64,000 nt of DNA from Blastocatellia bacterium (GTDB taxonomy: Bacteria; Acidobacteriota; Blastocatellia; HR10), in NCBI GenBank assembly GCA_025055075.1, contig JANWYV010000005.1, forward strand, positions 1 to 64,000. Reading direction: 5' to 3'. The number at the start of each line of letters is the position of its first letter. Within the stretch, counting starts at the first letter, position 1. A program made the position numbers and the translations under genes. A model generated the notes under the pieces. That model was not told where the DNA came from and did not search any database. It saw nothing but the letters and a program-made list of their open reading frames with translations. Below, in pieces: positions 1 through 64,000 of this stretch.

Positions 1-9
1 AGAGCGCTC

Positions 10-297
10 ATGGGGATGGGTTCGCTGCTGTTCTTCACCGCTCCAGCATGGGCGCAGCAAGGTGGGACGGGAGTGACGGACACGACGTTCAAGTACATCT
101 CGGCTGCCTTCGGCATGGCGCTTGCCGCGGCGGCTGCCGCCTATGCGGACTCACGCGCCATCAGCGCGGCCTGCGAAGGCGTGGCGCGTAACCCGGGAGC
201 TGGCGGGCGTCTCCAAACGCTCATGCTCATCGGCGTCGTCTTCATCGAGACGCTCGTGCTCTTCACGCTCGCCGTCATCTTCCTGAAGGTGGTGTGA
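10..297 (+). CDS. atpE: F-type ATP synthase subunit c
   Basis: Membrane rotor-ring subunit of the FoF1 ATP synthase. Two hydrophobic helices flank the conserved polar loop RNPG; the second helix carries the ion-binding Glu in VVFIETLVL. The first helix shows no Gln of the kind used by Na+-binding rings, so proton coupling is more likely (inference). The N-terminus is extended and looks like a signal peptide ending near APAWAQQ; such a signal peptide is known on Aquifex aeolicus subunit c. The reading frame is open to the left window edge, so the true start may lie outside. Strong hairpins follow the stop directly and no atpF follows, so this is probably the last gene of a separate Fo operon. 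Confidence 0.93.
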   Translation: MGMGSLLFFTAPAWAQQGGTGVTDTTFKYISAAFGMALAAAAAAYADSRAISAACEGVARNPGAGGRLQTLMLIGVVFIETLVLFTLAVIFLKVV

Positions 298-306
298 AGC
301 AACTGT

Positions 307-348
307 GCCCTCCATGTGGTCTTTCGGATCACATGGAGGGCCTCATTT
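307..348 (+). terminator. hairpin downstream of atpE, terminator-like
   Basis: A perfect 12-bp inverted repeat (307-318 with 330-341) encloses an 11-nt loop and starts 10 nt after the atpE stop. Only a weak T-rich tail (CTCATTT) follows, so it may act as an imperfect intrinsic terminator or as a 3'-end stabilising hairpin. Confidence 0.7.
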
Positions 349-380
349 GAGCGGCGAGCTCGTCGCGACGCTCGCCGCTC
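349..380. repeat. 11-bp perfect inverted repeat
   Basis: GAGCGGCGAGC at 349-359 is the exact reverse complement of 370-380, and the loop itself holds the palindrome GTCGCGAC (362-369). It lies immediately after the atpE hairpin and 37 nt before the sulfurtransferase start. It may be a second terminator-like hairpin, an mRNA leader hairpin or an operator. Confidence 0.6.
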
Positions 381-416
381 GATGATGCGCGATGTTTTCA
401 TTTGGGGAAAGGCCCG

Positions 417-1361
417 ATGAAACGGCGGAAGATACGCTTCTCGGATGGACGGAGAGCGCTCTCACTCGGCCTCGGTGTTCTTCTTCTGCTGGCGACGATT
501 CGCACCTCCGCTTTCGCCCTCGACGAAGGCTATGCGCATCCGGAGATGTTGGTCGAGACCGAATGGCTCGCCCAGCATCTGAACGACCCCGATATTCGCA
601 TCGTGGATCTGCGTTCGGCGGAAGCCTACGCCGAGGGGCACATCCCCAATGCTGTCCACCTCGATCAGAGCGCTCTTCGGGATACTGAGGATCGGCTCTT
701 GTACGTGCCTTCGCCGGAGCGATTCGCGGCGCTGATGAGCGAACTTGGCATCAGCCATCGCACGCGTGTCATCGCATACGATGAGATCGGGGGACAAGCG
801 GCGGCTCGACTCTGGTTTCTGCTCGATTATTACGGACACACGAACGTCAGCCTCTTGAACGGCGGCTGGCGGAAGTGGGTGAAAGAAGGGCGTCCGGTGA
901 GCCGCGATGTCCCACGCTTCGAGAAGGTCGAGTTTCACGTTCGAACGAAATCTTCCACGATGTGCACGGCACCAGAGCTCGTGAGCAAGCTGCGCGCTGA
1001 TGCCGTCGTCATCATTGATGCTCGATCCCCGGAAGAATATCGAGGCGAGCGCGCCTCGGGAGCCCGAGGGGGCCATATCCCGGGAGCCCTCAATGTGGAG
1101 TGGCGCCTGAATCTGACCGAAGGCGAGGTGCCGGTCTTCAAATCGGCAGCTGAATTGCGCCGCCTGTATGAATCGCTCGGCGTCACCAAGGACAAGGAGA
1201 TCATCACGTACTGCCAAGGGGGAGGACGCGCCGCGCACACGCTCTTCGTCTTGCGTTTGCTCGGATATACGAAGAGTCGCAGCTACTACGGATCATGGCA
1301 AGATTGGAGCACGCGACCAGAACTTCCCGTCGAACGACCGAAATCACCCGATTCCCGTTGA
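417..1361 (+). CDS. exported two-domain rhodanese-type sulfurtransferase
   Basis: Predicted thiosulfate/3-mercaptopyruvate sulfurtransferase, about 314 aa. A signal peptide covers about residues 1-34, followed by two rhodanese folds (about 45-150 and 165-290). The C-terminal domain has the active-site Cys266 in CQGGGRA. The N-terminal domain has Asp-Glu at the equivalent site and looks catalytically inactive, as is usual for this family. The ATG at 417 is chosen because GGGGAAAGG lies just upstream; an in-frame TTG at 402 overlaps that ribosome site and is unlikely. It stands alone between atpE and a convergent aminotransferase, and the sulfur acceptor cannot be told from context. Confidence 0.87.
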   Translation: MKRRKIRFSDGRRALSLGLGVLLLLATIRTSAFALDEGYAHPEMLVETEWLAQHLNDPDIRIVDLRSAEAYAEGHIPNAVHLDQSALRDTEDRLLYVPSPERFAALMSELGISHRTRVIAYDEIGGQAAARLWFLLDYYGHTNVSLLNGGWRKWVKEGRPVSRDVPRFEKVEFHVRTKSSTMCTAPELVSKLRADAVVIIDARSPEEYRGERASGARGGHIPGALNVEWRLNLTEGEVPVFKSAAELRRLYESLGVTKDKEIITYCQGGGRAAHTLFVLRLLGYTKSRSYYGSWQDWSTRPELPVERPKSPDSR

Positions 1362-1368
1362 AAGGATG

Positions 1369-1388
1369 GCCGGAAGCGTTGCTCCGGC
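1369..1388 (+). terminator. hairpin after the sulfurtransferase gene
   Basis: GCCGG and AGC pair with GCT and CCGGC around a GTT loop with one bulged A, beginning 8 nt after the stop codon. No T-run follows, so this is at best a weak terminator. I see no gene in the remaining bases up to 1611, which separate two convergent genes. Confidence 0.4.
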
Positions 1389-1611
1389 GTTGATCGTCAT
1401 CCATTCTGTGGCCTTGCGATCTCGATCCCTCTTGCTTCGCGCAGGGATGCAGAAGCACATTGATCCCGCAAGGCGAGAGCGCACGGGTACTGGACGCTCG
1501 CGAAGGAGACCTCGATAGGGATGCCGGGCGGACCGATTATCCCCTTCGCGCGGTCATCCCCGAGGCCGACCGCTCAAGTCCCAACGGCAATTGCTGAATT
1601 TGCGGATCACC

Positions 1612-2793
1612 TCATACCCATCGCTCGCGCAGGCGGAGGAGGCGTTCCGCGGCCGCGTCCAAGGTCGCTTCGGTCTTGCAGAAGCAGAAGCGGACTTGCT
1701 GTCGGCCCTTCTCCGGATTTTCGTAAAAGCTGCTGCCAGGGACGACGGCGACGCCGATCTCTCGAACCAGGTAGTGGGCGAACGCCACGTCGTCCTCGAA
1801 GCCGAAGCGACTGATGTCGGTCATGACGTAGTAGGCCCCGCGCGGTTTGTAGACGCCGAAGCCAGCGGCTTCGAGCGTGCGCAGCAACTGATCGCGTCGC
1901 GCCGCGTATTCGGCAGCGAGTCGCTCGTAATACGAACGAGGGAGACGAAGTGCGACGGCTCCAGCCTCTTGCAAGGGCGCAGGGGCGCCCACAGTGAGGA
2001 AGTCATGCACCTTGCGAATCGCCGAGGTGATCTCCGGCGGCGCAATAGCGTATCCGACGCGCCATCCGGTCACACTATAGGTCTTCGAGAGCCCGTTGAT
2101 CGTGATCGTCCGCTCTCGCATCCCAGGGAGCATCGCGATGGCAATATGCTCGGCGCCATCGTAGAGGATGTGCTCATAGATCTCATCAGTGACGGCGATG
2201 ACGTCCCACTCGTGACAGAGCGCAGCGATCAGCTCCAGCTCTTCGCGCGTGAAGACCTTGCCCGTGGGATTGTTGGGCGTATTGATGATGATCGCTTTCG
2301 TCCGTGAGGTGAAGGCCGCGCGCAGTTCATCCGGATCGAAGCGCCAATCGGGTGGATGGAGCGGAACGTATCGCGGTCGCGCTTCGGCCAGGATGGCGTC
2401 AGGGCCATAGTTCTCGTAGAACGGCTCGAAGATAATGACCTCGTCGCCCGGATCGAGGATGGCTAGCAAGCTGGCGATCATCGCTTCGGTGGAGCCGCAC
2501 GTGACGGTGATCTCTCGCTCGGGATCCACTTCGAGGCCGAGATACCACCGCACCTTTTCGGCGATGGCTTCGCGAAAGGTGCGAGCGCCCCAGGTGATGG
2601 CATATTGATTGATGTCGGCGCGGATCGCTTCGATGGCCGCCCGCTTGATTTCCTCCGGCGCCGGGAAATCCGGGAACCCTTGCGCGAGATTGATGGCATC
2701 GTAGGCCATGGCCAAGCGCGTCATTTCGCGGATCACCGATTCGGTGAACCGCGCTGTCTTCCGCGACGTCTTCTTCTTCTCGATTCGCTCCAT
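1612..2793 (-). CDS. PLP-dependent class I/II aminotransferase
   Basis: Fold-type I aminotransferase of about 393 aa, resembling the kynurenine/methionine/aspartate aminotransferase group. It has the N-terminal substrate segment NLAQGFPDFP, the cofactor-site segment NTPNNPTGKVF, and the Schiff-base Lys237 in LSKTYSVTGWRVGY. The ATG at 2793 is preferred to the adjacent TTG at 2796, as AGGAG lies 9 nt upstream. It transfers an amino group between an amino acid and a 2-oxo acid in the cytoplasm; the substrate cannot be assigned from sequence. It is 27 nt downstream of the Lon-like gene and may be co-transcribed with it. Confidence 0.9.
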   Translation of the reverse strand: MERIEKKKTSRKTARFTESVIREMTRLAMAYDAINLAQGFPDFPAPEEIKRAAIEAIRADINQYAITWGARTFREAIAEKVRWYLGLEVDPEREITVTCGSTEAMIASLLAILDPGDEVIIFEPFYENYGPDAILAEARPRYVPLHPPDWRFDPDELRAAFTSRTKAIIINTPNNPTGKVFTREELELIAALCHEWDVIAVTDEIYEHILYDGAEHIAIAMLPGMRERTITINGLSKTYSVTGWRVGYAIAPPEITSAIRKVHDFLTVGAPAPLQEAGAVALRLPRSYYERLAAEYAARRDQLLRTLEAAGFGVYKPRGAYYVMTDISRFGFEDDVAFAHYLVREIGVAVVPGSSFYENPEKGRQQVRFCFCKTEATLDAAAERLLRLRERWV

Positions 2794-2820
2794 CAACGTG
2801 CTCTCCTTCCTCGGGAGATC

Positions 2821-5274
2821 TCAGGCCTCGGCCCGGCATCGAACCCGCGCGCGAGGAGCAGCGGTTCCTCCTTCGCCCTCTTTCTCCCCCTCTTCCTCCT
2901 CCTCGGCTTCCTTCGCTTCGCGGGCCAGCTCGCGCAGACGCTTATCCACCAGGTAATTCACCGTCCCTTCGGGGAATTGTCCGTCCTCGCCGCGCTCTCC
3001 GGCGGGCAAGCCGGTGAAAAGCTCCAAGGCCTCGTCCACCGTTTCGACGGCGTAGATGTGGAAGATCCCTTCGCGCACGGCCTCGACGACCTCCTTGCGG
3101 AGCATGAGATTCTTCACGTTCTGATGCGGGATGACGACGCCTTGGTCGCCGGTCAATCCCTTCGCCTTGCAGACGTAGAAGAAGCCCTCGATCTTTTCGT
3201 TCACGCCTCCGATGGGCTGAATTTGTCCCCTCTGGTTGATAGAGCCCGTGATGGCGAGATTCTGCTTGAGGGGGACGCCCGAGAGGCTCGAGAGCAACGC
3301 GAGCAACTCGGCCGCCGAGGCGCTGTCGCCTTCCACAAGCTCGTAAGACTGCTCAAAGCCCAGACTCGCGGCCAAGCTGAGGGGCTTATCCTGCGCGTAG
3401 CGCGCGCCTAGGTATCCGCTCAGGATGAAGACTCCCTTGTCGTGGATGCTACCGCTCAAGCGCGCTCGCCGTTCGATGTTGATGACGCCTTCGCGCCCCA
3501 TGAATGTTTGGCATGTGATCCGCGAGGGTTTCCCGAACGCGTAATCTCCCAGGTGAATGACAGCGAGCCCATTGATCTGCCCCACGACGGCCCCTTGCAC
3601 GTCCACGAGAATATCCCCGCGCGCGATCATCTCCAGGATTCGCTCCTCGATGCGATTGGAGCGGAAGATCTTCTCCTCGATCGCGCGCTCGATGTGGGTG
3701 CGGTTGATATAGGGACTTTCCTCCTGTTCCGCCCAATAGTTGGCCTCGCGCACGATGTCCAAGATCTCCCCGAATCGCGTCGAGAGTTTCGTCTGATCCT
3801 CCGCCAGTCGCGAACTATGTTCGATGATCGCCGCCACCGCGCTGCGGTCCAGATGGCGCAGTTGTTCTCGATCGCAGCAGGATTTGAGGAAATAGGCGTA
3901 TTGGGCGAGGTTCTCCGGCGTGCGCTCCATCTGCGTGTCGAAGTCGGCCTTCACCTTGAAGAGCTTGCGAAAGTCCTCATCGTAGATGTAGAGCAGATAA
4001 TGCAGCAGCGGGCTGCCGACGAGGGCGACCTTCACGTCCACCTTGATCGGCTCCGGCCGCAAGCCCGTGGCGCTCACAAGCCCATAATGCGTGGCCACGT
4101 CTTCGATGCGCACTTCTCCCGTCTCCAAAGCGCGCTTGAGCGCATCCCATACGAAGGGATAGCGCAAGACGTCGAGCGCTTCGACGACGAGGAATCCCCC
4201 GTTGGCGCGCAGCAGCGATCCCGCCTTGACCTTAGTGAAATCCGTCACGAGCGCACCCAATCGCACCTCGCGCTCGATCGTGCCGAATATGTTCGTGTAC
4301 GTGGGATTCGGCTCGAAGACGATAGGCGCGCCTTGCGTGGCGGAATTGTCCACGAGCACGTTCACCTGATATTCGACGAAGCTCGCCCGCTCATCGAGTC
4401 GGAGTCCGGGGGCTTCGACCGCCGGCCGTGGGCGAAACTTCTCGCGCTCTTGCAAGATGTTCTCCTGCACCTGCTCCAGATAGTCGAGGATCTCTGGATA
4501 GTTGGCATATTTCAGCCGCAAGCCATCAATGAGGCGCTTCACGACGAACAGCAAGGTCCACCGCTCCAACTCCTCCGTCTTCTCTCGCGCCTCGCGCTCC
4601 ATGGCGCGAACGCGATCGAGCAGTTCAGCGATCTGCTCGTTGAATTGTTCCATCTTCTGGCGCACTTGTTCTTTCGTCGCTTCGTCGAGCGCCTCATATT
4701 CCTCTTGCGTGAGGGGCTTCCCGTTATGGATGAGGACGGTCATGATGCCCGCGGGCGTGACCCGCAGTTGAATCCCCTCACGACTGGCCCGCCGCTCCAA
4801 CTCCTCAAAGAGGGCCGCGCTCTGGCGCTGATATTCGCGCATGATCCCAGCCTGCTGCTCCTGATACTCCTTGCTTTCGAGCGCCTTCGGGATCTCCCGC
4901 TTGAGTCGTTCGACGAGTCCCTCCATATCGCGCTTCAACTGCCGGCCCATTCCAGCCGGCAAATAGAGGGCGCGCGGCCGATCCGGGTCCCGAAAATTTT
5001 GCACCAGGCAAATATCTCCAGGTACGGGCCGATCTCGAGCGATGTCCTCCAACATCGCGCGAATCAAGCTCGTCTTCCCCGTCCCCGGCGGCCCCGCGAG
5101 GAAGAGGTTGTAGCCGTGACTGCGCATCCGCAGGCCGAAGCGAATGGCCGAGACAGCGCGCTTCTGCCCGATGAAGCCCTCGGGCGGAGGCAGGCGTTCG
5201 GTCGTCTCGAAATCGAAGGCGTTCGGATCGCACGCGCGATACACCTCATCGGCCGAAAGACGTCGCCAAGCCAT
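2821..5274 (-). CDS. Lon-like ATP-dependent protease (LonB-type, COG1067)
   Basis: AAA+ protease of about 817 aa, with the ATPase at the front and the peptidase at the back. Walker [10 protein letters not shown] is near residues 60-68, followed by a long charged coiled-coil insert (about 110-290). The Lon peptidase domain has the Ser-Lys dyad Ser651 (GDSAS) and Lys694 (GGVNEKIEG); their 43-residue spacing equals that of classic Lon. There is no LonA-type N-domain. The ATG at 5274 is chosen for GAGGAGGG about 8 nt upstream; the frame is open to 5355. The C-terminus is an acidic low-complexity tail. Likely role: cytoplasmic protein quality control; substrates unknown. Confidence 0.92.
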   Translation of the reverse strand: MAWRRLSADEVYRACDPNAFDFETTERLPPPEGFIGQKRAVSAIRFGLRMRSHGYNLFLAGPPGTGKTSLIRAMLEDIARDRPVPGDICLVQNFRDPDRPRALYLPAGMGRQLKRDMEGLVERLKREIPKALESKEYQEQQAGIMREYQRQSAALFEELERRASREGIQLRVTPAGIMTVLIHNGKPLTQEEYEALDEATKEQVRQKMEQFNEQIAELLDRVRAMEREAREKTEELERWTLLFVVKRLIDGLRLKYANYPEILDYLEQVQENILQEREKFRPRPAVEAPGLRLDERASFVEYQVNVLVDNSATQGAPIVFEPNPTYTNIFGTIEREVRLGALVTDFTKVKAGSLLRANGGFLVVEALDVLRYPFVWDALKRALETGEVRIEDVATHYGLVSATGLRPEPIKVDVKVALVGSPLLHYLLYIYDEDFRKLFKVKADFDTQMERTPENLAQYAYFLKSCCDREQLRHLDRSAVAAIIEHSSRLAEDQTKLSTRFGEILDIVREANYWAEQEESPYINRTHIERAIEEKIFRSNRIEERILEMIARGDILVDVQGAVVGQINGLAVIHLGDYAFGKPSRITCQTFMGREGVINIERRARLSGSIHDKGVFILSGYLGARYAQDKPLSLAASLGFEQSYELVEGDSASAAELLALLSSLSGVPLKQNLAITGSINQRGQIQPIGGVNEKIEGFFYVCKAKGLTGDQGVVIPHQNVKNLMLRKEVVEAVREGIFHIYAVETVDEALELFTGLPAGERGEDGQFPEGTVNYLVDKRLRELAREAKEAEEEEEGEKEGEGGTAAPRARVRCRAEA

Positions 5275-5377
5275 ATGCGTATCCCTCCTCATCTCCAGAT
5301 GCTCGCCAAATGAGTGAATAAGCTTACACGAGATCGGCGACGTGGCGAAGTCCAAAAGGAAGGCGGCGGGGGTACGA

Positions 5378-5407
5378 TTGACCGATGTTTCCCGCCGCGT
5401 CTACAAT
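5378..5407 (+). promoter_or_regulatory. sigma-70-type promoter of the hemX-hemA-hemC operon
   Basis: TTGACC (5378-5383) and TACAAT (5402-5407) are separated by 18 bp. The expected start of transcription is near 5414, only about 7 nt before the ATG at 5421. This predicts a nearly leaderless mRNA and rules out the in-frame ATG at 5385, which lies inside the promoter. Confidence 0.65.
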
Positions 5408-5420
5408 TTTCCCTCGCGGT

Positions 5421-6245
5421 ATGGATCGCACGGACCTACTACTTTCAGGCGCGCTGATCGCGTACGTCCTCGCGTTTCTCCAACTGGTGGTGAGCTTTCG
5501 GTGGGACGAAGCGCGTCTTCGGAGATGGCCCGTCCTTGTTTCCACGGGAGCCGGATTGGGGGCGCACACCGTTTGGCTCGTGCGCGCAGCGTTGCAGTTC
5601 GGACATCTGCCGATCATCAGCACGCAAGAGGTCTTCGCGCTCTTGGCATGGGCGATCGCCGTCTATTACCTCATCCTGCGACGCACGCATCCTCGGGCTG
5701 ATGTCCTGGGGCTCCTCGTGCTGCCGATCGTCGCGCTCTTCACGCTGGTGGCGCTGGTCTCTACGGGTTCTAAGCTCCTGCCGGAAGAACTGGCGGATCT
5801 CCTGCGCATGCCCGCGTTGCCGCTGCACATCGGCTTCATGATGCTCGCGTATGCTGGATTCCTCTTAGCTTTCCTCGCCGCATTGATGTACCTGTTGCAG
5901 GAGCGCGAGCTGAAGCGCAAGCGATTCGGCATCATCTATCGCTACTTCCCCTCCCTCTCCGCGTGCGAGACGCTCGGCCACCGCTCGCTTCTCTTCGGCT
6001 TCCTCATGCTCACACTCGGGATCGGAATGGGGATCATCCTGCTCCATCGGAGCGACCCGGTCTTCTGGCGCGGCGATCCGATCATCGTGCTTGGGTTCGT
6101 CACCTGGCTCTTCTATCTCGTCGTCGTGCACTATCGTTTGGCCGCGGGCTGGCGCGGACGTCGCGCGGCGATGTTACTGATTGTGGGATTCCTGGCGACG
6201 GCCGCGACGTTCGTGAGCGCGCGCCTTTTCGGACACATCCTATGA
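5421..6245 (+). CDS. HemX/CcsA-like integral membrane protein
   Basis: About 274 aa with roughly eight hydrophobic segments, of the cytochrome c assembly (CcsA/HemX) superfamily. The tryptophan-rich haem-handling WGxxWxWD motif of true CcsA is not visible, so HemX is the better match. HemX homologues sit with hemA and modulate glutamyl-tRNA reductase in Bacillus (established for that genus). The stop overlaps the hemA start (ATGA), which implies translational coupling. The start at 5421 follows from the promoter at 5378-5407; there is no Shine-Dalgarno. Confidence 0.83.
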   Translation: MDRTDLLLSGALIAYVLAFLQLVVSFRWDEARLRRWPVLVSTGAGLGAHTVWLVRAALQFGHLPIISTQEVFALLAWAIAVYYLILRRTHPRADVLGLLVLPIVALFTLVALVSTGSKLLPEELADLLRMPALPLHIGFMMLAYAGFLLAFLAALMYLLQERELKRKRFGIIYRYFPSLSACETLGHRSLLFGFLMLTLGIGMGIILLHRSDPVFWRGDPIIVLGFVTWLFYLVVVHYRLAAGWRGRRAAMLLIVGFLATAATFVSARLFGHIL

Positions 6246-7546
6246 CGATCGTCCTCGTGGGCTTGAACCACCGCACGGCGCCCGTCGAGGTGCGCGAGCG
6301 CTTGGCGTTCACCGAAGAGGAGCTTCCCCAGGCCCTGCGGCAATTGGTGGACGGCCAGACGATCACCGAGGGCTTGATTCTCTCCACATGCAATCGCGTC
6401 GAAGTGCTCGCTGTGACGCCGCTCACTGAACGCGCGGCCGTCGAGCGCATTCGCGCCTTCCTCCGGGAGCGGCATCGCATCCCGCCAGACGCATACGAAG
6501 CCGCGCTCTACCGATACGTGGATCGCGACGCCGTGCGGCATGTCTTCCGCGTCACGGCGAGTTTGGATTCCATGGTCCTCGGAGAGCCGCAGATCTTCGG
6601 ACAAGTGAAGGAAGCGTATGCCCAGGCCGTCGCGGCGGGCACGGTGGGGAAGACGTTGAACCTGCTGCTGCCGCGCGCCTTCTCCGTAGCCAAACGGGTG
6701 CGCACGGAGACGGCCATCGGGACCGAACCCGTCTCGGTCAGCTCCGTCGCCGTCGAATTGGCGCGGAAGATCTTCGAGGATCTCAACGGGCGAACGGTCC
6801 TGCTCATTGGAGCAGGCAAGATGGCCGAGTTGACGGTGCGACATCTTCTCGCGGCCGGGGTTCAACATCTGCTCATCAGTAATCGCACACGAGAGCGCGC
6901 CGAGCAGCTCGCGGCTCAATTCGGAGCGGAAGCGCTCTCGCTCGATGTGCTTCCGATCCATCTGGCGCGGGCGGACATCGTCATCTGCTCAGTCGGGGGG
7001 ACCGAATACGTGCTTCGGCGCGAGCAGGTGGCCGCCGCCATGCCCGTGCGGCGCAATCGCCCGCTCTTCCTCATTGACATCTCCGTCCCGCGCATGATCG
7101 AGCCCGGCGTCGGGCATCTGGAGAACGTCTTCCTCTACGACATTGACGATCTGGAGCAGATCGTGCACGCGCATCTCGAACATCGCCGATACGAAGCGGC
7201 GCGGGCCGAGGTCATCGTGGATCAAGCCGTGGAAGAATTCCTGACGTCGCTCCGCCGCTTGGAAGTCGGTCCGTTGATCGCGGCTTTTCGCCGTCGCTTG
7301 GAAGAGATCGCTTATGGCGAGTTGGAGCGTCATCGGCCGTATCTCGGTCGGCTCACCCCAGAGCAAGAGCGGGCCCTGCGTCATCTGCTCGACGGCATCA
7401 TCAACAAATTCGCGCATCCGGCGATCTCGCGCCTACATCAAGCGGCTCGCGAGGGTGCATTGCGCCCAGAAGAGCTGAGCTTCCTCAAGCTATGGGAGGA
7501 TATCGTGGACGCGCAGGAGCGCCGGTCCTCATCCTCTTCGGAGTGA
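6242..7546 (+). CDS. hemA: glutamyl-tRNA reductase
   Basis: First committed enzyme of C5-pathway tetrapyrrole synthesis: it reduces glutamyl-tRNA(Glu) to glutamate-1-semialdehyde with NADPH. The 434-aa chain begins MTIVLVGLNHRTAPVEVRE, the family's standard N-terminus. Catalytic Cys50 lies in STCNRVEV, and the Rossmann glycine motif LIGAGKMAEL follows near residues 185-195. A C-terminal dimerisation helix region is present. The start overlaps the upstream hemX-like stop by 4 nt, and hemC follows 6 nt downstream. Cytoplasmic. Confidence 0.97.
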   Translation: MTIVLVGLNHRTAPVEVRERLAFTEEELPQALRQLVDGQTITEGLILSTCNRVEVLAVTPLTERAAVERIRAFLRERHRIPPDAYEAALYRYVDRDAVRHVFRVTASLDSMVLGEPQIFGQVKEAYAQAVAAGTVGKTLNLLLPRAFSVAKRVRTETAIGTEPVSVSSVAVELARKIFEDLNGRTVLLIGAGKMAELTVRHLLAAGVQHLLISNRTRERAEQLAAQFGAEALSLDVLPIHLARADIVICSVGGTEYVLRREQVAAAMPVRRNRPLFLIDISVPRMIEPGVGHLENVFLYDIDDLEQIVHAHLEHRRYEAARAEVIVDQAVEEFLTSLRRLEVGPLIAAFRRRLEEIAYGELERHRPYLGRLTPEQERALRHLLDGIINKFAHPAISRLHQAAREGALRPEELSFLKLWEDIVDAQERRSSSSSE

Positions 7547-7552
7547 TCCCCG

Positions 7553-8482
7553 ATGACGCGTTCGTCTTTCATCATCGGATCGCGCGGGAGCGCGTTGGCC
7601 CTTCGCCAGGCGGAGATCGTGCGCGCGCGACTCGTCGCCCACTATCCGCACCTCGCGTTCTCGCTGAGGATCATTCGCACAAGCGGCGATCGCATCACGG
7701 ATCGTCCCCTCACGGCCTTCGGCGGCAAGGGGCTCTTCATCAAGGAGCTGGAAGAAGCGTTGCTCGCGGGGGAGATTGATCTCGCTGTCCACAGCTTGAA
7801 AGACATGCCGGCGGAGATTCCCGAAGGGCTTCACCTGGCGGCCATCCTCGAACGCGAGGATCCGCGCGATGCACTTGTCACGCGGACGAGAGAAGGGACC
7901 GTGCGCGCGCTTCGCGAAGGCGCGATCGTCGGCACGAGCAGCTTGCGCCGTCTGGCGCAACTGCGCGCGCTGCGTCCCGATCTCGACATCCGTCCGCTGC
8001 GAGGGAACGTGGACACCCGCTTGCGAAAGCTCGACGCGGGGCAATATGAAGCGATCGTCCTGGCCGTGGCTGGGCTTGTGCGCCTCGGTCTAGAAGAGCG
8101 TATTGCTGAGCGTATTCCCACCGAAGTGATGATCCCGGCCATCGGGCAAGGCGCGATCGTCGTCGAGACGCGCGTCGAGGATGAAGGGATGAACGCGCTG
8201 CTCAGGCCACTCGATCATCCGCCGACGCGTGCGGCGACGACGGCCGAGCGCGCGTTCCTGCAGCGGCTCGGCGGAGGATGTCATGTCCCGATCGCCGCTC
8301 ATGCTGAGCCCCTCCCGGACGATCCTTCGCGGTTGATCCTGCGGGGGATGATCGCGAGTCCCGATGGCGCGCGCCTGTTGAAAGACCAGGTCGTCGGTCC
8401 TCTTGGGGAAGCTGTCGCTCTCGGGCATCAGCTCGCCGAACGTCTCATCGCGGCAGGCGCTCTCGCACTCCTGCATTCGTGA
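7553..8482 (+). CDS. hemC: hydroxymethylbilane synthase (porphobilinogen deaminase)
   Basis: Polymerises four porphobilinogen molecules into hydroxymethylbilane. The 309-aa protein has the N-terminal GSRGSALAL, the substrate segments KGLFIKELE and HSLKDMPAE, the arginine-rich TSSLRR, and Cys243 in GGGCHVPI, which carries the dipyrromethane cofactor. GGAG in the end of hemA serves as ribosome site. It is the last gene of the hemX-hemA-hemC operon; hemD and hemB are not in this window. One base separates its stop from the convergent permease stop. Confidence 0.97.
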   Translation: MTRSSFIIGSRGSALALRQAEIVRARLVAHYPHLAFSLRIIRTSGDRITDRPLTAFGGKGLFIKELEEALLAGEIDLAVHSLKDMPAEIPEGLHLAAILEREDPRDALVTRTREGTVRALREGAIVGTSSLRRLAQLRALRPDLDIRPLRGNVDTRLRKLDAGQYEAIVLAVAGLVRLGLEERIAERIPTEVMIPAIGQGAIVVETRVEDEGMNALLRPLDHPPTRAATTAERAFLQRLGGGCHVPIAAHAEPLPDDPSRLILRGMIASPDGARLLKDQVVGPLGEAVALGHQLAERLIAAGALALLHS

Positions 8483-8483
8483 A

Positions 8484-9848
8484 TCAGTGCCCGAGGGCGT
8501 AGCGCAGCAGGAAGAGAACAGCGAAGAGGTAGAGGAACCAATGGACCTCACGCCCCCGCCCGGCCGCTAGCTTCACGAGCGCGTAGGAGATGAAGCCAAA
8601 AGCGATCCCATCGGTGACGCTCAACGAGAGCGGCATTGCGATCATGGTCAGGAATGCTGGGATGGCCTCCGTCATCTCCTCCCACGGAATGCGCGCCGCC
8701 TCCTTCATCATGAGTGTGCCGACGAGGATGAGTGCAGGCGCGATGACCGGATAGAGCGTCGTCCCGTGAGGGGTGTGATACCCCCCACCGATCATGCGCA
8801 CCAGGGGATAAAAGAAGAGCGAGAGCAGAAAGAGCGCGGCCGTCACGAGATTCGCCAATCCCGTCCGCCCGCCCGCGGCCACGCCCGTCGCGCTCTCAAT
8901 GTATGCGGTGACCGTCGAAGTCCCGAGCACCGCGCCGCCGACAGTGCCAATAGCATCGGCCAGGAGCGCCTCTCGCGCGCGCGGCAACACGCCATTGCGC
9001 AACAACCCCGCTTGCCCTGCAACCCCAACGAGCGTCCCCACCGAATCGAAGAGCGCCAGGAAGAAGAAGACGAAGATCACCTCCAGCATCTGGGGCTGCA
9101 GCGCGCCGAGCATATCCAAGCGAAACAATGTGGGCGCGAGTGAAGGTGGACGACTGATGAGCCCTTGATACTGGACGAGCCCGAAGGCGAGCCCCGCGGC
9201 TGTGGTCATCAGAATCCCCCATAGCACCGCCCCGCGAATGCCGCGCGCGAAGAGGATCGCTATCACCGCGAGCCCGAAGAGGGAGAGGAGAACAGGGGGC
9301 GATTTCACCTCTCCCAATGTCACCAAGGTGCTCGGCGAGGCCACGATTAACCCCGCCCACTGCAAGCCGATCGTGGCGATGAGCAAGCCAATACCGGCAG
9401 CGATGGCATGCTTGAGCGATGCCGGAATGGCCGTGATGAGCCGTTCGCGCAGTCCGATCCCCGCCGTGAGGATGAAGACGATTCCGGCCCACGCGACGGC
9501 GCCCAAGGCGATCGCCCACGGCACACGCATCCCCAAGACGACTGTGTAGACGAAAAAGAAATTGTGGCCCATAGCCGGAGCCACGGCGATTGGATAGTTG
9601 GCCCCCAAAGCCATCAGGATCGTCGCCGCAGCGCTCGCCAAACACGTCGCCACGAGCACGGCGCCGAAATCCATCCCCGCGGCGCTCAAGACCGCCGGTT
9701 GCACGAAGATGATGTAGGCCATCGTCAGGAAAGTCGTCACCCCAGCGAGCACTTCCGTTCGGATCGTCGTCCCTCGCTCACTCAGATGAAACCATCGGTC
9801 CAGAAGCGTGAGCCGCCCGCCGGCGAGCAACCGCACTTTCGGCCTCAC
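8484..9848 (-). CDS. NCS2-family purine permease (AzgA/GhxP-like)
   Basis: Inner-membrane transporter of about 454 aa with many hydrophobic helices, of the AzgA branch of nucleobase-cation symporters (hypoxanthine, guanine or adenine import is known for the family). Visible family signatures are GVTTFLTMAYIIFVQP, the NYPIAVAPAMGHNFFF region, and LFDSVGTLVG with GTSTVTAYIESATG in the second half. The GTG at 9848 is chosen because AGGAGAGGAG precedes it by about 5 nt; the frame is open to 9971 but that would overlap the promoter. It is divergent from the acetamidase-family gene. Specificity is not resolvable here. Confidence 0.9.
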   Translation of the reverse strand: MRPKVRLLAGGRLTLLDRWFHLSERGTTIRTEVLAGVTTFLTMAYIIFVQPAVLSAAGMDFGAVLVATCLASAAATILMALGANYPIAVAPAMGHNFFFVYTVVLGMRVPWAIALGAVAWAGIVFILTAGIGLRERLITAIPASLKHAIAAGIGLLIATIGLQWAGLIVASPSTLVTLGEVKSPPVLLSLFGLAVIAILFARGIRGAVLWGILMTTAAGLAFGLVQYQGLISRPPSLAPTLFRLDMLGALQPQMLEVIFVFFFLALFDSVGTLVGVAGQAGLLRNGVLPRAREALLADAIGTVGGAVLGTSTVTAYIESATGVAAGGRTGLANLVTAALFLLSLFFYPLVRMIGGGYHTPHGTTLYPVIAPALILVGTLMMKEAARIPWEEMTEAIPAFLTMIAMPLSLSVTDGIAFGFISYALVKLAAGRGREVHWFLYLFAVLFLLRYALGH

Positions 9849-9895
9849 TGTTCTCCTCTCCTGAATCGCTCTCGCGATTTCTCGACGGAGCCAGT

Positions 9896-9925
9896 ATAGT
9901 ACACGGCGTCTCACGCGATTTTCAA
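9896..9925 (-). promoter_or_regulatory. sigma-70-type promoter of the purine permease
   Basis: On the minus strand TTGAAA (9925-9920) and TACTAT (9901-9896) are 18 bp apart. Transcription should begin near 9889, giving a leader of about 40 nt before the GTG at 9848. The site lies in the 92-bp gap shared with the divergent acetamidase-family gene. Confidence 0.6.
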
Positions 9926-9940
9926 TGAGGGAGGGGAGAG

Positions 9941-10933
9941 ATGCCGATGCGAGGACGCTCGAAGAGCGCAATTCAACTGGTGGTACTTTTCGGAAGCCTA
10001 TGGATCTTTGCTCACGAGGCGCGAGCCGAGGTCCATCGGTTTAAACCCACGGTCGGCTATCCGACCTTCGCGCGACGCGAGCCGGTTTTGCGCATTCGTC
10101 CGGGCGACATCGTCGAGACGGAGACGCTGTGGGGGGAATGGTACGAGCGTCCTGACGGGAAATGGCCGGGCGAAGTCGGCCCGTTCTACATCGAGGGCGC
10201 GGCGCCGGGCGATACGCTCGTCGTGAAGATTCTGCGCCTCAGACCCAATCGCGACATCGCCATCTCGACGCACAATCCGACCTTCGGTCTGCTGGCCGCC
10301 GATCGGTGGACGCCGATGCTGACCGATCCGATCCCCGCCCGACGATTCGTGTGGCGATTGGACCGCGAGCGGATGACGGCGACATTGGAGTTGCCGGGGA
10401 GTCGAATGAAACGAATCGAAGTGAAGCTCTCGCCGATGCTCGGACGCGTGGCCGTCGCGCCTGCGGGTGAAGAGTCGTTCGACGGACTGTGGCCGGGGAA
10501 CTTCGGCGGCAATATGGATGCGCCCGAGGTGCGCGAGGGGACGACCGTCTATTTGCCGGTCTTTCACGAAGGCGCGCTCTTTTACTTCGGCGACGGGCAT
10601 GCACTGCAGGGCGATGGAGAGATCTGCGGCTCCGGCCTGGAGACGACGATGGAGGTCACGTTTCAATTCGACCTCATCAAGGGGAAGACGATCGCCTGGC
10701 CGCGCCTGGAGGATGAGGAATACATCATGGTGGCTGGGAGCGTGCGGCCGCTCGTGGATGCCGTGCGCATCGCGTGCGTGGAGTTGATCCGATGGCTCAT
10801 CGCGGAGTATGGGTTCGAGAAGTGGGAGGCCTTGCAAGTCGTCTCGCAAGTGGTCGTCTTGCGCGTGGCCAACGTCGTGGATCCCCACTACACGGTCGTC
10901 GCGAAATTCCCGAAGAAATACCTCCCGCGGTGA
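9941..10933 (+). CDS. exported acetamidase/formamidase-family protein
   Basis: About 330 aa of the FmdA/AmdA family, whose characterised members hydrolyse formamide or acetamide to ammonia and the acid. A signal peptide is clear (positive start, hydrophobic core, cleavage after HEARAE near residue 29), so the protein should act outside the cytoplasm, whereas classic members are cytoplasmic. Recognisable segments include RIRPGDIVETET, GPFYIEGAAPGDTL, the Gly-Asn stretch GNFGGNMD, and HALQGDGEICGSGLE, which aligns with the family's metal/active-site region. The ribosome site GGAGGGGAG precedes the ATG. Substrate is unknown. Confidence 0.85.
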   Translation: MPMRGRSKSAIQLVVLFGSLWIFAHEARAEVHRFKPTVGYPTFARREPVLRIRPGDIVETETLWGEWYERPDGKWPGEVGPFYIEGAAPGDTLVVKILRLRPNRDIAISTHNPTFGLLAADRWTPMLTDPIPARRFVWRLDRERMTATLELPGSRMKRIEVKLSPMLGRVAVAPAGEESFDGLWPGNFGGNMDAPEVREGTTVYLPVFHEGALFYFGDGHALQGDGEICGSGLETTMEVTFQFDLIKGKTIAWPRLEDEEYIMVAGSVRPLVDAVRIACVELIRWLIAEYGFEKWEALQVVSQVVVLRVANVVDPHYTVVAKFPKKYLPR

Positions 10934-10952
10934 TCGCGCCGCGACGAGGCGC

Positions 10953-12137
10953 TCATCGTCGCGCGCGAAGCGCTTGGCGAAGCGCCCGCACCACACGCGC
11001 GATGTCTTTCTCCCGCAGCTCGGGATACAAGGGGAGCGAGAGGACCGTCCGCGCACACATTTCGGCGACGGGAAAATCGCCCGGCTCATACCCGAGATGG
11101 CGATAGGCCGGCTGCAAATGCAGCGGCACGGGATAGTGCACGGCCGCTCCGATCCCTTGCTCGTTCAGCGCCTGTCGAACGCGATCTCGATCGGGGACGC
11201 GAATGACGAACAGGTGATAGACGTGCCGAGCATACGGCATCTCTTCGGGAAGCGCGATCTCCTCCACGTCCGAGAGCTTCTGCCGATAGAGGGCCGCCAA
11301 TTCCCGCCGTCGTTCGTTCCACCGATCGAGATACCGAAGCTTCGCGTGAAGGATAGCCGCTTGTAAAGCGTCCAGCCGATAGTTGAATCCCTCTTCGAGA
11401 TGCCAATGTCCGTCGCCGCGCCCGTTGTTGACGAGGCGACGAAGCCGTTGCGCCCACTCGCCATTTCGCGTCACGAGGGCGCCCGCCTCCCCGCAGGCGC
11501 CAAGGTTCTTGCTCGGATAAAAACTGAAGCAGCCGATGTCGCCCAAGCTCCCGGCCTTGACCGAGGACGAATCCGCCTCGCCGCGATATTCTGCCCCATG
11601 CGCTTGCGCAGCATCTTCGACCACGCGAAAGTTGTAGCGCCGCGCCAATTCCAAGATCGGTCGCATGTCGGCCATTTGACCATAGAGATGGACCGGCACG
11701 ATCGCCTTCAACCGCCGTAGCGTCGCTCGATTCACCAAGTGCCCGATCCGCTCGTCGAAGTAGTATTCGCGTTCGAGCTTCTCTATGAGTTTGGCGACAT
11801 CGAGCGTATAGGAGCGCGGATCAATGTCCACGAAGACCGGGCGTGCGCCCGTGCGCGTGATCTCAGAAGCGGTCGCGATGAAGGTGAAGGGGACCGTGAT
11901 GACCTCATCGCCTGGTCCGATGCCGAGGACGAGCATCGCCAGATGTAAGGCCGCAGCGCCCGAAGCCGTTCCCACAGCGTGCGGGACGCCACAATAGGCG
12001 GCCCACTCCCGCTCGAAACGCGCGACCTCTTCCCCCAGGACGAATTGCCCGGACTTCAGAACGCGCTTGATCGCCGAATGGAGGCGCTTTCGGATGGTTC
12101 GATGTTGCCGCCGAAGGTCAACGAGCGGAATCCGCAA
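10953..12137 (-). CDS. DegT/DnrJ/EryC1/StrS-family aminotransferase
   Basis: PLP-dependent sugar aminotransferase of about 394 aa. Members convert UDP- or dTDP-keto-sugars to amino sugars for surface polysaccharides. It shows IPLVDLRRQH at the N-terminus, GTASGAAALHLAM, VPVHLYGQMADM, VVEDAAQAHGAEY and the cofactor Lys in YPSKNLGACGEAGALVT. The TTG at 12137 is preferred because GGAGG lies 6 nt before it. The frame is open to 12203, but a start there would overlap mqnC by 86 nt; with TTG the overlap is 20 nt. Translationally coupled to mqnC; no other sugar-nucleotide genes are nearby. Confidence 0.87.
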   Translation of the reverse strand: MRIPLVDLRRQHRTIRKRLHSAIKRVLKSGQFVLGEEVARFEREWAAYCGVPHAVGTASGAAALHLAMLVLGIGPGDEVITVPFTFIATASEITRTGARPVFVDIDPRSYTLDVAKLIEKLEREYYFDERIGHLVNRATLRRLKAIVPVHLYGQMADMRPILELARRYNFRVVEDAAQAHGAEYRGEADSSSVKAGSLGDIGCFSFYPSKNLGACGEAGALVTRNGEWAQRLRRLVNNGRGDGHWHLEEGFNYRLDALQAAILHAKLRYLDRWNERRRELAALYRQKLSDVEEIALPEEMPYARHVYHLFVIRVPDRDRVRQALNEQGIGAAVHYPVPLHLQPAYRHLGYEPGDFPVAEMCARTVLSLPLYPELREKDIARVVRALRQALRARR

Positions 12138-13263
12138 GGCGCTCCTCCGCACGCTCGACGGGACGATAGAGCGTGTCGCGCTGCTGCGGACGGAATCCGG
12201 CATCAGTGATCAAGCGACGAATCTCGGCCTCGCTCACCGAGATGCGCGGTACGCCGGCGGCCGTGACGACGTTCTCCTCGATGATCGTGCTGCCGAAATC
12301 GTCCGCACCGAAGCGCAATCCGACCTGCGCGACCTTCAGGCCTTGCGTCAACCAGGAGACCTGCAGATGATCCACATTGTCGAGATAGAGGCGCGAGACG
12401 GCGAGCAGCTTTAAATACTCCACGGCCGTCGCCTCCATCCATCCTCCCTTGCCCAATTCCGTGTTCTCCGGTTGATAGGTCCACGGGATGAACGCCGTGA
12501 AGCCACCCGTCTCGTCCTGCAGTGCGCGAATGCGCTCCAGATGCAAGGCGCGATGCCAGAGCGATTCCCCGAATCCGATGACCATCGTCGCTGTCGTCCG
12601 CAAGCCTTCCTCATGAGCGATGCGCATGACGGTGAGCCACTCCTCGGTCGTCGTCTTACGGCCGATCCGACGGCGGATCTCGTCATCCAGGATCTCCCCT
12701 CCGCCGCCCGGGATCGAGCCCAAGCCCGCCGCCTTCAATCGGCGAATGACCTCGCGGATCGAGAGCTTGGAGACGCGCGCGATGTGCACGATCTCCGTCG
12801 GGGAGAAGCAATGCAGGTGAATCCGATACCGCTCCTTAATCGCCCGCAGGAGGTTCTCGTAGTAGTCGATCTTCAGATACGGGTTCAGCCCCCCTTGCAT
12901 CAAAATGCCCGTTCCCCCCAAGGCGATCGTCTCCTCGATCTTTCGAAACAGCTCCTCGAGCGGGAGCACATATCCTTCGGGCGATCCCGGCGGACGATAG
13001 AACGCGCAGAAGTGGCAATACTGGATGCAGATGTTCGTGTAGTTCACGTTGCGGTCAATGATGTAGGTGACCACGCCGTCCGGATGCTTCCGCTGCCGGA
13101 CAAGATCCGCCGCCATGCCGAGCGCGATCACATCGTCCGATTCCAAAAGGCGGACGGCATCTTCCATATGCAGGCGCTCACCCGCGAGCGCCCGCTCCAG
13201 GATCGGACGGATCTCTCGCGATGCCTTCCACAGATCGTCCATCATCTTCCCCCAGTAAGTCAT
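12118..13263 (-). CDS. mqnC: dehypoxanthine futalosine cyclase, radical SAM
   Basis: Futalosine-pathway menaquinone enzyme that makes cyclic dehypoxanthinyl futalosine. The 381-aa chain has the radical-SAM CxxxCxxC motif (CIQYCHFC), preceded by the NVNYTNIC signature of the MqnC/MqnE/CofH family, and GSIPGGGGEIL and FIPWTYQPENTELG that favour MqnC. Alternative ATGs at 13245 and 13242 are possible; a weak promoter at 13265-13294 would favour them. It sits between a lipoprotein gene and a DegT aminotransferase on the same strand. No other mqn gene is present in the window. Confidence 0.92.
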   Translation of the reverse strand: MTYWGKMMDDLWKASREIRPILERALAGERLHMEDAVRLLESDDVIALGMAADLVRQRKHPDGVVTYIIDRNVNYTNICIQYCHFCAFYRPPGSPEGYVLPLEELFRKIEETIALGGTGILMQGGLNPYLKIDYYENLLRAIKERYRIHLHCFSPTEIVHIARVSKLSIREVIRRLKAAGLGSIPGGGGEILDDEIRRRIGRKTTTEEWLTVMRIAHEEGLRTTATMVIGFGESLWHRALHLERIRALQDETGGFTAFIPWTYQPENTELGKGGWMEATAVEYLKLLAVSRLYLDNVDHLQVSWLTQGLKVAQVGLRFGADDFGSTIIEENVVTAAGVPRISVSEAEIRRLITDAGFRPQQRDTLYRPVERAEERLADSAR

Positions 13264-13264
13264 T

Positions 13265-13294
13265 ACCTTACGGCACCTTCACGCCTCTCGTCAA
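13265..13294 (-). promoter_or_regulatory. possible promoter of mqnC
   Basis: TTGACG (13294-13289) and the weaker TAAGGT (13270-13265) are 18 bp apart on the minus strand. Transcription would start within the first codons of the longest mqnC frame, so use of this promoter would require the ATGs at 13245 or 13242. Confidence 0.3.
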
Positions 13295-13301
13295 CGGCCC
13301 C

Positions 13302-14456
13302 TCATCGAACGGGGATGTAATCGAGCATGCCTACATCCCAATAGGTGCGATACTCCCCAGCCTCATACAAGCGGATAAAGTCGTTCATCCGTTGCAGGAG
13401 CGTCGTGATGAAGTACCCGGGCAAAGCCTCCGGATGCGGGAATCCGTACCCCACGTAGCTGCGGATGAGAAGGCTACGCTCGGTGCGCGGCAGCGTCTTC
13501 ACGTTCTCAGCGAACGCCGCGAACGTATCATTCTGCAGCAAGTAGTATTCGACGTTCGAGACGTAGAAGACCGAGACCGTCTCGCCCACTGAGCGCACAT
13601 AGTCCCCAATAGCCCGCAGTGCTTTCGGACCGGCGAAATCGCCCGTCACCGGGATGATGCGATCCTGTGCGTGCAATTGCTTGAGGAATTGGAAACTCTC
13701 CTCGGAGGCGAGGAAGTTACGCGGGCGTCCCGTCAAATCGGTCTCCAGAAGGAGTTGGCGCAGCGTGGGAAATTGTCGCCAGGAGCGGCGGAAATGGGTC
13801 TCGTATCGAATGTCGAGCCCGTCCTCGTAGAAACTTCGGGCGATGTATTCGATGCGTCCGCGATCCTCCGGCGTCAGGGGCACACCAAATCGCTCGATCG
13901 TGGTGTACGCGCGTTCCAGTGTCGCCTGAAGGTAGTTCGGGTCCGGCGACGCCGCATCCATCAAGCGCACAAGGTCAGCGATCGAGGCCTGCGTCCATCG
14001 CTCCGCGCTCTCGCGCAGCGGTCGGCCGAGCCACAACGCCAGATATTCCGCGCGATTGCGGGCGAGCGCGAAGAGGGCTTTATAGTAGAGATGCTGCAGC
14101 CGATTATCGCGCCGGATGTCCAAGATGAACGCGTATGTCGGGCGCACGGCCGCGATGTAGGTGAAATTCTGTTCGGGACCGACGCCGATGTACACCCCTC
14201 CGCGCACGTTCAGTTCATCGAGCTTTTGCAGGACCTTCTGATAGCCCAATTCGTTCGAGACCAGATTGTCGCTCGGGAAGTAACCACCTTCTTCCGAGAG
14301 CTGCGCGATGAGTTGGGCGAACGTGGGAACGCGCGGGCGAACGGCGACGCGAGGCGTGCAGGCCGCCAGCAGCAGAAGCGACAGGAGGAAGACGCTGAGG
14401 AGGCGGCGAGGCGTCTGGGCCGTGAGATGTCCGCGAATATCTGTGCGCGCCATCAT
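13302..14456 (-). CDS. conserved lipoprotein of unknown function
   Basis: About 384 aa. An N-terminal signal ends in a lipobox, LLAAC, so it should be lipid-anchored. The mature part begins with FAQLIAQLSEEGGYFPSDNLVSNE and contains YIGVGPEQNFTYIAAVRP and FILDIRRDN, which resemble the SAM-methyltransferase-like fold of the LIC_10091-type hypothetical family (recalled by eye, not confirmed). A second conserved block is VTGDFAGPKALRAIGDYVR. The ATG at 14456 is chosen because a promoter ends 7 nt upstream. Probably co-transcribed with mqnC 38 nt downstream. Function unknown. Confidence 0.78.
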   Translation of the reverse strand: MMARTDIRGHLTAQTPRRLLSVFLLSLLLLAACTPRVAVRPRVPTFAQLIAQLSEEGGYFPSDNLVSNELGYQKVLQKLDELNVRGGVYIGVGPEQNFTYIAAVRPTYAFILDIRRDNRLQHLYYKALFALARNRAEYLALWLGRPLRESAERWTQASIADLVRLMDAASPDPNYLQATLERAYTTIERFGVPLTPEDRGRIEYIARSFYEDGLDIRYETHFRRSWRQFPTLRQLLLETDLTGRPRNFLASEESFQFLKQLHAQDRIIPVTGDFAGPKALRAIGDYVRSVGETVSVFYVSNVEYYLLQNDTFAAFAENVKTLPRTERSLLIRSYVGYGFPHPEALPGYFITTLLQRMNDFIRLYEAGEYRTYWDVGMLDYIPVR

Positions 14457-14463
14457 GCCAAAG

Positions 14464-14492
14464 AATCTATCCGGGACACACGCGTGAGGCAA
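14464..14492 (-). promoter_or_regulatory. promoter of the lipoprotein-mqnC-degT genes
   Basis: TTGCCT (14492-14487) and TAGATT (14469-14464) are 17 bp apart. The ATG at 14456 comes 7 nt after the -10 box, so the mRNA would be leaderless. This excludes the in-frame TTG at 14492, which is part of the -35 box. Confidence 0.5.
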
Positions 14493-14546
14493 GAGGATCG
14501 CCGAACGATGTGCTCCCTCTTCGAGAAGCCTGGCGCTCGAGCGCCG

Positions 14547-15578
14547 TCACATTGGCGCCATCTCTTGCTGCACCCGCTTGACCAAGGCCGCGATCTCACG
14601 CACCTGCTCGACGAGATCGCGGAACATGGGAAGGGTCAGCGACTGCGGGCCGTCCGAGAGCGCGCGATCGGGATCCGGATGCACCTCGATCATGAGCCCA
14701 TCGGCGCCGACGGCGACGCCCGCGCGCGCGAGGGGGATCACTTTGTCCCGACGCCCCGTCCCATGGCTGGGGTCCACAATGATGGGCAAATGGCTGACGC
14801 GCTGCACAGCGGGCACGATCGAGAGATCGAGCGTGTTGCGCGTGTGCTGCGCGAAGGTGCGCACACCGCGTTCGCAGAGGATGACGTTGTAGTTGCCCTC
14901 GGCCATGATGTATTCGGCCGCCAACAGCAGCTCCTCCAGGGTCGCCGACATCCCGCGCTTCAGCAGGACGGGGATACGCGCTTGTCCAGCCCGACGTAGC
15001 AAGCTGAAGTTTTGCATATTGCGCGCGCCAATCTGCATGACGTCGGCGTAACGTTCGACGAGGTCTGCGCTCTCGTGATCAATGGCTTCGGTCACGATCT
15101 TCAATCCGAAGCGGGCGCGCACTTCGGCCAGGATCTTCAGCCCCTCTTCGCCGAGCCCTTGAAACGAATAGGGCGACGTGCGCGGCTTATACGCTCCCCC
15201 TCGAAAGAATTTCACGCCGAGCCGACTCACCCATTCGGCGACCGTCATCGTCTGCTCATAATTCTCGACGGCGCACGGACCAGCGATGATGGTCAGCTCA
15301 TCACCGCCGATGGTCGCCTCCCCAACGCGCACGATGGTCTTCTCGGGTTTGACCTCGCGGCTGACGAGTTTATACGGCTTGGAGACGGGGATGGCTTCGA
15401 TGACGCCGGGCATCCCTTCGAACAATCCCGGATCGAGCGGGCCCGGATTCCCCGTCACCCCGATGGCCGTGCGCTGCGCTCCCGGAATGACGTGCGCGCG
15501 AAAGCCCAACTGCTCGATCTTGCGGACGACAGCGGCGATCTGCTCGTCGGTTGCCCCCGTACTCATGACGATAAGCAT
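14547..15578 (-). CDS. aroF: DAHP synthase, type I-beta with N-terminal ferredoxin-like domain
   Basis: First enzyme of the shikimate pathway: phosphoenolpyruvate plus erythrose-4-phosphate to DAHP. The 343 aa comprise an N-terminal ferredoxin-like regulatory domain (about 1-75, starting [14 protein letters not shown]) and a TIM-barrel core with [48 protein letters not shown] and the ending SDGPQSL. In Thermotoga this N-domain mediates Tyr/Phe feedback (known for that enzyme). GGAGG lies 7 nt upstream of the ATG. A second DAHP synthase fused to prephenate dehydratase lies at 35901-37586, so the genome has at least two. Confidence 0.95.
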
Positions 15579-15620
15579 CTCCGATCCTCCCTCGCTCTTT
15601 TGCGCGCTTCAGGATGCCCG

Positions 15621-16061
15621 CTATTGCGGCGAGGTATCGTCCGATGATGATGCCGGCTCGTCGGCGCCCGGCATTGGCTCCTCGGCCGCCGATTCGGACG
15701 CGAGCAAGGATTCCCCTCGCGTCCGTTTCTCTTCGTACAAGAGATCATCGATGCGCGCCGCGCGCGCGATCGTCTCGTCGTAGTGAAAGACCAGCTCGGG
15801 AATCGTCTTCAGATGGAGGCGGGGATAGAGCTGCCGCCGAATGAACGCAGCGGCTTGATTGAGCCGCTCGACCGTCCGTCGGGATTCCTCGGGCGTCCCC
15901 AGCGTGCTCACGTAGACCTTGGCATGGCGGAGATCACGGCTCACCTTCACATGAGTGATCGTAACCAGACCGAGCTGCGGATCCTTCAGCTCGTAGCTGA
16001 TGATCTGACTCACCTCCTCCTTGAGGAGTTCGCCGATTCGCTCCGGACGATAGCGTTTCAT
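15621..16061 (-). CDS. rbfA: 30S ribosome-binding factor A
   Basis: Late-stage 30S maturation factor (146 aa) that binds near the 5' end of 16S rRNA. The KH-type core shows RIGELLKEEVSQIISYELKDP, the VTITHVKVSRDLRHAKVYVS strand pair and IRRQLYPRLHLKTIPELVFHYD. The C-terminal 25-30 residues are an acidic Ser/Glu-rich tail. It follows infB at 36 nt, the standard nusA-infB-rbfA order. The next gene downstream is the DAHP synthase, which is oriented the same way but lies after rbfA. Confidence 0.95.
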   Translation of the reverse strand: MKRYRPERIGELLKEEVSQIISYELKDPQLGLVTITHVKVSRDLRHAKVYVSTLGTPEESRRTVERLNQAAAFIRRQLYPRLHLKTIPELVFHYDETIARAARIDDLLYEEKRTRGESLLASESAAEEPMPGADEPASSSDDTSPQ

Positions 16062-16097
16062 GATGGATGCCCTCCGGATTCACGAGCCGCCGCCACT

Positions 16098-18656
16098 TCA
16101 AAGCGTGGGCGCGACCTTCTCGATCACATACGCTTCGATCACGTCCCCCTCTTTGATATCGTTGAACCGTTCCAGCGCGACGCCGCACTCGAAGCCCTCT
16201 TTCACCTCGATCACATCCTCCTTGAAGCGACGGAGCGAGGCGATCGTTCCCTCGTAGACGACCACGTGGTCGCGAATGACGCGCGCATTGGCATTACGCC
16301 GGAGGACGCCGCTTTGGACGAAGCATCCCGCGACATTGCCGACCTTGGCGATACGAAAGACCTGCCGCACCTCGGCGCGCCCGAGAGTCACCTCCTTCTC
16401 CACCGGAGCGAGCAATCCGAGCATCGCGTTGCGGATGTCCTCCTCGACCTTGTAGATGACCGAGTAGAGGCGAATTTCCACGCCTTCCTGCTCAGCGACA
16501 TCGCGCGCGCGCGGCTCCGGACGGACGTTGAAGCCCACGATCAACGCCGAGCGCTGCATATCGCGGGAGGCCGCCGCAAGCAAGACGTCCGACTCGGTGA
16601 TCGCGCCGACGCCTGCGCGGATGACATTGATCTTGACCTTCTCACTGGAGAGCTTCTCCAGCGTCTGCCGCAACGCCTCGAGCGATCCCTGCACGTCGGC
16701 CTTCAGGATGATCTGCAATTCCTTGACCTCGCCCGCTTGCAACCGCTGATAGAGCTGCTCAAGCGGCGTCACGGCGGCTGCGCGCGCTCGAGCCTGTCGC
16801 AGCTCCAACTGTCGCGCCGAGGCGATGCGCTCAGCCGCCGCTTGGTCTTCGACGACCATCAACTTATCGCCCGCCTGCGGGACGGCCTCTAATCCCAGGA
16901 CCTCCACCGGGCGCGAGGGCCCCGCTTCCTGAACCATGCGCCCACGATCATCCACCAGCGCGCGCACGCGCCCGTAGGTCGCCCCTACGACGAACCAATC
17001 CCCCACGCGCAACGTCCCTTGTTGCACGAGGACCGTCGCCACGGGACCGCGTCCGCGATCGAGCTTCGCTTCCAAGACCGTGCCCATCGCTTTGCGATGC
17101 GGATTCGCCTTCAGCTCCAACAGATCAGCGGTGAGGATGATCATCTCCAGAAGGGCGTCCAGGTTCATCCGGCGCTTCGCCGAGACCTCGACCATGACCG
17201 TATCGCCGCCCCAACCATCCCACAGCAGTCCGTGCTCGGCGAGCGCTTTCTTCACTCGCTCGGGATTGGCCTCGGGCTTATCAATCTTGTTGATGGCGAC
17301 GATGATGGGCACTCGCGCGGCTCGGGCGTGCTCGATGGCCTCGATCGTCTGCGGCATGACCCCATCGTCGGCGGCGACGACCAAAACGACGATGTCCGTC
17401 ACCTGCGCGCCACGCGCGCGCATCATGGTGAACGCTTCGTGCCCAGGAGTATCGAGGAAGACGATCTCCCGCTGCTGCGTGGGATCATCCGGATCGGGCA
17501 CCGAGACGACATACGCGCCAATATGCTGGGTGATGCCGCCGGCCTCTTGTTCGGCCACGCGCGTTTGTCGGATGGCGTCCAGCAACGTCGTCTTCCCATG
17601 ATCCACGTGTCCCATGACCGTGACGACCGGCGCTCGCGGAAGCAGGGCTTCTTCCTCGCCCGACTGAAGGAGACGCTCCAGCTCCTGCTCCTCGATCAGC
17701 TCCTCGAAGGAGGTGAAGGTGACCTCGTAGCCGAATTCTCTACCCAGCTCTCGGGCGACGTCGTGATCCAACGTTTGATTGATCGTCGCGAAGATGCGCC
17801 GCGCCACGAGCTTCTGGATCACGTCGCGAGGCGCGACCTGCAATTTCTCAGCGAACTCGCGTACGGTCACCGTTTCCGGCAGCCGGATCGGCTTCAGCTC
17901 CTTCACCGGCGGGGGCGCCGGAGCAGCGGTCGGGACCGGAGTCTCTGCGCCAGGCGCCGGCTTCTTCGAAGGCGCGGGCATCGGACGACGAATGCGCCGT
18001 CGGCGTTCGTCCCGCGGAGGGACGTAGACGGTGCTCGCCAAATCGGGAGCAGGCGCAGTCACTGAGGAACTCAGCGCGCTTGAGGGTCGCAGGATGATGA
18101 CCTGCGGCTTGGAGGGACGCGGTTTCGGCTCCGGGGCCACCTCTGGAGCTGACGTCGGACGCGTCTCTTCGACAGGAGCGACCGCTGGCGCCGCGGCCGC
18201 CGATTCCGCAGTCGCTTGAGGAACAGTCGGCGGAGGTGGAGGAGCCACCGGCTTCAACGGCATCACCTTCATACGCGGCTCGATCTCGATCTTCGGTCTC
18301 TCCGGGCGCTCGGAGACCTCGCGCACCTCTTTGCCGACAGTCACCCGCTCGACATCTGGCTTCACCGGCTCGCGTTCTCTCTGCGGGGGTTTCTCAGGCA
18401 CCTCTTTCGGCGTCGGACTCGGCACTGCGGCCTGCTCCGGCACCACCTCTTTAGCCCGCTTGACCAACCGCGGTCGAATCTGCGAGATCTCCGGGGCTTT
18501 GGCGTAATGCCGCGAGCGGATTTGCTCGGCCTGCTCCTCGGTCAAGGAATTCGAGGGCACACTCACATCGAAGCCGAGCTGCCGCGCTTCCTCGATCACG
18601 CGGCGCGGCTCCAACTTCAACTCTCGGGCCAGCTCATAAATGCGTATCTTTTTCAT
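16098..18656 (-). CDS. infB: translation initiation factor IF-2
   Basis: GTPase that places initiator fMet-tRNA on the 30S subunit and promotes subunit joining. The 852-aa protein starts with an IF2-N helical domain ([20 protein letters not shown]), followed by a long Pro/Ala/Glu linker (about 60-250), a second IF2-N-like segment, the G domain ([11 protein letters not shown] near residue 350, [17 protein letters not shown]), and domains II-IV ending with [22 protein letters not shown]. It follows nusA by 53 nt. No ylxR or L7Ae-like genes lie between them, unlike in Firmicutes. Confidence 0.97.
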
Positions 18657-18709
18657 CCCCGTCCTCTTCTCCCCCGCATTGGCGTTCTCCGGCTATCGGC
18701 GCGAGCGCT

Positions 18710-20035
18710 TCACGATCGCTCCTCCGATGGGGATGCGCTCGACGCCGGCTCAAGAGGCCGCTCCTCCATGACCGCCTGCACGGCCGCCTTCACCTCCGTC
18801 GCTTGAGCGAGACTCCAATCCAATTTCTCCGCGAGATGATCCACATCGGTGCTGGCGATCTGCTGAAGCGTCGTGAATCCCTTGGCTTTGAGCTGCTCCA
18901 ACACCACCTCGGGAAGACGGCCTTCCAAGGCGCTGAGCGGCGTTCCCCCTGCGGACACCAATTGCTCCATCTGTGCGGCTACTTCTCGCTTCAGCTCCGA
19001 CTCGCTCCGAATGTCAATGTGCCAACCCACGAGCTTCACGGCCAGACGCACGTTCTGGCCCTGCTTGCCGATCGCGAGCGAGAGCTGATCGTCATCCACG
19101 ATCACTTCCAAGCGACGCGCCACCGGATCCACGATCTGCACGCGATTCACCCGAGCCGGACTCAGCGCGCTGGCCGCGAACTTCGCCGGATTCTCCGACC
19201 ACTCGATGATGTCGATCTTCTCCCCATGCAGCTCGCGAATGACAGCCTGGACGCGACTCCCTTTCATCCCCACGCAGGCGCCGACGGGATCCACATCCGG
19301 ATCGTTCGAGGCCACAGCGATCTTCGCCCGTTCGCCCGGATCTCGGGCGCACGCTTTGATTTGAACCGTCCCATCATAGATCTCCGGGACTTCCAGTTCG
19401 AAGAGCCGCATGATCAGCTCTGGAGCCGTGCGCGAGAGGATGACCTGATGCCCCGCTCCCCGATGAACCTCTTTGATCACCGCGCGGATGCGATCGCCGA
19501 CCGAATACCGCTCCGCCTTCGACTGCTCGGAGCGCGGCAAGAGGGCTTCCACAGTCCCCAAGTCCACGATCATATCCCCCTTCTTCTCGAACCGCTTCAC
19601 GAAACCACTGACCAACTCGCCGACGCGCTTGACGTATTCCTCGTAGATGCGCTGGCGTTCGGCCTCGCGCACCTTCTGCATCATGGTCTGTTTGGCCATC
19701 TGCGCGGCGATGCGCCCCAAGCCTTCAAACGGCCGCGGGATCTCCACCAGGTCACCCACTTCGGCCCCTTCGACCAGTTGATTCGCTTCTTCCAGGCTGA
19801 TCTCTCGCGCAGGATCGGTCACGCGCTCGACGACGACCTTCCGAGCGAAGACCTCGATCTGTCCCGTCTCCGGATTGTACTCGACGTCAATGTCCTCGCC
19901 CGTGGCTTTGAACTGCTTCTCATATGCCCGGCGAATGGCTTCCTTGAGAGCCGTGATGACCGCCTCCGGGTCGAGATTCTTCTCCCGGCTGAGTAGCTCA
20001 ATGCTCTCGGCGATCGGGCTTCTCGGATTCGCCAT
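18710..20035 (-). CDS. nusA: transcription termination/antitermination factor NusA
   Basis: RNA-polymerase-associated factor (441 aa) that promotes pausing and intrinsic termination. Domain order: N-terminal RNAP-binding domain (1-120), S1 (about 135-205), KH1 and KH2 (about 205-340, with GACVGMKGSRVQ and SLAIGKQGQNVRLA), and one C-terminal helix-hairpin-helix/AR2-like unit (about 370-430). A strong GGGGGGGAG ribosome site precedes the ATG. It lies between rimP and infB. The operon leader contains a short hairpin with T8 that NusA itself could act on. Confidence 0.97.
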   Translation of the reverse strand: MANPRSPIAESIELLSREKNLDPEAVITALKEAIRRAYEKQFKATGEDIDVEYNPETGQIEVFARKVVVERVTDPAREISLEEANQLVEGAEVGDLVEIPRPFEGLGRIAAQMAKQTMMQKVREAERQRIYEEYVKRVGELVSGFVKRFEKKGDMIVDLGTVEALLPRSEQSKAERYSVGDRIRAVIKEVHRGAGHQVILSRTAPELIMRLFELEVPEIYDGTVQIKACARDPGERAKIAVASNDPDVDPVGACVGMKGSRVQAVIRELHGEKIDIIEWSENPAKFAASALSPARVNRVQIVDPVARRLEVIVDDDQLSLAIGKQGQNVRLAVKLVGWHIDIRSESELKREVAAQMEQLVSAGGTPLSALEGRLPEVVLEQLKAKGFTTLQQIASTDVDHLAEKLDWSLAQATEVKAAVQAVMEERPLEPASSASPSEERS

Positions 20036-20065
20036 AATCTCCCCCCCCTCATACCGAAGGATACG

Positions 20066-20106
20066 GAGAGAGGCTCCACCCCGATCGGGTGGAGGCCCGC
20101 TCTCTC
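20066..20106 (-). promoter_or_regulatory. strong intercistronic hairpin between rimP and nusA
   Basis: An 8-bp GC-rich stem (20074-20081 with 20087-20094) is extended by an outer GAGAGAG/CTCTCTC stem (20066-20072 with 20100-20106). It lies about 30 nt before the nusA ATG and has no U-tract, so it is more likely an RNA processing or stability element than a terminator. Confidence 0.5.
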
Positions 20107-20137
20107 AATATCCCCCACGGTTTTCAGATGGGTCCCG

Positions 20138-20614
20138 TCACCTTGCTCGGGATTTCCCCCACTCGAACGCCAGATGCGCTTTGCGAATCTTCGGGTAAGG
20201 GATCACCACCTCGCGTTTCAGCTCGCGCTCGCGCACGGTCACCTCGTCTCCCTCGATGCCCAGCAACTCGCCCACGAAATGTCGCCGTCCTTCGAGCGGC
20301 TCTGACGTCTCGATCTTCACGAGGCGACCAGCAAATCGCTCGAAATCGCTCCGGCGATATAATCCCCGCTCGATGCCCGGCGAGCAAACTTCCAACACAT
20401 ACCGATGCGGAATCGGATCCTCGACATCCAGCACGACCCCGATGCGCTCGCTCACGCGCGCGCAGTCGTCCACCGTAATCCCGCCGGGCTTATCCACGAG
20501 GACGCGCAGGATCATCCCCCGTCGCCCCCCGGCGATCTCCACGTGCACCAGCTCGAAGCCCAGGGCGGCGATGACCGGCTCGATGATCTCCGTCACGCGC
20601 TCGACAAGACCCAC
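20138..20614 (-). CDS. rimP: ribosome maturation factor RimP
   Basis: 30S assembly factor of about 158 aa. The N-domain has IIEPVIAALGFELVHVEI and the D-rich SERIGVVLDVEDPIPHRYVLEVCSP signature, followed by GIERGLYRRSDFERFAG. The C-terminal SH3-like barrel ends at EWGKSRAR. The GTG at 20614 is chosen because GGGGAG sits 6 nt upstream and the expected homology begins there (VGLVERVTEII); the frame runs open to 20704 but that part lies in the predicted leader. First gene of the rimP-nusA-infB-rbfA run. Confidence 0.92.
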   Translation of the reverse strand: MGLVERVTEIIEPVIAALGFELVHVEIAGGRRGMILRVLVDKPGGITVDDCARVSERIGVVLDVEDPIPHRYVLEVCSPGIERGLYRRSDFERFAGRLVKIETSEPLEGRRHFVGELLGIEGDEVTVRERELKREVVIPYPKIRKAHLAFEWGKSRAR

Positions 20615-20626
20615 GCTTTTCTCCCC

Positions 20627-20651
20627 AAAAAAAAGTGGGCTGACCGCCCAC
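20627..20651 (-). terminator. leader attenuator of the rimP-nusA-infB operon
   Basis: On the minus strand GTGGGC (20651-20646) and GCCCAC (20640-20635) form a 6-bp stem with a GGTCA loop, followed directly by eight T (20634-20627) and then the rimP ribosome site GGGGAG. It lies about 35 nt after the predicted transcription start. The 3' arm can alternatively pair with the GTGGG of the rimP start codon region (20614-20610), giving two exclusive structures. Confidence 0.65.
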
Positions 20652-20688
20652 ATCCGCATCATCCCCACACCCGACTTGTGAAGAGTAA

Positions 20689-20717
20689 ATGATAGCCCGC
20701 TCACCTGCCGAAATCAA
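20689..20717 (-). promoter_or_regulatory. promoter of rimP-nusA-infB
   Basis: TTGATT (20717-20712) and TATCAT (20694-20689) are 17 bp apart on the minus strand. Transcription should start near 20682, giving a leader of about 68 nt that carries the attenuator hairpin before the rimP GTG. Confidence 0.6.
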
Positions 20718-20745
20718 GTACTCATCGCACGCCCGCTCGGCCAGC

Positions 20746-20775
20746 TTGACAATCGCAGGATCCGGCCCCTACCAT
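20746..20775 (+). promoter_or_regulatory. promoter of nuoA-nuoB-midA
   Basis: Consensus TTGACA (20746-20751) and TACCAT (20770-20775) with an 18-bp spacer, the best -35 match in the window. Transcription should start near 20782, about 24-33 nt before the nuoA start. It is divergent from the rimP promoter; the two -35 boxes are about 28 bp apart. Confidence 0.7.
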
Positions 20776-20805
20776 TGATGCTCACGAGAACGCGGAAGGC
20801 CGGAG

Positions 20806-21192
20806 ATGCGCACGATGCTTCTACTGCAAACAGACCCGATCTATGCGTACCTGCCGATCGTCGTGCTCCTCTTCATCGCCATTCTCTTCCCGGTTCTGGT
20901 GCTGGGGATCGGACGGTTGCTGCGTCCGATGAAACCCGAGGCGCCGAAACTCTCCCCCTACGAATGTGGCGTGGAGCCGGTCCTGGATGCGCGCGAGCGG
21001 TTCTCGGTGCGCTACTACATTATCGCCATGCTCTTTCTGATCTTCGATGTGGAGACGGTTTTCCTCTTCCCCTGGGCCGTCATCTATGACAAGCTGGCAC
21101 TGTTCGGCCTCATCGAGATGGCCATCTTCCTTGGCCTTCTCATTGTGGGATACTACTACGCGTGGCGAAAAGGAGCATTAGAATGGACGTGA
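20806..21192 (+). CDS. nuoA: NADH-quinone oxidoreductase subunit A
   Basis: Small membrane subunit of respiratory complex I (128 aa). Three transmembrane helices with the family loop [22 protein letters not shown] and the acidic second helix [16 protein letters not shown]. An internal ATG at 20815 has a better spaced GGAG and is an alternative start. It overlaps nuoB by 10 nt. The rest of the nuo operon (nuoC onwards) does not follow, so complex I genes are split in this genome. Confidence 0.95.
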
Positions 21193-21722
21193 ATCTGGAG
21201 GAATACGCACAGGCCGGAGGATTTTTGACGACGACCGTAGACGCCGTCTTCAATTGGGCGCGCAAGTCGGCGCTGTGGCCGATGACCTTTGGCCTCGCCT
21301 GCTGCGCCATCGAGATGATGGCGGCGGGCGCTTCGCGCTTCGACATTGATCGGTTCGGCGCTGGCGTCTTCCGCCCGAGCCCGCGGCAGTCGGATCTGAT
21401 GATCGTTGCTGGGACCGTCACATTGAAGATGGCGCCCATCGTGCGCCGCGTCTATGATCAGATGCCCGAACCCAAATGGGTCATCGCTATGGGTGCGTGC
21501 GCCAGCGTCGGCGGCCCCTTCGATTCGTATTCGACCCTGCAGGGTGTGGATCGGATCGTTCCTGTGGACGTGTACATTCCGGGATGCCCGCCGCGCCCTG
21601 AGGCGTTGCTCTACGGTCTCATGCGTCTTCAGGACAAGATCATGCGCGAGCATCCGAGCCTCTATATCTTCGGCCGCGAGCGCGTCGTGCGCGCCACGCC
21701 CATTGCGGAATCAGCAGCATGA
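21183..21722 (+). CDS. nuoB: NADH-quinone oxidoreductase subunit B
   Basis: Peripheral-arm subunit of complex I holding iron-sulfur cluster N2, next to the quinone site. The 179 aa contain the four N2 ligands Cys40-Cys41 (LACCAIE), Cys106 (GACAS) and Cys135 (PGCPPRP); their spacing equals that of E. coli NuoB. The ATG at 21183 is chosen because AGGAG lies 7 nt upstream; a GTG at 21162 is in frame but lacks a ribosome site. Translationally coupled to nuoA. A midA homologue follows instead of nuoC. Confidence 0.96.
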
Positions 21723-21806
21723 TCTTCCTTCGGATTGAGCGAGTTCTCGTCGAAGCGGACCTCGCGCGTTCCTTCGCCCCCCAAGGCCTCTGAGAAAGGA
21801 CCCACT

Positions 21807-22925
21807 GTGAATGGGCGCGGCGCCATGCGGCCGCTCGAGGAGAAGCTCAAGGCGCGCATCCGGGAGGCAGGGCCGATTCCCTTCCGGGATTTCATGCACG
21901 CCGCGCTCTATGATCCCGAACACGGATATTACATGCGGCGCGCCCGGATCGGCAGGCACGGGGATTATGTGACGAGCGCCCATTTGCATCCGATCTTCGG
22001 AGAGCTTCTAGCGGAGAAATTTCTCGCCCTGCTTCGCGACCTGACGCCACCCTGGACGCTGCTGGAATGGGGAGCGGGAACGGGACGATTGGCTGCGGAT
22101 GTGCTCGCCGCTTTCGATCGGAAACCAGAGGCGCGTTCGATCCGCTATCTGATCTGCGAGATCAGTCCTCATCTTCGAGAGGAACAGCGACGGCTCTTGG
22201 GGAACCGACCTAATGTCGCGTGGGTGAGCGAAGGCGACTTGGAGGCGGAGCGCTTCACCGGCCTCATTTTCTCGAACGAACTGCTTGACGCCTTCCCCGT
22301 TCATCGCGTCCTGCGAGCACGCGGAGAATGGCGCGAACTCTACGTGACGGTGCGCGGCGAGACGTTCGCCTGGACGCTCGGTGAGTTGACCCGTCCCGAG
22401 ATCGCGCAGTATTTTGAGGAGATCGGGATCGAACTGGAGGAGGGACAGATCGCCGATGTGGCGATAGACATCGTCCCGTGGCTACAGCGCGTGGCGGCGA
22501 TCTTGCAAGAGGGATATGTGGTGACGATTGATTACGGGGATACGGCCGGTCGGCTGTACGGCCGCGCGCATCCGATGGGGACGCTGCGCTGTTTCTACCG
22601 CCGTCAGCTCGTCTCCGATCCATTCCAGCATGTCGGAGAGCAGGACATCACGGCGAGCGTGGACTTCACATTGGTCGAGCGCGCGGGCCGAGCTGTCGGT
22701 CTCGAGGTCGTGGAGTTCACGAGCCAGCGCGAATTTCTCTTGAAGCTCGGGCTTTTGGAGCGGGCGAGCGCGTGGATGCAATGCGCCACTTCTTCCACTG
22801 AGGCATTGACCGCACGACTCGCGCTCAAGCACTTCCTCGTACCGAGCGATTTGGGCGAGACCTTCAAGGTCCTCGTGCAAAAGAGGCGCTGCTCGACGAT
22901 GGTTCGAGGGACGGAAATGGCGTAA
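21807..22925 (+). CDS. MidA/NDUFAF7-family SAM-dependent methyltransferase
   Basis: Class I methyltransferase of about 372 aa (COG1565). The start region MRPLEEKLKARIREAGPIPF and YDPEHGYYMRR are typical; the SAM site is LLEWGAGTGRLA (about 86-97), followed by FSNELLDAFPVHRV and the IDYGDTAGRLYGR block. The mitochondrial homologue NDUFAF7 dimethylates an Arg of complex I NDUFS2 (established in eukaryotes). Finding it directly after nuoA-nuoB suggests the same role here (inference). The GTG at 21807 has AAAGGA 6 nt upstream; the frame is open to a TTG at 21735 with no ribosome site. Confidence 0.88.
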   Translation: MNGRGAMRPLEEKLKARIREAGPIPFRDFMHAALYDPEHGYYMRRARIGRHGDYVTSAHLHPIFGELLAEKFLALLRDLTPPWTLLEWGAGTGRLAADVLAAFDRKPEARSIRYLICEISPHLREEQRRLLGNRPNVAWVSEGDLEAERFTGLIFSNELLDAFPVHRVLRARGEWRELYVTVRGETFAWTLGELTRPEIAQYFEEIGIELEEGQIADVAIDIVPWLQRVAAILQEGYVVTIDYGDTAGRLYGRAHPMGTLRCFYRRQLVSDPFQHVGEQDITASVDFTLVERAGRAVGLEVVEFTSQREFLLKLGLLERASAWMQCATSSTEALTARLALKHFLVPSDLGETFKVLVQKRRCSTMVRGTEMA

Positions 22926-22937
22926 AATGTTCCCCCG

Positions 22938-25466
22938 ATGAAGTCGCGAAGGTCCAATCGGAGGCGTCTCCCTCCGGTCACCGTGGTGGAGCGGCAAGCG
23001 TCGCGACCGCGGCAGCGACGCATCGGCCTCGGGTCTCTTGCCCTCGCCGCTGGCCTTGTGCTCAGTCTGCTAGCGTTCGGGTACTTCTATTGGGAGGCCG
23101 AACAAGACCTGGATGCGTGGCTGGCTGGGCGTCTGGGACAGGGCGAGCCCACGATCTTCTATGCTGCCCCGCGTCGTCTTCGCGTCGGACAGCGCTTCTC
23201 TCGCGAGCAAGTACTCGCGCACCTCAGTCGCGCCGGATACACGGAATCCTCGAAGACGGAAGACCTTCGACGCGGTCGGTATCGGAACGGGCGAGAGGGT
23301 GTGGACATCTGGCCCAGCGGGTCTGCCGTCGAGCGCTTCCCTCGTCTGCGCATTGTCTTCTCCCGTGATGGACGCACGATCCAGCGGCTCGTGCATCCGG
23401 AGACCAGCCGTGATCTGGAGAGCGCGGAGCTCGAACCGGAGCCCATCGGTTCGATCGCGCGATCGGTTGGGACGTCCACAGATCCCCGTCGCGGCTTGCG
23501 TCTGGAAGTCGAATACGCACAACTCCCGCGGCATCTCATCCACGCTATCGTCGCCGTCGAAGACAAGCGATTCTTCGAGCACACGGGCGTGGACTATTGG
23601 GGCATCTTGCGCGCGCTTTGGCGCGATCTCCGCGCAGGCGAAGTCGTCCAAGGGGGGTCGACGATCACGCAGCAACTGGTCAAAAACATTCTGGTCGGCT
23701 CGGAACGGACGCTGCGGCGAAAGATACGCGAAGCGTTCCTGGCGCTCGCCTTGGAGCGACGATTGAGCAAGGAAGAGATCTTCACCCGATACGTCAACGT
23801 CATCTACCTCGGGCGGCGAGGCGGACTCTCGGTTTATGGTGTCGGGGCGGCGGCGCGGGAATATTTCGACAAAGACGTCTCGCACCTGACGCTTCCGGAG
23901 GCCGCCTTTTTAGCCGGGATCATCCATCGCCCCGGATCGTACATCACGGCGACGCCGCGTCCAGAGGTCTTGGAGCGTGGGCGGCGCCGTCGTAATCTCG
24001 TGCTCGATCTCATGGTCGAACAAGGCTTCATCACTTCGGCGGAGGCTGAAGCGGCCAAGCGCGCGCCGCTCGGCCTGCGTTTTCGCGCCGGGCGTCCGGG
24101 AATTGAAGTGAGCGCCCCTTACTTCCTCGACTACGTGCAGGAACAACTGGCCGAGCTATTCCCCACAAGCGATCTCGGACAACTCGGCTACCGCGTCTAC
24201 ACGACCATTGACATGGACTTGCAGCGCGCGGCCACGACGGCGCTGACCGAAGGATTGGAGCGATTGGATCGAGAGCTGGCGCGGCGTCGGGAGCGCATTC
24301 CTCCGGGGACTGTACAAGGAGCGCTCGTGGCCTTACACGCGCGCACGGGAGAGATCCTGGCGATGGTCGGTGGGCGGAACTATGTGGAGAGTCAATTCAA
24401 CCGCGTCACCGATGCCCGACGTCAACCGGGATCAGCCATCAAGCCGTTCGTCTACGCGGCAGCGTTGGAATCGGGAGAGCGCGAAGGCAGACCGCTGACG
24501 CTCGCCGATCTCTACATGGACGAGCCGCGCACCTTCGAAGGCGGATACGCGCCGAAGAACTTCGGCGATACGTATCTCCTTCGCCCGGTGACCGTGCGCG
24601 AAGCCTTGGCCCGCTCGCTCAATGTCGTCACCGTTCAGATCGCGCAGGAGACCGGATATGGGACAGTCGCTCGCATGATCGAGCGCTGCGGCTTGCCGCG
24701 TCCTCCGGCGCAAGCAGCGACCGCATTGGGCGCCGCCGAAGTCACCCCGCTGGAGCTGGCAGCGGCTTACACAGTCTTCCCCGGCAATGGTCAACGGGCC
24801 GTCCCCTTCGCCATGGCGCGCATCACCACGGCCGAGGGACATTCGCTTCAGGAGACGGCACCTCGACGAATCGCCGCTATACCGGCGACGGTCGCGCATC
24901 TGGTGACCAGCGCACTGCAAAGCGTCATCGCCGAATCCTATGGGACTGGACATGCCGCGAGCGCTCTCGGTCTGCCGGCGATCGCCGGGAAGACCGGGAC
25001 TTCGCAGCGAAGCGATGCATGGTTCGTCGGCTTCACGCCTCAGATCGTGGCCGCCGTGTGGGTGGGCTTTGACGATAATCGGCCGTTGCCACTGGCGGCA
25101 TCTCGCGCCGCGCTTCCCATCTGGATCGCCTTCATGCGGCAGGTCGCCGCGTTGCGCCCGGACCTCACGACCGGGAGCTTCACTCCTCCGGAAGGCATCG
25201 TCGAGCATGTCGTGGATCCGCAAACGGGACTTCGCGCGACCGATCACTGTCCTGAGAAACGTGTGGAGCTGTTCATCCAAGGGCGCGAGATCACGGCGCT
25301 CTGCACGCTGCATCCGGGCCAGCCGGTCGAGGAGATTCCGGAAGTCCCGCTGGAGAATCCTCTGCTTCCCCCTCCCCCTCCGGAAGAGCCCGCCCCCGTC
25401 TCGGAAACGTCGTCCGCCCCCAAGACGCGCCCCCTTCGCGTACGTCCGCCCCTTCCCGATCGCTGA
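22938..25466 (+). CDS. class A penicillin-binding protein (PBP1b-like)
   Basis: Bifunctional peptidoglycan synthase of 842 aa anchored by one N-terminal helix (about 32-52). A UB2H-like domain follows (about 65-150), then the GT51 glycosyltransferase with catalytic Glu208 (EDKRFFEH) and GGSTITQQLVKN, and the transpeptidase with Ser499 of SxxK (RQPGSAIKPF), SLN (ARSLNVVTV) and Lys685 in KTGTSQ. A proline-rich C-terminal tail ends the chain. UB2H is the LpoB-binding domain in E. coli PBP1b; no LpoB is seen here. It follows midA by 12 nt and may share its transcript. Confidence 0.95.
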   Translation: MKSRRSNRRRLPPVTVVERQASRPRQRRIGLGSLALAAGLVLSLLAFGYFYWEAEQDLDAWLAGRLGQGEPTIFYAAPRRLRVGQRFSREQVLAHLSRAGYTESSKTEDLRRGRYRNGREGVDIWPSGSAVERFPRLRIVFSRDGRTIQRLVHPETSRDLESAELEPEPIGSIARSVGTSTDPRRGLRLEVEYAQLPRHLIHAIVAVEDKRFFEHTGVDYWGILRALWRDLRAGEVVQGGSTITQQLVKNILVGSERTLRRKIREAFLALALERRLSKEEIFTRYVNVIYLGRRGGLSVYGVGAAAREYFDKDVSHLTLPEAAFLAGIIHRPGSYITATPRPEVLERGRRRRNLVLDLMVEQGFITSAEAEAAKRAPLGLRFRAGRPGIEVSAPYFLDYVQEQLAELFPTSDLGQLGYRVYTTIDMDLQRAATTALTEGLERLDRELARRRERIPPGTVQGALVALHARTGEILAMVGGRNYVESQFNRVTDARRQPGSAIKPFVYAAALESGEREGRPLTLADLYMDEPRTFEGGYAPKNFGDTYLLRPVTVREALARSLNVVTVQIAQETGYGTVARMIERCGLPRPPAQAATALGAAEVTPLELAAAYTVFPGNGQRAVPFAMARITTAEGHSLQETAPRRIAAIPATVAHLVTSALQSVIAESYGTGHAASALGLPAIAGKTGTSQRSDAWFVGFTPQIVAAVWVGFDDNRPLPLAASRAALPIWIAFMRQVAALRPDLTTGSFTPPEGIVEHVVDPQTGLRATDHCPEKRVELFIQGREITALCTLHPGQPVEEIPEVPLENPLLPPPPPEEPAPVSETSSAPKTRPLRVRPPLPDR

Positions 25467-25516
25467 TGCGAGAGGACCACCATCACTTCAAGGAACTAGG
25501 AGGCGTTCTCAACGCA

Positions 25517-25525
25517 TGTTACAAT
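25517..25525 (+). promoter_or_regulatory. extended -10 promoter of the OmpH/Skp gene
   Basis: TG-T-TACAAT at 25517-25525 is an extended -10 element without a convincing -35 box. The expected transcript start near 25532 leaves a 33-nt leader with GGAGG before the ATG at 25565. Confidence 0.4.
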
Positions 25526-25564
25526 GACTCATCGGCATCGAAACCATCGGTGGAGGAAAGAGCG

Positions 25565-26149
25565 ATGAGGAAACATCTTTTCACGCTCGTCTTGGCCAGC
25601 CTCATGGGAATGGCCGGATGGACGTTCGCCGCACGACAGCAAGCGACGCAACCGACGTCCAACGCCCAAGCAGCGTTGAAGATCGCCATCATTGATAGCC
25701 GCCTCTTCACCACGGAGAACGGCATTCAGCAGCTCCTGCAGCAAATGCGGCAGACGGACGAATCGTTCCGCGATCGCCTGGGAGCGCTCCAACGACTCCA
25801 GCAGCAGATCCAAAGCCTTCAGCGCGAGCTGCAAACGCAATGGGCGAACCTCACCCCTCAAGCGCGCGAGCAGAAGCAAGACGAATTAGAGGAGTTGCAG
25901 AGTCGCTATCAGCGCGAGAACGAAGACTTCCAGCGCGACTACGAGCGCGCTATGCGGCGGGCGACCGATCCGATTCGCGAACGCATCTTCACCTTCCTAG
26001 CCTCGTATGCGCAAGCGCGGCAGATTCAGCTCGTGCTCGATCACGCCGTGCTCAGCCAAACGGGAGCCATCAGCTACTTCGATCCCTCGCTCGACATCAC
26101 TCGGGATTTCATCGCCGAGTACAATCGCGCGCATCCGGTGGGACGCTGA
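25565..26149 (+). CDS. OmpH/Skp-family periplasmic chaperone
   Basis: 194 aa with a signal peptide (about 1-23, cleavage after WTFAA). The middle (about 55-140) is a Gln/Glu-rich coiled coil as in Skp, which holds unfolded outer-membrane proteins in the periplasm. The end contains VLDHAVLSQTGAISYFDPSLDIT, a typical OmpH C-terminal strand with D-T-K-like ending. GGAGG lies 8 nt before the ATG. The usual bamA neighbour is absent in this window. Confidence 0.85.
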   Translation: MRKHLFTLVLASLMGMAGWTFAARQQATQPTSNAQAALKIAIIDSRLFTTENGIQQLLQQMRQTDESFRDRLGALQRLQQQIQSLQRELQTQWANLTPQAREQKQDELEELQSRYQRENEDFQRDYERAMRRATDPIRERIFTFLASYAQARQIQLVLDHAVLSQTGAISYFDPSLDITRDFIAEYNRAHPVGR

Positions 26150-26175
26150 TCGTCTCGAGCACGCGCGCCCGCCTC

Positions 26176-26205
26176 TTGAGGCGAACGCCAGGGGTCGCGT
26201 AGAAT
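26176..26205 (+). promoter_or_regulatory. promoter of the threonine dehydratase gene
   Basis: TTGAGG (26176-26181) and TAGAAT (26200-26205) are 18 bp apart. The predicted start near 26212 is about 7 nt before the ATG at 26219, so the mRNA would be nearly leaderless. The in-frame ATG at 26204 lies inside the -10 box and is excluded. Confidence 0.55.
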
Positions 26206-26218
26206 GCCACGCGCGGCC

Positions 26219-27184
26219 ATGAATCTGCGGGAAATCCTGCGAGCGCGACAAGTGCTGCGTGGCGTGATCTGGCCGACGCCGCTCGTTCGCTCCCTGTGGT
26301 TGTCCGAACATCGCTCGGCGGAAGTCTATTTGAAACTCGAGAACCTGCAATTGACAGGATCCTTCAAGGTGCGCGGCGCGCTCTACAAGCTCACGCGCCT
26401 GGGACCGGAGGCACAACGACGCGAGATCCTCACCGTCTCCGCTGGCAACCACGGACGCGCCGTCGCTTACGGAGCCGAGCTGTTCAACGTGCGGGCGACC
26501 ATCATCGTCCCCCGTACGGCTGCGCCGACGAAGATCGAGGCCATCGCTCGCCATCGCGTTCGCTTACTGCTGGTCGGCGAGGACTACGACGAGGCCGAGC
26601 AACAGGCGCGCGAGATGGCGGCTCGCTCGGACGCGCTTTTCATCTCGCCCTACAACGATGCGGATGTCATCAGTGGGCAGGGAACGATCGCCATGGAGAT
26701 GTTGGAGGCGATCCCACAGTTGGATGCGCTGCTTGTCCCGACAGGAGGCGGCGGTCTGTTGGCTGGCGTCGCCCTCACCGCTCGGGCTCTGAATCCGAAG
26801 ATCAAGATCTTCGGCGTGCAATCGGAGAATTCGCCGGCCATGTATGAATCCTTCCGCGCTGGCCGTCTCGTTCACGTCCAGGAACGAGAGACGCTTGCCG
26901 ATGGACTGGCCGGGAATATTGAGCCGGACGCGATCACCTTCCCCATCATCCGGCGATATGTGGACGACATCCTGTTGGTCTCGGAGAAGGCGATTCGCGA
27001 GGCGATCGTCCTGCTGCTCAAACACGAGCATCAGGTCGTCGAAGGCGCTGGCGCCGTGGGCGTGGCCGCCCTCTTGGAGTCCTCGCGCGATTTCGGTCGA
27101 CGGATCGGCGTCATCCTCACCGGCAGCAATATTGATCTCGATCGCTTAACAGCGCTGCTTGGAGAGGCGACGACACCCGCATGA
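26219..27184 (+). CDS. threonine/serine dehydratase, catabolic-type length
   Basis: PLP enzyme of fold type II, about 321 aa, deaminating threonine (or serine) to a 2-oxo acid and ammonia. The cofactor Lys is in LTGSFKVRGAL, the phosphate-binding loop is VPTGGGGLLAG, and SAGNHGRAVAYG and LTGSNID complete the family pattern. It lacks the C-terminal ACT domain of biosynthetic IlvA, which fits a catabolic or unregulated enzyme; a serine racemase-like activity cannot be excluded. The start at 26219 follows from the promoter. Its stop is 3 nt from the convergent proline dehydrogenase stop. Confidence 0.88.
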   Translation: MNLREILRARQVLRGVIWPTPLVRSLWLSEHRSAEVYLKLENLQLTGSFKVRGALYKLTRLGPEAQRREILTVSAGNHGRAVAYGAELFNVRATIIVPRTAAPTKIEAIARHRVRLLLVGEDYDEAEQQAREMAARSDALFISPYNDADVISGQGTIAMEMLEAIPQLDALLVPTGGGGLLAGVALTARALNPKIKIFGVQSENSPAMYESFRAGRLVHVQERETLADGLAGNIEPDAITFPIIRRYVDDILLVSEKAIREAIVLLLKHEHQVVEGAGAVGVAALLESSRDFGRRIGVILTGSNIDLDRLTALLGEATTPA

Positions 27185-27187
27185 GCC

Positions 27188-28117
27188 TCATCCGAGGACC
27201 AGATGGCGCAACAAGAAGAGGAGATTCGCTGGTCGCTCCGCCAATCGGCGCATGAACCACGGAAACCACGAGGACCCGTAGGAGATGAGCACGAGCATCC
27301 GATACCCCTCTTGGGCCAAACGTCGTTGTTCCCCGCGCTGAATTCCGTAGAGCATTTGGAACTCCGTCCTTTCCCGGGGAATGCCCGAGGCGGCGGCGAA
27401 CTCGGCGATGCGACGAATGAGCGTGCGATCGTGCGTGGCGATCGCCGCGCGCACGCCATTGCGTTGCGCTTCTTCGCTGAGGAGACGCTGAGCCAGCGCG
27501 AAGAAGTTCGCGTCCACATCGCGCTTGCGCGGAAAGGCGAGATCGGGCGGTTCGCGATATGCTCCCTTCACGAGCCGAATGGATGGCCGCAGCGGCAGTA
27601 GCGAGAGCAAGTCGCGTTCGGTCCGGTACAGGTAGGCCTGCAAGCACACGCCCACGTTCGAGTAAGCAGCGCGCGCGCGCCGATAGATGTCCAACGTGAC
27701 GTCCACGTAAGGGCTCGACTCCATATCAATCCACACGGTCTGATGAGGCGCGGCGGCTTCTAGCAGCCGACGGACATTCGCATAGCAGAGCTCCGGATCC
27801 ACATCCAAACCGAGCTGAGTCAGCTTGACGGAGATTTCAGCCGGTCGCTCCCACGCGCGGATGCGCGTGAGCACTTCCACATAATGAGCGGCGACGGCCT
27901 CGGCCTCCTGCGCATCGGTGATGTTCTCACCGAGATAGGTGAAGACCGTTCCCAAGCCTTGCTCTTGCAACATCCGCCCGGCCTCAAGCGCCGCTTCCAA
28001 GGTCTCCCCCGGAATGAAGCGCTCGACAGTACGCCGCACGAACCGATAGCGCGGCGCTCGTTCCCGCAACCATTGATTCTGCGATCCGGCCAGAAGCAAC
28101 GTGCGCAGAACGCTCAT
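27188..28117 (-). CDS. proline dehydrogenase, monofunctional
   Basis: FAD enzyme (about 309 aa) that oxidises L-proline to pyrroline-5-carboxylate and passes electrons to quinone. Signature segments are VFTYLGENIT, EISVKLTQLGLD, WIDMESSPYVD, IRLVKGAYREP, IATHD and EFQMLYGIQ. The P5C dehydrogenase half found in PutA is absent. The ATG at 28117 is preceded by GGAGGAG; the frame is open to 28153. Third gene of the rsmI-TonB-C-proline dehydrogenase run, 40 nt after the TonB-C gene. Confidence 0.93.
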   Translation of the reverse strand: MSVLRTLLLAGSQNQWLRERAPRYRFVRRTVERFIPGETLEAALEAGRMLQEQGLGTVFTYLGENITDAQEAEAVAAHYVEVLTRIRAWERPAEISVKLTQLGLDVDPELCYANVRRLLEAAAPHQTVWIDMESSPYVDVTLDIYRRARAAYSNVGVCLQAYLYRTERDLLSLLPLRPSIRLVKGAYREPPDLAFPRKRDVDANFFALAQRLLSEEAQRNGVRAAIATHDRTLIRRIAEFAAASGIPRERTEFQMLYGIQRGEQRRLAQEGYRMLVLISYGSSWFPWFMRRLAERPANLLFLLRHLVLG

Positions 28118-28157
28118 CGTTCCCTCTCCTCCGGCGACGTGTTCTTCACCCATCCGA

Positions 28158-29108
28158 TCATGGCGTCGTTTGAAACGTCACCTCCTCGCGAATGGTGGCG
28201 CGAACCGGTCGCCCATTCAAGCGCGCCGGAAGGAATCGGAAGCGTTCGAACGCTTCCAGAGCGAACGTCTCCAAGTCTCGATCGAATGCCCGCACGAGGC
28301 GCGCGTTCGTGACGCGTCCGTCCAAGGTCACGATCCCCTCGACCAGAACGGTCCCCAGCGGACGGCGCGTGGGGAATTTGGGGACGACGCGCTCGATGAG
28401 AACGGGAGGGAGGAAGACGTCGTCCGGTCGCAGCGCGATCGCGCGTCCGTACTCGTCGCACGGAGCGGAGAGTTCTTGCGGACGATTCCGCAATTGAGCC
28501 TGCGGAACGATGGCGACCGTCACCGTCATGAGAACCGCGCGCGGTTGATCCCCGGTCGCCGAGAGCGCGCCTTCGAGCACGATGGTCTCGAAATGGCGTA
28601 CTTCGACATCCTCCAAGCGCAAGATCGTCCGCTCGCCGTGCGTCATCTCGAAATTCATCGAAACGTTCGCGCGCGAAACGGCGACCAGTTCGATCGCGCG
28701 CCAGAGGACGCGCGAAGTGAGAGCGTCCATCGTCTCTTCGATCGGGCGTCGGCCTCCCTCCGCAGAACGTCCTTCGAGGAACAAACCCTCGCGAAAGCGT
28801 TCGCCGGGGAGGAGGCCGATGGAGCGAATGTGTCGGGGAATGAGCGGTTCGATCCCCAGGGTCTTTCGCAAGTACGTCATTTCGGCGTCCAAGCTATCGA
28901 AGGTTTGCGCCAAGCGCACCGGTTCGGGATTTGGTGACGCCGTCCTTCCAGACGCCTCATAGACGACCATCGTCACGTTCGCGCCTAAGCGCAAGCGCTC
29001 GGCGACGCGCGCTTGCGCGGCCCAGGCGGGATCGAACGCCCCGCTGAGGAGGCCACTGAGAATCACCCATCGCGCCACGTGCGATCCCGCTCTCCGTCTC
29101 TCACGCAT
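28158..29108 (-). CDS. exported protein with C-terminal TonB-type domain
   Basis: About 316 aa. A signal peptide (about 1-31, ending PAWAA) is followed by an unassigned region (35-230), then a TonB C-terminal fold (about 235-315) with LGTVLVEGIVTLDGRVTNARL and the FRFLPARLNGRPV strand typical of TonB_C proteins. It lacks the proline-rich spacer and the inner-membrane anchor of classic TonB, so energy transduction is doubtful. The ATG at 29108 has AGGAGG 6 nt upstream; 29111 is also possible. Overlaps the end of rsmI. Function unknown. Confidence 0.75.
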   Translation of the reverse strand: MRERRRAGSHVARWVILSGLLSGAFDPAWAAQARVAERLRLGANVTMVVYEASGRTASPNPEPVRLAQTFDSLDAEMTYLRKTLGIEPLIPRHIRSIGLLPGERFREGLFLEGRSAEGGRRPIEETMDALTSRVLWRAIELVAVSRANVSMNFEMTHGERTILRLEDVEVRHFETIVLEGALSATGDQPRAVLMTVTVAIVPQAQLRNRPQELSAPCDEYGRAIALRPDDVFLPPVLIERVVPKFPTRRPLGTVLVEGIVTLDGRVTNARLVRAFDRDLETFALEAFERFRFLPARLNGRPVRATIREEVTFQTTP

Positions 29109-29952
29109 CATCCACCTCCTGGCGATGGCTCAGATAGGCACGGTAGACCTCCCGTCGGCTCACGCCGTATTCTTCGGCCACGCATCTGATGGCCGTCTTC
29201 GCATCGAGGCCCGTCGCGGACATCACAGCTTTCACTCGTTCGGCGAGCGCGGTCGCCTCCACATCGGCCGGTCGCGCCGTTTCCGCTCCGGCGACCAGTA
29301 AGACGATCTCGCCTTTGATCGGCGCTTTGGCAACGCGCTCGACCAATTCCGCGAGCGTCGCTCGCTCGAACGTCTCATGGACCTTTGTCAGCTCGCGCGC
29401 CAGCACCGCCGGTCGCGCTCCCAGAATCTCGCACATGTCTACGAGCGTTTCCGCCAACCGATGTGGCGCTTCGAAAAAGATGAGCGTGTACGGAAGCGCT
29501 CTCAGCGTCTCCAGCTCCGCTCGTCGCGGCCCGCGTCTTGCTGGGAGGAAGCCAACGAAGAGAAACCGATCTACGGGAAGGCCTGCGGCCATCGCCGCTG
29601 TCGTTATGGCTGAGGGGCCGGGAATCGGCACTACCCTAATCCTTTCAGCGATGGCTCGCTCAAGCAGCACCTCCCCCGGATCGGAGAGAAGCGGCGTGCC
29701 GGCATCACTGACGAGCGCCACGTTCTGTCCCTCCTTCAACCGCGCGATGAGCGCCTCCGCTCGTTTCCTCTGGTTATGCGCATGGTAGCTGACCAGTGGT
29801 CGTCGAATTCCATAATGGTGGAGCAACTTGAGCGTCTGCCGCGTATCCTCGCACGCAATGAGGTCTACTTCCCGAAGAATGCGAAGCGCGCGCAACGTGA
29901 TGTCCTCTAGGTTCCCGATGGGCGTCGCGACGATGTACAACGTGCCGGACAT
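29101..29952 (-). CDS. rsmI: 16S rRNA (cytidine-2'-O) methyltransferase
   Basis: Methylates the ribose of C1402 in 16S rRNA using SAM. The 283-aa chain starts MSGTLYIVATPIGNLEDIT and has LIACEDTR, SDAGTPLLSDPG, PGPSAITTA and LFVGFLPARRG, all diagnostic of RsmI. The C-terminal extension includes a small helix-turn-helix-like end (AEEYGVSRREVYRAYL). The ATG at 29952 lies 10 nt after a strong -10 box and has no Shine-Dalgarno, so it is read as leaderless. Divergent from ruvB. Confidence 0.95.
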   Translation of the reverse strand: MSGTLYIVATPIGNLEDITLRALRILREVDLIACEDTRQTLKLLHHYGIRRPLVSYHAHNQRKRAEALIARLKEGQNVALVSDAGTPLLSDPGEVLLERAIAERIRVVPIPGPSAITTAAMAAGLPVDRFLFVGFLPARRGPRRAELETLRALPYTLIFFEAPHRLAETLVDMCEILGARPAVLARELTKVHETFERATLAELVERVAKAPIKGEIVLLVAGAETARPADVEATALAERVKAVMSATGLDAKTAIRCVAEEYGVSRREVYRAYLSHRQEVDDA

Positions 29953-29962
29953 GAGAGAGTTC

Positions 29963-29992
29963 AAGATACCCCACTGCCGCCGGCGATTTCAA
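29963..29992 (-). promoter_or_regulatory. promoter of rsmI
   Basis: TTGAAA (29992-29987) and TATCTT (29968-29963) with an 18-bp spacer on the minus strand. Transcription should begin near 29956, about 4 nt before the ATG, which gives an effectively leaderless mRNA. Confidence 0.65.
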
Positions 29993-30124
29993 CCGCGCTT
30001 CCCGCGAAGAGGGACATCCCCGGCGGAGGCCTATGGCCGCCGACGCGGGATCGGGCGACCGAATCGTCTCGCCCGTCGTCCGATTGCGCGCCGAAGGCCT
30101 CTTTTCTCCCCGCGCCGCTCGATA

Positions 30125-30133
30125 TGATACAAT
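30125..30133 (+). promoter_or_regulatory. extended -10 promoter of ruvB
   Basis: TG-A-TACAAT at 30125-30133 is an extended -10 element; a weak TTCTCC (30104-30109) lies 18 bp upstream. The ATG of ruvB starts 9 nt after the box, so the transcript would be leaderless. Confidence 0.5.
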
Positions 30134-30142
30134 GATCGCGAC

Positions 30143-31180
30143 ATGTCGAAGCGGCATCCACTCATCAACGGAGCGCCGACCGAGGAGGATCGGCAATACG
30201 ACGCTCGATTGCGCCCGCTTCGACTCGACGAATACATCGGACAGTCGAAGCTCAAGGAGAACCTTCGCGTCTTCATTCACGCTGCGCGCGCGCGTGGCGA
30301 TGCACTGGATCATGTGTTGCTGCACGGACCTCCTGGGACGGGCAAGACGACGCTCGCCTACATCATCGCCCATGAACTCGGGGTCGAAATTCGCGCGACC
30401 TCCGGTCCGGTCATCGAGCGCTCGGGGGATCTGGCGGCGTTGCTCACGAACCTGGGGCCGCGTGATGTGCTCTTCATTGACGAGATCCACCGACTCAACC
30501 CTGCCGTCGAGGAGATCCTCTATCCGGCCATGGAGGCCTATCAACTGGACATCCTCATCGGGCAAGGGCCAGCGGCGCGCTCGATCAAAATTGATCTGCC
30601 GCCGTTCACCCTGATCGGAGCGACGACGCGCAAAGGCCTGCTGGGCGCTCCCTTGCGCGGTCGCTTCGGCATTGATTTGCACTTGGACTTCTACGAACCG
30701 GAGGAGTTGGAACAGATCGTCCTGCGCTCGGCGCGCCTTCTGGGGATCGAGATCGAGCCGGAAGGAGCGCGCGAGATCGCCCGCCGCGCGCGAGGCACGC
30801 CGCGCATCGCTAATCGGCTGCTGCGCCGCGTCCGCGATTTCGCCGAGGTTGAGGCCGATGGTCGCATCACGCGCGAGATCGCTGAGTATGCCCTCAACCG
30901 CATGGAGGTCGATCGCTTCGGGCTGGACGAGGTAGATCGCAAGCTGTTGCTGACGATCATCGAGAAATTCCATGGAGGACCCGTGGGTTTGAACACCATC
31001 TCGGCAGCCGTCAACGAAGAGAAGGACGCCATCGAGGAGATCTACGAGCCCTACCTCATCCGCATCGGCTTTTTAAATCGCACGCCGCGCGGTCGCGTCG
31101 TCACCGAAGCCGCCTATCGGCATCTCGGCTATGCGTCGCCGCGCCTTTCGCGGACCGATCGAGGGCTCTTCTCCGAGTAG
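30143..31180 (+). CDS. ruvB: Holliday junction branch migration helicase RuvB
   Basis: AAA+ motor of 345 aa that drives RuvAB branch migration. It has the N-terminal [19 protein letters not shown], Walker [10 protein letters not shown] (about 62-70), Walker [10 protein letters not shown] (about 110-118), the sensor region [11 protein letters not shown] and the arginine-finger LRGRFG. The C-terminal winged helix ends with [20 protein letters not shown]. ruvA and ruvC are not adjacent. No ribosome site precedes the ATG; see its promoter. Confidence 0.97.
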
Positions 31181-31219
31181 GGAAGCGCCGCGGACGCGAA
31201 AGCCCACGCGGTTCACCCC

Positions 31220-31249
31220 TTGTCCAAGCCATCTTCGAGCATGTATATT
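31220..31249 (+). promoter_or_regulatory. promoter of the ArsC-like gene
   Basis: TTGTCC (31220-31225) and TATATT (31244-31249) are 18 bp apart. The ATG at 31264 is 14 nt after the -10 box, leaving a 5' leader of roughly 7 nt and no Shine-Dalgarno. Confidence 0.6.
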
Positions 31250-31263
31250 CATCGCTCGTCGGC

Positions 31264-31659
31264 ATGAAGAACATCTTGTTCGTCTGCGTGGAGAACGCGT
31301 GCCGCAGCCAGATGGCCGAGGCATGGGCCCGGCATCTCGGACATGGGCGCGTGAGGGCTTGGAGTGCTGGATCGCGTCCGTCCACCGAGGTCAATCCGCA
31401 CGCGCGTCTGGTCATGCGCGAGCGCGGGATCGAGCTGGTAGAAGCGACGCCTAAAGGATTCGAGGCGCTTCCCGACCTGACGTGGGATGTCGTCGTCACG
31501 ATGGGGTGCGGTGACGAGTGCCCGTGGATTCCCGCGCGTCGGCGAGTGCAGTGGGACATCCCGGATCCCAAGGGGCAATCGCTGGAGGTCTTCCGTCGGG
31601 TTCGAGACGAGATCGAGCGCCGCGTGCGAGAGCTTCTGGAACTGCTCGAATCGGCCTAA
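31264..31659 (+). CDS. low-molecular-weight phosphatase / ArsC-type arsenate reductase
   Basis: 131 aa with the LMW-PTPase loop Cys8-x5-Arg14 (CVENACRS). A second cysteine pair, Cys82 and Cys86 (GCGDEC), resembles the redox pair of thioredoxin-coupled ArsC of Staphylococcus aureus (Cys82/Cys89), which favours arsenate reductase over protein-tyrosine phosphatase. No arsR or arsenite pump lies nearby, so the role is uncertain. It may be co-transcribed with the M61 peptidase 22 nt downstream. Confidence 0.83.
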   Translation: MKNILFVCVENACRSQMAEAWARHLGHGRVRAWSAGSRPSTEVNPHARLVMRERGIELVEATPKGFEALPDLTWDVVVTMGCGDECPWIPARRRVQWDIPDPKGQSLEVFRRVRDEIERRVRELLELLESA

Positions 31660-31681
31660 GACCTTCTCGGGAGGGTAGCGC

Positions 31682-33583
31682 ATGCTTCGAAGGACCGGAA
31701 AGCGAATGAGGCGTTGGAGTCTTCCGCTGCTCCTCGCCATCGTGCTCGTGGGGGTCGGAGCTTCCGCACGACCGCTTGCTCCCATCTCCATCCACTACGA
31801 CGTGTGGATGAACGAGCCGCACAAGCATTATTTCGAGGTCGCCATCACCGTCACCGGGATAAAGCGCGAGACGCTCGATTTCGTCATGCCCGTGTGGATG
31901 CCCGGCTCCTATCTGATTCGCGAATACGCCCGGCATGTCGTCCAGTTCGCGGCGACCGATAGCGCGGGGCGCGAGCGGCGAGCCACTAAGGTGGCGAAGA
32001 ACATCTGGCGCGTCGTCACCGAAGGAAGCGATCCCATTCGCGTCCGCTACCGCGTCTACGCCTTCGATCCCGGCCTTCGGGGGAACTATCTCGATGACAC
32101 GCACGCTTACATCAACGGCCCGAGCCTCTTCATGTACGTGGACGGATTCACGCACGTGCCGGTGACCGTCCGTCTCCATCCCGCGCCCGGATGGCCCCGC
32201 ATCTCGACGGGATTGGATCCGGCGCCGGATGATCCACATCTGTTTCGCGCCCCGAATTACGATGTCCTCGTGGATTGTCCGATCCTGATCGGGACGCACA
32301 CAGTGTACGAATTCGACGTGGGGGGGATTCCGCATCGGCTCGCGATCTTGGGCGAAGGGAATTACGACGCGCAGCGATTGGTCGCCGATGTGAAGCGGAT
32401 CGTGGAGACGACCATAGCGCTCTTCGGGGACATCCCGTATGCGCATTATACGTTCCTCGTGCTGCTCGGGGAGAGCGGCTCAAGTGGCATCGAGCATGCG
32501 AATTCGACCGTACTGCAGTATCCGCGCGGGGGATTTCAACCAGAGTCGGCGTATAAGAACTGGCTCGGTTTGGTCGCGCACGAGTTCTTTCACCTCTACA
32601 ACGGGAAGCGCCTTCGGCCCGTGGAACTAGGGCCCTTCGACTACACGCGCGAGAATTACACGCGGATGCTCTGGGTCGTCGAAGGCTTCACCGAATACTA
32701 TGCGGACGTGATCCTACGGCGAGCGGGGCTCCTCACGGAGGAGGAATTCCTAGAGTCGCTCGCGCGCACGATCTCGACGTTGCAACGGACGCCGGGACGG
32801 CGCGTGCAGTCCCTCGCCGAGGCGAGCTTCGATGCCTGGATCAAGTTCTATCGTCCGGACGAGAATTCACCGAACGTGACGATCAGCTATTACACGAAGG
32901 GGGCTGTGCTGGCTGCGCTCCTCGACCTGCAGATCCGCGCCCAGACACGGGGGCGGCGAAGTTTGGACGATGTCATGCGACTCCTGTACGAAGAGTTCTT
33001 CCGGCGGCGCGACATCGGCTATCGCGAAGACGATTTCCGGCGAGCGTGCGAGCAAGTAGCCGGAGGATCGAGCGAAGCACTCCAGGAATTACTCGACCGA
33101 TACGTGCACACGACGGCAGAGATCGAGTACGATCGTTTTCTCGCCCACGTGGGACTTCGGCTCGAGCCCGTCGCTCCGGAAGCACATCGCGGATACTTGG
33201 GCATCGAGACGGAGCCCCGTTCGGATCGTCTGGTGATCTCGCGCGTCGTGGCGGGCTCTCCGGCCGAAGCGTATGGGCTTTTCCCCCGCGATGAGATCCG
33301 CGCGCTCGATGGACAAGAGGTGACGGCCCGCGATTTCTGGAAGCGCCTGAACGAGAGGAAGCCGGGCGAACGCGTGGCGATCACCGTGCGACGACGTGGC
33401 CAGGAGCGCACCGTCCAGGTCGTGCTCGCCTCTCCCCCGGTCGTCGAATATCGCCTCGTTCCCGTCGCTCGGCCCACTCCCGAACAGCAAGCGCTCTATC
33501 GCTCCTGGGTGTCCGCAGAAAAGCCGCGCGCGAGCGACGAACGGAGTCTCGACTCATGTCCGGCGACCTTGTGCTCGAGGTGA
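31682..33583 (+). CDS. M61-family metallopeptidase with PDZ domain
   Basis: Exported glycyl-aminopeptidase-type enzyme of 633 aa. A signal anchor or signal peptide spans about 10-29, followed by an N-terminal beta domain, then the zinc peptidase domain with SSGIEHAN and HEFFH (residues 300-304), and [10 protein letters not shown] supplying the third ligand. A PDZ domain covers about 500-590. GGGAGG precedes the ATG at 7 nt. The last 28 nt overlap the first ABC ATPase gene, suggesting coupling of extracytoplasmic peptide cleavage and peptide uptake (inference). Confidence 0.93.
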
Positions 33584-34599
33584 GAGATCTGCGCGCGTAT
33601 TTCTTCACGGATCGCGGCCTCGTGCGCGCCGTGGATGGCGTGAGCTTCTCGATCGCGCGCGGGCGCACGCTGGGATTGGTCGGTGAATCCGGTTGTGGGA
33701 AATCGGTCACTGCGTTGTCGCTCATGCGGCTCGTCCCCCCTCCGGGACGCATCGTCGGCGGAGAGATCCTCTTCGAGGGGCGGAATCTCTGCGAGCTGGA
33801 GGAGGAAGAGATGCGCCGCCTGCGCGGCGCTCGCATGGCGATGATCTTCCAGGATCCGATGTCGGCACTCAATCCCGTCCTCACCGCGGGGTTTCAGATC
33901 GCGGAAGCTGTGCTCGCCCATGAGCGCATCTCTCGCCGCGAGGCCTTCGAGCGCGCCATCGAGATGATGCGAGCCGTCGCGATCCCCGATCCCGAACGGC
34001 GTGCGCGCAGCTATCCACATGAGCTATCGGGTGGCTTACGGCAGCGCGTGTTGATCGCCATGGCGCTCGTTTGTCGCCCGGCGCTCTTGATCGCCGATGA
34101 GCCCACGACGGCCCTCGATGTCACGATCCAAGCTGAGATCCTCGACCTCCTCGCCCGCTTGCGCGAGGAGTTTCGTCTGGCCATGTTGCTGATCACGCAC
34201 GATCTGGGCATTGTCGCGCAGACGGCAGATGATGTGGCCGTCATGTACGCGGGTCGCATCGTCGAATACGCCCCAGTGCGCGAGATCTTCTACAATCCGC
34301 AGCATCCGTACACGCGCGGCCTTCTGCGGTGTGTGCCGCGCCTCATGGCATCGGGAGAGGGACGCCACCGGTTGGAGACGATCGAAGGGACGGTCCCCAA
34401 TCTCTGGGATCTCCCGCCCGGATGTCCGTTCGCCGATCGGTGCCCAGAAGCGCAGCCGATCTGCCGAGAGGGCGACGTCGAGATGATCGAGATCGCTCCC
34501 GCGCATTTCGTGCGTTGCGTCGCTCGCGGATCGCCGATTCGCTCGGCAGCGGTGCGCATCGCTCAAGACGTCGCGCCTGGAGGGGAACGAAGCCGATGA
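33556..34599 (+). CDS. peptide/nickel-type ABC transporter ATPase (DppD/OppD-like)
   Basis: Cytoplasmic ATPase of 347 aa for a peptide importer. Walker A GESGCGKS (about 43-50), Q-loop [10 protein letters not shown], signature LSGGLRQR (Leu where Gln or Met is usual), Walker [13 protein letters not shown], and H-loop ITHD. The C-terminal oligopeptide domain has [11 protein letters not shown] and the Cys-rich [14 protein letters not shown] characteristic of OppD/DppD. It overlaps the M61 gene upstream and the second ATPase downstream (ATGA). Permease and binding-protein genes are not in the window. Confidence 0.94.
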
Positions 34600-35570
34600 C
34601 CGAAGCGCTCATCGTCGTCAAAGACCTCAGGAAATATTTCCCCGTGCGGCGTGGTGCCTTCGGCGATCTGTTCGGGAAACCCGCGTGGGTGCGCGCTGTA
34701 GACGGCGTGAGCTTCTCGATCCGAGAGGGAGAGACGCTAGGACTCGTCGGCGAATCCGGGTGTGGGAAGACGACGACGGGCCGATGTTTGCTTCGATTGA
34801 TCGAGCCGACGGCAGGAGAAATTCGATTTGACGGCACCGACCTGCTCCGACTCTCGAAGCGCGAGCTGCGCGAGCGGCGTCGTCACATGCAGATCATCTT
34901 CCAAGACCCCTACGCCTCGCTCAACCCCAGGATGACCGTCGGCGAAATTATTGAGGAGCCACTGCGCATCCACCGCGTGGGGACATCGGCGGAGCGGCGC
35001 GCTCGCGTCCGCGAGTTGCTGGCGGAAGTCGGACTTCCGGCGGACGCGCTGACCCGGTATCCGCATGAGTTCTCCGGCGGACAACGGCAACGCATCGGGA
35101 TCGCGCGCGCGCTCGCCCTCCGGCCGAAGTTCATCGTCGCCGATGAGCCCGTATCGGCGCTCGACGTCTCGATCCAAGCGCAGATCGTGAACCTGCTGCA
35201 GGATCTGCAACAGCGATACGGCCTCACTTACCTCTTCATCTCGCACGGATTGGCACTCGTCCGGTACATCGCTGCGCGCGTCGGCGTGATGTATCTGGGG
35301 AAGCTCGTCGAGATCGCGCCGACGGAGATGCTCTATCGCCATCCTCTGCATCCTTACACGCAAGCTCTGCTGCAGGCGGTGCCGGAGCCAGATCCGGAGG
35401 TGCGCCGACAACGGATGCCGCTGCGCGGAGAGCTTCCCTCTCCTTTGCATCCTCCCTCGGGCTGTCGCTTCCACACCCGATGTCCCTTCGCTATGGCCGA
35501 ATGCCGAGAGGTCGAACCCGAGTTGAAAGAAGTCGTCCCTGGCCATTTCGTCGCGTGCTTCCTCGTCTGA
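34596..35570 (+). CDS. peptide/nickel-type ABC transporter ATPase (DppF/OppF-like)
   Basis: Second ATPase of the peptide importer, 324 aa. It starts [20 protein letters not shown], a typical OppF N-terminus, with Walker [12 protein letters not shown], signature FSGGQRQR, Walker [14 protein letters not shown]-loop ISHG (His followed by Gly rather than Asp) and the C-terminal [16 protein letters not shown] plus [10 protein letters not shown]. The ATG overlaps the first ATPase stop (ATGA). The pair most likely forms a heterodimer; the membrane subunits must be encoded elsewhere. Confidence 0.94.
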
Positions 35571-35595
35571 AACATGAAAACGCCGTCGTTCGCTC

Positions 35596-35632
35596 TTGAC
35601 AGGTGAGCACGCTTCCCACATACTGTGTGCTC
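35596..35632 (+). promoter_or_regulatory. promoter with embedded palindrome upstream of the aroF-pheA fusion
   Basis: Consensus TTGACA (35596-35601) is followed by CATACT (35619-35624, 17-bp spacer) or TACTGT (35621-35626, 19 bp). GAGCAC (35605-35610) and GTGCTC (35627-35632) form an inverted repeat centred in the spacer and overlapping the -10 box, a position typical of a repressor operator. Confidence 0.5.
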
Positions 35633-35900
35633 GCATCTTTCGCCGTCGAGGATGTGGAGGATGCTGACGCTGAGGATGAGCGAAGAGAGACGTGGTCTGA
35701 TCCACACGGCGCGTGTATCGTGGTGGATGCCCGCAGCATTGGACTTCTCGCCTCGTCCCCTCTCGTTCTCGACGCCCTTCTACTTTCGTCCGCCGCGGGC
35801 GGACGAGCGCGACTGATTTTCCCCGACGCTGACAACCCATCCCAAGCGAACGTCCTTTCCCGCAAGATCGCGGGAGATCCCTTTTCGAGGAGGTGAGCCT
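35633..35900 (+). other. long untranslated leader of the aroF-pheA fusion gene
   Basis: About 265 nt with no convincing gene; one small frame at 35603-35896 has no ribosome site or recognisable content. A perfect 6-bp hairpin TCCCGC/GCGGGA (35858-35863 with 35870-35875) lies just before a T4 and the ribosome site GAGGAGGTG. The length suggests mRNA-level control, but I see no Phe/Tyr/Trp-rich leader peptide and no T-box. Confidence 0.4.
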
Positions 35901-37586
35901 ATGGCCATTCAGCTGAAACTCGTCAATTGGGAGGCGAAGAAGGAGCGAACGTTGGTGCGCGTGGGGGATCGAATCATCGGCGGCGAGAAGTTCGTCGTCA
36001 TGGCCGGCCCCTGCGCCGTGGAGAATCGGGAGATGATGTTGGAGATCGCCGAGCGGGTCAAGCGCCTGGGCGTCACGATGCTGCGCGGGGGGGCGTTCAA
36101 GCCGCGCACGTCGCCCTATAGCTTTCAAGGCTTGGGCGAAGAGGGATTGAAGATCCTGGCTGAAGCCCGCGAGCGCACGGGACTGCCTGTGGTGACCGAA
36201 GTCCTCTCGCCCGAACACGTCGAGTTGGTCGCCGCCTATGCCGACATGTTGCAGATCGGCGCCCGCAACATGCAGAATTTCGAGCTGCTCAAAGCCGTCG
36301 GCGAGCAACGAAAACCCGTTCTCCTCAAGCGTGGGATGGCCGCCACGCTCGAGGAATTTCTGGCCGCCGCCGAATATATTCTTGTGCGCGGCAACGAGAA
36401 CGTCGTCCTCTGCGAGCGTGGGATTCGCACCTTCTCCGACCACTCGCGTTTCACGCTCGATCTCAGTCTGATTCCCGTTCTCAAGTCGAAGACGCACCTC
36501 CCGATCATCGTGGATCCGAGCCATGGCACCGGCAATCGGCAACACGTCGCGGCGATGGCGCTGGCGGCGATCGCAGCCGGTGCCGATGGGATCATCGTCG
36601 AGGTTCACCCGGATCCGGAGAAGGCCCTCTCCGATGGGCCGCAGAGCCTCTATTTCGAGCAACTCGAGAAGCTCATGCGCGATCTCGAGGTGATCGCTCC
36701 CGTCGTTGGCCGACAGCTCGATCTCTCCTACAAGCCGGTCGTCCCAGCGGCATGGGTGAAGGTCTCGCCGTTGAAGGTCGCCTATCAAGGCGAGCCCGGC
36801 GCGTTCAGTGAGAAAGCCGTCTTCCAATATTTCGGCGAGAACGCCCAGGCCATCGCGCACCTGACGTTCCGCGACGTCTTCGAAGCCGTCGCGACGCGTC
36901 GCGCCCACTATGGCGTGATCCCGATCGAGAATTCCCTGACCGGGAGCATCCACGAGAATTACGACCTCCTGCTCGAATACGACGTCGCCATCGTCGGTGA
37001 GTTGAAGCTGCGGATCGTTCACAACCTCATCGCTCACGAAGGGGCTACTCTCGAGGAGATCCGCCACGTCTACGTCCATCCCCAGGCGATGGCACAGTGC
37101 CACCTCTTCCTCGCGGCGCATCCCGAATGGGAGATCCACCAAGTTTACGATACGGCCGGCGCGGTCAAACACATCAAGGAGAATGGCCTGCGCGATGCCG
37201 CAGCCATCGCCAGCCTCGATGCCGCCAAACGCTTCGGCATGGCCGTGCTCAAGGAGAGCATCGAGTCCGATCCGCGGAACTACACGCGCTTCCTCGTCAT
37301 CTCCGCCGAGCATGCGATCACTGAGAAGGCGAATAAGACGTCGCTCATCTACAGCACGCCGAACGTGCCGGGTGCCCTCCTGCGCACACTCAAGGTTTTC
37401 GCTGATCGGAACGTCAACCTCGTGAAGTTGGAGTCTCGCCCCATCGCTGGTCGCCCCTGGGAATACGTGTTCTACGTGGACCTGGAAGGGAGTCTAGAAG
37501 ATCCGGTCATCGCCGGAGCGATCGAGGACGTGCGGCAGCTGACGGACTTCTTGAAGATCCTCGGCTCCTATCCGGCCTCGCCATAA
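35901..37586 (+). CDS. fusion of DAHP synthase, prephenate dehydratase and ACT domain
   Basis: One 561-aa chain with three parts. Residues about 1-275 are a type I-beta DAHP synthase core ([52 protein letters not shown]) lacking the ferredoxin-like N-domain of the paralogue at 14547. About 290-475 are prephenate dehydratase ([27 protein letters not shown], and the catalytic Thr-Arg-Phe at 462-464). About 480-556 are an ACT domain with the Phe-binding ESRP at 511-514. The ACT domain may let phenylalanine inhibit both activities (inference). No chorismate mutase domain is present. Ribosome site GAGGAGGTG. No stop or frameshift lies between the parts. Confidence 0.93.
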
Positions 37587-37613
37587 GCGCCTTGGAGGCG
37601 GCTGCTCCCCGCG

Positions 37614-37643
37614 CTTGACATTGGCGGGCCGCCGTTGGTTGAA
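37614..37643 (+). promoter_or_regulatory. possible promoter of the isopropylmalate-synthase-like gene
   Basis: Consensus TTGACA (37614-37619) is 18 bp from a weak TTGAAT (37638-37643). The expected start near 37650 would leave a leader of about 33 nt containing AAAGGAGG before the ATG at 37683. Confidence 0.45.
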
Positions 37644-37682
37644 TTCTCTTACCTCGCGGGGCGAGGAAAGGAGGCGAGCGCC

Positions 37683-38930
37683 ATGGATGAGCACCCACTC
37701 ATCTACGATTGGAATCGCGTGGGGGGAGATGTCCCGACCGTTCGAGAGATCGAGTTCGATGACGAGACGCTGCGAGATGGCTTACAATCGCCGTCGGTGA
37801 CCAACCCCTCCATCGAAGAGAAGATCGAGATCCTTCACCTAATGGCGAGCTTGGGCATCGAGTCAGCCAATCTCGGCTTGCCCGGAGCCGGACCGCACGT
37901 CGTCGAGACAGTGACGCGCTTGGCTCGGGAGATCGTAGAGGCTCGCCTGCCGATTCGTCCCAATTGCGCGGCGCGGACTGTGCGCGCCGATATTCAACCG
38001 ATCATTGACATCTCGGAGAAAGTGGGCATTCCCATCGAGTGCTGCACCTTCATCGGATCGAGCCCGATCCGCCAATACGCGGAGGATTGGACGCTCGACA
38101 TGATGTTGCGCGCGACCGAAGACGCCGTCACCTTCGCCGTCCGCCACGGCCTGCCCGTCATGTATGTCACCGAGGATACGACCCGCGCCCATCCGGAGAC
38201 GCTTCGGAAGCTCTATACGACGGCCATCGAATGTGGCGCGCGCCGCGTCTGTCTGGCCGACACGGTCGGGCACGCCACGCCGCGCGGCGTGCACGCGCTC
38301 GTGCAGTTCATCAAGCACGTGATCGCCGATACGGGCGAGGATGTGAAGATCGACTTCCACGGTCATATGGATCGCGGCCTCGGCGTAATCAACACGATCG
38401 CCGCCATTGAGGCGGGCGTGCATCGCGTGCACGGATGTGCGCTCGGCATCGGGGAACGGTGCGGGAATACGCCGATGGACCTGTTATTGGTGAACCTGCA
38501 ACTGATGGGGTACATCCGTCGCGACCTCTCGAAACTAGGGGATTATTGTCGCGCCGTCGCGCGTGCCTGCGGCATCGAGATCCCATTCAACTACCCGGTC
38601 GTTGGGCGCGATGCTTTCCGCACGGGGACGGGCGTGCATGCCGCGGCTGTCATCAAGGCCTATCGAAAGAAGGACGTCGAGCTGGCCAATACCGTGTACT
38701 CGAGCGTTCCGGCGCACTGGTTCGGTTTGGAACAGACGATTGAGGTCGGTCCGATGAGCGGGAAATCGAACGTCATCTTCTGGCTGGAGAAGCGCGGCAT
38801 CGAGCCGACCGAGGAGCGCGTCGAACGCATCTTCGCGGCAGCGAAGCGATCCTCGCGCGTGCTCACCGAGGACGAAGTGTGGGCGCTTCTGGATGAATCC
38901 ACCGACGTGCGCGAACGATCCTTCGGATGA
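37683..38930 (+). CDS. 2-isopropylmalate/homocitrate/citramalate synthase-family enzyme
   Basis: Acetyl-CoA-dependent Claisen-type condensing enzyme of about 415 aa (HMGL-like TIM barrel). The metal and substrate motif DETLRDGLQSPSV is at about 27-39; VTEDTTRAHPE, DTVGHATPRGV and the metal-binding FHGHMDRGLGV follow, then GERCGNTPMD. The C-terminal part resembles the catalytic linker region; the full LeuA regulatory domain is missing, so leucine feedback is doubtful. Substrate among these oxo acids cannot be fixed by eye. AAAGGAGG precedes the ATG. Its stop overlaps the M20 peptidase start. Confidence 0.85.
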   Translation: MDEHPLIYDWNRVGGDVPTVREIEFDDETLRDGLQSPSVTNPSIEEKIEILHLMASLGIESANLGLPGAGPHVVETVTRLAREIVEARLPIRPNCAARTVRADIQPIIDISEKVGIPIECCTFIGSSPIRQYAEDWTLDMMLRATEDAVTFAVRHGLPVMYVTEDTTRAHPETLRKLYTTAIECGARRVCLADTVGHATPRGVHALVQFIKHVIADTGEDVKIDFHGHMDRGLGVINTIAAIEAGVHRVHGCALGIGERCGNTPMDLLLVNLQLMGYIRRDLSKLGDYCRAVARACGIEIPFNYPVVGRDAFRTGTGVHAAAVIKAYRKKDVELANTVYSSVPAHWFGLEQTIEVGPMSGKSNVIFWLEKRGIEPTEERVERIFAAAKRSSRVLTEDEVWALLDESTDVRERSFG

Positions 38931-40198
38931 TGGATGCGCTCATGGCCTCGATGACGCCATCGCGACCTTCGAACACGTCCGCGATCGCCGCGCGCTTCCT
39001 CCCTCTTCTAGAACACCCGCATGTCGCACGGGCGCTGGCATGGTTGGATGCCCATGTGGATGACATCACGCGCGAGCAGATTCGCCTGTGTGAGATCCCC
39101 GCTCCCCCTTTTGGCGAATCGGCGCGCGCCGCTTACCTGCGCGATCGGTTCCAGGAGCTTGGGCTCGCTCGCATTCACGTCGATGGCGTGGGCAATGTAC
39201 GCGGATGGCGGATCGGACGCTCCCCCACCCCTTTAGTCGTACTCGCGGCTCACCTGGATACGATCTTTCCCCCCGAGACGGAAGTCCGCGTCCGTCGAGA
39301 GAACGAACGGCTCTACGCGCCGGGCATTAGCGATAATGCCTGCGGACTGGCGGCCTTGCTCGCTCTGGGCGAAGCCTTGAATGCCGCGGCGATTCGAACG
39401 GCAGGCTCCCTGCTCTTTCTGGGCACCGTGGGCGAGGAGGGCGAAGGCAATCTGCGTGGCGTGCGCTACATCTTTCAAGGGGCGGAGCGTCTTCCCGAAG
39501 TCCATGCCTTCATCGCCCTGGAAGGAGCCGGCGCCGATGGCATCGTTCATTGTGCGCTCGGTTCGCGCCGTTATCGTCTCCACGTCCACGGCCCGGGTGG
39601 ACACAGCTGGGGAGATTTCGGCGCGCCCAATCCCATTCATCCCCTCGTGCGCACGGCCCTGCGATTGATGAATTACCCTTTGCCCGAGCACACCAGTGTG
39701 AGCCTCACGCGCATCGCGGGAGGGGAAGCCATCAACGCGATCCCGCGATCCGCATATCTGGACGTGGATGTGCGCTCGACGTCTGCGGGGGAGATCGCGC
39801 GCATCGAGCGTTCTCTTCACGAGATATTGGAGTACGCCGTTCACGCCGAGAGGTCGTGGCGACGAACTGCTCGCGCGCGTGCCGGTGAGCGCGGAGATCT
39901 GCAGTATCGCATCGAAGTGCTTGGGGATCGGCCGGCCGGCATGCTCTCCCCCGATGCGGAGATCGTGCAGATTGCCTGGGAAATCACGCGGTGGCTTGGT
40001 CGCACGCCGCGATTGGAATGTGCCTCGACTGACGCCAATCTCCCGATCGCCCTCGGCGTGCCTGCCATTGCGATCGGGACCGGGGGAGAAGCGGGTAACA
40101 TTCATACGCTTCAGGAGTGGTATGCTCCCGAAGGGCGCGCACTCGGCTTGAAGCGTGCGCTCCTCATCGCACTCGCTCTCGCTGGCGTAGACGCTTGA
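38927..40198 (+). CDS. M20-family metallopeptidase
   Basis: Predicted cytoplasmic zinc amino- or carboxypeptidase of about 423 aa. The first metal motif is LAAHLDTIF, followed by PGISDNACGLAALLALGEAL and the catalytic GEEGEGNLRG. The lid domain contains GPGGHSWGDFGAPNPIH and the ending CASTDANLPIALGVPAI with GTGGEAGNIHTLQEWY supplies the last ligand. No signal peptide. The start overlaps the upstream stop (ATGA), so translation is coupled; ATG at 38930 is an alternative. The M20 subtype is tripeptidase-like but unproven. Confidence 0.9.
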   Translation: MMDALMASMTPSRPSNTSAIAARFLPLLEHPHVARALAWLDAHVDDITREQIRLCEIPAPPFGESARAAYLRDRFQELGLARIHVDGVGNVRGWRIGRSPTPLVVLAAHLDTIFPPETEVRVRRENERLYAPGISDNACGLAALLALGEALNAAAIRTAGSLLFLGTVGEEGEGNLRGVRYIFQGAERLPEVHAFIALEGAGADGIVHCALGSRRYRLHVHGPGGHSWGDFGAPNPIHPLVRTALRLMNYPLPEHTSVSLTRIAGGEAINAIPRSAYLDVDVRSTSAGEIARIERSLHEILEYAVHAERSWRRTARARAGERGDLQYRIEVLGDRPAGMLSPDAEIVQIAWEITRWLGRTPRLECASTDANLPIALGVPAIAIGTGGEAGNIHTLQEWYAPEGRALGLKRALLIALALAGVDA

Positions 40199-40229
40199 AA
40201 GGCCCCACGCGAGACGCCCCCCGCGCGAT

Positions 40230-40259
40230 TTGCGCTCTCAGTGCATCCTCGGGCACAAT
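40230..40259 (+). promoter_or_regulatory. promoter of the S9 peptidase gene
   Basis: TTGCGC (40230-40235) and CACAAT (40254-40259) are 18 bp apart; the expected start near 40266 leaves a leader of about 33 nt with GGGAGGAGG before the ATG at 40299. Confidence 0.5.
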
Positions 40260-40298
40260 CTTCTCTCGATCGAATTCCAAACAGGGAGGAGGACTTCG

Positions 40299-42365
40299 AT
40301 GCGAGCCGCATCATCGAGGCGCTTCCCTCGACGCGCGATCTTGGCCATCACTCTTTCTCTCCTCTGTGCGCTTCCGCTGCGAGCCGCGGCGAGCAAACGG
40401 CCCTTCACCTTCGACGACTTGATGGCGATCTGGCGTCTGAGCGATCCACAGGTCTCGCCCGATGGAAGGTGGGTAGCGTTCACAGTGACGACGATGGACA
40501 AAGCGAAAAACGCGCGGTACACGGACATCTGGGTGATCCCCACGACGGGAGGAGAGCTGCGTCAGCTCACGACACATCCGGCCACGGATATGCGCCCGCG
40601 ATGGGCCCCCGACGGGCGGCGGTTGGCATTCATCTCGACCCGCGACGGGACGCCGCAGATTTGGACGATGGACGTGACTGGAGGCGAGCCTCAACCGCTC
40701 ACGCGTTTTCCCACAGGCGCCTCAGGCGTGCTCTGGTCTCCGGATGGACGACATTTGGCGTTCACGGCCGAAGTCTATCCCGATTGCCCCGACGAAGCGT
40801 GTAATCGCCGTCGCGAAGAGGAGCGCGCTCGCAGTCAGGTCAAGGCGCGCATCTATACCCGCTTGCTCTATCGGCATTGGGACACATGGAAGGACGGCAA
40901 GCGTCGGCATCTCTTCGTCATTCCGGCCACGGGTGGGCCAGCGCGCGATCTCACGCCGGGCGATCACGATGTTCCTCCCTTCGCCTTGGGCGGTCCCGAT
41001 GATTATGCCTTCTCGCCCGATGGAAACGAACTATGCTTCGTGCGGAAAGACAGCCACGACGAAGCCATCAGCACCAATAGCGACCTGTGGATCGTCCCCC
41101 TGCGCGGAGGTGAACCACGACGCCTCACGACGAATCCAGCGGCCGACAATTCCCCTCTCTATTCTCCCGATGGGCGTTACATCGCCTATCGGGCGCAAGA
41201 GCGCCCGGGATTCGAATCCGACCGATGGCGGTTGATGCTTTACGACCGTCAGACCGGGCGTACGCGAAGCCTCACTGACGCCCTCGATCATTGGGTCGAA
41301 GAATTCGTGTGGGCGCCCGATAGCCAGCGCCTCTACTTTACTGTCGCCGAAGGCGCTGCCTTCCCGATCTACGCCGTGACCATCGCGACCGGAGAGATCC
41401 AAAAGCTCGTCCCCACGGGGACGAACGAAGGGTTGCAGATCACGCCCGACGGAAAGACGCTCGTCTTCCTCCGCCACAGCTTCTCCCAACCGGCTGAGCT
41501 GCACCGCGTGAACGTGGATGGGAGCCAACTCACTCCACTGACGAGGATGAATGCGGAACGGCTCGCGCAGATTCAATGGGGGGACGTCCGCTCGATCTGG
41601 TACACGGGCGCCGCGGGCGCACGCGTTCAGGGATGGATCATCACGCCGCCGGGATTCGACCCTTCGCGGAAATATCCGATGATCGTGCTCCTTCATGGTG
41701 GACCGCAAAGCGTATGGGCGGACCTGTTCCACTATCGGTGGAACGCACAGCTTTTCGCCGCGGCCGGTTACGTCATCTTCCTGCCGAACCCACGCGGCAG
41801 TATCGGTTTCGGACAGAAATTCATTGACGAGATCAGCGGCGATTGGGGCGGCAAGGTCTACGAGGACGTGATGCGCGGCGTGGACTATGTCGTGAACCTC
41901 GGCTTCGTGGATCCGAATCGCATCGGCGCGGCCGGAGGCTCTTACGGCGGCTATCTCGTCAATTGGATCGCCGGGCAGACGGACCGCTTCCGCGCGCTCG
42001 TCTCGCACGCGGGCGTTTTCAATTTGATCAGCATGTACGGCTCGACCGAGGAACTGTGGTTCCCCGAATGGGAATTTCGCGGCACGCCTTGGACGAATAA
42101 GGAGCTGTACGAACGGTGGTCCCCGCACAATTTCGCGCAGAACTTCAAGACGCCGACGCTCGTCATTCATGGCGAACTCGATTTCCGCGTGCCGCTCAGC
42201 GAAGGGCTGCAGATGTTCACTGCCCTGCAGCGCCAGAATGTGCCCTCGAAGCTTGTCGTCTTCCCCGACGAGGGGCATTGGATCTTGAAGCCGCAAAACA
42301 GTGAGCTGTGGTACCGCACGGTGATCGAGTGGTTCGACAGGTATCTCAAGGCGCCGGGATCGTGA
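40299..42365 (+). CDS. exported S9-family serine peptidase (acylaminoacyl/dipeptidyl peptidase type)
   Basis: 688 aa with a signal peptide (about 1-31, ending PLRAAA). A beta-propeller (about 40-410) shows repeated PDGRxxAF-type blades, for example SPDGRWVAFTV and SPDGRHLAFTA. The alpha/beta-hydrolase domain has the catalytic triad Ser548 (GGSYGGY), Asp628 (GELDFRVP) and His660 (DEGHW). Members cleave short peptides. A good ribosome site (GGGAGGAGG) and its own promoter precede the ATG. It adds to the peptidase set around the peptide-transporter ATPases. Confidence 0.93.
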   Translation: MRAASSRRFPRRAILAITLSLLCALPLRAAASKRPFTFDDLMAIWRLSDPQVSPDGRWVAFTVTTMDKAKNARYTDIWVIPTTGGELRQLTTHPATDMRPRWAPDGRRLAFISTRDGTPQIWTMDVTGGEPQPLTRFPTGASGVLWSPDGRHLAFTAEVYPDCPDEACNRRREEERARSQVKARIYTRLLYRHWDTWKDGKRRHLFVIPATGGPARDLTPGDHDVPPFALGGPDDYAFSPDGNELCFVRKDSHDEAISTNSDLWIVPLRGGEPRRLTTNPAADNSPLYSPDGRYIAYRAQERPGFESDRWRLMLYDRQTGRTRSLTDALDHWVEEFVWAPDSQRLYFTVAEGAAFPIYAVTIATGEIQKLVPTGTNEGLQITPDGKTLVFLRHSFSQPAELHRVNVDGSQLTPLTRMNAERLAQIQWGDVRSIWYTGAAGARVQGWIITPPGFDPSRKYPMIVLLHGGPQSVWADLFHYRWNAQLFAAAGYVIFLPNPRGSIGFGQKFIDEISGDWGGKVYEDVMRGVDYVVNLGFVDPNRIGAAGGSYGGYLVNWIAGQTDRFRALVSHAGVFNLISMYGSTEELWFPEWEFRGTPWTNKELYERWSPHNFAQNFKTPTLVIHGELDFRVPLSEGLQMFTALQRQNVPSKLVVFPDEGHWILKPQNSELWYRTVIEWFDRYLKAPGS

Positions 42366-42421
42366 GCAAGTGGAAGACGAAGCGATCGGAGCAAAAGCTG
42401 GGGACTCCGCCGTCCGGCCTC

Positions 42422-42451
42422 TTGCTGAATGCTGCAGGAGCGGTCTACCAT
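42422..42451 (+). promoter_or_regulatory. promoter of the secreted unknown gene
   Basis: TTGCTG (42422-42427) and TACCAT (42446-42451) have an 18-bp spacer. Transcription should start near 42458, about 12 nt before the ATG at 42470; GAGGGGAA lies in this short leader. The -10 box is identical to that of nuoA. Confidence 0.5.
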
Positions 42452-42469
42452 ACCTTGTTCTGAGGGGAA

Positions 42470-43117
42470 ATGCCTGTGAAGCGATACGCGCCGGTCCTCC
42501 TCTGGGTGGGGCTTGTGCTGCCGTGCTGGGTCTCAGCGGGGTCTATCGCTTCGCTCGAACCGTTTGCCTCCGAGGACGTCTCTTCGGCCGCTTTTGAAAC
42601 CATCGCCTCCGTGCGGCAAGACCCTCGCCGCGCGCCTCCGAATCCCACGACTCCAGAGCGACCAAAGGGCACGGCCATCACCTTTGGGGGGAAGACACAC
42701 GAGGAGATTTTGCCAAATCCTTACCGATTCGCTCTTCCGCCGGAGATCGTCTCCAACGCCGTCGTGGAATTGCTGAAAGAGCTGGAGCTCACGCTCGATG
42801 AGCGAGAGAGTCAACCCCGCACGGGCCTTTTCCGAACGGAGTGGTACGTCTTCAGCAGAGGCATCCACACGAAGAGCGAGCTGCTGCGCGTAGCCGAGCT
42901 GCCGGAGAGCGAACTCCACAACTGGACGCACGCGCGGTATCGCGTGGAGATTCGCGTCAATCTCATCGAGTCGAACGTGACGACGGTCACGATCATCGCG
43001 GAGGTCGAAGGACTCGCTCAAGATGTCGTGAGCAGCACGTGGATTCGATGCCGTTCTCGCGGAGTGATTGAGAATAATCTCTTGCGCGCCTTGCGCGAAC
43101 GTCTGGAGGCGAAATGA
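42470..43117 (+). CDS. secreted protein of unknown function
   Basis: 215 aa, not recognised. A signal peptide spans about 1-23 (hydrophobic core VLLWVGLVLPCWVSA). The next 50 residues are Pro/Thr-rich and probably disordered. The folded part (about 85-210) alternates short strands and a helix (IVSNAVVELLKELELTLDERES, then RVEIRVNLIESNVTTVTIIAEVEG). This outline resembles small lipoproteins of the envelope but I cannot assign a family. The cysteine in the signal peptide is not in a clear lipobox. The stop overlaps the next gene (ATGA). Confidence 0.7.
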   Translation: MPVKRYAPVLLWVGLVLPCWVSAGSIASLEPFASEDVSSAAFETIASVRQDPRRAPPNPTTPERPKGTAITFGGKTHEEILPNPYRFALPPEIVSNAVVELLKELELTLDERESQPRTGLFRTEWYVFSRGIHTKSELLRVAELPESELHNWTHARYRVEIRVNLIESNVTTVTIIAEVEGLAQDVVSSTWIRCRSRGVIENNLLRALRERLEAK

Positions 43118-44004
43118 ACGCGGGCGATGGTCTCATGGCGATCCTTCTCGGCCTGGCCATTGGCCTGGCCCTCGCGCTTTTCTGGATCTCCATTCGTCAG
43201 CGGAGGAGCATGGGGTCGCGGCGCATACCAGAGATTTCGGGACCCACGCCTTCGCCCGCTCCCCCCTTAAGGCAACCGATAAGCTCGAATAGACCTGATG
43301 TTTCGACGCGGTCGCTTGAACCCTCCTCGCCAAAGCCTCAGGCCGAGGAGGCTGGAAGCAACGCCGCATCGGAGGTGCCAACCGCAGGAAAACCGCTCGC
43401 CCGCCGGGCCGGAGCGCATCGAGGGAGCCTATGGGTCAGCCACGCTCTTCCTCCGGAGTTGGAACGCGCGCGCCTGGAGCGCGAGCTTCGGGCGCTCATC
43501 GAACGCCGACGACGGGCTCGTCGTCGCTTCATGTTCGTTGGCGTGAGCGCCCTGGCCGTGCTCATCCTCCTTGTGCTCCTCCCCCCCACACGCTCGGCTC
43601 TCAAACCCTATGCCACCTGGGTGGGCATCCGACTTGGATTCCTCCCTCCACCTCCTCCGCCGGAACCTGCGCCCGTGCCGAAAGATCTCGAAGTCTCTTA
43701 CTCCAACCAGGTCGAGGAAAAAGGCGGACGCCTCACGTTCCGAGGCACCGTACGAAACATCTCGACCTCAAAGACCTTCGAGGACCTCTACGCCGAACTC
43801 TCGTTGATCAGGCGCGAGAGTCAACTGATCGAGACGCGGATCGTGCCGGTTCGTCCCTCCCGGCTCCGGCCGGGCGATACTGGGACGTATGAGCTGACTG
43901 TTCCGGCCGCCGAATTCACGGGGAATCGCCGCGTGCGCATCTTCTCCGAAGGGGTGGAAGTCCCTTACCGATATGTCCTTCCCGAAGCCTCGCGATTGAA
44001 GTGA
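43114..44004 (+). CDS. membrane protein with C-terminal FxLYD-like domain, unknown function
   Basis: 296 aa. It has two transmembrane helices (about 8-26 and 138-158) separated by a Pro/Ser-rich region and a highly basic helix (ERARLERELRALIERRRRARRR). After the second helix comes a proline run and then a beta domain (about 190-290) with LTFRGTVRNISTSKTFEDLYAELSL, resembling FxLYD or DUF3426-type domains. Translationally coupled to the secreted protein upstream. It precedes an ECF sigma gene; a link is possible but unproven. Confidence 0.7.
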   Translation: MNAGDGLMAILLGLAIGLALALFWISIRQRRSMGSRRIPEISGPTPSPAPPLRQPISSNRPDVSTRSLEPSSPKPQAEEAGSNAASEVPTAGKPLARRAGAHRGSLWVSHALPPELERARLERELRALIERRRRARRRFMFVGVSALAVLILLVLLPPTRSALKPYATWVGIRLGFLPPPPPPEPAPVPKDLEVSYSNQVEEKGGRLTFRGTVRNISTSKTFEDLYAELSLIRRESQLIETRIVPVRPSRLRPGDTGTYELTVPAAEFTGNRRVRIFSEGVEVPYRYVLPEASRLK

Positions 44005-44036
44005 ACCTAGGTCTTGGGGCGAGCGGAGAAAAATCT

Positions 44037-44062
44037 GGAACTTTCCCGACGAATTCTCCGTC
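44037..44062 (+). promoter_or_regulatory. ECF-type promoter upstream of the sigma factor gene
   Basis: GGAAC (44037-44041) and CGTC (44059-44062) are separated by 17 bp, the classic bipartite pattern read by group-IV sigma factors. It lies 67 nt before the ECF sigma start, so autoregulation is likely. Confidence 0.55.
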
Positions 44063-44128
44063 TGTAGAAGTGTCGTGTGAAACCGATGCGAGGGCTTTGG
44101 GCGTAACAAGCGACGTGAGGGAGACGCG

Positions 44129-44725
44129 ATGAGCATGGAACTGGCGCAACCGCTCTCGGAATGGCAATTGATTCAGGCCTCGGCGGCCGGGGATGAGCGT
44201 GCTTTTGAGCAGCTCTATCACCACTACAGCCGCCGCGTCTATTCCCTCTGCCTCCGTCTGTTAGGGAATCCGGCGGACGCCGAGGATGTGACGCAAGAGG
44301 TCTTCCTACAGGTTCACCGGAAGTTGAAGACATTTCGAGGCGATTCGGCCTTCACGACCTGGCTGTATCGGTTGACCGTCAATGCTGCGCTCATGCACCT
44401 GCGTAAGAGCGTCGTGCGACATGAACAGGCCGAAGAGGACGAACAGATCAAAATCCTCACCGATCAGACGGCCCGCGAGCGCCCCAGCCGATTGCTCGAT
44501 CGAATCGCCCTGGAACGCGCTATTCGCGCACTCCCACCGGGCTACCGCACGGTCTTCATTCTGCACGACATCGAGGGCTACGAGCACGAGGAGATCGCCC
44601 GCATGCTCGGCATCAGCGTGGGGACGACGAAATCTCAGCTTCACAAGGCCCGACTGCGCCTGCGCCAGCTTTTGACCGCGCCCGCTCCCATCTCCGAAGA
44701 ACAAAATCACGACGAGCGACGCTAG
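44129..44725 (+). CDS. ECF (group IV) RNA polymerase sigma factor
   Basis: 198 aa. Region 2 (about 28-95) has [31 protein letters not shown] and [18 protein letters not shown]; region 4 (about 130-185) has [41 protein letters not shown], the DNA-binding helix-turn-helix for the -35 box. GAGGGAG precedes the ATG. A GGAAC-17-CGTC site upstream suggests it transcribes its own gene. No anti-sigma gene follows; the next gene is on the opposite strand. Confidence 0.93.
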
Positions 44726-44764
44726 GTCCTCCTCCTTGCGAGATACACAGGCCCCCAAAGCTGT

Positions 44765-47104
44765 TCAGAAATTGAAGGCGTAGGTGAACTTCACCAACAG
44801 GGCGCGATCAAGAAGACGACCTGTGCCAGACTCCCGACGCTCGTTGTACACGATGAAGAGATCACTGAGCGGACGATGGATGATATTGAAGCGGATGTTG
44901 GAGGACCATGTCCGCGCGACGCTGTTGTATTGAACGAGGGCGTTGAGGAAGACCGATGTGCTGAAGGAATAGGCGGCACGCAGCGTGAGGAGATCGGTTT
45001 GAAACTGACCGGTCGAGAGCCGGATGTTGTTGCGCGTATACGTGAAGCTCGTGTTGAACCGATAGCTCACACGCACGTTCGCCCCGCTCGAATAACTCTG
45101 GCGATACCCATTGTAGAACGGCCCGGTCCCCAGTCGAAAACTCACTGAAAGAGGGCGGCTGCGATCGCTATTGAAGAGAAGAAAGTACTCGTTGAAGCTG
45201 TAGCGGCCAACGGGGACGATCACCGTCGGGTGAATCCGAAACGGCTGAATCAATCGCTCGTAGGTCGAATTCACACCCACTTCGAGGAACGCGCCATTCT
45301 GGAAGTTGATGGGAAGATGATAGTCCACCAACCGCGTATCCAATCGCCCCGACGGATCCATGATGTAGTCGATCTGCCAGTGCGGGAAGATCTCTCGAAC
45401 TGTGCGACTGATGGCGCGCGGCCTCCAATGCAAGCCGAGAAAGTCTGATGCCTTGCGAATGCCGAGACGCGGGATGAATCCCAGCTCGTTCCTGAAATTC
45501 TCTCCGATGCTCGTGAAGGAGTGGCGCGTGTTCCAGAAGTTATTTCGCCAGCTCATGCCGACGCGCCACGCCATCGTATCGCCTCGAAGGCCCGGTGCGG
45601 TCGCCTTGGCCAGGTACCCGTGCAGATTCAGATTTTGGAAGAAGCGGAAGTTCGCATCCGCCCCATAGATGCGATTGAACGCGTGAGCGCGAGCCACGTT
45701 CATGAACATGAAGCCGAGGTCGGAATTCGCCAGCACATTGCGGCGCACGCGCGTGACGAGGAAATTCGTCGCTGGCGTGAGACCGAGCGCTTCCTGTTGA
45801 ATATTCAAAAACCCCAGCTCATACGGTCCCGCCCGTCCAGTCAATCGCACCCCCGCGCGCAGCGGGATCGGTTCCCCACTTTCGGAGAGGCCAATACGTC
45901 GGCTGAAGAAGAGGATGAGGTCGTTGCGCACGGCCCCCAATCGGCCACCCAGTCCGCCACCGCCCATCCCCCCTTCGCCCATCATTCCACCCCGCTGCTC
46001 TCCCGGACCGAAGCGAAAGATGCCCGACCCTTCCAGGAAGAAGTCCCGTTTCTCGGGGAAGAAGAGGCTGAACCGCGTGAGGTTGATCTGCTGCTCATCG
46101 GCCTCGACTTGCGAGAAGTCGGTATTGTAGGTCACATCCAAGGTCAATCCCGACGTCACTCCCCACTTCGCGTCCACGCCTCCATCGCCTCGGAAGACGC
46201 GATGGGTCGTCGGTCCTCGCGTGGCGAAATCCGCCATGCTCCCGATCACGTAGGGCTTGATCCGAATGTTCGTCCCCGGGCGAATGTCTTCGAGCCCTTC
46301 GAGCACGCCGGCGCGCGAGACATAGTGGATGCTATTGAACATCCGTGGAATGGGCGCCCAATAGCTCTCCTCGTTCTTGCGTCGGATGCGGCGCATGAAA
46401 TTGATCCCCCACACCTGAGTGTCACCCGCGCGGAACTTGAGCGTGCGAAAGGGAATCGCCATCTCCACCGTCCACGCTCGTTCGTTGATCTGCGTTCGGA
46501 CATGCCAAATACCGTCCCAATCCGAATTCACCTCCCGCCCTTCATTGGACATCTGCGCATCCCATTTCGCTCCTCCGGGATTCGTGGCGAATTCATATCC
46601 ATTGCGCCGATCGAAGAAAGTGTCGAGGACGACCTGGACGACGTCGCCATTGGAGAGATTGAAATCCTTCCGCAGCTCGTTGATGATGAGGCGATGGATC
46701 TCGCTATCGTAGGCGACGATACCGATATAGAGCATTTCCCGATCATAAGCGACGCGCGCTTCCGTCGGCTCGGTCGCTGGTTCCCCCTCGCGCGGTTCGG
46801 TTTGAATGAAGTTCTCGGCGACGTCAGCCCGACGCCACACGGGCTCGTTCAAGAGGCCATCGAGGACGATCTTCTCCTCCTCCTGAAGGCGAGCCGCCCG
46901 AAGGCGATAAACTCTCGCTCCCCGACGAAATTCAGCTTCGCGTCCCTCTTCCGGGGCTGCCGACCTCTGTTCTTGAGTCCCCGATTTCGCTCTTTCCTGA
47001 GGCGCCCCAAGCACGAGTATCGCGCCGTTTGAGAACATGCTGAAGAGCATGAGTCCTATTCCCACCACTTGGATGTGGTGGCGCCTCCACGTTGGCTTCT
47101 GCAT
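44765..47104 (-). CDS. DUF5916 outer-membrane protein with carbohydrate-binding-like domain
   Basis: About 779 aa with a signal peptide (about 1-34, ending VLGAP). Residues about 75-260 resemble a CBM9-like sandwich (IVLDGLLNEPVWRRADVAENFIQTEP, VDTFFDRRNGYEFATNP-type strands). The remainder is DUF5916, a predicted beta-barrel with LFFPEKRDFFLEGSGIFRFG and alternating strands; the chain ends in Phe, as outer-membrane barrels do. A Gly/Met-rich patch interrupts the barrel. The ATG at 47104 has GGGAGG 9 nt upstream; 47113 is less likely. Family function is unknown, often in peptide- or glycan-degrading loci. Confidence 0.87.
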   Translation of the reverse strand: MQKPTWRRHHIQVVGIGLMLFSMFSNGAILVLGAPQERAKSGTQEQRSAAPEEGREAEFRRGARVYRLRAARLQEEEKIVLDGLLNEPVWRRADVAENFIQTEPREGEPATEPTEARVAYDREMLYIGIVAYDSEIHRLIINELRKDFNLSNGDVVQVVLDTFFDRRNGYEFATNPGGAKWDAQMSNEGREVNSDWDGIWHVRTQINERAWTVEMAIPFRTLKFRAGDTQVWGINFMRRIRRKNEESYWAPIPRMFNSIHYVSRAGVLEGLEDIRPGTNIRIKPYVIGSMADFATRGPTTHRVFRGDGGVDAKWGVTSGLTLDVTYNTDFSQVEADEQQINLTRFSLFFPEKRDFFLEGSGIFRFGPGEQRGGMMGEGGMGGGGLGGRLGAVRNDLILFFSRRIGLSESGEPIPLRAGVRLTGRAGPYELGFLNIQQEALGLTPATNFLVTRVRRNVLANSDLGFMFMNVARAHAFNRIYGADANFRFFQNLNLHGYLAKATAPGLRGDTMAWRVGMSWRNNFWNTRHSFTSIGENFRNELGFIPRLGIRKASDFLGLHWRPRAISRTVREIFPHWQIDYIMDPSGRLDTRLVDYHLPINFQNGAFLEVGVNSTYERLIQPFRIHPTVIVPVGRYSFNEYFLLFNSDRSRPLSVSFRLGTGPFYNGYRQSYSSGANVRVSYRFNTSFTYTRNNIRLSTGQFQTDLLTLRAAYSFSTSVFLNALVQYNSVARTWSSNIRFNIIHRPLSDLFIVYNERRESGTGRLLDRALLVKFTYAFNF

Positions 47105-47148
47105 CACCCGCATCCCTCCCGCGAACCTCCTCAGTCGAAACAACACAG

Positions 47149-47178
47149 ATGATGGCAGATGCCTCCGCCAAGTGTCAA
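47149..47178 (-). promoter_or_regulatory. promoter of the DUF5916 gene
   Basis: Consensus TTGACA (47178-47173) and CATCAT (47154-47149) with an 18-bp spacer on the minus strand. The leader to the ATG at 47104 is about 38 nt. A weaker plus-strand pair (TTGCCT, then TACGCT 17 bp later, ending about 17 nt before 47251) may serve rsgA. Confidence 0.5.
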
Positions 47179-47250
47179 CTGCGCGCTTTTGCGACGCTTC
47201 TGCCTTGCCTCCGTCGAAGCCGAAGGCTACGCTTAAAGACGCGATTCGGT

Positions 47251-48180
47251 ATGAATGGAAGCATTCATCACGGCAAGGTCCTGAAGGCGATTCGAGGCCA
47301 TTATTGGGTGGAGACGCCCGAAGGGCTTTACCATTGCTATGCTCGCGAGAGCGTGGTGAGAAAAGCCGGAGGGATCAATCCGATCGTCGTTGGCGATGAC
47401 GTCACTCTCGAGGTCACCGATGAAGCGAAGAAGGAGGGGGTGATCACCGAGCTGCATCCGCGTCGCACGAAGCTCTCGCGACGCGTCTCCACGGGAACGA
47501 AAGAGTTGGAGCAAGTCGTCGCCGCCAATGTGGATCATCTCGTCATCGTCTCCTCGGTCGCCGATCCGCCATTTCGCCCCGGACTCATTGATCGCTACCT
47601 GGTGGCCGCGGCCAAAGGAGCGCTGCATCCGATCATCTGCGTGAACAAGGTGGACTTGGAAGGCGTCGAAAGCCTCCGCGATATCCTGGACATGTACCGC
47701 GACCTCGGCTATCCCGTCGTCTTGACGAGCGCCAAGACGGGACAGGGGATTGAAGAGTTGCGCGATCGGCTGCGCGATAAGACGTCAGTCTTCGCCGGAC
47801 ATTCCGGCGTCGGCAAGTCTTCGCTACTGCGAGTTCTTGTGCCGGGCATCCACGTGAAAATCGGCGAAGTGAATCCCCGCACGGGACGCGGTCGGCATAC
47901 GACGACGGCGGCGGAACTCGTTCGCCTTCCCGATGGCGGCTATGTCATTGACACTCCCGGCATCCGGCAATTCAGCTTGTGGGATCTGAGCGAAGAGGAC
48001 GTCCGAAAGTTCTTCGTCGAGATCGCGCGCTATGGCAACGGCTGCCGATTCGCCGATTGTTCGCACGTGGTCGAACCCGGATGCTCCGTGCGCGCCGCTC
48101 TGGAGGATGGGCGGATCCATCCGCGCCGGTATGAGAGCTTCCTGCGTCTTCTCCAAGAGGCGCGGGGCGAGATCGAATAA
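47251..48180 (+). CDS. rsgA: ribosome small-subunit GTPase RsgA
   Basis: Circularly permuted GTPase (309 aa) that checks late 30S maturation. An OB-fold covers about 1-80; the permuted motif order is NKVDLE (G4), TSAKTG (G5), GHSGVGKSS (G1), GRGRHTTTAA (G2) and DTPGIRQF (G3). The C-terminal zinc site is C-x-x-x-x-C-x-H with a later Cys (CRFADCSHVVEPGC). The ATG at 47251 is chosen by homology; no clear Shine-Dalgarno is present and the frame is open to 47092. Stop is 6 nt from the convergent TenA-family stop. Confidence 0.94.
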   Translation: MNGSIHHGKVLKAIRGHYWVETPEGLYHCYARESVVRKAGGINPIVVGDDVTLEVTDEAKKEGVITELHPRRTKLSRRVSTGTKELEQVVAANVDHLVIVSSVADPPFRPGLIDRYLVAAAKGALHPIICVNKVDLEGVESLRDILDMYRDLGYPVVLTSAKTGQGIEELRDRLRDKTSVFAGHSGVGKSSLLRVLVPGIHVKIGEVNPRTGRGRHTTTAAELVRLPDGGYVIDTPGIRQFSLWDLSEEDVRKFFVEIARYGNGCRFADCSHVVEPGCSVRAALEDGRIHPRRYESFLRLLQEARGEIE

Positions 48181-48186
48181 CCATAC

Positions 48187-48846
48187 TCACGGCAGCGCTA
48201 CTGGCCACTGTTCCCCCTCCCACGCCATGCCCCAAAAGCGCACCTCGTATTGGGCTGTAAGGAGGAAAAGCTCGCGCATCGCCGCGCGCGTCGCTTCCGA
48301 AGTTCCTTCAGCAAGACCGTCGAGCGTCTGACCGAGCCATTGGACGTACTCGCGAAAGGCTGGACTCGTCCATTGTTCGATGAAGGCCTGCCAAGGACTC
48401 GTCCCCTGCTGATTTTCCTTCACCCAAGTCCACGCGTCGAGATAGGCCTTCTCGGCGGCGTAGAGCACAGTAAAGGCCTCGGGGAATGAGCGCCCATAAG
48501 CGGTCGCCAGCAGGAATTGCACATAGGCGTGACACGTCGGGAGCATGCCGATCCCCTCGAGCGCGACCTGATGTTCGCGCGCCGATCGTTCGAAGACCTC
48601 CAACTCGCGGGTGAGCGCTACGAGCGACTCTCCAAGAGGGCGGCGCAACGCCGCTGGCGCCCTCGCGAGGAGGATGGCCAGAAACGGGATGGCTTCCCGA
48701 ACGAAAAGATAATCCTGCTGCATCCATCGCACGAAGGCCTCGCGGGGGATCGTCCCAGCCGCTGTCTCCGCGAGGAATTGATGTTCGCGCACGACCTTCC
48801 ATACGGGTTCAGCATGGCGAAGCAATTCTTCGTGAAAGGCAGACAT
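48187..48846 (-). CDS. TenA-family protein
   Basis: 219-aa all-helical protein of the TenA/PqqC superfamily, which includes thiaminase II and aminopyrimidine aminohydrolase (thiamin salvage). Visible segments are the N-terminal helix HAEPVWKVVREHQFLAETAAGTIPREAF, RWMQQDYLFV, the PTCHAYVQFLLATAYG helix and a C-terminal LFLLTAQYEVRFWGMAW. Whether it has the catalytic Cys of thiaminase II cannot be judged by eye. No thiamin genes are adjacent. It is at the downstream end of the ribosomal/acc gene run, 60 nt after the small unknown gene. Confidence 0.8.
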   Translation of the reverse strand: MSAFHEELLRHAEPVWKVVREHQFLAETAAGTIPREAFVRWMQQDYLFVREAIPFLAILLARAPAALRRPLGESLVALTRELEVFERSAREHQVALEGIGMLPTCHAYVQFLLATAYGRSFPEAFTVLYAAEKAYLDAWTWVKENQQGTSPWQAFIEQWTSPAFREYVQWLGQTLDGLAEGTSEATRAAMRELFLLTAQYEVRFWGMAWEGEQWPVALP

Positions 48847-48906
48847 AGCGACCCTCCTGACAAATCTCGCGGCAGGTCGTCACGAGGCGGCGCCTCTTGT
48901 GCGCGG

Positions 48907-49224
48907 TCACATCGCCGAGCGGCGATACTCCTCGTAGGCGCGGCGACATCGGGCGAGCACATCCTCCGGGAAGGTGACCCGATAATTGTACTTGGCGACG
49001 AAACTCGGGACTTCGGTGACGCGCGCACCCACGAGGCGCAAGGCCTGCGGGGCTTCTTCCGCGACGATTCCAAATCGGTTGAGCGCTTTGAGCAATCGCG
49101 CCAGGGGCATCTCACGAAAGACCTTTCGCCCCCGCGCTAGGTATTCGCCAATGGCCAATTCGGCCTGCCGCTGCAATCGAAGCGCCTCCTCGGAAGAGAG
49201 GAGCAATGGCTCGAAAGCCCCCAT
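48907..49224 (-). CDS. small conserved-looking protein of unknown function
   Basis: 105 aa, not recognised. Mostly helical, soluble, with no signal peptide or Cys pair. The middle (LARLLKALNRFGIVAEEAPQALRLVGARVTEVP, split here only by context) is followed by a basic-acidic helix at the end. GGAGGGG lies 7 nt before the ATG, and codon use matches neighbours, so I treat it as real. It sits between accC and the TenA-family gene, 47 nt after accC. Function unknown. Confidence 0.65.
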   Translation of the reverse strand: MGAFEPLLLSSEEALRLQRQAELAIGEYLARGRKVFREMPLARLLKALNRFGIVAEEAPQALRLVGARVTEVPSFVAKYNYRVTFPEDVLARCRRAYEEYRRSAM

Positions 49225-49271
49225 CGCTCATCCCCTCCTGGATCGCAGTATGGAGGAGGTCTGCCGAGCGT

Positions 49272-50645
<1,374 letters not shown>

Positions 50646-50664
50646 ACGCCCACCGGCGAAACAG

Positions 50665-51159
50665 TCAGGCTCGCGTATTCGGTTTGATGGCGAATAACGG
50701 TTGCCCGTACTCGACCGGATGCCCATTCTCCACGTAGATCTTGACCACTTCTCCGGCGACGTCAGACGTGATCTCGTTCATCAACTTCATGGCCTCGATG
50801 ATGCACAAGACTGTGCCGGGCTCCACGTGATCCCCGATCTCGACGAACGGACTCGCCGTAGGATTCGGGGCGCGATAGAACGTGCCGACGATGGGCGACC
50901 GGATGATATGATAGGCCTTCTCGTCCTCAACCGCGGGAGCGGCTTCGACGGTCGAGACCACGGGCGTAGAAGGAACCGGGATCGGCTCATTGACCGGAGG
51001 AGAATGGACGACGCGCGCCGCCGAGGACTCGACCGTGTGAATGACTGGCGGCGCATTGCGCCGAATCCGCAGCTTGAAATCCGGCTGCTCCAATTCGAAT
51101 TCGGCGAACTCCTTCTCGGCGACGAGTCGAATGATCTCTTTCAGTTCTTTGATGTTCAT
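50665..51159 (-). CDS. accB: acetyl-CoA carboxylase biotin carboxyl carrier protein
   Basis: 164 aa. The N-terminal part starts [22 protein letters not shown]; a Pro/Ala/Val linker (about 45-85) leads to the biotinyl domain with biotinylated Lys125 in IEAMKLMNE. In the complex it carries CO2 between AccC and AccAD. ATG at 51159 is chosen; a GTG at 51165 overlaps the pepP stop (GTGA), so translation is coupled either way. accC follows. Confidence 0.95.
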
Positions 51160-51161
51160 CG

Positions 51162-52235
51162 TCACACGACGAGCAAATCTTTCGGCGTCGGCGTCAAGAC
51201 TTCACTGCCATGCTCGTTCACGATGACCACGTCCTCGATGCGCACCCCTCCCCACTGGGGGAGGTAAATCCCGGGCTCCACAGTGACGACAGCTCCAGCG
51301 GGCACCCGGGCCTCATTGTGGCGCGAGAGGCGTGGAGCTTCATGGACTTCAAGCCCGATGCCGTGACCGGTCGCGTGGCCATAGAACGCTCCATAACCGC
51401 GCGCCGTGATGAGGTCGCGCGTGAGGGCATCAATCTCACAAGCGCGCATGCCCGCGCGCATCTCCGCCTCACAGCGAAGTTGCGCCTCCAAGACGGTGGC
51501 ATAAACTTCTCGCGCTCGCGCATCCGGTGTGCCCACGTAGAACGTGCGCGTCATGTCGCTACAGTATCCCTCCACGACCACGCCGAAGTCAATCACGACG
51601 AACTCATTATATCCAATTCGCTTCTCCGAGGCGACACCATGCGGCCAGGCCGAACGCTCGCCCGAGGCGACGATGGTCTCAAAGGCGATCCGCTCAGCTC
51701 CAGCCCGTCGCAGCCGATATTCCAATTCGGCCGCCACATCCCGCTCGCGCATACCAGGTCGAATTTCCTCAACGAGTTCGGCGAAGACCTGAGCGGCCAC
51801 CTCGACGGCGCGACGAATGGCCTGCTGCTCCTCGGCATCCTTCACCATGCGGACTTCTTCGATGATCCCTCGCGTCGGGACCCACTCGATCTCTCCATCG
51901 AGCTCGCGAGTGAAAAATTCGTATCGAGCAAGGCTCAATCGTTCCGCCTCCACGCCGACTCGCCGCAGCCGCTCTCGCTTCAGGTGGTCAACGACCGCAC
52001 GCTCGTAGGAATCATCGGCCTGGAAGAGGCGAGCCGCCACCTCCGTCTGGGCTTGAAGCGTATATCGGGAATCGGTGATGAAATAGGTCGCCTCCAATGT
52101 CACGACAGCGATCCCCGCACTCCCGGTGAACCCCGTGAGATACCGAATATTCGGCACGTGAGTAACGACCAGTGCCTCAAGCTGCCGCTCGACGAGCTCG
52201 CGCCGGACCCGTTCCTGTCGCGCGAGGAAATTCAT
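51162..52235 (-). CDS. Xaa-Pro aminopeptidase, M24B family
   Basis: Cytoplasmic metalloaminopeptidase of about 357 aa that removes N-terminal residues before proline. The creatinase-type N-domain (about 1-125, with NIRYLTGFTGSAG) is followed by the pita-bread domain with metal ligands in IDFGVVVEGYCSDMTRTF, GHGIGLEVHE, VEPGIYLP and GGVRIEDVVIV. The ATG at 52235 has GGGGAG 7 nt upstream. The pepP-accB-accC order is common in Firmicutes and elsewhere; here it is attached downstream of rplQ (42 nt). Confidence 0.93.
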   Translation of the reverse strand: MNFLARQERVRRELVERQLEALVVTHVPNIRYLTGFTGSAGIAVVTLEATYFITDSRYTLQAQTEVAARLFQADDSYERAVVDHLKRERLRRVGVEAERLSLARYEFFTRELDGEIEWVPTRGIIEEVRMVKDAEEQQAIRRAVEVAAQVFAELVEEIRPGMRERDVAAELEYRLRRAGAERIAFETIVASGERSAWPHGVASEKRIGYNEFVVIDFGVVVEGYCSDMTRTFYVGTPDARAREVYATVLEAQLRCEAEMRAGMRACEIDALTRDLITARGYGAFYGHATGHGIGLEVHEAPRLSRHNEARVPAGAVVTVEPGIYLPQWGGVRIEDVVIVNEHGSEVLTPTPKDLLVV

Positions 52236-52277
52236 GAGAAGTCTCCCCTCGACATCTGGCACGAGCGACTGCCGCGT

Positions 52278-52742
52278 TCAGGAGGCTTTCTTCCCTTCCT
52301 TGACCAGCTCGATCAGAGCGAGCTGTGCCCCATCCCCCTTGCGCAATCCGAGCTTCAAGATGCGCGTGTATCCACCCGGACGATCACTGTAGCGTGGACC
52401 GATCTCGTCGAAGAGCTTCTTGAGGGCTCTCACCCCGGCCGTTCGCTCGATCGTGCGAATGGGCTCCTTCTTATGCTCCCGAAACCGCACCTGGGCATGT
52501 CCGCCGATGAAATATCGAGCGGCGAGACGACGGTAGTGCAGCGCCTGGGCCGGCGTCTCCGCTCGCAGGCTGCGGCGGGCCAGCGTGATCGCGCGCTCGG
52601 CGAAGCGACGCAATTCCTTCGCTTTAGCCAACGTCGTCACCAACCGCTCCTCGATGATGAACGACGTGCAGAGATTGCGCAGCATCGCCAAACGATGTTC
52701 CGTCGGGCGCCGCAATTTCCGATGGTCCACGCGATGACGCAT
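52278..52742 (-). CDS. rplQ: 50S ribosomal protein L17
   Basis: 154 aa, longer than the usual 115-130. Typical start MRHRVDHRKLRRPTEHRLAMLRNL, then ALKKLFDEIGPRYSDRPGGYTRILKLGLRKGD and the closing ELV. The extra length is an insert between about 60 and 90 and a basic end. Last ribosomal gene of the alpha operon, 12 nt after rpoA. Confidence 0.97.
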   Translation of the reverse strand: MRHRVDHRKLRRPTEHRLAMLRNLCTSFIIEERLVTTLAKAKELRRFAERAITLARRSLRAETPAQALHYRRLAARYFIGGHAQVRFREHKKEPIRTIERTAGVRALKKLFDEIGPRYSDRPGGYTRILKLGLRKGDGAQLALIELVKEGKKAS

Positions 52743-52754
52743 ACCTCTTCCTCC

Positions 52755-53750
52755 CTAGGGCAGCACTTGCCCCTTCTCATCAATCTTCATCCCCAGCGAG
52801 AGCTTGAGATTCGCCAGGACGCTCTTCACCTCATTGAGCGACTTCTTGCCGAAATTCTTCACCTGCATCATCTCCGATTCCGTGCGCTGGATGAGGTCGC
52901 GGACGGTATGTATCCCGGCATTCTTCAGGCAATTGAACGCGCGCACCGACAACTCCAACTCCTCGATGGGCCGATTCAACACCTCTTCCGGAATAATGCG
53001 AGGAGGTTCAACAGCAGTCGGGACGAGCTCCGGCAGGGTCTCCTCCTCTTCCTCCTCGAAGTTGATGAAGATCGAGAGATGGTCTTTGATCAGCTTGGCG
53101 GCCAGCCCCAACGCGTCCACCGGTTTGATCGCCCCATTGGTCCAAATCTCCAAGGTGAGCTTATCGTATTCGGTCACCTGCCCGATGCGCGCCGGTTCCA
53201 CGGTCATGTTCACCTTGCGGATGGGGGAGTGAACTGAGTCCACGGGAATGTAACCGGACGGCAGATCATCATCGAAGTTTCGCTCAGCAGGCACATAACC
53301 GCGTCCCCATTTGACGCGCATCTCGACGTTGAGCGAACCGCCTTCGGCAACGGTGGCGATATAGATGTCGGGATCCAGGACTTCGACTTCGCTCGGCGTC
53401 TCGATATCGCGAGAGTAAACCTCACCCGGGGTCCCCTTCTGGAGCCGCACGGTCACCGGACTCATCGTATGGAGGCGGAAAGGAATGCGCTTGAGATTCA
53501 AGATGACGTCCGTAGCGTCCTCGACGACTCCAGGGATCGGGGAGAACTCGTGCAACACGCCCTCGATCCGCACGGCTGTCACGGCCGCCCCTTCGATCCC
53601 CGCCAAGAGGGCCCGTCGCAAGCTATTTCCGATCGTCGTCCCGAATCCGCGTTCGAAGGGTTGTGCCGTGAACCGCCCGTAGCGGTCCGTGAGCGTCTCC
53701 AGATCGCAGACCAGGCGTCTCGGTCGTTGGAAACCCGTCCAGTATGGCAT
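52755..53750 (-). CDS. rpoA: RNA polymerase alpha subunit
   Basis: 331 aa. The N-terminal assembly domain (1-235) has the [22 protein letters not shown] motif and [11 protein letters not shown]; the C-terminal DNA-binding domain (about 260-320) has [25 protein letters not shown] and [12 protein letters not shown]. The acidic linker ([10 protein letters not shown]) is about 20 residues. Forms the polymerase dimer scaffold and contacts UP elements and activators. Between rpsD and rplQ as in the standard alpha operon. Confidence 0.98.
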
Positions 53751-53762
53751 GCTCGTCGCTCC

Positions 53763-54416
53763 CTACTTCGAATACAACTCCACAATGAGATTCTCGCGAA
53801 TATCGGGTGAGATGTCGGCCCGCGTCGGCAATGCCACGACGCGTCCGCGGCAATTCTCCGCGTCGATCAGCTCGAGCCAGGCGGGACGTCCCGTTCGCCC
53901 GGCCGCTGTTTGAAGTGCCTCTTGAACGTGGACATTCTTCCGCATCTCCGGAGCCACGCTGATCTCATCGCCCGGCTGGACGCGGAACGATGGAATGTCC
54001 ACCGTGCGCTCAACCTCCCCCCGCTTGACCAGGATATGCCCGTGATTCACCAACTGCCGGGCATGCGCCCGCGAGAGCGCGAACCCCAAGCGATAGACGA
54101 CATTATCCAACCGCCGCTCCAACAAGGCGAGCAAGGCCTCACCCGTGACCCCCTTCTTCCGGGACGCCTCCTCGAAGTAGCGCCGGAACTGCCGCTCCAG
54201 GATGCCATACATTCGCCTGACCTTTTGCTTCTCCCGCAACTGCTCGGCGTAGCCCGTGAGCTTCGCCCGCCGCATCTCGCGGCCATGCTGGCCCGGCGGG
54301 AACGTCCCCCGCTTCTCAATGGCGCACGAGGGCTTGAAGCATCGATCTCCCTTCAGGAAGAGCTTCATGCCCTCCCGCCGACACAATCGGCATACTGGTC
54401 CCGTGTATCTCGCCAT
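53763..54416 (-). CDS. rpsD: 30S ribosomal protein S4, zinc-binding form
   Basis: 217 aa. Primary 16S rRNA-binding protein. The N-terminus has the four cysteines of the zinc form (CRLC, then CFKPSC), as in Thermus. The S4 RNA-binding domain contains [30 protein letters not shown] 71-nt gap separates it from rpsK, where I see no gene or clear S4 autoregulatory pseudoknot. rpoA follows by 12 nt. Confidence 0.97.
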
Positions 54417-54487
54417 ATGTCCCTCAGAGCAGAACGCACGGGATCACCCGCGCGCATGAATCTCTCGCCTCGGAATATCCCCACATC

Positions 54488-54886
54488 TCAAACGCGCCGC
54501 CGTTTCGGCGGACGGCATCCGTTGTGGGGGATCGGCGTGACATCTCGAATGACTTTGATCTCCAACCCGGCTGAATGTACGGCGCGAATGGCCGATTCGC
54601 GCCCTGATCCCGGTCCCTTCACCCAGACCTCGCAACTTCGCATCCCGCACTGCTCGCGCGCCATCGTCGCCGCGCGGAGGGCCGCCTGCTGCGCCGCAAA
54701 GGGCGTCCCCTTGCGCGAACCCTTGAAGCCCAGCGTTCCTCCACTCGCCCACACGAGCGTGTTCCCCTCCAGATCAGTCACCGTCACGATCGTGTTATTG
54801 AACGTGGACTTGATGTGCACGATGCCGTGCGGCACGATCCGCTTCTCTTTTTTCTTCGCCCCTCTTCGCTTGCCCGCCTTCGCCAT
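54488..54886 (-). CDS. rpsK: 30S ribosomal protein S11
   Basis: 132 aa. Platform protein of the 30S subunit. A lysine-rich start ([16 protein letters not shown]) is followed by [43 protein letters not shown] and the ending [10 protein letters not shown], all characteristic. It lies 14 nt after rpsM. Confidence 0.97.
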
Positions 54887-54900
54887 AGGCCTTCACCTCG

Positions 54901-55284
54901 TCACTTCTTCCCGGGTGCCTTCTTCTTCGGCACGGTGGCCCGCCGCGGCCCCTTCCGCGTACGGGCGTTCGTGTGCGTTCGTTGCCCCCGCACGGGAAGC
55001 CCCAAGCGGTGGCGCAACCCCCGATAGCAGCCAATTTCGATGAGGCGGCGGATGTCCATCTGAATCTTCTTCCGCAGATCGCCCTCGATGTTCCCCTCCT
55101 GATCAATGATCTGACGGATGCGCGCGATCTCCTCGTCGGTCAGATCGCGCACTTTTTTATCCGGATTCACCCCCGCCTCCTGCAAGATGCGCGCCGAGCG
55201 CGAACGTCCGATGCCGAAGATATAGGTCAATCCAATCAGGACGCGCTTGTTGGGCGGGATCTCAACGCCCGCGATTCGTGCCAT
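54901..55284 (-). CDS. rpsM: 30S ribosomal protein S13
   Basis: 127 aa. Head protein that contacts L5 and tRNAs across the subunit interface. [26 protein letters not shown] opens the chain; the tail has [25 protein letters not shown], ending in a lysine-rich tail. It starts 6 nt after rpmJ, which is the first alpha-operon gene here. Confidence 0.98.
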
Positions 55285-55290
55285 ACTCCC

Positions 55291-55404
55291 TCACCCCTGC
55301 CGTTGCTTATGCTTCGGATTCGTACAGATGACGCGCACCACCCCCTTGCGGCGGATGATGCGACAACGATCGCAAATCCGTTTGACGGAGGCTCTGACCT
55401 TCAT
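55291..55404 (-). CDS. rpmJ: 50S ribosomal protein L36
   Basis: A 37-residue protein starting [14 protein letters not shown] and ending NPKHKQRQG. The zinc ligands Cys11, Cys14, Cys27 and a following His are all present, so this is the zinc-binding form. It starts 30 nt after map; infA, which often lies between them, is missing. Confidence 0.95.
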
Positions 55405-55434
55405 GGCGCTCCCCTCCATGGCGCAAGTCGCAAA

Positions 55435-56220
55435 CTATAACACATCAGAAGAGCTTTCGCCAAGAGGCGTCGAGTCGAGTACCGTCAGGATGACTGGTCC
55501 ACGCTCGGTGATGGCGATCGTATGCTCGAAGTGCGCCGAGGGTTTCCGATCCACCGTCCGCACGGTCCAGCCATCATCGGCGATCTCCACTTCGTGCGTC
55601 CCCATGTTGAGCATCGGTTCAATGGCCAGCACCAATCCCGCGCGCAGGCGCAATCCGCGTCCCGGCGTGCCGAAATTGGGCACCTGCGGGTCCTCGTGCA
55701 TTTGGCGCCCGATGCCATGCCCGCAGAAATCACGCACGACCGAATATCCATGCGCTTCGGCGTAGGATTGCACAGCATAGGAGATGTCGTAGAGCCGATT
55801 CCCCACGCGCGCTTGCGCGATCGCCCGAAAGAGCGCTTCTTCGGTCACCCGCACCAAGCGCTGAAGCTCCTCGGAGACCTCCCCGACGGGGACCGTGATC
55901 GCCGCGTCCGCGACATAGCCATCGAGCGTCACCCCGCAGTCAATCCCCACGATGTCGCCCTCTTGCAATTTTCGATCCGAAGGGATGCCGTGCACGACCT
56001 CCTCGTTGATCGAGGTGCAAATCGAAGCGGGGAATCCTCGATACCCTTTGAACGTCGGGATGCCCCCTCGCGCGCGAATCTTTGCTTCGGCATAGCGATC
56101 CAACTCGCGCGTGGTCACGCCCGGTTGCGCCATCTCGCGCAAATCGCGCAAGACCTCAGCGACGATGCGCCCGGCTCGTCGAATCTTCTCGATCTCTTCT
56201 TTGGTCCGGCACACCACCAT
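55435..56220 (-). CDS. map: methionine aminopeptidase, type I
   Basis: 261 aa. Removes the initiator Met from nascent proteins. The five metal ligands are in [16 protein letters not shown] (two Asp), [13 protein letters not shown] (His), AIEPML (Glu) and EHTIAI (Glu). No N-terminal zinc-finger extension (type Ia). Follows adk by 5 nt in the standard secY-adk-map order. Confidence 0.97.
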
Positions 56221-56225
56221 AGGCT

Positions 56226-56897
56226 TCAGCAGGGATCGTCAGCATTGATCTCTCTTCTCACGATCGCCTCGATCTGCTCGAAGATCTCTTCGATCGAGCG
56301 CTCACCATCCACCTCGAAGAAGGCTCCGCGCTGCCGGTAGTATTCCAGCAACGGCGCCGTCTTCTCCCGATAGACATCGTAGCGTTTCTCGATCGCCTCC
56401 GGAACGTCATCGGCCCGCTGCACAAGCGGCACCCGGCACCGATCGCACTGCTCGTCCTCCCGCGGCGGCTTGAGCCAGAGGTTGTAAATCTCGCCGCATT
56501 GCGGGCAGGAGCGCCGCCCAGCCAAACGCCGCGTCAGGGACTCCCGCGAGACGGCGATATTGATGACGAGCACGCGCTTGCCCTGCGCGTTCGCCAACTC
56601 TTCAAGGAACGCTGCTTGCGCCGCCGTCCGAGGATATCCGTCGAGCACATATCCCCTCTGGCAATCCGCCTGCGCCGTGCGCTCGCGCAGGATCTCGGCC
56701 AGGATCTCGTCGCTCACCAACTGGCCGGCCTTCTGCGTCTCGCGCACGATCCGGCCCAACTCCGTCTCCGTCTCGGCGATCTCCCGCAAGATGTCGCCAG
56801 TGGAGATCTTCGGCCATCCGAATCGCTCCGCCAAAAGTCGCGCTTGCGTGCCCTTGCCCGCTCCCGGCATCCCCATGAGGACGATGATCACGCCCAC
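56226..56897 (-). CDS. adk: adenylate kinase, zinc-lid type
   Basis: About 223 aa. Interconverts ATP + AMP and 2 ADP. P-loop [10 protein letters not shown] near the start, AMP-binding [14 protein letters not shown], and a LID domain with four zinc cysteines (CPQC and CDRC), the form common in Gram-positives and many thermophiles. The GTG at 56897 is chosen because AAGGA lies 7 nt upstream; the frame is open to 56990 inside secY. Starts 10 nt after secY. Confidence 0.95.
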
Positions 56898-56907
56898 CTG
56901 TCGGTCC

Positions 56908-58323
56908 TTATCCGATGCGCCGGCCGCGCAGACGCCGTCCCTTCGGGCCAAGGAAGCCATCGTAATGGCGCATGATGAGCTGCGACTCAATCTGCGCGAT
57001 CGTATCCATGGCCACGCCGACGACGATTAGCAGCGACGTGCCTCCAAAATAGAACTGAAAGCCCAAGCCGTCTTGAATCCAACTGAGCCCCGGCGTATTC
57101 GCGAGGACATTCGAGAGCCAGGGGCCGATCCACGGAATCTCCTGTACCTTGAACCCCGTCAGGATGAACTGCGGGATCAAGCAGATGATCGCCAGATAGA
57201 GCGATCCCACCGCCGTCAACCGAGTTAGGATCTCATTCAGGTACTCCGATGTGCGCTTGCCCGGCCGGATGCCCGGGATGAATCCCCCATGCTTGCGCAA
57301 GTTCTCAGCGACTTCATCCGTGTTGAAGATGATCGAGACGTAGAAGAAGCTGAAGAAGATGATGGCGATCACGAAGACGAGATCATAGAACGGATGTCCC
57401 GCGCGATTGAAATTCTGCACATGGCGTTGCAACCATGCCCAATCCGTGAACTGAGCGATCGTCTGAGGGAAGGAGAGGACTGAGACGGCGAAGATGACCG
57501 GGATCACTCCCCCCATATTCACCCGCAGGGGCAGATGCGTCATCTGTCCGCCGAGCACGCGCTGACCGACGACCCGACGCGCGTAACTGATGGGGATTTT
57601 CCGTTGCCCGCGTTCCACGAAGACGACGGCGGCGACGATCAGCACCCCTGCGACGAGCATGAGCAAGATCCCCAGCGTCGTCAACGGATCCGCTCGCTCG
57701 ATGCGCTCCCAGATCTGCCTCAGCGCTTCCGGCAATCCGATGACGATCCCCGCGAAGATGATGAGCGAGATCCCATTCCCCACCCCGCGCTCGGTGATCT
57801 GCTCGCCAATCCACATGATGAAGATCGTCCCCGTCGTCCACGTCAGCGCGGCCAACGGGATGAACACCCGCGCACTCATGCCCGTCACCAGATCCGGTTG
57901 CTGCGTGAGCCAGTAGGCGATCCCGGTGGATTGGATCAAGCACAACAGGACGGTCAGATAGCGCGTGTATTGATTGATCTTGCGACGCCCGAGTTCCCCC
58001 TCCTGTTGGATCTGCTTCACCCGTTCGGAGACGACTGTCATGAGCTGCATGATGATCGAGGCCGTGATATAGGGCGTCACCCCGAGCGCGAAGATCGAGA
58101 CGACGCGCAGATTCCCGCCGGTGAAGAGATCCAAGACGCCGAGCAGATTGCTCGCCACATCGCGCCACACTCGGTCGAGGACGACGCGGTCGATCCCAGG
58201 CGTGAGGATCACAGAACCCGTCCGGTAGACGACGAGCATGGCGAGGGTGTAAAGCAGGCGCTTGCGCAGATCGGGGACGATGAAGATGTTGCGGAAGGTT
58301 TTGACGAAATTCTCCAGCAGCAT
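56908..58323 (-). CDS. secY: protein translocase subunit SecY
   Basis: 471 aa with ten transmembrane helices. Core channel of the Sec translocon. Family blocks include [23 protein letters not shown], the [18 protein letters not shown] signature, [12 protein letters not shown], and [21 protein letters not shown] on the cytoplasmic loop that binds the ribosome and SecA. Between rplO and adk. Confidence 0.98.
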
Positions 58324-58367
58324 ATTCCCTCCCGCGGCTCACAGCCCGACGCCGAAGCGCCCTCCGG

Positions 58368-58823
58368 CTATCGGGGGATCACCTCCACGCTTCCTCCGGC
58401 AGCGAGGATCTTCTCTCGCGCCGAAGCACTGAACCGATGGGCCACGACGCGCAAAGGCTTCGTCAACTCGCCGCGCCCGAGGATGACCACACCGTCGCCA
58501 ATCTTCTTGACGATGCCGCGTTCGTGTAGGACCTTTGGCGTGACTTCCGCCCCTGCCTCGAACCTCGCCTCTAGGACGTCCAAGTTCACCTCGGCCCATT
58601 CCTTCTTGAACTCATTGGTGAATCCCCGCTTGGGGAGTCGGCGGATGAAGGGCATCTGACCGCCCTCAAATCCCGGTCGCATGGAGAAGCCCGAACGCGA
58701 CTTCTGCCCTTTGTGCCCGCGCGTGGCGGTCTTGCCGTGACCAGAGCCGGGACCGCGCCCAACGCGCTTGGGCCGATGCACCGCTCCAGCCGGCGCCTTC
58801 AGATTGTGCAATCCCAGAGCCAT
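58368..58823 (-). CDS. rplO: 50S ribosomal protein L15
   Basis: About 151 aa. Starts [24 protein letters not shown], followed by the glycine-rich [20 protein letters not shown] and the [10 protein letters not shown] motif. The frame is open to 58880, but homology begins at 58823. Between rpmD and secY. Confidence 0.97.
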
Positions 58824-58845
58824 AGCGCTTCTCCCCTCGAAGACC

Positions 58846-59058
58846 TTACGCCTTCGGTTCGTCCTCCAAGATGCGCACAAGATGCGGAACCTTCGCCACC
58901 ATGCCGCGAATGGCCGGATGATCCGGGCGCTCGACGATTTGATTGAGCTTGGTCAGGCCGAGGCTCCGCACAATGATCTTGTGCTTCTTCGGATGCCCGA
59001 TGACGCTTCGGTAATACTGAATCCGAATCATCTTGGTCGGCTTCTTCTCCTCACCCAT
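58846..59058 (-). CDS. rpmD: 50S ribosomal protein L30
   Basis: 70 aa, about ten longer than usual at the N-terminus (MGEEKKPTK before the first strand). The core is [31 protein letters not shown] and the end [10 protein letters not shown]. The ATG at 59058 is set by homology; upstream sequence in frame overlaps rpsE. Confidence 0.95.
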
Positions 59059-59080
59059 AGGCCTGCCTCCGGAAGCGCGC

Positions 59081-59590
59081 TCACAATTCGGCGACCGCTT
59101 TTCCGCGCAAGCGGGCGACCTCTTCAGCGCTGCGCAGCAATTTGAGTCCGGCGAAGGTCGCTCGCACGACATTATGCGGATTGTTCGAGCCAATGGATTT
59201 CGTGAGCACGTCGCGCACGCCCGCTGCCTGCATGATGGCTCGCACGGGACCACCAGCGATCACGCCCGTCCCTTCGGCCGCCGGGCGCAGGAGCACCTTC
59301 CCCGCTCCGAAATGCCCGATCACCGGATGGGGGATCGTCGTCCCCTTCAGGGGAATGCGGATGAGATTCTTCTTCGCCGCTTCGATCCCCTTCTTGATCG
59401 CGGCGGGAACCTCCCGTGCCTTCCCCAGGCCGAACCCCACGATCCCCTCCTGATTGCCGACGACGACCAGAGCGCTGAAGGAGAGGTTCTTCCCTCCTTT
59501 GACGACCTTCGCCACGCGCTTGACCGAGACGACGTATTCCTTCAGCGCCAACCCCTCGGGTGAGATGATCTCTCGCTTCGCCGTCACCAT
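59081..59590 (-). CDS. rpsE: 30S ribosomal protein S5
   Basis: 169 aa. Decoding-fidelity protein. The double-stranded RNA-binding fold has [23 protein letters not shown] and the loop [20 protein letters not shown]; the C-domain has [37 protein letters not shown]. In its place between rplR and rpmD. Confidence 0.98.
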
Positions 59591-59603
59591 ACCATGCCCC
59601 CTC

Positions 59604-59978
59604 TTAGAATTCCAAGCCCGCTTCGCGCGCTGCTTCCGCCAGTGCCTTCACACGCCCGTGATAACGATAGCCTCCGCGATCGAAGACGACTCGCGTGATG
59701 CCCCGCTCCAAAGCGCGCGCGGCGATCAGTTTCCCGACTTCACGCGCCGCAGCGATGTTCCCTCCATATCGCGGACGCCCATTGGCGCGCAGCGCGCGAT
59801 CAAGCGTAGAAGCCGCCGCCAATGTGATCCCGCGCTCGTCGTCAATGAGCTGCGCATAGATGTGCCGCAGGCTTCGGAACACAGCCAAGCGAGGTCGCTC
59901 GGCCGTCCCTCGCACCCGCTTGCGAATCCGCTTGTGAACGGCCAGACGTCGCTGTTGTCGCGTCTTCTTCTTGATCAT
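59604..59978 (-). CDS. rplR: 50S ribosomal protein L18
   Basis: 124 aa. 5S rRNA-binding protein. Basic start [24 protein letters not shown], then [21 protein letters not shown], and the ending [28 protein letters not shown]. Between rplF and rpsE. Confidence 0.98.
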
Positions 59979-59988
59979 AGCGCCCCGA

Positions 59989-60543
59989 TCACTTCCCAGT
60001 CTTGCCGGGCTTCAACCGCAGCACTTCATCGGCGTACCGAATGCCCTTGCCCTTGTAGGCATCCGGTCGCCGCAAGCTCCGAATGTTCGCCGCGATCTGC
60101 CCGACCAGTTGCTTATCAATTCCGGAGACGATGAGCGTCATCTGATATTCCGAGATCGGCTTCGTGCGCCGCTCGACCTTCACGTCAATGCCGTCCGGGA
60201 TGGGGAACTCGATCGGGTGCGAATAGCCGAGCGAGAAGATGATCCGCCGTCCCTGCACCTCCGCTTTATACCCGATCCCGACGATGTCCAGCTCCTTCGT
60301 GTAGCCTTCGGTGACCCCTCGTACAGCGTTAGCCGCCAGCGCACGGGCCAGTCCGTGCAGGGCTTTCGCCTCCTCATCCTCGCGCTCAGCCACAAGCATC
60401 CCGTCTTGCAGACGGAAGCGAACGCCGGGCGGCACCGGAGTCCGAAGCGTCCCTTTCGGTCCGGTGATCTCCAGATGCGTCGGCGCGATCGCCACCGTCA
60501 CTCCCGCCGGAACGGGAATCGGCTTCCGTCCAATGCGCGACAT
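59989..60543 (-). CDS. rplF: 50S ribosomal protein L6
   Basis: 184 aa, two repeated alpha/beta domains. [15 protein letters not shown] opens it; the second domain carries [25 protein letters not shown] and the closing [27 protein letters not shown] signature. Helps form the sarcin-ricin-side stalk base. Confidence 0.98.
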
Positions 60544-60597
60544 CTCTCAATCACCTCCTTCTCAAGCGCCGAGCTTTCGCCCTTCGCCCTCGGCTCC

Positions 60598-60993
60598 TCA
60601 ATAGACATAGCACAAGACCTCTCCCCCGACATTCTGACGCCGCGCGTCGCGCCCGGTCATGATGCCCTTGGGCGTGCTGAGGATGGCGATTCCCAATCCG
60701 CCCAAGACGCGGGGGATCTCCTTCGCCCCCACGTAAACGCGTCGTCCCGGTCGAGAGACCCGCTCCACGTTCAGGATCGGCGTCTCCCCTTCCGGCCCGT
60801 ACTTCAAATAGAGGCGCAAAACCTTCTTGGCGCCCTCGCTCATGATCTTGTAGTTGCTGATGTACCCCTCCTCTTTCAAGATGCGGGCGATCTCCACTTT
60901 CATCTTCGAAGCGGGCACATCCACGCGGGGATGGCGCGCCCGCACGGCGTTTCGGAGGCGCGTCAGCATATCCGCAATCGGATCGGTCATCAT
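60598..60993 (-). CDS. rpsH: 30S ribosomal protein S8
   Basis: 131 aa. Central-domain 16S rRNA binder. [20 protein letters not shown] starts the chain (first Met doubled); [19 protein letters not shown] and the closing [31 protein letters not shown] are diagnostic. 15 nt after rpsN. Confidence 0.98.
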
Positions 60994-61008
60994 AGCCCGT
61001 TGTCCTCC

Positions 61009-61194
61009 TCACCAACTCGCTTTGATGACGCCCGGGATGTGTCCCTCCAGGGCCAACTGACGGAAGCACAGTCGGCACAGCATGAACTTCCGGTAATAGC
61101 CCCGCGCCCGTCCGCAACGCCGGCATCGATTCCGATAGCGGACCTTGAATTTCGGCTCCTTCACCATCTTGGCAAACTGACTTTTTCGCGCCAT
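61009..61194 (-). CDS. rpsN: 30S ribosomal protein S14, type Z
   Basis: 61 aa, the short zinc form. [19 protein letters not shown] is followed by two CxxC pairs (CRRC and CRLC) and ends GVIKASW. The frame is open to 61257 but homology starts at 61194. Between rplE and rpsH. Confidence 0.97.
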
Positions 61195-61198
61195 ATCC

Positions 61199-61768
61199 TC
61201 ATGCTCCCGTGCGGAACGGCATGCCCAGAAGCGCGAGCAACGCCCGCGCCTCCTCATCCGTCTTGGCCGTCGTCGTGATGCAGATGTTCATTCCGCGCGC
61301 CTTGTCCACCTTGTTGAAATCCACCTCGGGAAAGACCAGTTGATCCCGCAACCCGATCGTGTAGTTCCCGCGTCCGTCGAACGACCTAGGCGAGAGTCCC
61401 CGGAAATCGCGCACGCGCGGCAACGCGATGTTGATGAGCCGATCGAGAAATTCGTACATGCGATCGCCCCGCAGCGTCACCATGGCACCGATAGTCATCC
61501 CCTTGCGCAGCTTGAACGCCGCAATGGACTTCTTCGCCCTCGTGATCACAGGTCGCTGTCCCGTGATCATGGATAACTCTTCAACGGCCCGATCCAAGGC
61601 CTTGGGATTTTGAATCGCCTCGCCCAATCCCATGTTGATCGTGATCTTCTCCAACCGCGGCACGGCCATCGGATTCGTATAGCCAAACTCCTTCATGAGC
61701 GCAGGCACGACGACCTCGCGATAGCGTTGTTTCAATCGCGGCACATATTTGGGCGCTTTCGCGACCAT
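61199..61768 (-). CDS. rplE: 50S ribosomal protein L5
   Basis: 189 aa. 5S rRNA-binding protein touching the P-site t[63 protein letters not shown] and the ending [10 protein letters not shown] are diagnostic. Four nt before rpsN. Confidence 0.98.
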
Positions 61769-61779
61769 AGCTCATCCCC

Positions 61780-62130
61780 TCACTTATCAATCACGCCGCC
61801 ACAGCGTTTGCAAATGCGGGTCTTGCGCCCGTCGGCGCCCACCTCTCGGCGAATGCGCGTCGGGCGATTGCAGGCCGGACAGACGACCATCACGTTCGAG
61901 ATGTCAATATAGGCCTCTCGCTCGACGATCCCCCCGGCGATGCCTCGCCGCGGATTCGGGCGCACGTGCCGTTTCACGATCCGCATTCCCTCGACCAGGA
62001 CCTTCCCCTCGCGAGGCTTCACCTCCAGGACGCGCGCCCGCTTGAGCACGATGCGTCCAGAGGGATCGCGCTCCTTGATGTTGCTGCCGGCCAGCACGAC
62101 GACCGTATCGTTCTTCTTGACGTGCGCCAT
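61780..62130 (-). CDS. rplX: 50S ribosomal protein L24
   Basis: 116 aa. KOW-motif assembly initiator with KKNDTVVVLAGSNIKERDPSGRIVL. The C-terminus has two CxxC pairs (CPAC and CKRC) that could form a zinc ribbon, which is seen in many bacterial L24 proteins. 2 nt after rplN. Confidence 0.97.
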   Translation of the reverse strand: MAHVKKNDTVVVLAGSNIKERDPSGRIVLKRARVLEVKPREGKVLVEGMRIVKRHVRPNPRRGIAGGIVEREAYIDISNVMVVCPACNRPTRIRREVGADGRKTRICKRCGGVIDK

Positions 62131-62132
62131 AG

Positions 62133-62501
62133 TCAGATCACCTCCGGCGCCAGGCTGATGATCTTCATGAACTTCTTCTCGCGCAACTCGCGCGCCACCG
62201 GCCCGAACACGCGCGTCCCGATCGGCTCGCCGTCGGGTTTGATGAGAACGGCCGCGTTATCGTCGAAGCGAATATATGTCCCGTCGCGGCGTCGGACCTC
62301 CTTGCGCGTGCGCACGATCACGGCGCGCACGACCTGCCCCTTCTTGACGGCCGCATCAGGAGCCGCTTCCTTCACTGTCGCCGTGATCACATCCCCCAGG
62401 GTGGCGACCGGTCCGGTCGCACCCCCGACCGGCATGATGCACTGAATCCTCTTAGCACCGGAATTGTCGGCCACCTCCAGCATCGTGCGCATCTGGATCA
62501 T
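62133..62501 (-). CDS. rplN: 50S ribosomal protein L14
   Basis: 122 aa. [22 protein letters not shown] opens it, with [36 protein letters not shown] and DNAAVLI following. A fully standard L14. Its ATG overlaps the rpsQ stop by 4 nt. Confidence 0.98.
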
Positions 62502-62851
62502 ACGCCCTCACCTCCTTTGACCTCACCGATCTCCTCGCCCACCTTGGGTCCGGCCTCCGGCATACGACGTGCGGCTCGCTGAATGATCTCCACCACGCGC
62601 CAGCGCTTATGCCGAGACAGCGGGCGCGTCTCCATGATTCGCACCTTATCGCCGACGCGCGCTCCCAGCTCATCGTGCGCCATGAATCGGGAGCGTCGCT
62701 TCACGACGCGCTCATACTTCGGATGGCGCATGAGGCGCTCGACGGTCACGACGACCGTCTTCTGCATTTTGTCGCTGGTGACAATACCCACCATCTGATG
62801 GCGATGGCCACGCGGCTTGGTCCGCCCTGGTGTCGTCTCCGTCCCACTCAT
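62498..62851 (-). CDS. rpsQ: 30S ribosomal protein S17, extended
   Basis: 117 aa compared with the usual 80-90. A 20-residue basic N-terminal extension and a 25-residue Glu/Gly-rich C-terminal tail flank the OB-fold core ([50 protein letters not shown]). ATG at 62851 is chosen; GTG at 62857 is an alternative two codons upstream. The stop overlaps rplN. Confidence 0.95.
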
Positions 62852-62857
62852 ACTCAC

Positions 62858-63061
62858 TCATCTCCGAATCCCCAGCTCGCGCTCGCGCCGGATGGTCAGG
62901 ACGCGAGCGAGTTCCTTCTTCGTCTGGCGATATGTCTTGAGCACTTCCATCTCGCCCAGGCTCAGCCGGAAGCGCAGCCGAAAGAGCGATTCCCGCAACG
63001 CGGCCTCATGGGCCTGCAATTCCTCCTCGCTCATCTCGCGCAAGCGTTCGATGGGCGTCAT
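62858..63061 (-). CDS. rpmC: 50S ribosomal protein L29
   Basis: 67 aa, two antiparallel helices. [36 protein letters not shown] and [22 protein letters not shown] match the family. Near the exit tunnel, where it helps bind trigger factor and SRP. Start overlaps the rplP stop (ATGA). Confidence 0.97.
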
Positions 63062-63486
63062 GCCAAGACCTCCTCTTGTTCTCGCCGAGTGACGAATTTC
63101 GTCTTGATCGGCAGCTTCGCGGCGGCCAGCCGAAAGGCCTCCCGAGCCATCTCTTCGGAGACCCCTTCGATCTCAAAGAGGATGCGTCCGGGCTTGACCA
63201 CCGCCACCCAGAATTCGGGCGAGCCCTTCCCCTTCCCCATCCGGGACTCCTGCGGCTTGCGCGTCACCGGCTTGTCCGGAAAGATGCGAATCCAGAGCTT
63301 CCCTCCTCGCTTGACATGACGCGTGATCGCCACACGCGCCGCTTCGATCTGCCGATCCGTGATCCAGGCCGGCTCCAGCGCCTTCAGGCCATATTCCCCG
63401 AAGGCGACCGTCGCCCCGCGCGTCGCGATCCCCGACATACGTCCCCGCTGCTGCTTGCGATATTTCACCTTCCTCGGCATCAACAT
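63058..63486 (-). CDS. rplP: 50S ribosomal protein L16
   Basis: 142 aa. [22 protein letters not shown], then [37 protein letters not shown] and [10 protein letters not shown]. Binds near the peptidyl transferase and 5S RNA. GAGGAGGAG is best spaced for the ATG at 63486, two codons before the usual MPRK start at 63480. Confidence 0.97.
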
Positions 63487-63502
63487 AGGCCCGCTCCTCC
63501 TC

Positions 63503-64000
63503 TCATCGCCGCCCCGAGGGCTTCGCTCCCTTCAGCAACGCCGCCCGCGGATCCAAGACATCGCCCCGATAGATCCACACCTTCACGCCAATCACACCGT
63601 AGGTCGTATAGGCCTCGGCGAAGCCATAATCAATGTCCGCGCGCAGCGTCTGCAGCGGCAGCCGCCCATGCAAATACCACTCTGAGCGCGCGATCTCGGC
63701 CCCGTTGAGCCGCCCCGAGACGCGAATCTTGATACCTTTGGCACCAAAGCGCATGGCGTCCTCAACGGCCTTGCGCATCGCTCGACGGAAGGCCACCCGT
63801 TTCTCCAGCTGCTGGGCGACCTTCTCTGCCTGCAATTGCGCGCTCAACTCCGGCCGATCGATCTCTTGAATGGCGATCATCACCTCACGCTTCGTGCGTT
63901 CGGCGATCTCGGCTCGCAGCCGATCGATCTCCGCACCCTTGCGCCCGATGATGATCCCCGGCCGCGCCGTGTGGATGATGATCTTCAGCTTATTCGCCGC
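63503..64000 (-). CDS. rpsC: 30S ribosomal protein S3, 5' part outside the window
   Basis: The last 165 codons are visible; the start lies beyond 64000. The KH domain ([17 protein letters not shown]) is at the cut edge; then [37 protein letters not shown] and [14 protein letters not shown] follow. Helps form the mRNA entry channel. Leads the ribosomal run as seen here; rplV and others should continue to the right. Confidence 0.96.

Follow-up and report, generated by a model that had tools for sequence, protein, structure and literature searches.

A rimP-leader-type terminator hairpin ahead of rimP-nusA-infB-rbfA in a class of Acidobacteriota

The rimP leader and its operon

The window is the whole stretch of 64,000 nucleotides analysed here, from a Blastocatellia bacterium (contig JANWYV010000005.1, positions 1 to 64,000). 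Among named organisms, its closest relatives are Acidobacteriota MAGs and the unclassified 'Bacterium HR10' and 'HR08'. The minus strand carries the gene order rimP-nusA-infB-rbfA, and nuoA-nuoB lies divergently on the plus strand. The features of the operon and its leader are as follows.

20689..20717, minus strand: sigma70-like promoter TTGATT-17 nt-TATCAT (pattern scan; close relatives have the same -35 hexamer and spacing ahead of their hairpin)
20635..20651, minus strand: rimP-leader terminator hairpin GTGGGC-GGTCA-GCCCAC (sequence and fold; conserved and rimP-specific in the class)
20627..20634, minus strand: U-tract (T8) of the terminator (sequence; T-rich after the stem in relatives)
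20621..20626, minus strand: Shine-Dalgarno-like GGGGAG (sequence; 6 nt from the GTG)
20138..20614, minus strand: rimP, GTG start at 20614 (Pfam RimP_N, 96.4 bits; NCBIfam RimP models)
18710..20035, minus strand: nusA (TIGR01953, 428 bits)
16098..18656, minus strand: infB, IF-2 (TIGR00487, 819 bits)
15621..16061, minus strand: rbfA (TIGR00082, 106 bits)

Read on the minus strand, the leader runs from the promoter-like pair through the GTGGGC-GGTCA-GCCCAC hairpin, T8 and GGGGAG to the GTG of rimP. The promoter predicts a transcription start at about 20682, and the U-tract ends only about 56 nt from this start. The hairpin is made up of GTGGGC (20651-20646), the loop GGTCA (20645-20641) and GCCCAC (20640-20635). 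Its 6-bp stem contains five G-C pairs and one T-A pair, and its fold energy is -12.1 kcal/mol (z = -2.0 against shuffles). When the 75-nt leader was shuffled with its dinucleotides preserved, 0 of 5000 shuffles gave a G+C-rich 6-bp hairpin that is followed by seven or more T in eight bases. Sequence, fold and shuffles thus bear out the preliminary description of this DNA, which had placed a 6-bp GC hairpin with eight T between the promoter and the ribosome site of rimP. In the wider region, plain terminator-like patterns are common (5 found, 4 expected), so the significance of the rimP hairpin rests mainly on its conservation. Another promoter-like pair, TTGACA-18-TACCAT at 20746-20775 of the window (plus strand), points toward nuoA-nuoB, with about 30 bases between it and the rimP promoter.

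Conservation and specificity of the hairpin

Of 58 genomes, 56 yielded a RimP, including the window's own, and the leaders of these 56 were compared. A GTGGG...CCCA[CT] stem lies within 320 nt upstream of rimP in 48 of them, and stem and U-tract occur together in 45. The eight leaders that lack the stem belong to seven members of genus g16 (family f6) and to G055, which has a different hairpin upstream of rimP. In three f6 members of different genera (G012, G016 and G048), the stem is retained in the longer form GGTGGGC/GCCCACC, with the U-run replaced by CTTGATTT or CTTCACTG. These U-tract-less hairpins are loci L151, L152 and L153; the related genus g16 is without the hairpin too. The attenuator is therefore dispensable in family f6, where the U-tract has been lost and, in one genus, the hairpin as well.

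Among 40 distinct hairpins, a set that takes in G016 with its interrupted U-tract, the loop is 3 to 9 nt long. With one exception, C-G, T-G or T-A stands at the sixth position of the stem, and immediately outside the core the pair is mostly A-T or G-C. Both positions vary yet mostly stay paired; that pairs 2-5 do not vary is in part a consequence of the search pattern. The flanks are asymmetric, with a mean of 6.8 T in the eight bases after the stem against 2.6 A in the eight bases before it. Measured from predicted promoters, which are implausible in several genomes, the first base of the stem is at about +32 in this leader. In families f1, f2, f3 and f5 it usually falls between +26 and +35, and in family f8 and part of f4 it usually falls between +9 and +13. 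In leaders of this length, an antiterminator ahead of the stem would have little space. These leaders showed no larger conserved aptamer or antiterminator, and no antiterminator-like partner downstream of the stem is conserved among the 48.

The motif is also specific for rimP. The pattern GTGGGN{3,10}CCCACTTTT (GTGGG-N3..10-CCCAC-TTTT) has 34 matches in the 58 whole genomes, 30 of which lie on the rimP (sense) strand no more than 250 nt upstream of rimP; two of the other four are the reverse strand of rimP sites and two lie elsewhere. Thus, there is essentially one copy per genome, ahead of rimP. The stricter pattern GTGGGCN{3,8}GCCCACTTTT occurs a single time in the window's own genome, and a regulon of motif copies in that genome was rejected on this ground. 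The earlier proposal of an attenuator in the rimP-nusA-infB leader is therefore well supported, since stem and T-run are conserved class-wide, are rimP-specific and match the published rimP-leader.

Outside this set, a GGG...CCC hairpin with a T-run was found within 300 nt upstream of rimP in 46 of 75 other named loci, a few of which may be chance (that of L087 resembles part of a tRNA). The 46 come from Nitrospirae, Delta-, Alpha- and Gammaproteobacteria, Dadabacteria, Firmicutes and other Acidobacteriota, nearly all of them other classes or phyla. E. coli K-12 carries TGGGCTTTAGGCCC-T7 upstream of rimP. Ahead of the rimP of a Proteobacteria MAG, there is a sub-threshold match to a group I intron (L134 958-1220; 34.8 bits, E 2.6e-5).

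Start-region pairing and the probable role of NusA

It had further been proposed that the 3' arm of the hairpin pairs alternatively with the start region of rimP, linking transcriptional with translational control. The complementarity does exist: GCCCAC is complementary to the GTGGGT of the rimP start (20614-20609), and this pairing appears in the minimum free energy structure of one length, the 96-nt fold. Since the rimP start lies downstream of the U-run, the pairing cannot affect termination; it could operate in read-through RNA alone, where it would hide the start codon. The full 6-bp match is restricted to this genome and its close relative G001, and the nearest other relatives have runs of 3-4. 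Moreover, pairing of the 3' arm with the downstream region makes up a minority of the ensemble: its probability is 0.19-0.24 when 30 nt of coding sequence are included and 0.03-0.06 when 60 nt are. The longest complementary run averaged 3.40 over the 48 leaders against 3.66 in shuffles and was not enriched. The start-blocking fold was rejected on these grounds, the proposed link between transcription and translation is not supported, and an attenuator coupled to such a translational switch is highly improbable. G-rich Shine-Dalgarno regions make chance GTGGG-type matches at start codons likely.

In E. coli K-12, an in-frame GTGGGC that follows a G-rich stretch precedes the annotated TTG start of rimP by two codons (L154 1990-2020, minus strand) and resembles the GTGGGT start of the window. 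Start-region pairing may therefore exist as an independent lineage-specific case, although the G-rich regions just mentioned make matches of this sort likely.

We consider it highly likely that the element is a NusA-responsive rimP-leader attenuator of the rimP-nusA-infB-rbfA operon; termination in vivo and the part of NusA are inferred. RNA polymerase would start near 20682 and would have made the GTGGGC/GCCCAC hairpin and U8 after about 56 nt. NusA bound to the polymerase would then stimulate termination at the hairpin-U8. When NusA is high, most transcripts would end as a short leader RNA, about 50-56 nt long; when it is low, more read-through into rimP-nusA-infB would follow, which constitutes a negative feedback. 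By this stop signal NusA very probably limits its own production, as judged by analogy with other bacteria. Naville and Gautheret (2010, PMC2965389) describe NusA as the best effector candidate for the rimP-leader and cite NusA feedback on this operon in E. coli, and a review describes autoregulation of nusA in B. subtilis by NusA-stimulated termination in its 5' leader (PMC12288461). The analogy drawn in the preliminary description is thus well supported; the action of NusA at this leader is suggested by homology.

A leaky terminator without regulation, which only fixes the fraction of read-through into the operon, would suit a leader of this length in which no antiterminator or ligand-binding structure is visible. 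It is unlikely, however, as the stem is conserved in sequence beyond the needs of termination and essentially only ahead of rimP, and as the review reports NusA feedback on the same operon in B. subtilis (PMC12288461). The same conservation suggests a factor that reads the sequence of the GGGC/GCCC stem, and RimP or IF-2 might take this role in place of NusA; RimP was indeed raised as an alternative (PMC2965389). Because the feedback reported for E. coli and B. subtilis is that of NusA, an effector other than NusA is very unlikely. The arms also form a perfect, strongly conserved inverted repeat, as would a palindromic operator for a repressor acting on DNA. Nevertheless, with loops of 3-9 the distance between the arms differs by several bases, the outer pairs change, and on the sense strand the T-run is confined to the 3' side. 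Such an asymmetric element of variable spacing agrees with a terminator and disagrees with an operator of fixed spacing, so the operator is hardly credible.

Because three f6 genera keep the hairpin without the U-run, we tentatively suggest, as a possibility that we doubt, that the conserved GTGGGC/GCCCAC is a specific recognition or pause element for a factor encoded in the operon, functional apart from the U-tract. Stem sequence conservation and survival without the U-tract in these genera are the sole parts that go beyond plain intrinsic termination, and the natural U-tract-less variants would be useful for testing why a terminator stem is conserved in sequence.

Comparison with known rimP leaders

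The rimP-leader has been described as the most ubiquitous transcription attenuator (PMC2965389). Its general form, according to that description, has a GGGc...gCCC terminator stem and a U-run, is without a visible antiterminator and lies 4-130 nt from the gene. The element in the window shares the position in the 5' UTR of the rimP-nusA-infB operon, the GGGc...gCCC stem (here GTGGGC...GCCCAC), a T8 directly after it (20634-20627), the lack of a visible antiterminator and a distance to the gene within the published range. It differs in belonging to an Acidobacteriota class, in a stem lengthened by an almost constant GT/AC and, in most relatives, in an onset about 10-35 nt past the predicted transcription start.

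Rfam family RF01770 is likewise a leader ahead of rimP. Its model of 102 positions covers the longer gammaproteobacterial form, which has a second terminator upstream and, according to PMC2965389, includes the same downstream motif. The model has no match in the window, and none over the gathering cut-off (47 bits) in the 58 genomes. Since the element has each sequence feature of the PMC2965389 motif and no RF01770 match, it is, on its sequence, a further example of the known rimP-leader kind and not of RF01770. The sRNA family RF02420 (Burkholderia Bp1_162), the only Rfam match at this site, gave weak, sub-threshold antisense matches to the rimP leader (window 20628-20701, plus strand; L111 1389-1460, minus strand), which suggests that this family may be the complement of a Burkholderiales rimP-leader terminator.

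The nusA operon of B. subtilis shares a terminator in its 5' leader, and NusA dependence, shown there according to the review (PMC12288461), is inferred here. In S. agalactiae, the gbs0413-gbs0418 leader is also very short and has an intrinsic terminator ahead of rimP; there, transcripts of the rimP operon were seen to terminate 31 nt past its start (PMC4448216), whereas the short transcript of the present leader is a prediction from the DNA. The known rimP-leader attenuator, which belongs to a core operon of transcription and translation, is thus extended through a class of Acidobacteriota.

Follow-up and report, generated by a model that had tools for sequence, protein, structure and literature searches.

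A DAHP synthase joined directly to prephenate dehydratase and an ACT domain in a Blastocatellia bacterium: a candidate bifunctional enzyme of aromatic biosynthesis

The DNA analysed here (the window) is a stretch of 64,000 nucleotides from a Blastocatellia bacterium. Positions 35901-37586 of its plus strand form a complete gene, stop codon included, which encodes a protein of 561 amino acids in a single uninterrupted frame. Pfam and NCBIfam profiles divided this protein into three domains, all conserved in the order to which the organism belongs. A type I-beta DAHP synthase (DAHPS) barrel occupies residues 25-258 (35973-36674; DAHP_synth_1, E 4.6e-85), a prephenate dehydratase (PDT) domain residues 293-470 (36777-37310; E 1.8e-63) and an ACT domain residues 481-545 (37341-37535; E 2e-9). 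The segment separating the first two (36675-36776) comprises the end of the DAHPS domain, a junction motif, APVVGRQLD (residues 266-274), and a flexible linker; it was delineated from motif counts and a predicted model. Scores were above the respective cut-offs for TIGR01361 (type I-beta DAHPS, 399.3 bits for a curated cut-off of 267.75), PRK11898 (prephenate dehydratase, 248 bits), PF00800 (PDT, 214 bits for 25.2) and ACT (37.5 bits for 27). No chorismate mutase domain (CM_2) was detected by Pfam in the 561-residue chain, which is not of the PRK12595 type. The protein also fell short of the P-protein architecture (PRK10622, 198.7 bits for a cut-off of 577), being without the N-terminal chorismate mutase. 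An earlier note, made from the sequence alone, had proposed a direct join of DAHPS to PDT and ACT without a mutase; our searches confirmed this join, together with the coordinates, strand and continuity of the frame.

The start of the gene was examined in relation to the FL domain (PF18152), the N-terminal regulatory domain of the Thermotoga maritima type of DAHPS. The ATG at 35901 lies in the context AGGAGGTGAGCCT-ATG, and a ribosome-binding site, AGGAGGTG, is found 6 bases upstream (35887-35894, plus strand), its counterpart in the congener G001 being AGGAGGCG. No in-frame ATG, GTG or TTG is present upstream of this ATG. PF18152 did not match the fusion protein; it matched the other DAHPS of the genome, a paralogue of 343 amino acids encoded at 14547-15578 on the minus strand, which combines FL (E 3.6e-18) with DAHP_synth_1. 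A tblastn search for a hidden or frameshifted FL-like sequence 5' of the fusion gene, in the window and in eight relatives, did not reveal any. Since a ribosome-binding site serves the short start and no FL sequence lies upstream, the absence of FL from the fusion is genuine, and the difference from the paralogue that the earlier note had pointed out is real.

Further upstream, a perfect hairpin, CGTCCGCCGCGGGCGGACG, is located at 35787-35805 on the plus strand; it recurs in G001, and G002 and G004 each have a version that differs by one change. A promoter-like element, TTGACA-17-CATACT, lies at 35596-35624 on the same strand, about 280 bases 5' of the gene, and is likewise found in G001. The hairpin and this element could form a leader regulator, although no known leader RNA was matched upstream of the gene in Rfam. 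Downstream, 48 bases 3' of the fusion gene, 37635-38930 (plus strand) encodes a LeuA/homocitrate-synthase-like enzyme, which scored below every NCBIfam equivalog cut-off and shows an HMGL-like domain only. An M20 peptidase gene follows directly and overlaps it. This neighbourhood (Opp transporter, LeuA-like enzyme, M20 peptidase) was considered as a functional clue and discarded: it is kept in the congener G001 and absent from the fusion locus in other genera examined within the order.

A PDT search of the genome identified the fusion as its only prephenate dehydratase; the separate pheA that the earlier note suggested looking for is not there, whereas a separate chorismate mutase, a stand-alone AroQ, is encoded at G000:C34. 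DAHP_synth_1 matched three proteins of this genome: the fusion, the FL-bearing DAHPS and a KDO8P synthase. Congeners carry an additional FL-bearing DAHPS adjoining chorismate mutase. The genome of the window is without this gene, about 1 kb being absent around 3371-3549 of L151 (G000:C34) when compared with L162:5498-6550. A TyrA-like dehydrogenase is encoded at G000:C20; PF20463 (PDH_C) gave no match. The possibility that tyrosine is made from phenylalanine alone, leaving phenylalanine as the sole product of the branch, was rejected because no biopterin-dependent hydroxylase was found and the TyrA-like gene is present.

To assess the authenticity of the fused frame, we turned to the nearest genomes. 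A PDT search detected uninterrupted fused frames of 565-652 amino acids, 74-96% identical to that of the window, in G001-G006, G008 and G009, eight relatives belonging to its order. No PDT was found in a further genome of the order, G007, which is 78% complete. PDT frames from other families of the class were mostly shorter, of stand-alone size, or fused to chorismate mutase. Comparison with congeners gave dN/dS values of 0.02-0.03 for DAHPS, 0.07-0.09 for PDT and 0.05-0.06 for ACT, indicating strong purifying selection on all three domains. A hidden stop between the parts, which the earlier note had raised as a possible objection, is thus excluded, as is an assembly join. The idea that an assembly or sequencing error merged two adjacent genes has a negligible probability and was rejected, given that eight further assemblies from the order show the same unbroken frame, that the whole gene is under purifying selection, and that a junction motif (see below) is common to other phyla.

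Alignment showed that the catalytic motifs of both enzymes are intact. In the DAHPS part these are AGPC (35-38), KPRTS (67-71), QIGARN (118-123), KRG (143-145), CERG (171-174), DPSH (205-208), EVH (234-236) and ALSD (242-245). The metal ligands (C38, H208, E234 and D245) and the residues contacting PEP and E4P (K67, R69, S71, R122, K143 and R173) are invariant in the fusion alignment. The dehydratase part retains PIENS (341-345) and TRF (T462-R463-F464), and the ACT domain GALL (491-494) and ESRP (511-514), which in PheA ACT domains are the motifs that bind Phe. Key residues of all three domains are invariant or nearly so in the order of the window and in fused relatives. In an AlphaFold monomer model (mean pLDDT 86.6, pTM 0.71) the DAHPS and PDT-ACT parts are well defined and the linker (276-288) is predicted to be disordered (pLDDT below 50). 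Because of this linker and of the pTM value, the model does not fix the mutual placement of the two parts. Foldseek matched the halves separately to solved DAHPS and Phe-inhibited PDT structures: the DAHPS half to 3pg8 and 1zco (TM 0.93-0.97 on target), and the PDT half to 2qmx (40% identity). The closest fold by target coverage was 3pg8, the FL-truncated Thermotoga enzyme (TM 0.97 on target). No structure spanning both halves was present among the best 50 matches.

We next searched public genomes for related architectures. One scan returned many full-length matches to the fusion at 46-59% identity. Domain profiles built here detected FL-DAHPS-PDT(ACT) in 60 of the loci fetched, from Desulfobacterota, Spirochaetota, SZAS-1 and a clostridium (L089, whose match ends before ACT), and Pfam confirmed FL, DAHPS, PDT and ACT in three representatives. 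Fusions without FL were found in the order of the window, in L051 and in L090, the latter cut by a contig end. In two phylum samples, that of G329 (L041) and that of G326 (L032), the rows listed showed PDT frames longer than 540 amino acids in about 17 of 127 and about 17 of 173 PDT-bearing genomes, respectively; length alone does not define the architecture, six of the long frames in the G329 sample being of reverse order. At least one genome (G332) contains no DAHP_synth_1 match besides its FL-bearing fusion. Judging from these sequences, the DAHPS-PDT architecture is not rare and spans several bacterial phyla. A plasmid search gave nothing further.

Other arrangements were also observed. 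The six reverse-order frames (L219-L224), PDT-ACT-DAHPS of 571-588 amino acids, have PDT domains that fall in another clade than that of the window fusion. Nine loci of the Acidobacteriota phylum (L163, L166-L168, L170 and L231-L234) encode CM-PDT-ACT-DAHPS frames of about 660-710 amino acids, L163 being longer; these might be trifunctional enzymes. The DAHPS part is divergent in L168 and L170. FL was absent from all the frames found in these two orders. In L226 (1382-3262), and also in L214, the fusion lacks AGPC, KPRTS and DPSH and matches DAHP_synth_1 with just 28 bits, while PDT-ACT is intact; here a dead DAHPS domain has probably been retained on a live dehydratase.

In a PDT tree, the order of the window and the FL-bearing fusions formed one clade (support 100/99), in which the order nests beside the SZAS-1 fusion (96/92), apart from the dehydratases of its own class. 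The tree of DAHPS alone, a domain too conserved to resolve the backbone, did not reject a single-origin clade (p-AU 0.39). A junction motif just past the barrel, PV[VILM][GSD][KR], occurs in 58 of 65 FL-DAHPS-PDT-ACT and 9 of 11 DAHPS-PDT-ACT proteins, whereas all 60 stand-alone FL-DAHPS and all 13 reverse-order fusions are without it. Having been defined after inspection of the alignment, the motif is descriptive. On the strength of the PDT clade and of the absence of the motif from the 60 stand-alone proteins, we read these sequences as descending from one ancestral FL-DAHPS-PDT-ACT fusion, followed by loss of FL in the order of the window. The earlier note had suggested that ACT replaced FL as the feedback site. 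As fused relatives keep both domains, on this reading that order of events is wrong: the fusion came first and the loss of FL later, ACT not having been acquired as a replacement. Plain read-through of neighbouring genes of the class was rejected as the origin, since pheA precedes DAHPS there, the reverse of the fusion, and the PDT lies in another clade. The clostridial L089 fusion belongs to a separate lineage according to its sequence: its DAHPS groups with clostridial stand-alone enzymes, and in a sister locus (L088) both genes lie side by side. That DAHPS and PDT were joined repeatedly, and in both orders, suggests that the pairing is useful.

The protein was compared with known systems. 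It shares the I-beta barrel of the Thermotoga maritima FL-DAHPS (55% identity to 1rzm), the type of the paralogue, but is without FL and carries PDT-ACT at its C-terminus. Bifunctional DAHPS/CM enzymes (PRK12595 in Bacillus and Listeria; C-terminal CM in Porphyromonas) likewise combine DAHPS with a later pathway enzyme that doubles as regulator; here, however, the partner is PDT with ACT instead of chorismate mutase. The P-protein PheA (CM-PDT-ACT) has the same PDT-ACT module, whose ESRP/GALL Phe site is intact in the fusion, but its N-terminal partner is chorismate mutase in place of DAHPS. The FL-DAHPS-PDT-ACT proteins of Desulfobacterota and Spirochaetota, which would be the same fusion by descent, differ by keeping FL. 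None of the regulated I-beta forms in Table 1 of PMC6362186 carries PDT-ACT at either end. Our literature searches, with subscription journals largely outside their reach, found no described DAHPS-PDT enzyme. The nearest case was an aroQ-pheA-aroAIbeta pseudogene of Shewanella oneidensis, termed bizarre in 2005 (PMC1173090), which also joins an I-beta DAHPS to PheA, but in the opposite order and with chorismate mutase included. Intact-looking frames in the order of this pseudogene are present in the Acidobacteriota sample (L163, L166, L167 and L231-L234). The architecture, built from known modules, is thus probably undescribed in the searchable literature. The earlier note had called the join unusual; the 60 loci show that it is spread over several phyla.

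We propose that the fusion is a working bifunctional enzyme that would catalyse both DAHP formation at the pathway entry and, in the Phe branch, the formation of phenylpyruvate. It is highly probable that both activities are present, as suggested by domain scores over cut-offs, conservation of the motifs within the order and in almost every fused relative, and selection on each domain. The loss of FL in the ancestor of the order would have left ACT as the sole recognisable effector-binding domain. Given the intact motifs, the dehydratase is likely to be inhibited when ACT binds Phe, in the manner of other PheA-type enzymes. Binding of Phe to ACT may also damp the DAHPS barrel. This second control is plausible, at slightly less than even odds, and we favour it over an unregulated barrel. 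The fusion would then be a Phe-responsive DAHPS isoenzyme, the FL-bearing enzyme at 14547-15578 answering to another signal. Somewhat more tentatively, the order may represent a natural change of sensor, FL having been lost once ACT had taken over DAHPS feedback, so that one Phe site shuts both entry and exit. For the explanation as a whole (bifunctional enzyme, FL lost, control by Phe through ACT) we estimate a probability of roughly one half. A chimeric DAH7PS was reportedly made Tyr-sensitive by addition of the Thermotoga regulatory domain; a chimeric DAH7PS structure (4grs) appeared among our structure matches. Control by fused domains has further precedents: FL confers Phe/Tyr inhibition in Thermotoga, and N- or C-terminal CM confers inhibition by prephenate or chorismate (PMC6362186 Table 1; PMC5526877). 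Against a shared sensor stand the linker, predicted to be disordered, the model, which fixes no arrangement of the parts, and the reported insensitivity of bare barrels. FL is moreover retained in the relatives that have this join, indicating that the join by itself did not require control of DAHPS by ACT.

These observations leave a sizeable chance that DAHPS has been insensitive to feedback since the loss of FL, ACT regulating the dehydratase only. The FL isoenzyme, which coexists in the genome, would then control entry, and the fusion would provide a constant basal flow. According to Table 1 of PMC6362186, none of Phe, Tyr and Trp inhibits I-beta barrels that have no regulatory domain (Pyrococcus, Aeropyrum), and both the flexible linker and the match to FL-truncated 3pg8 fit such a barrel. 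However, unregulated entry would waste PEP and erythrose-4-phosphate, and the entire order is without FL yet keeps the fusion under strong selection.

An overlapping explanation, which we consider unlikely, is that the fusion merely ensures co-expression in one chain, without cross-talk or functional consequence. In L156, from a different family of the class, and in the clostridial L088, DAHPS and PDT are encoded by separate adjacent genes, so that loss of a stop codon would be an easy route to fusion. The gene order in the class is nevertheless opposite to that of the fusion, the fused form has been retained across several phyla, and its origin more than once, in both orders, suggests selection.

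Less probable still is control of DAHPS by prephenate, or phenylpyruvate, in the dehydratase site, comparable to the Bacillus/Geobacillus-type CM fusions. Prephenate-driven closure of the fused domain over the DAHPS site is known in DAHPS-CM fusions (PMC5526877; PMC6362186 Table 1), and a C-terminal enzyme, the Porphyromonas CM, can do likewise (PMC6362186 Table 1). PDT is unrelated to CM, however, and no feature of sequence or model indicates such control. Only a small share of probability goes to other effectors acting on DAHPS.

The I-beta DAHPS is a textbook illustration of how a single barrel can gain varied regulatory domains (none, FL, N-terminal CM or C-terminal CM). Relatives with both FL and ACT, set against an order with ACT only, provide a ready-made experiment on the movement of allosteric control between domains. 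Through the fusion it can be asked whether a single sensor is able to control the two steps; this natural test also bears on whether non-consecutive enzymes, here the entry enzyme and a Phe-branch enzyme, fuse for control and not for channelling.
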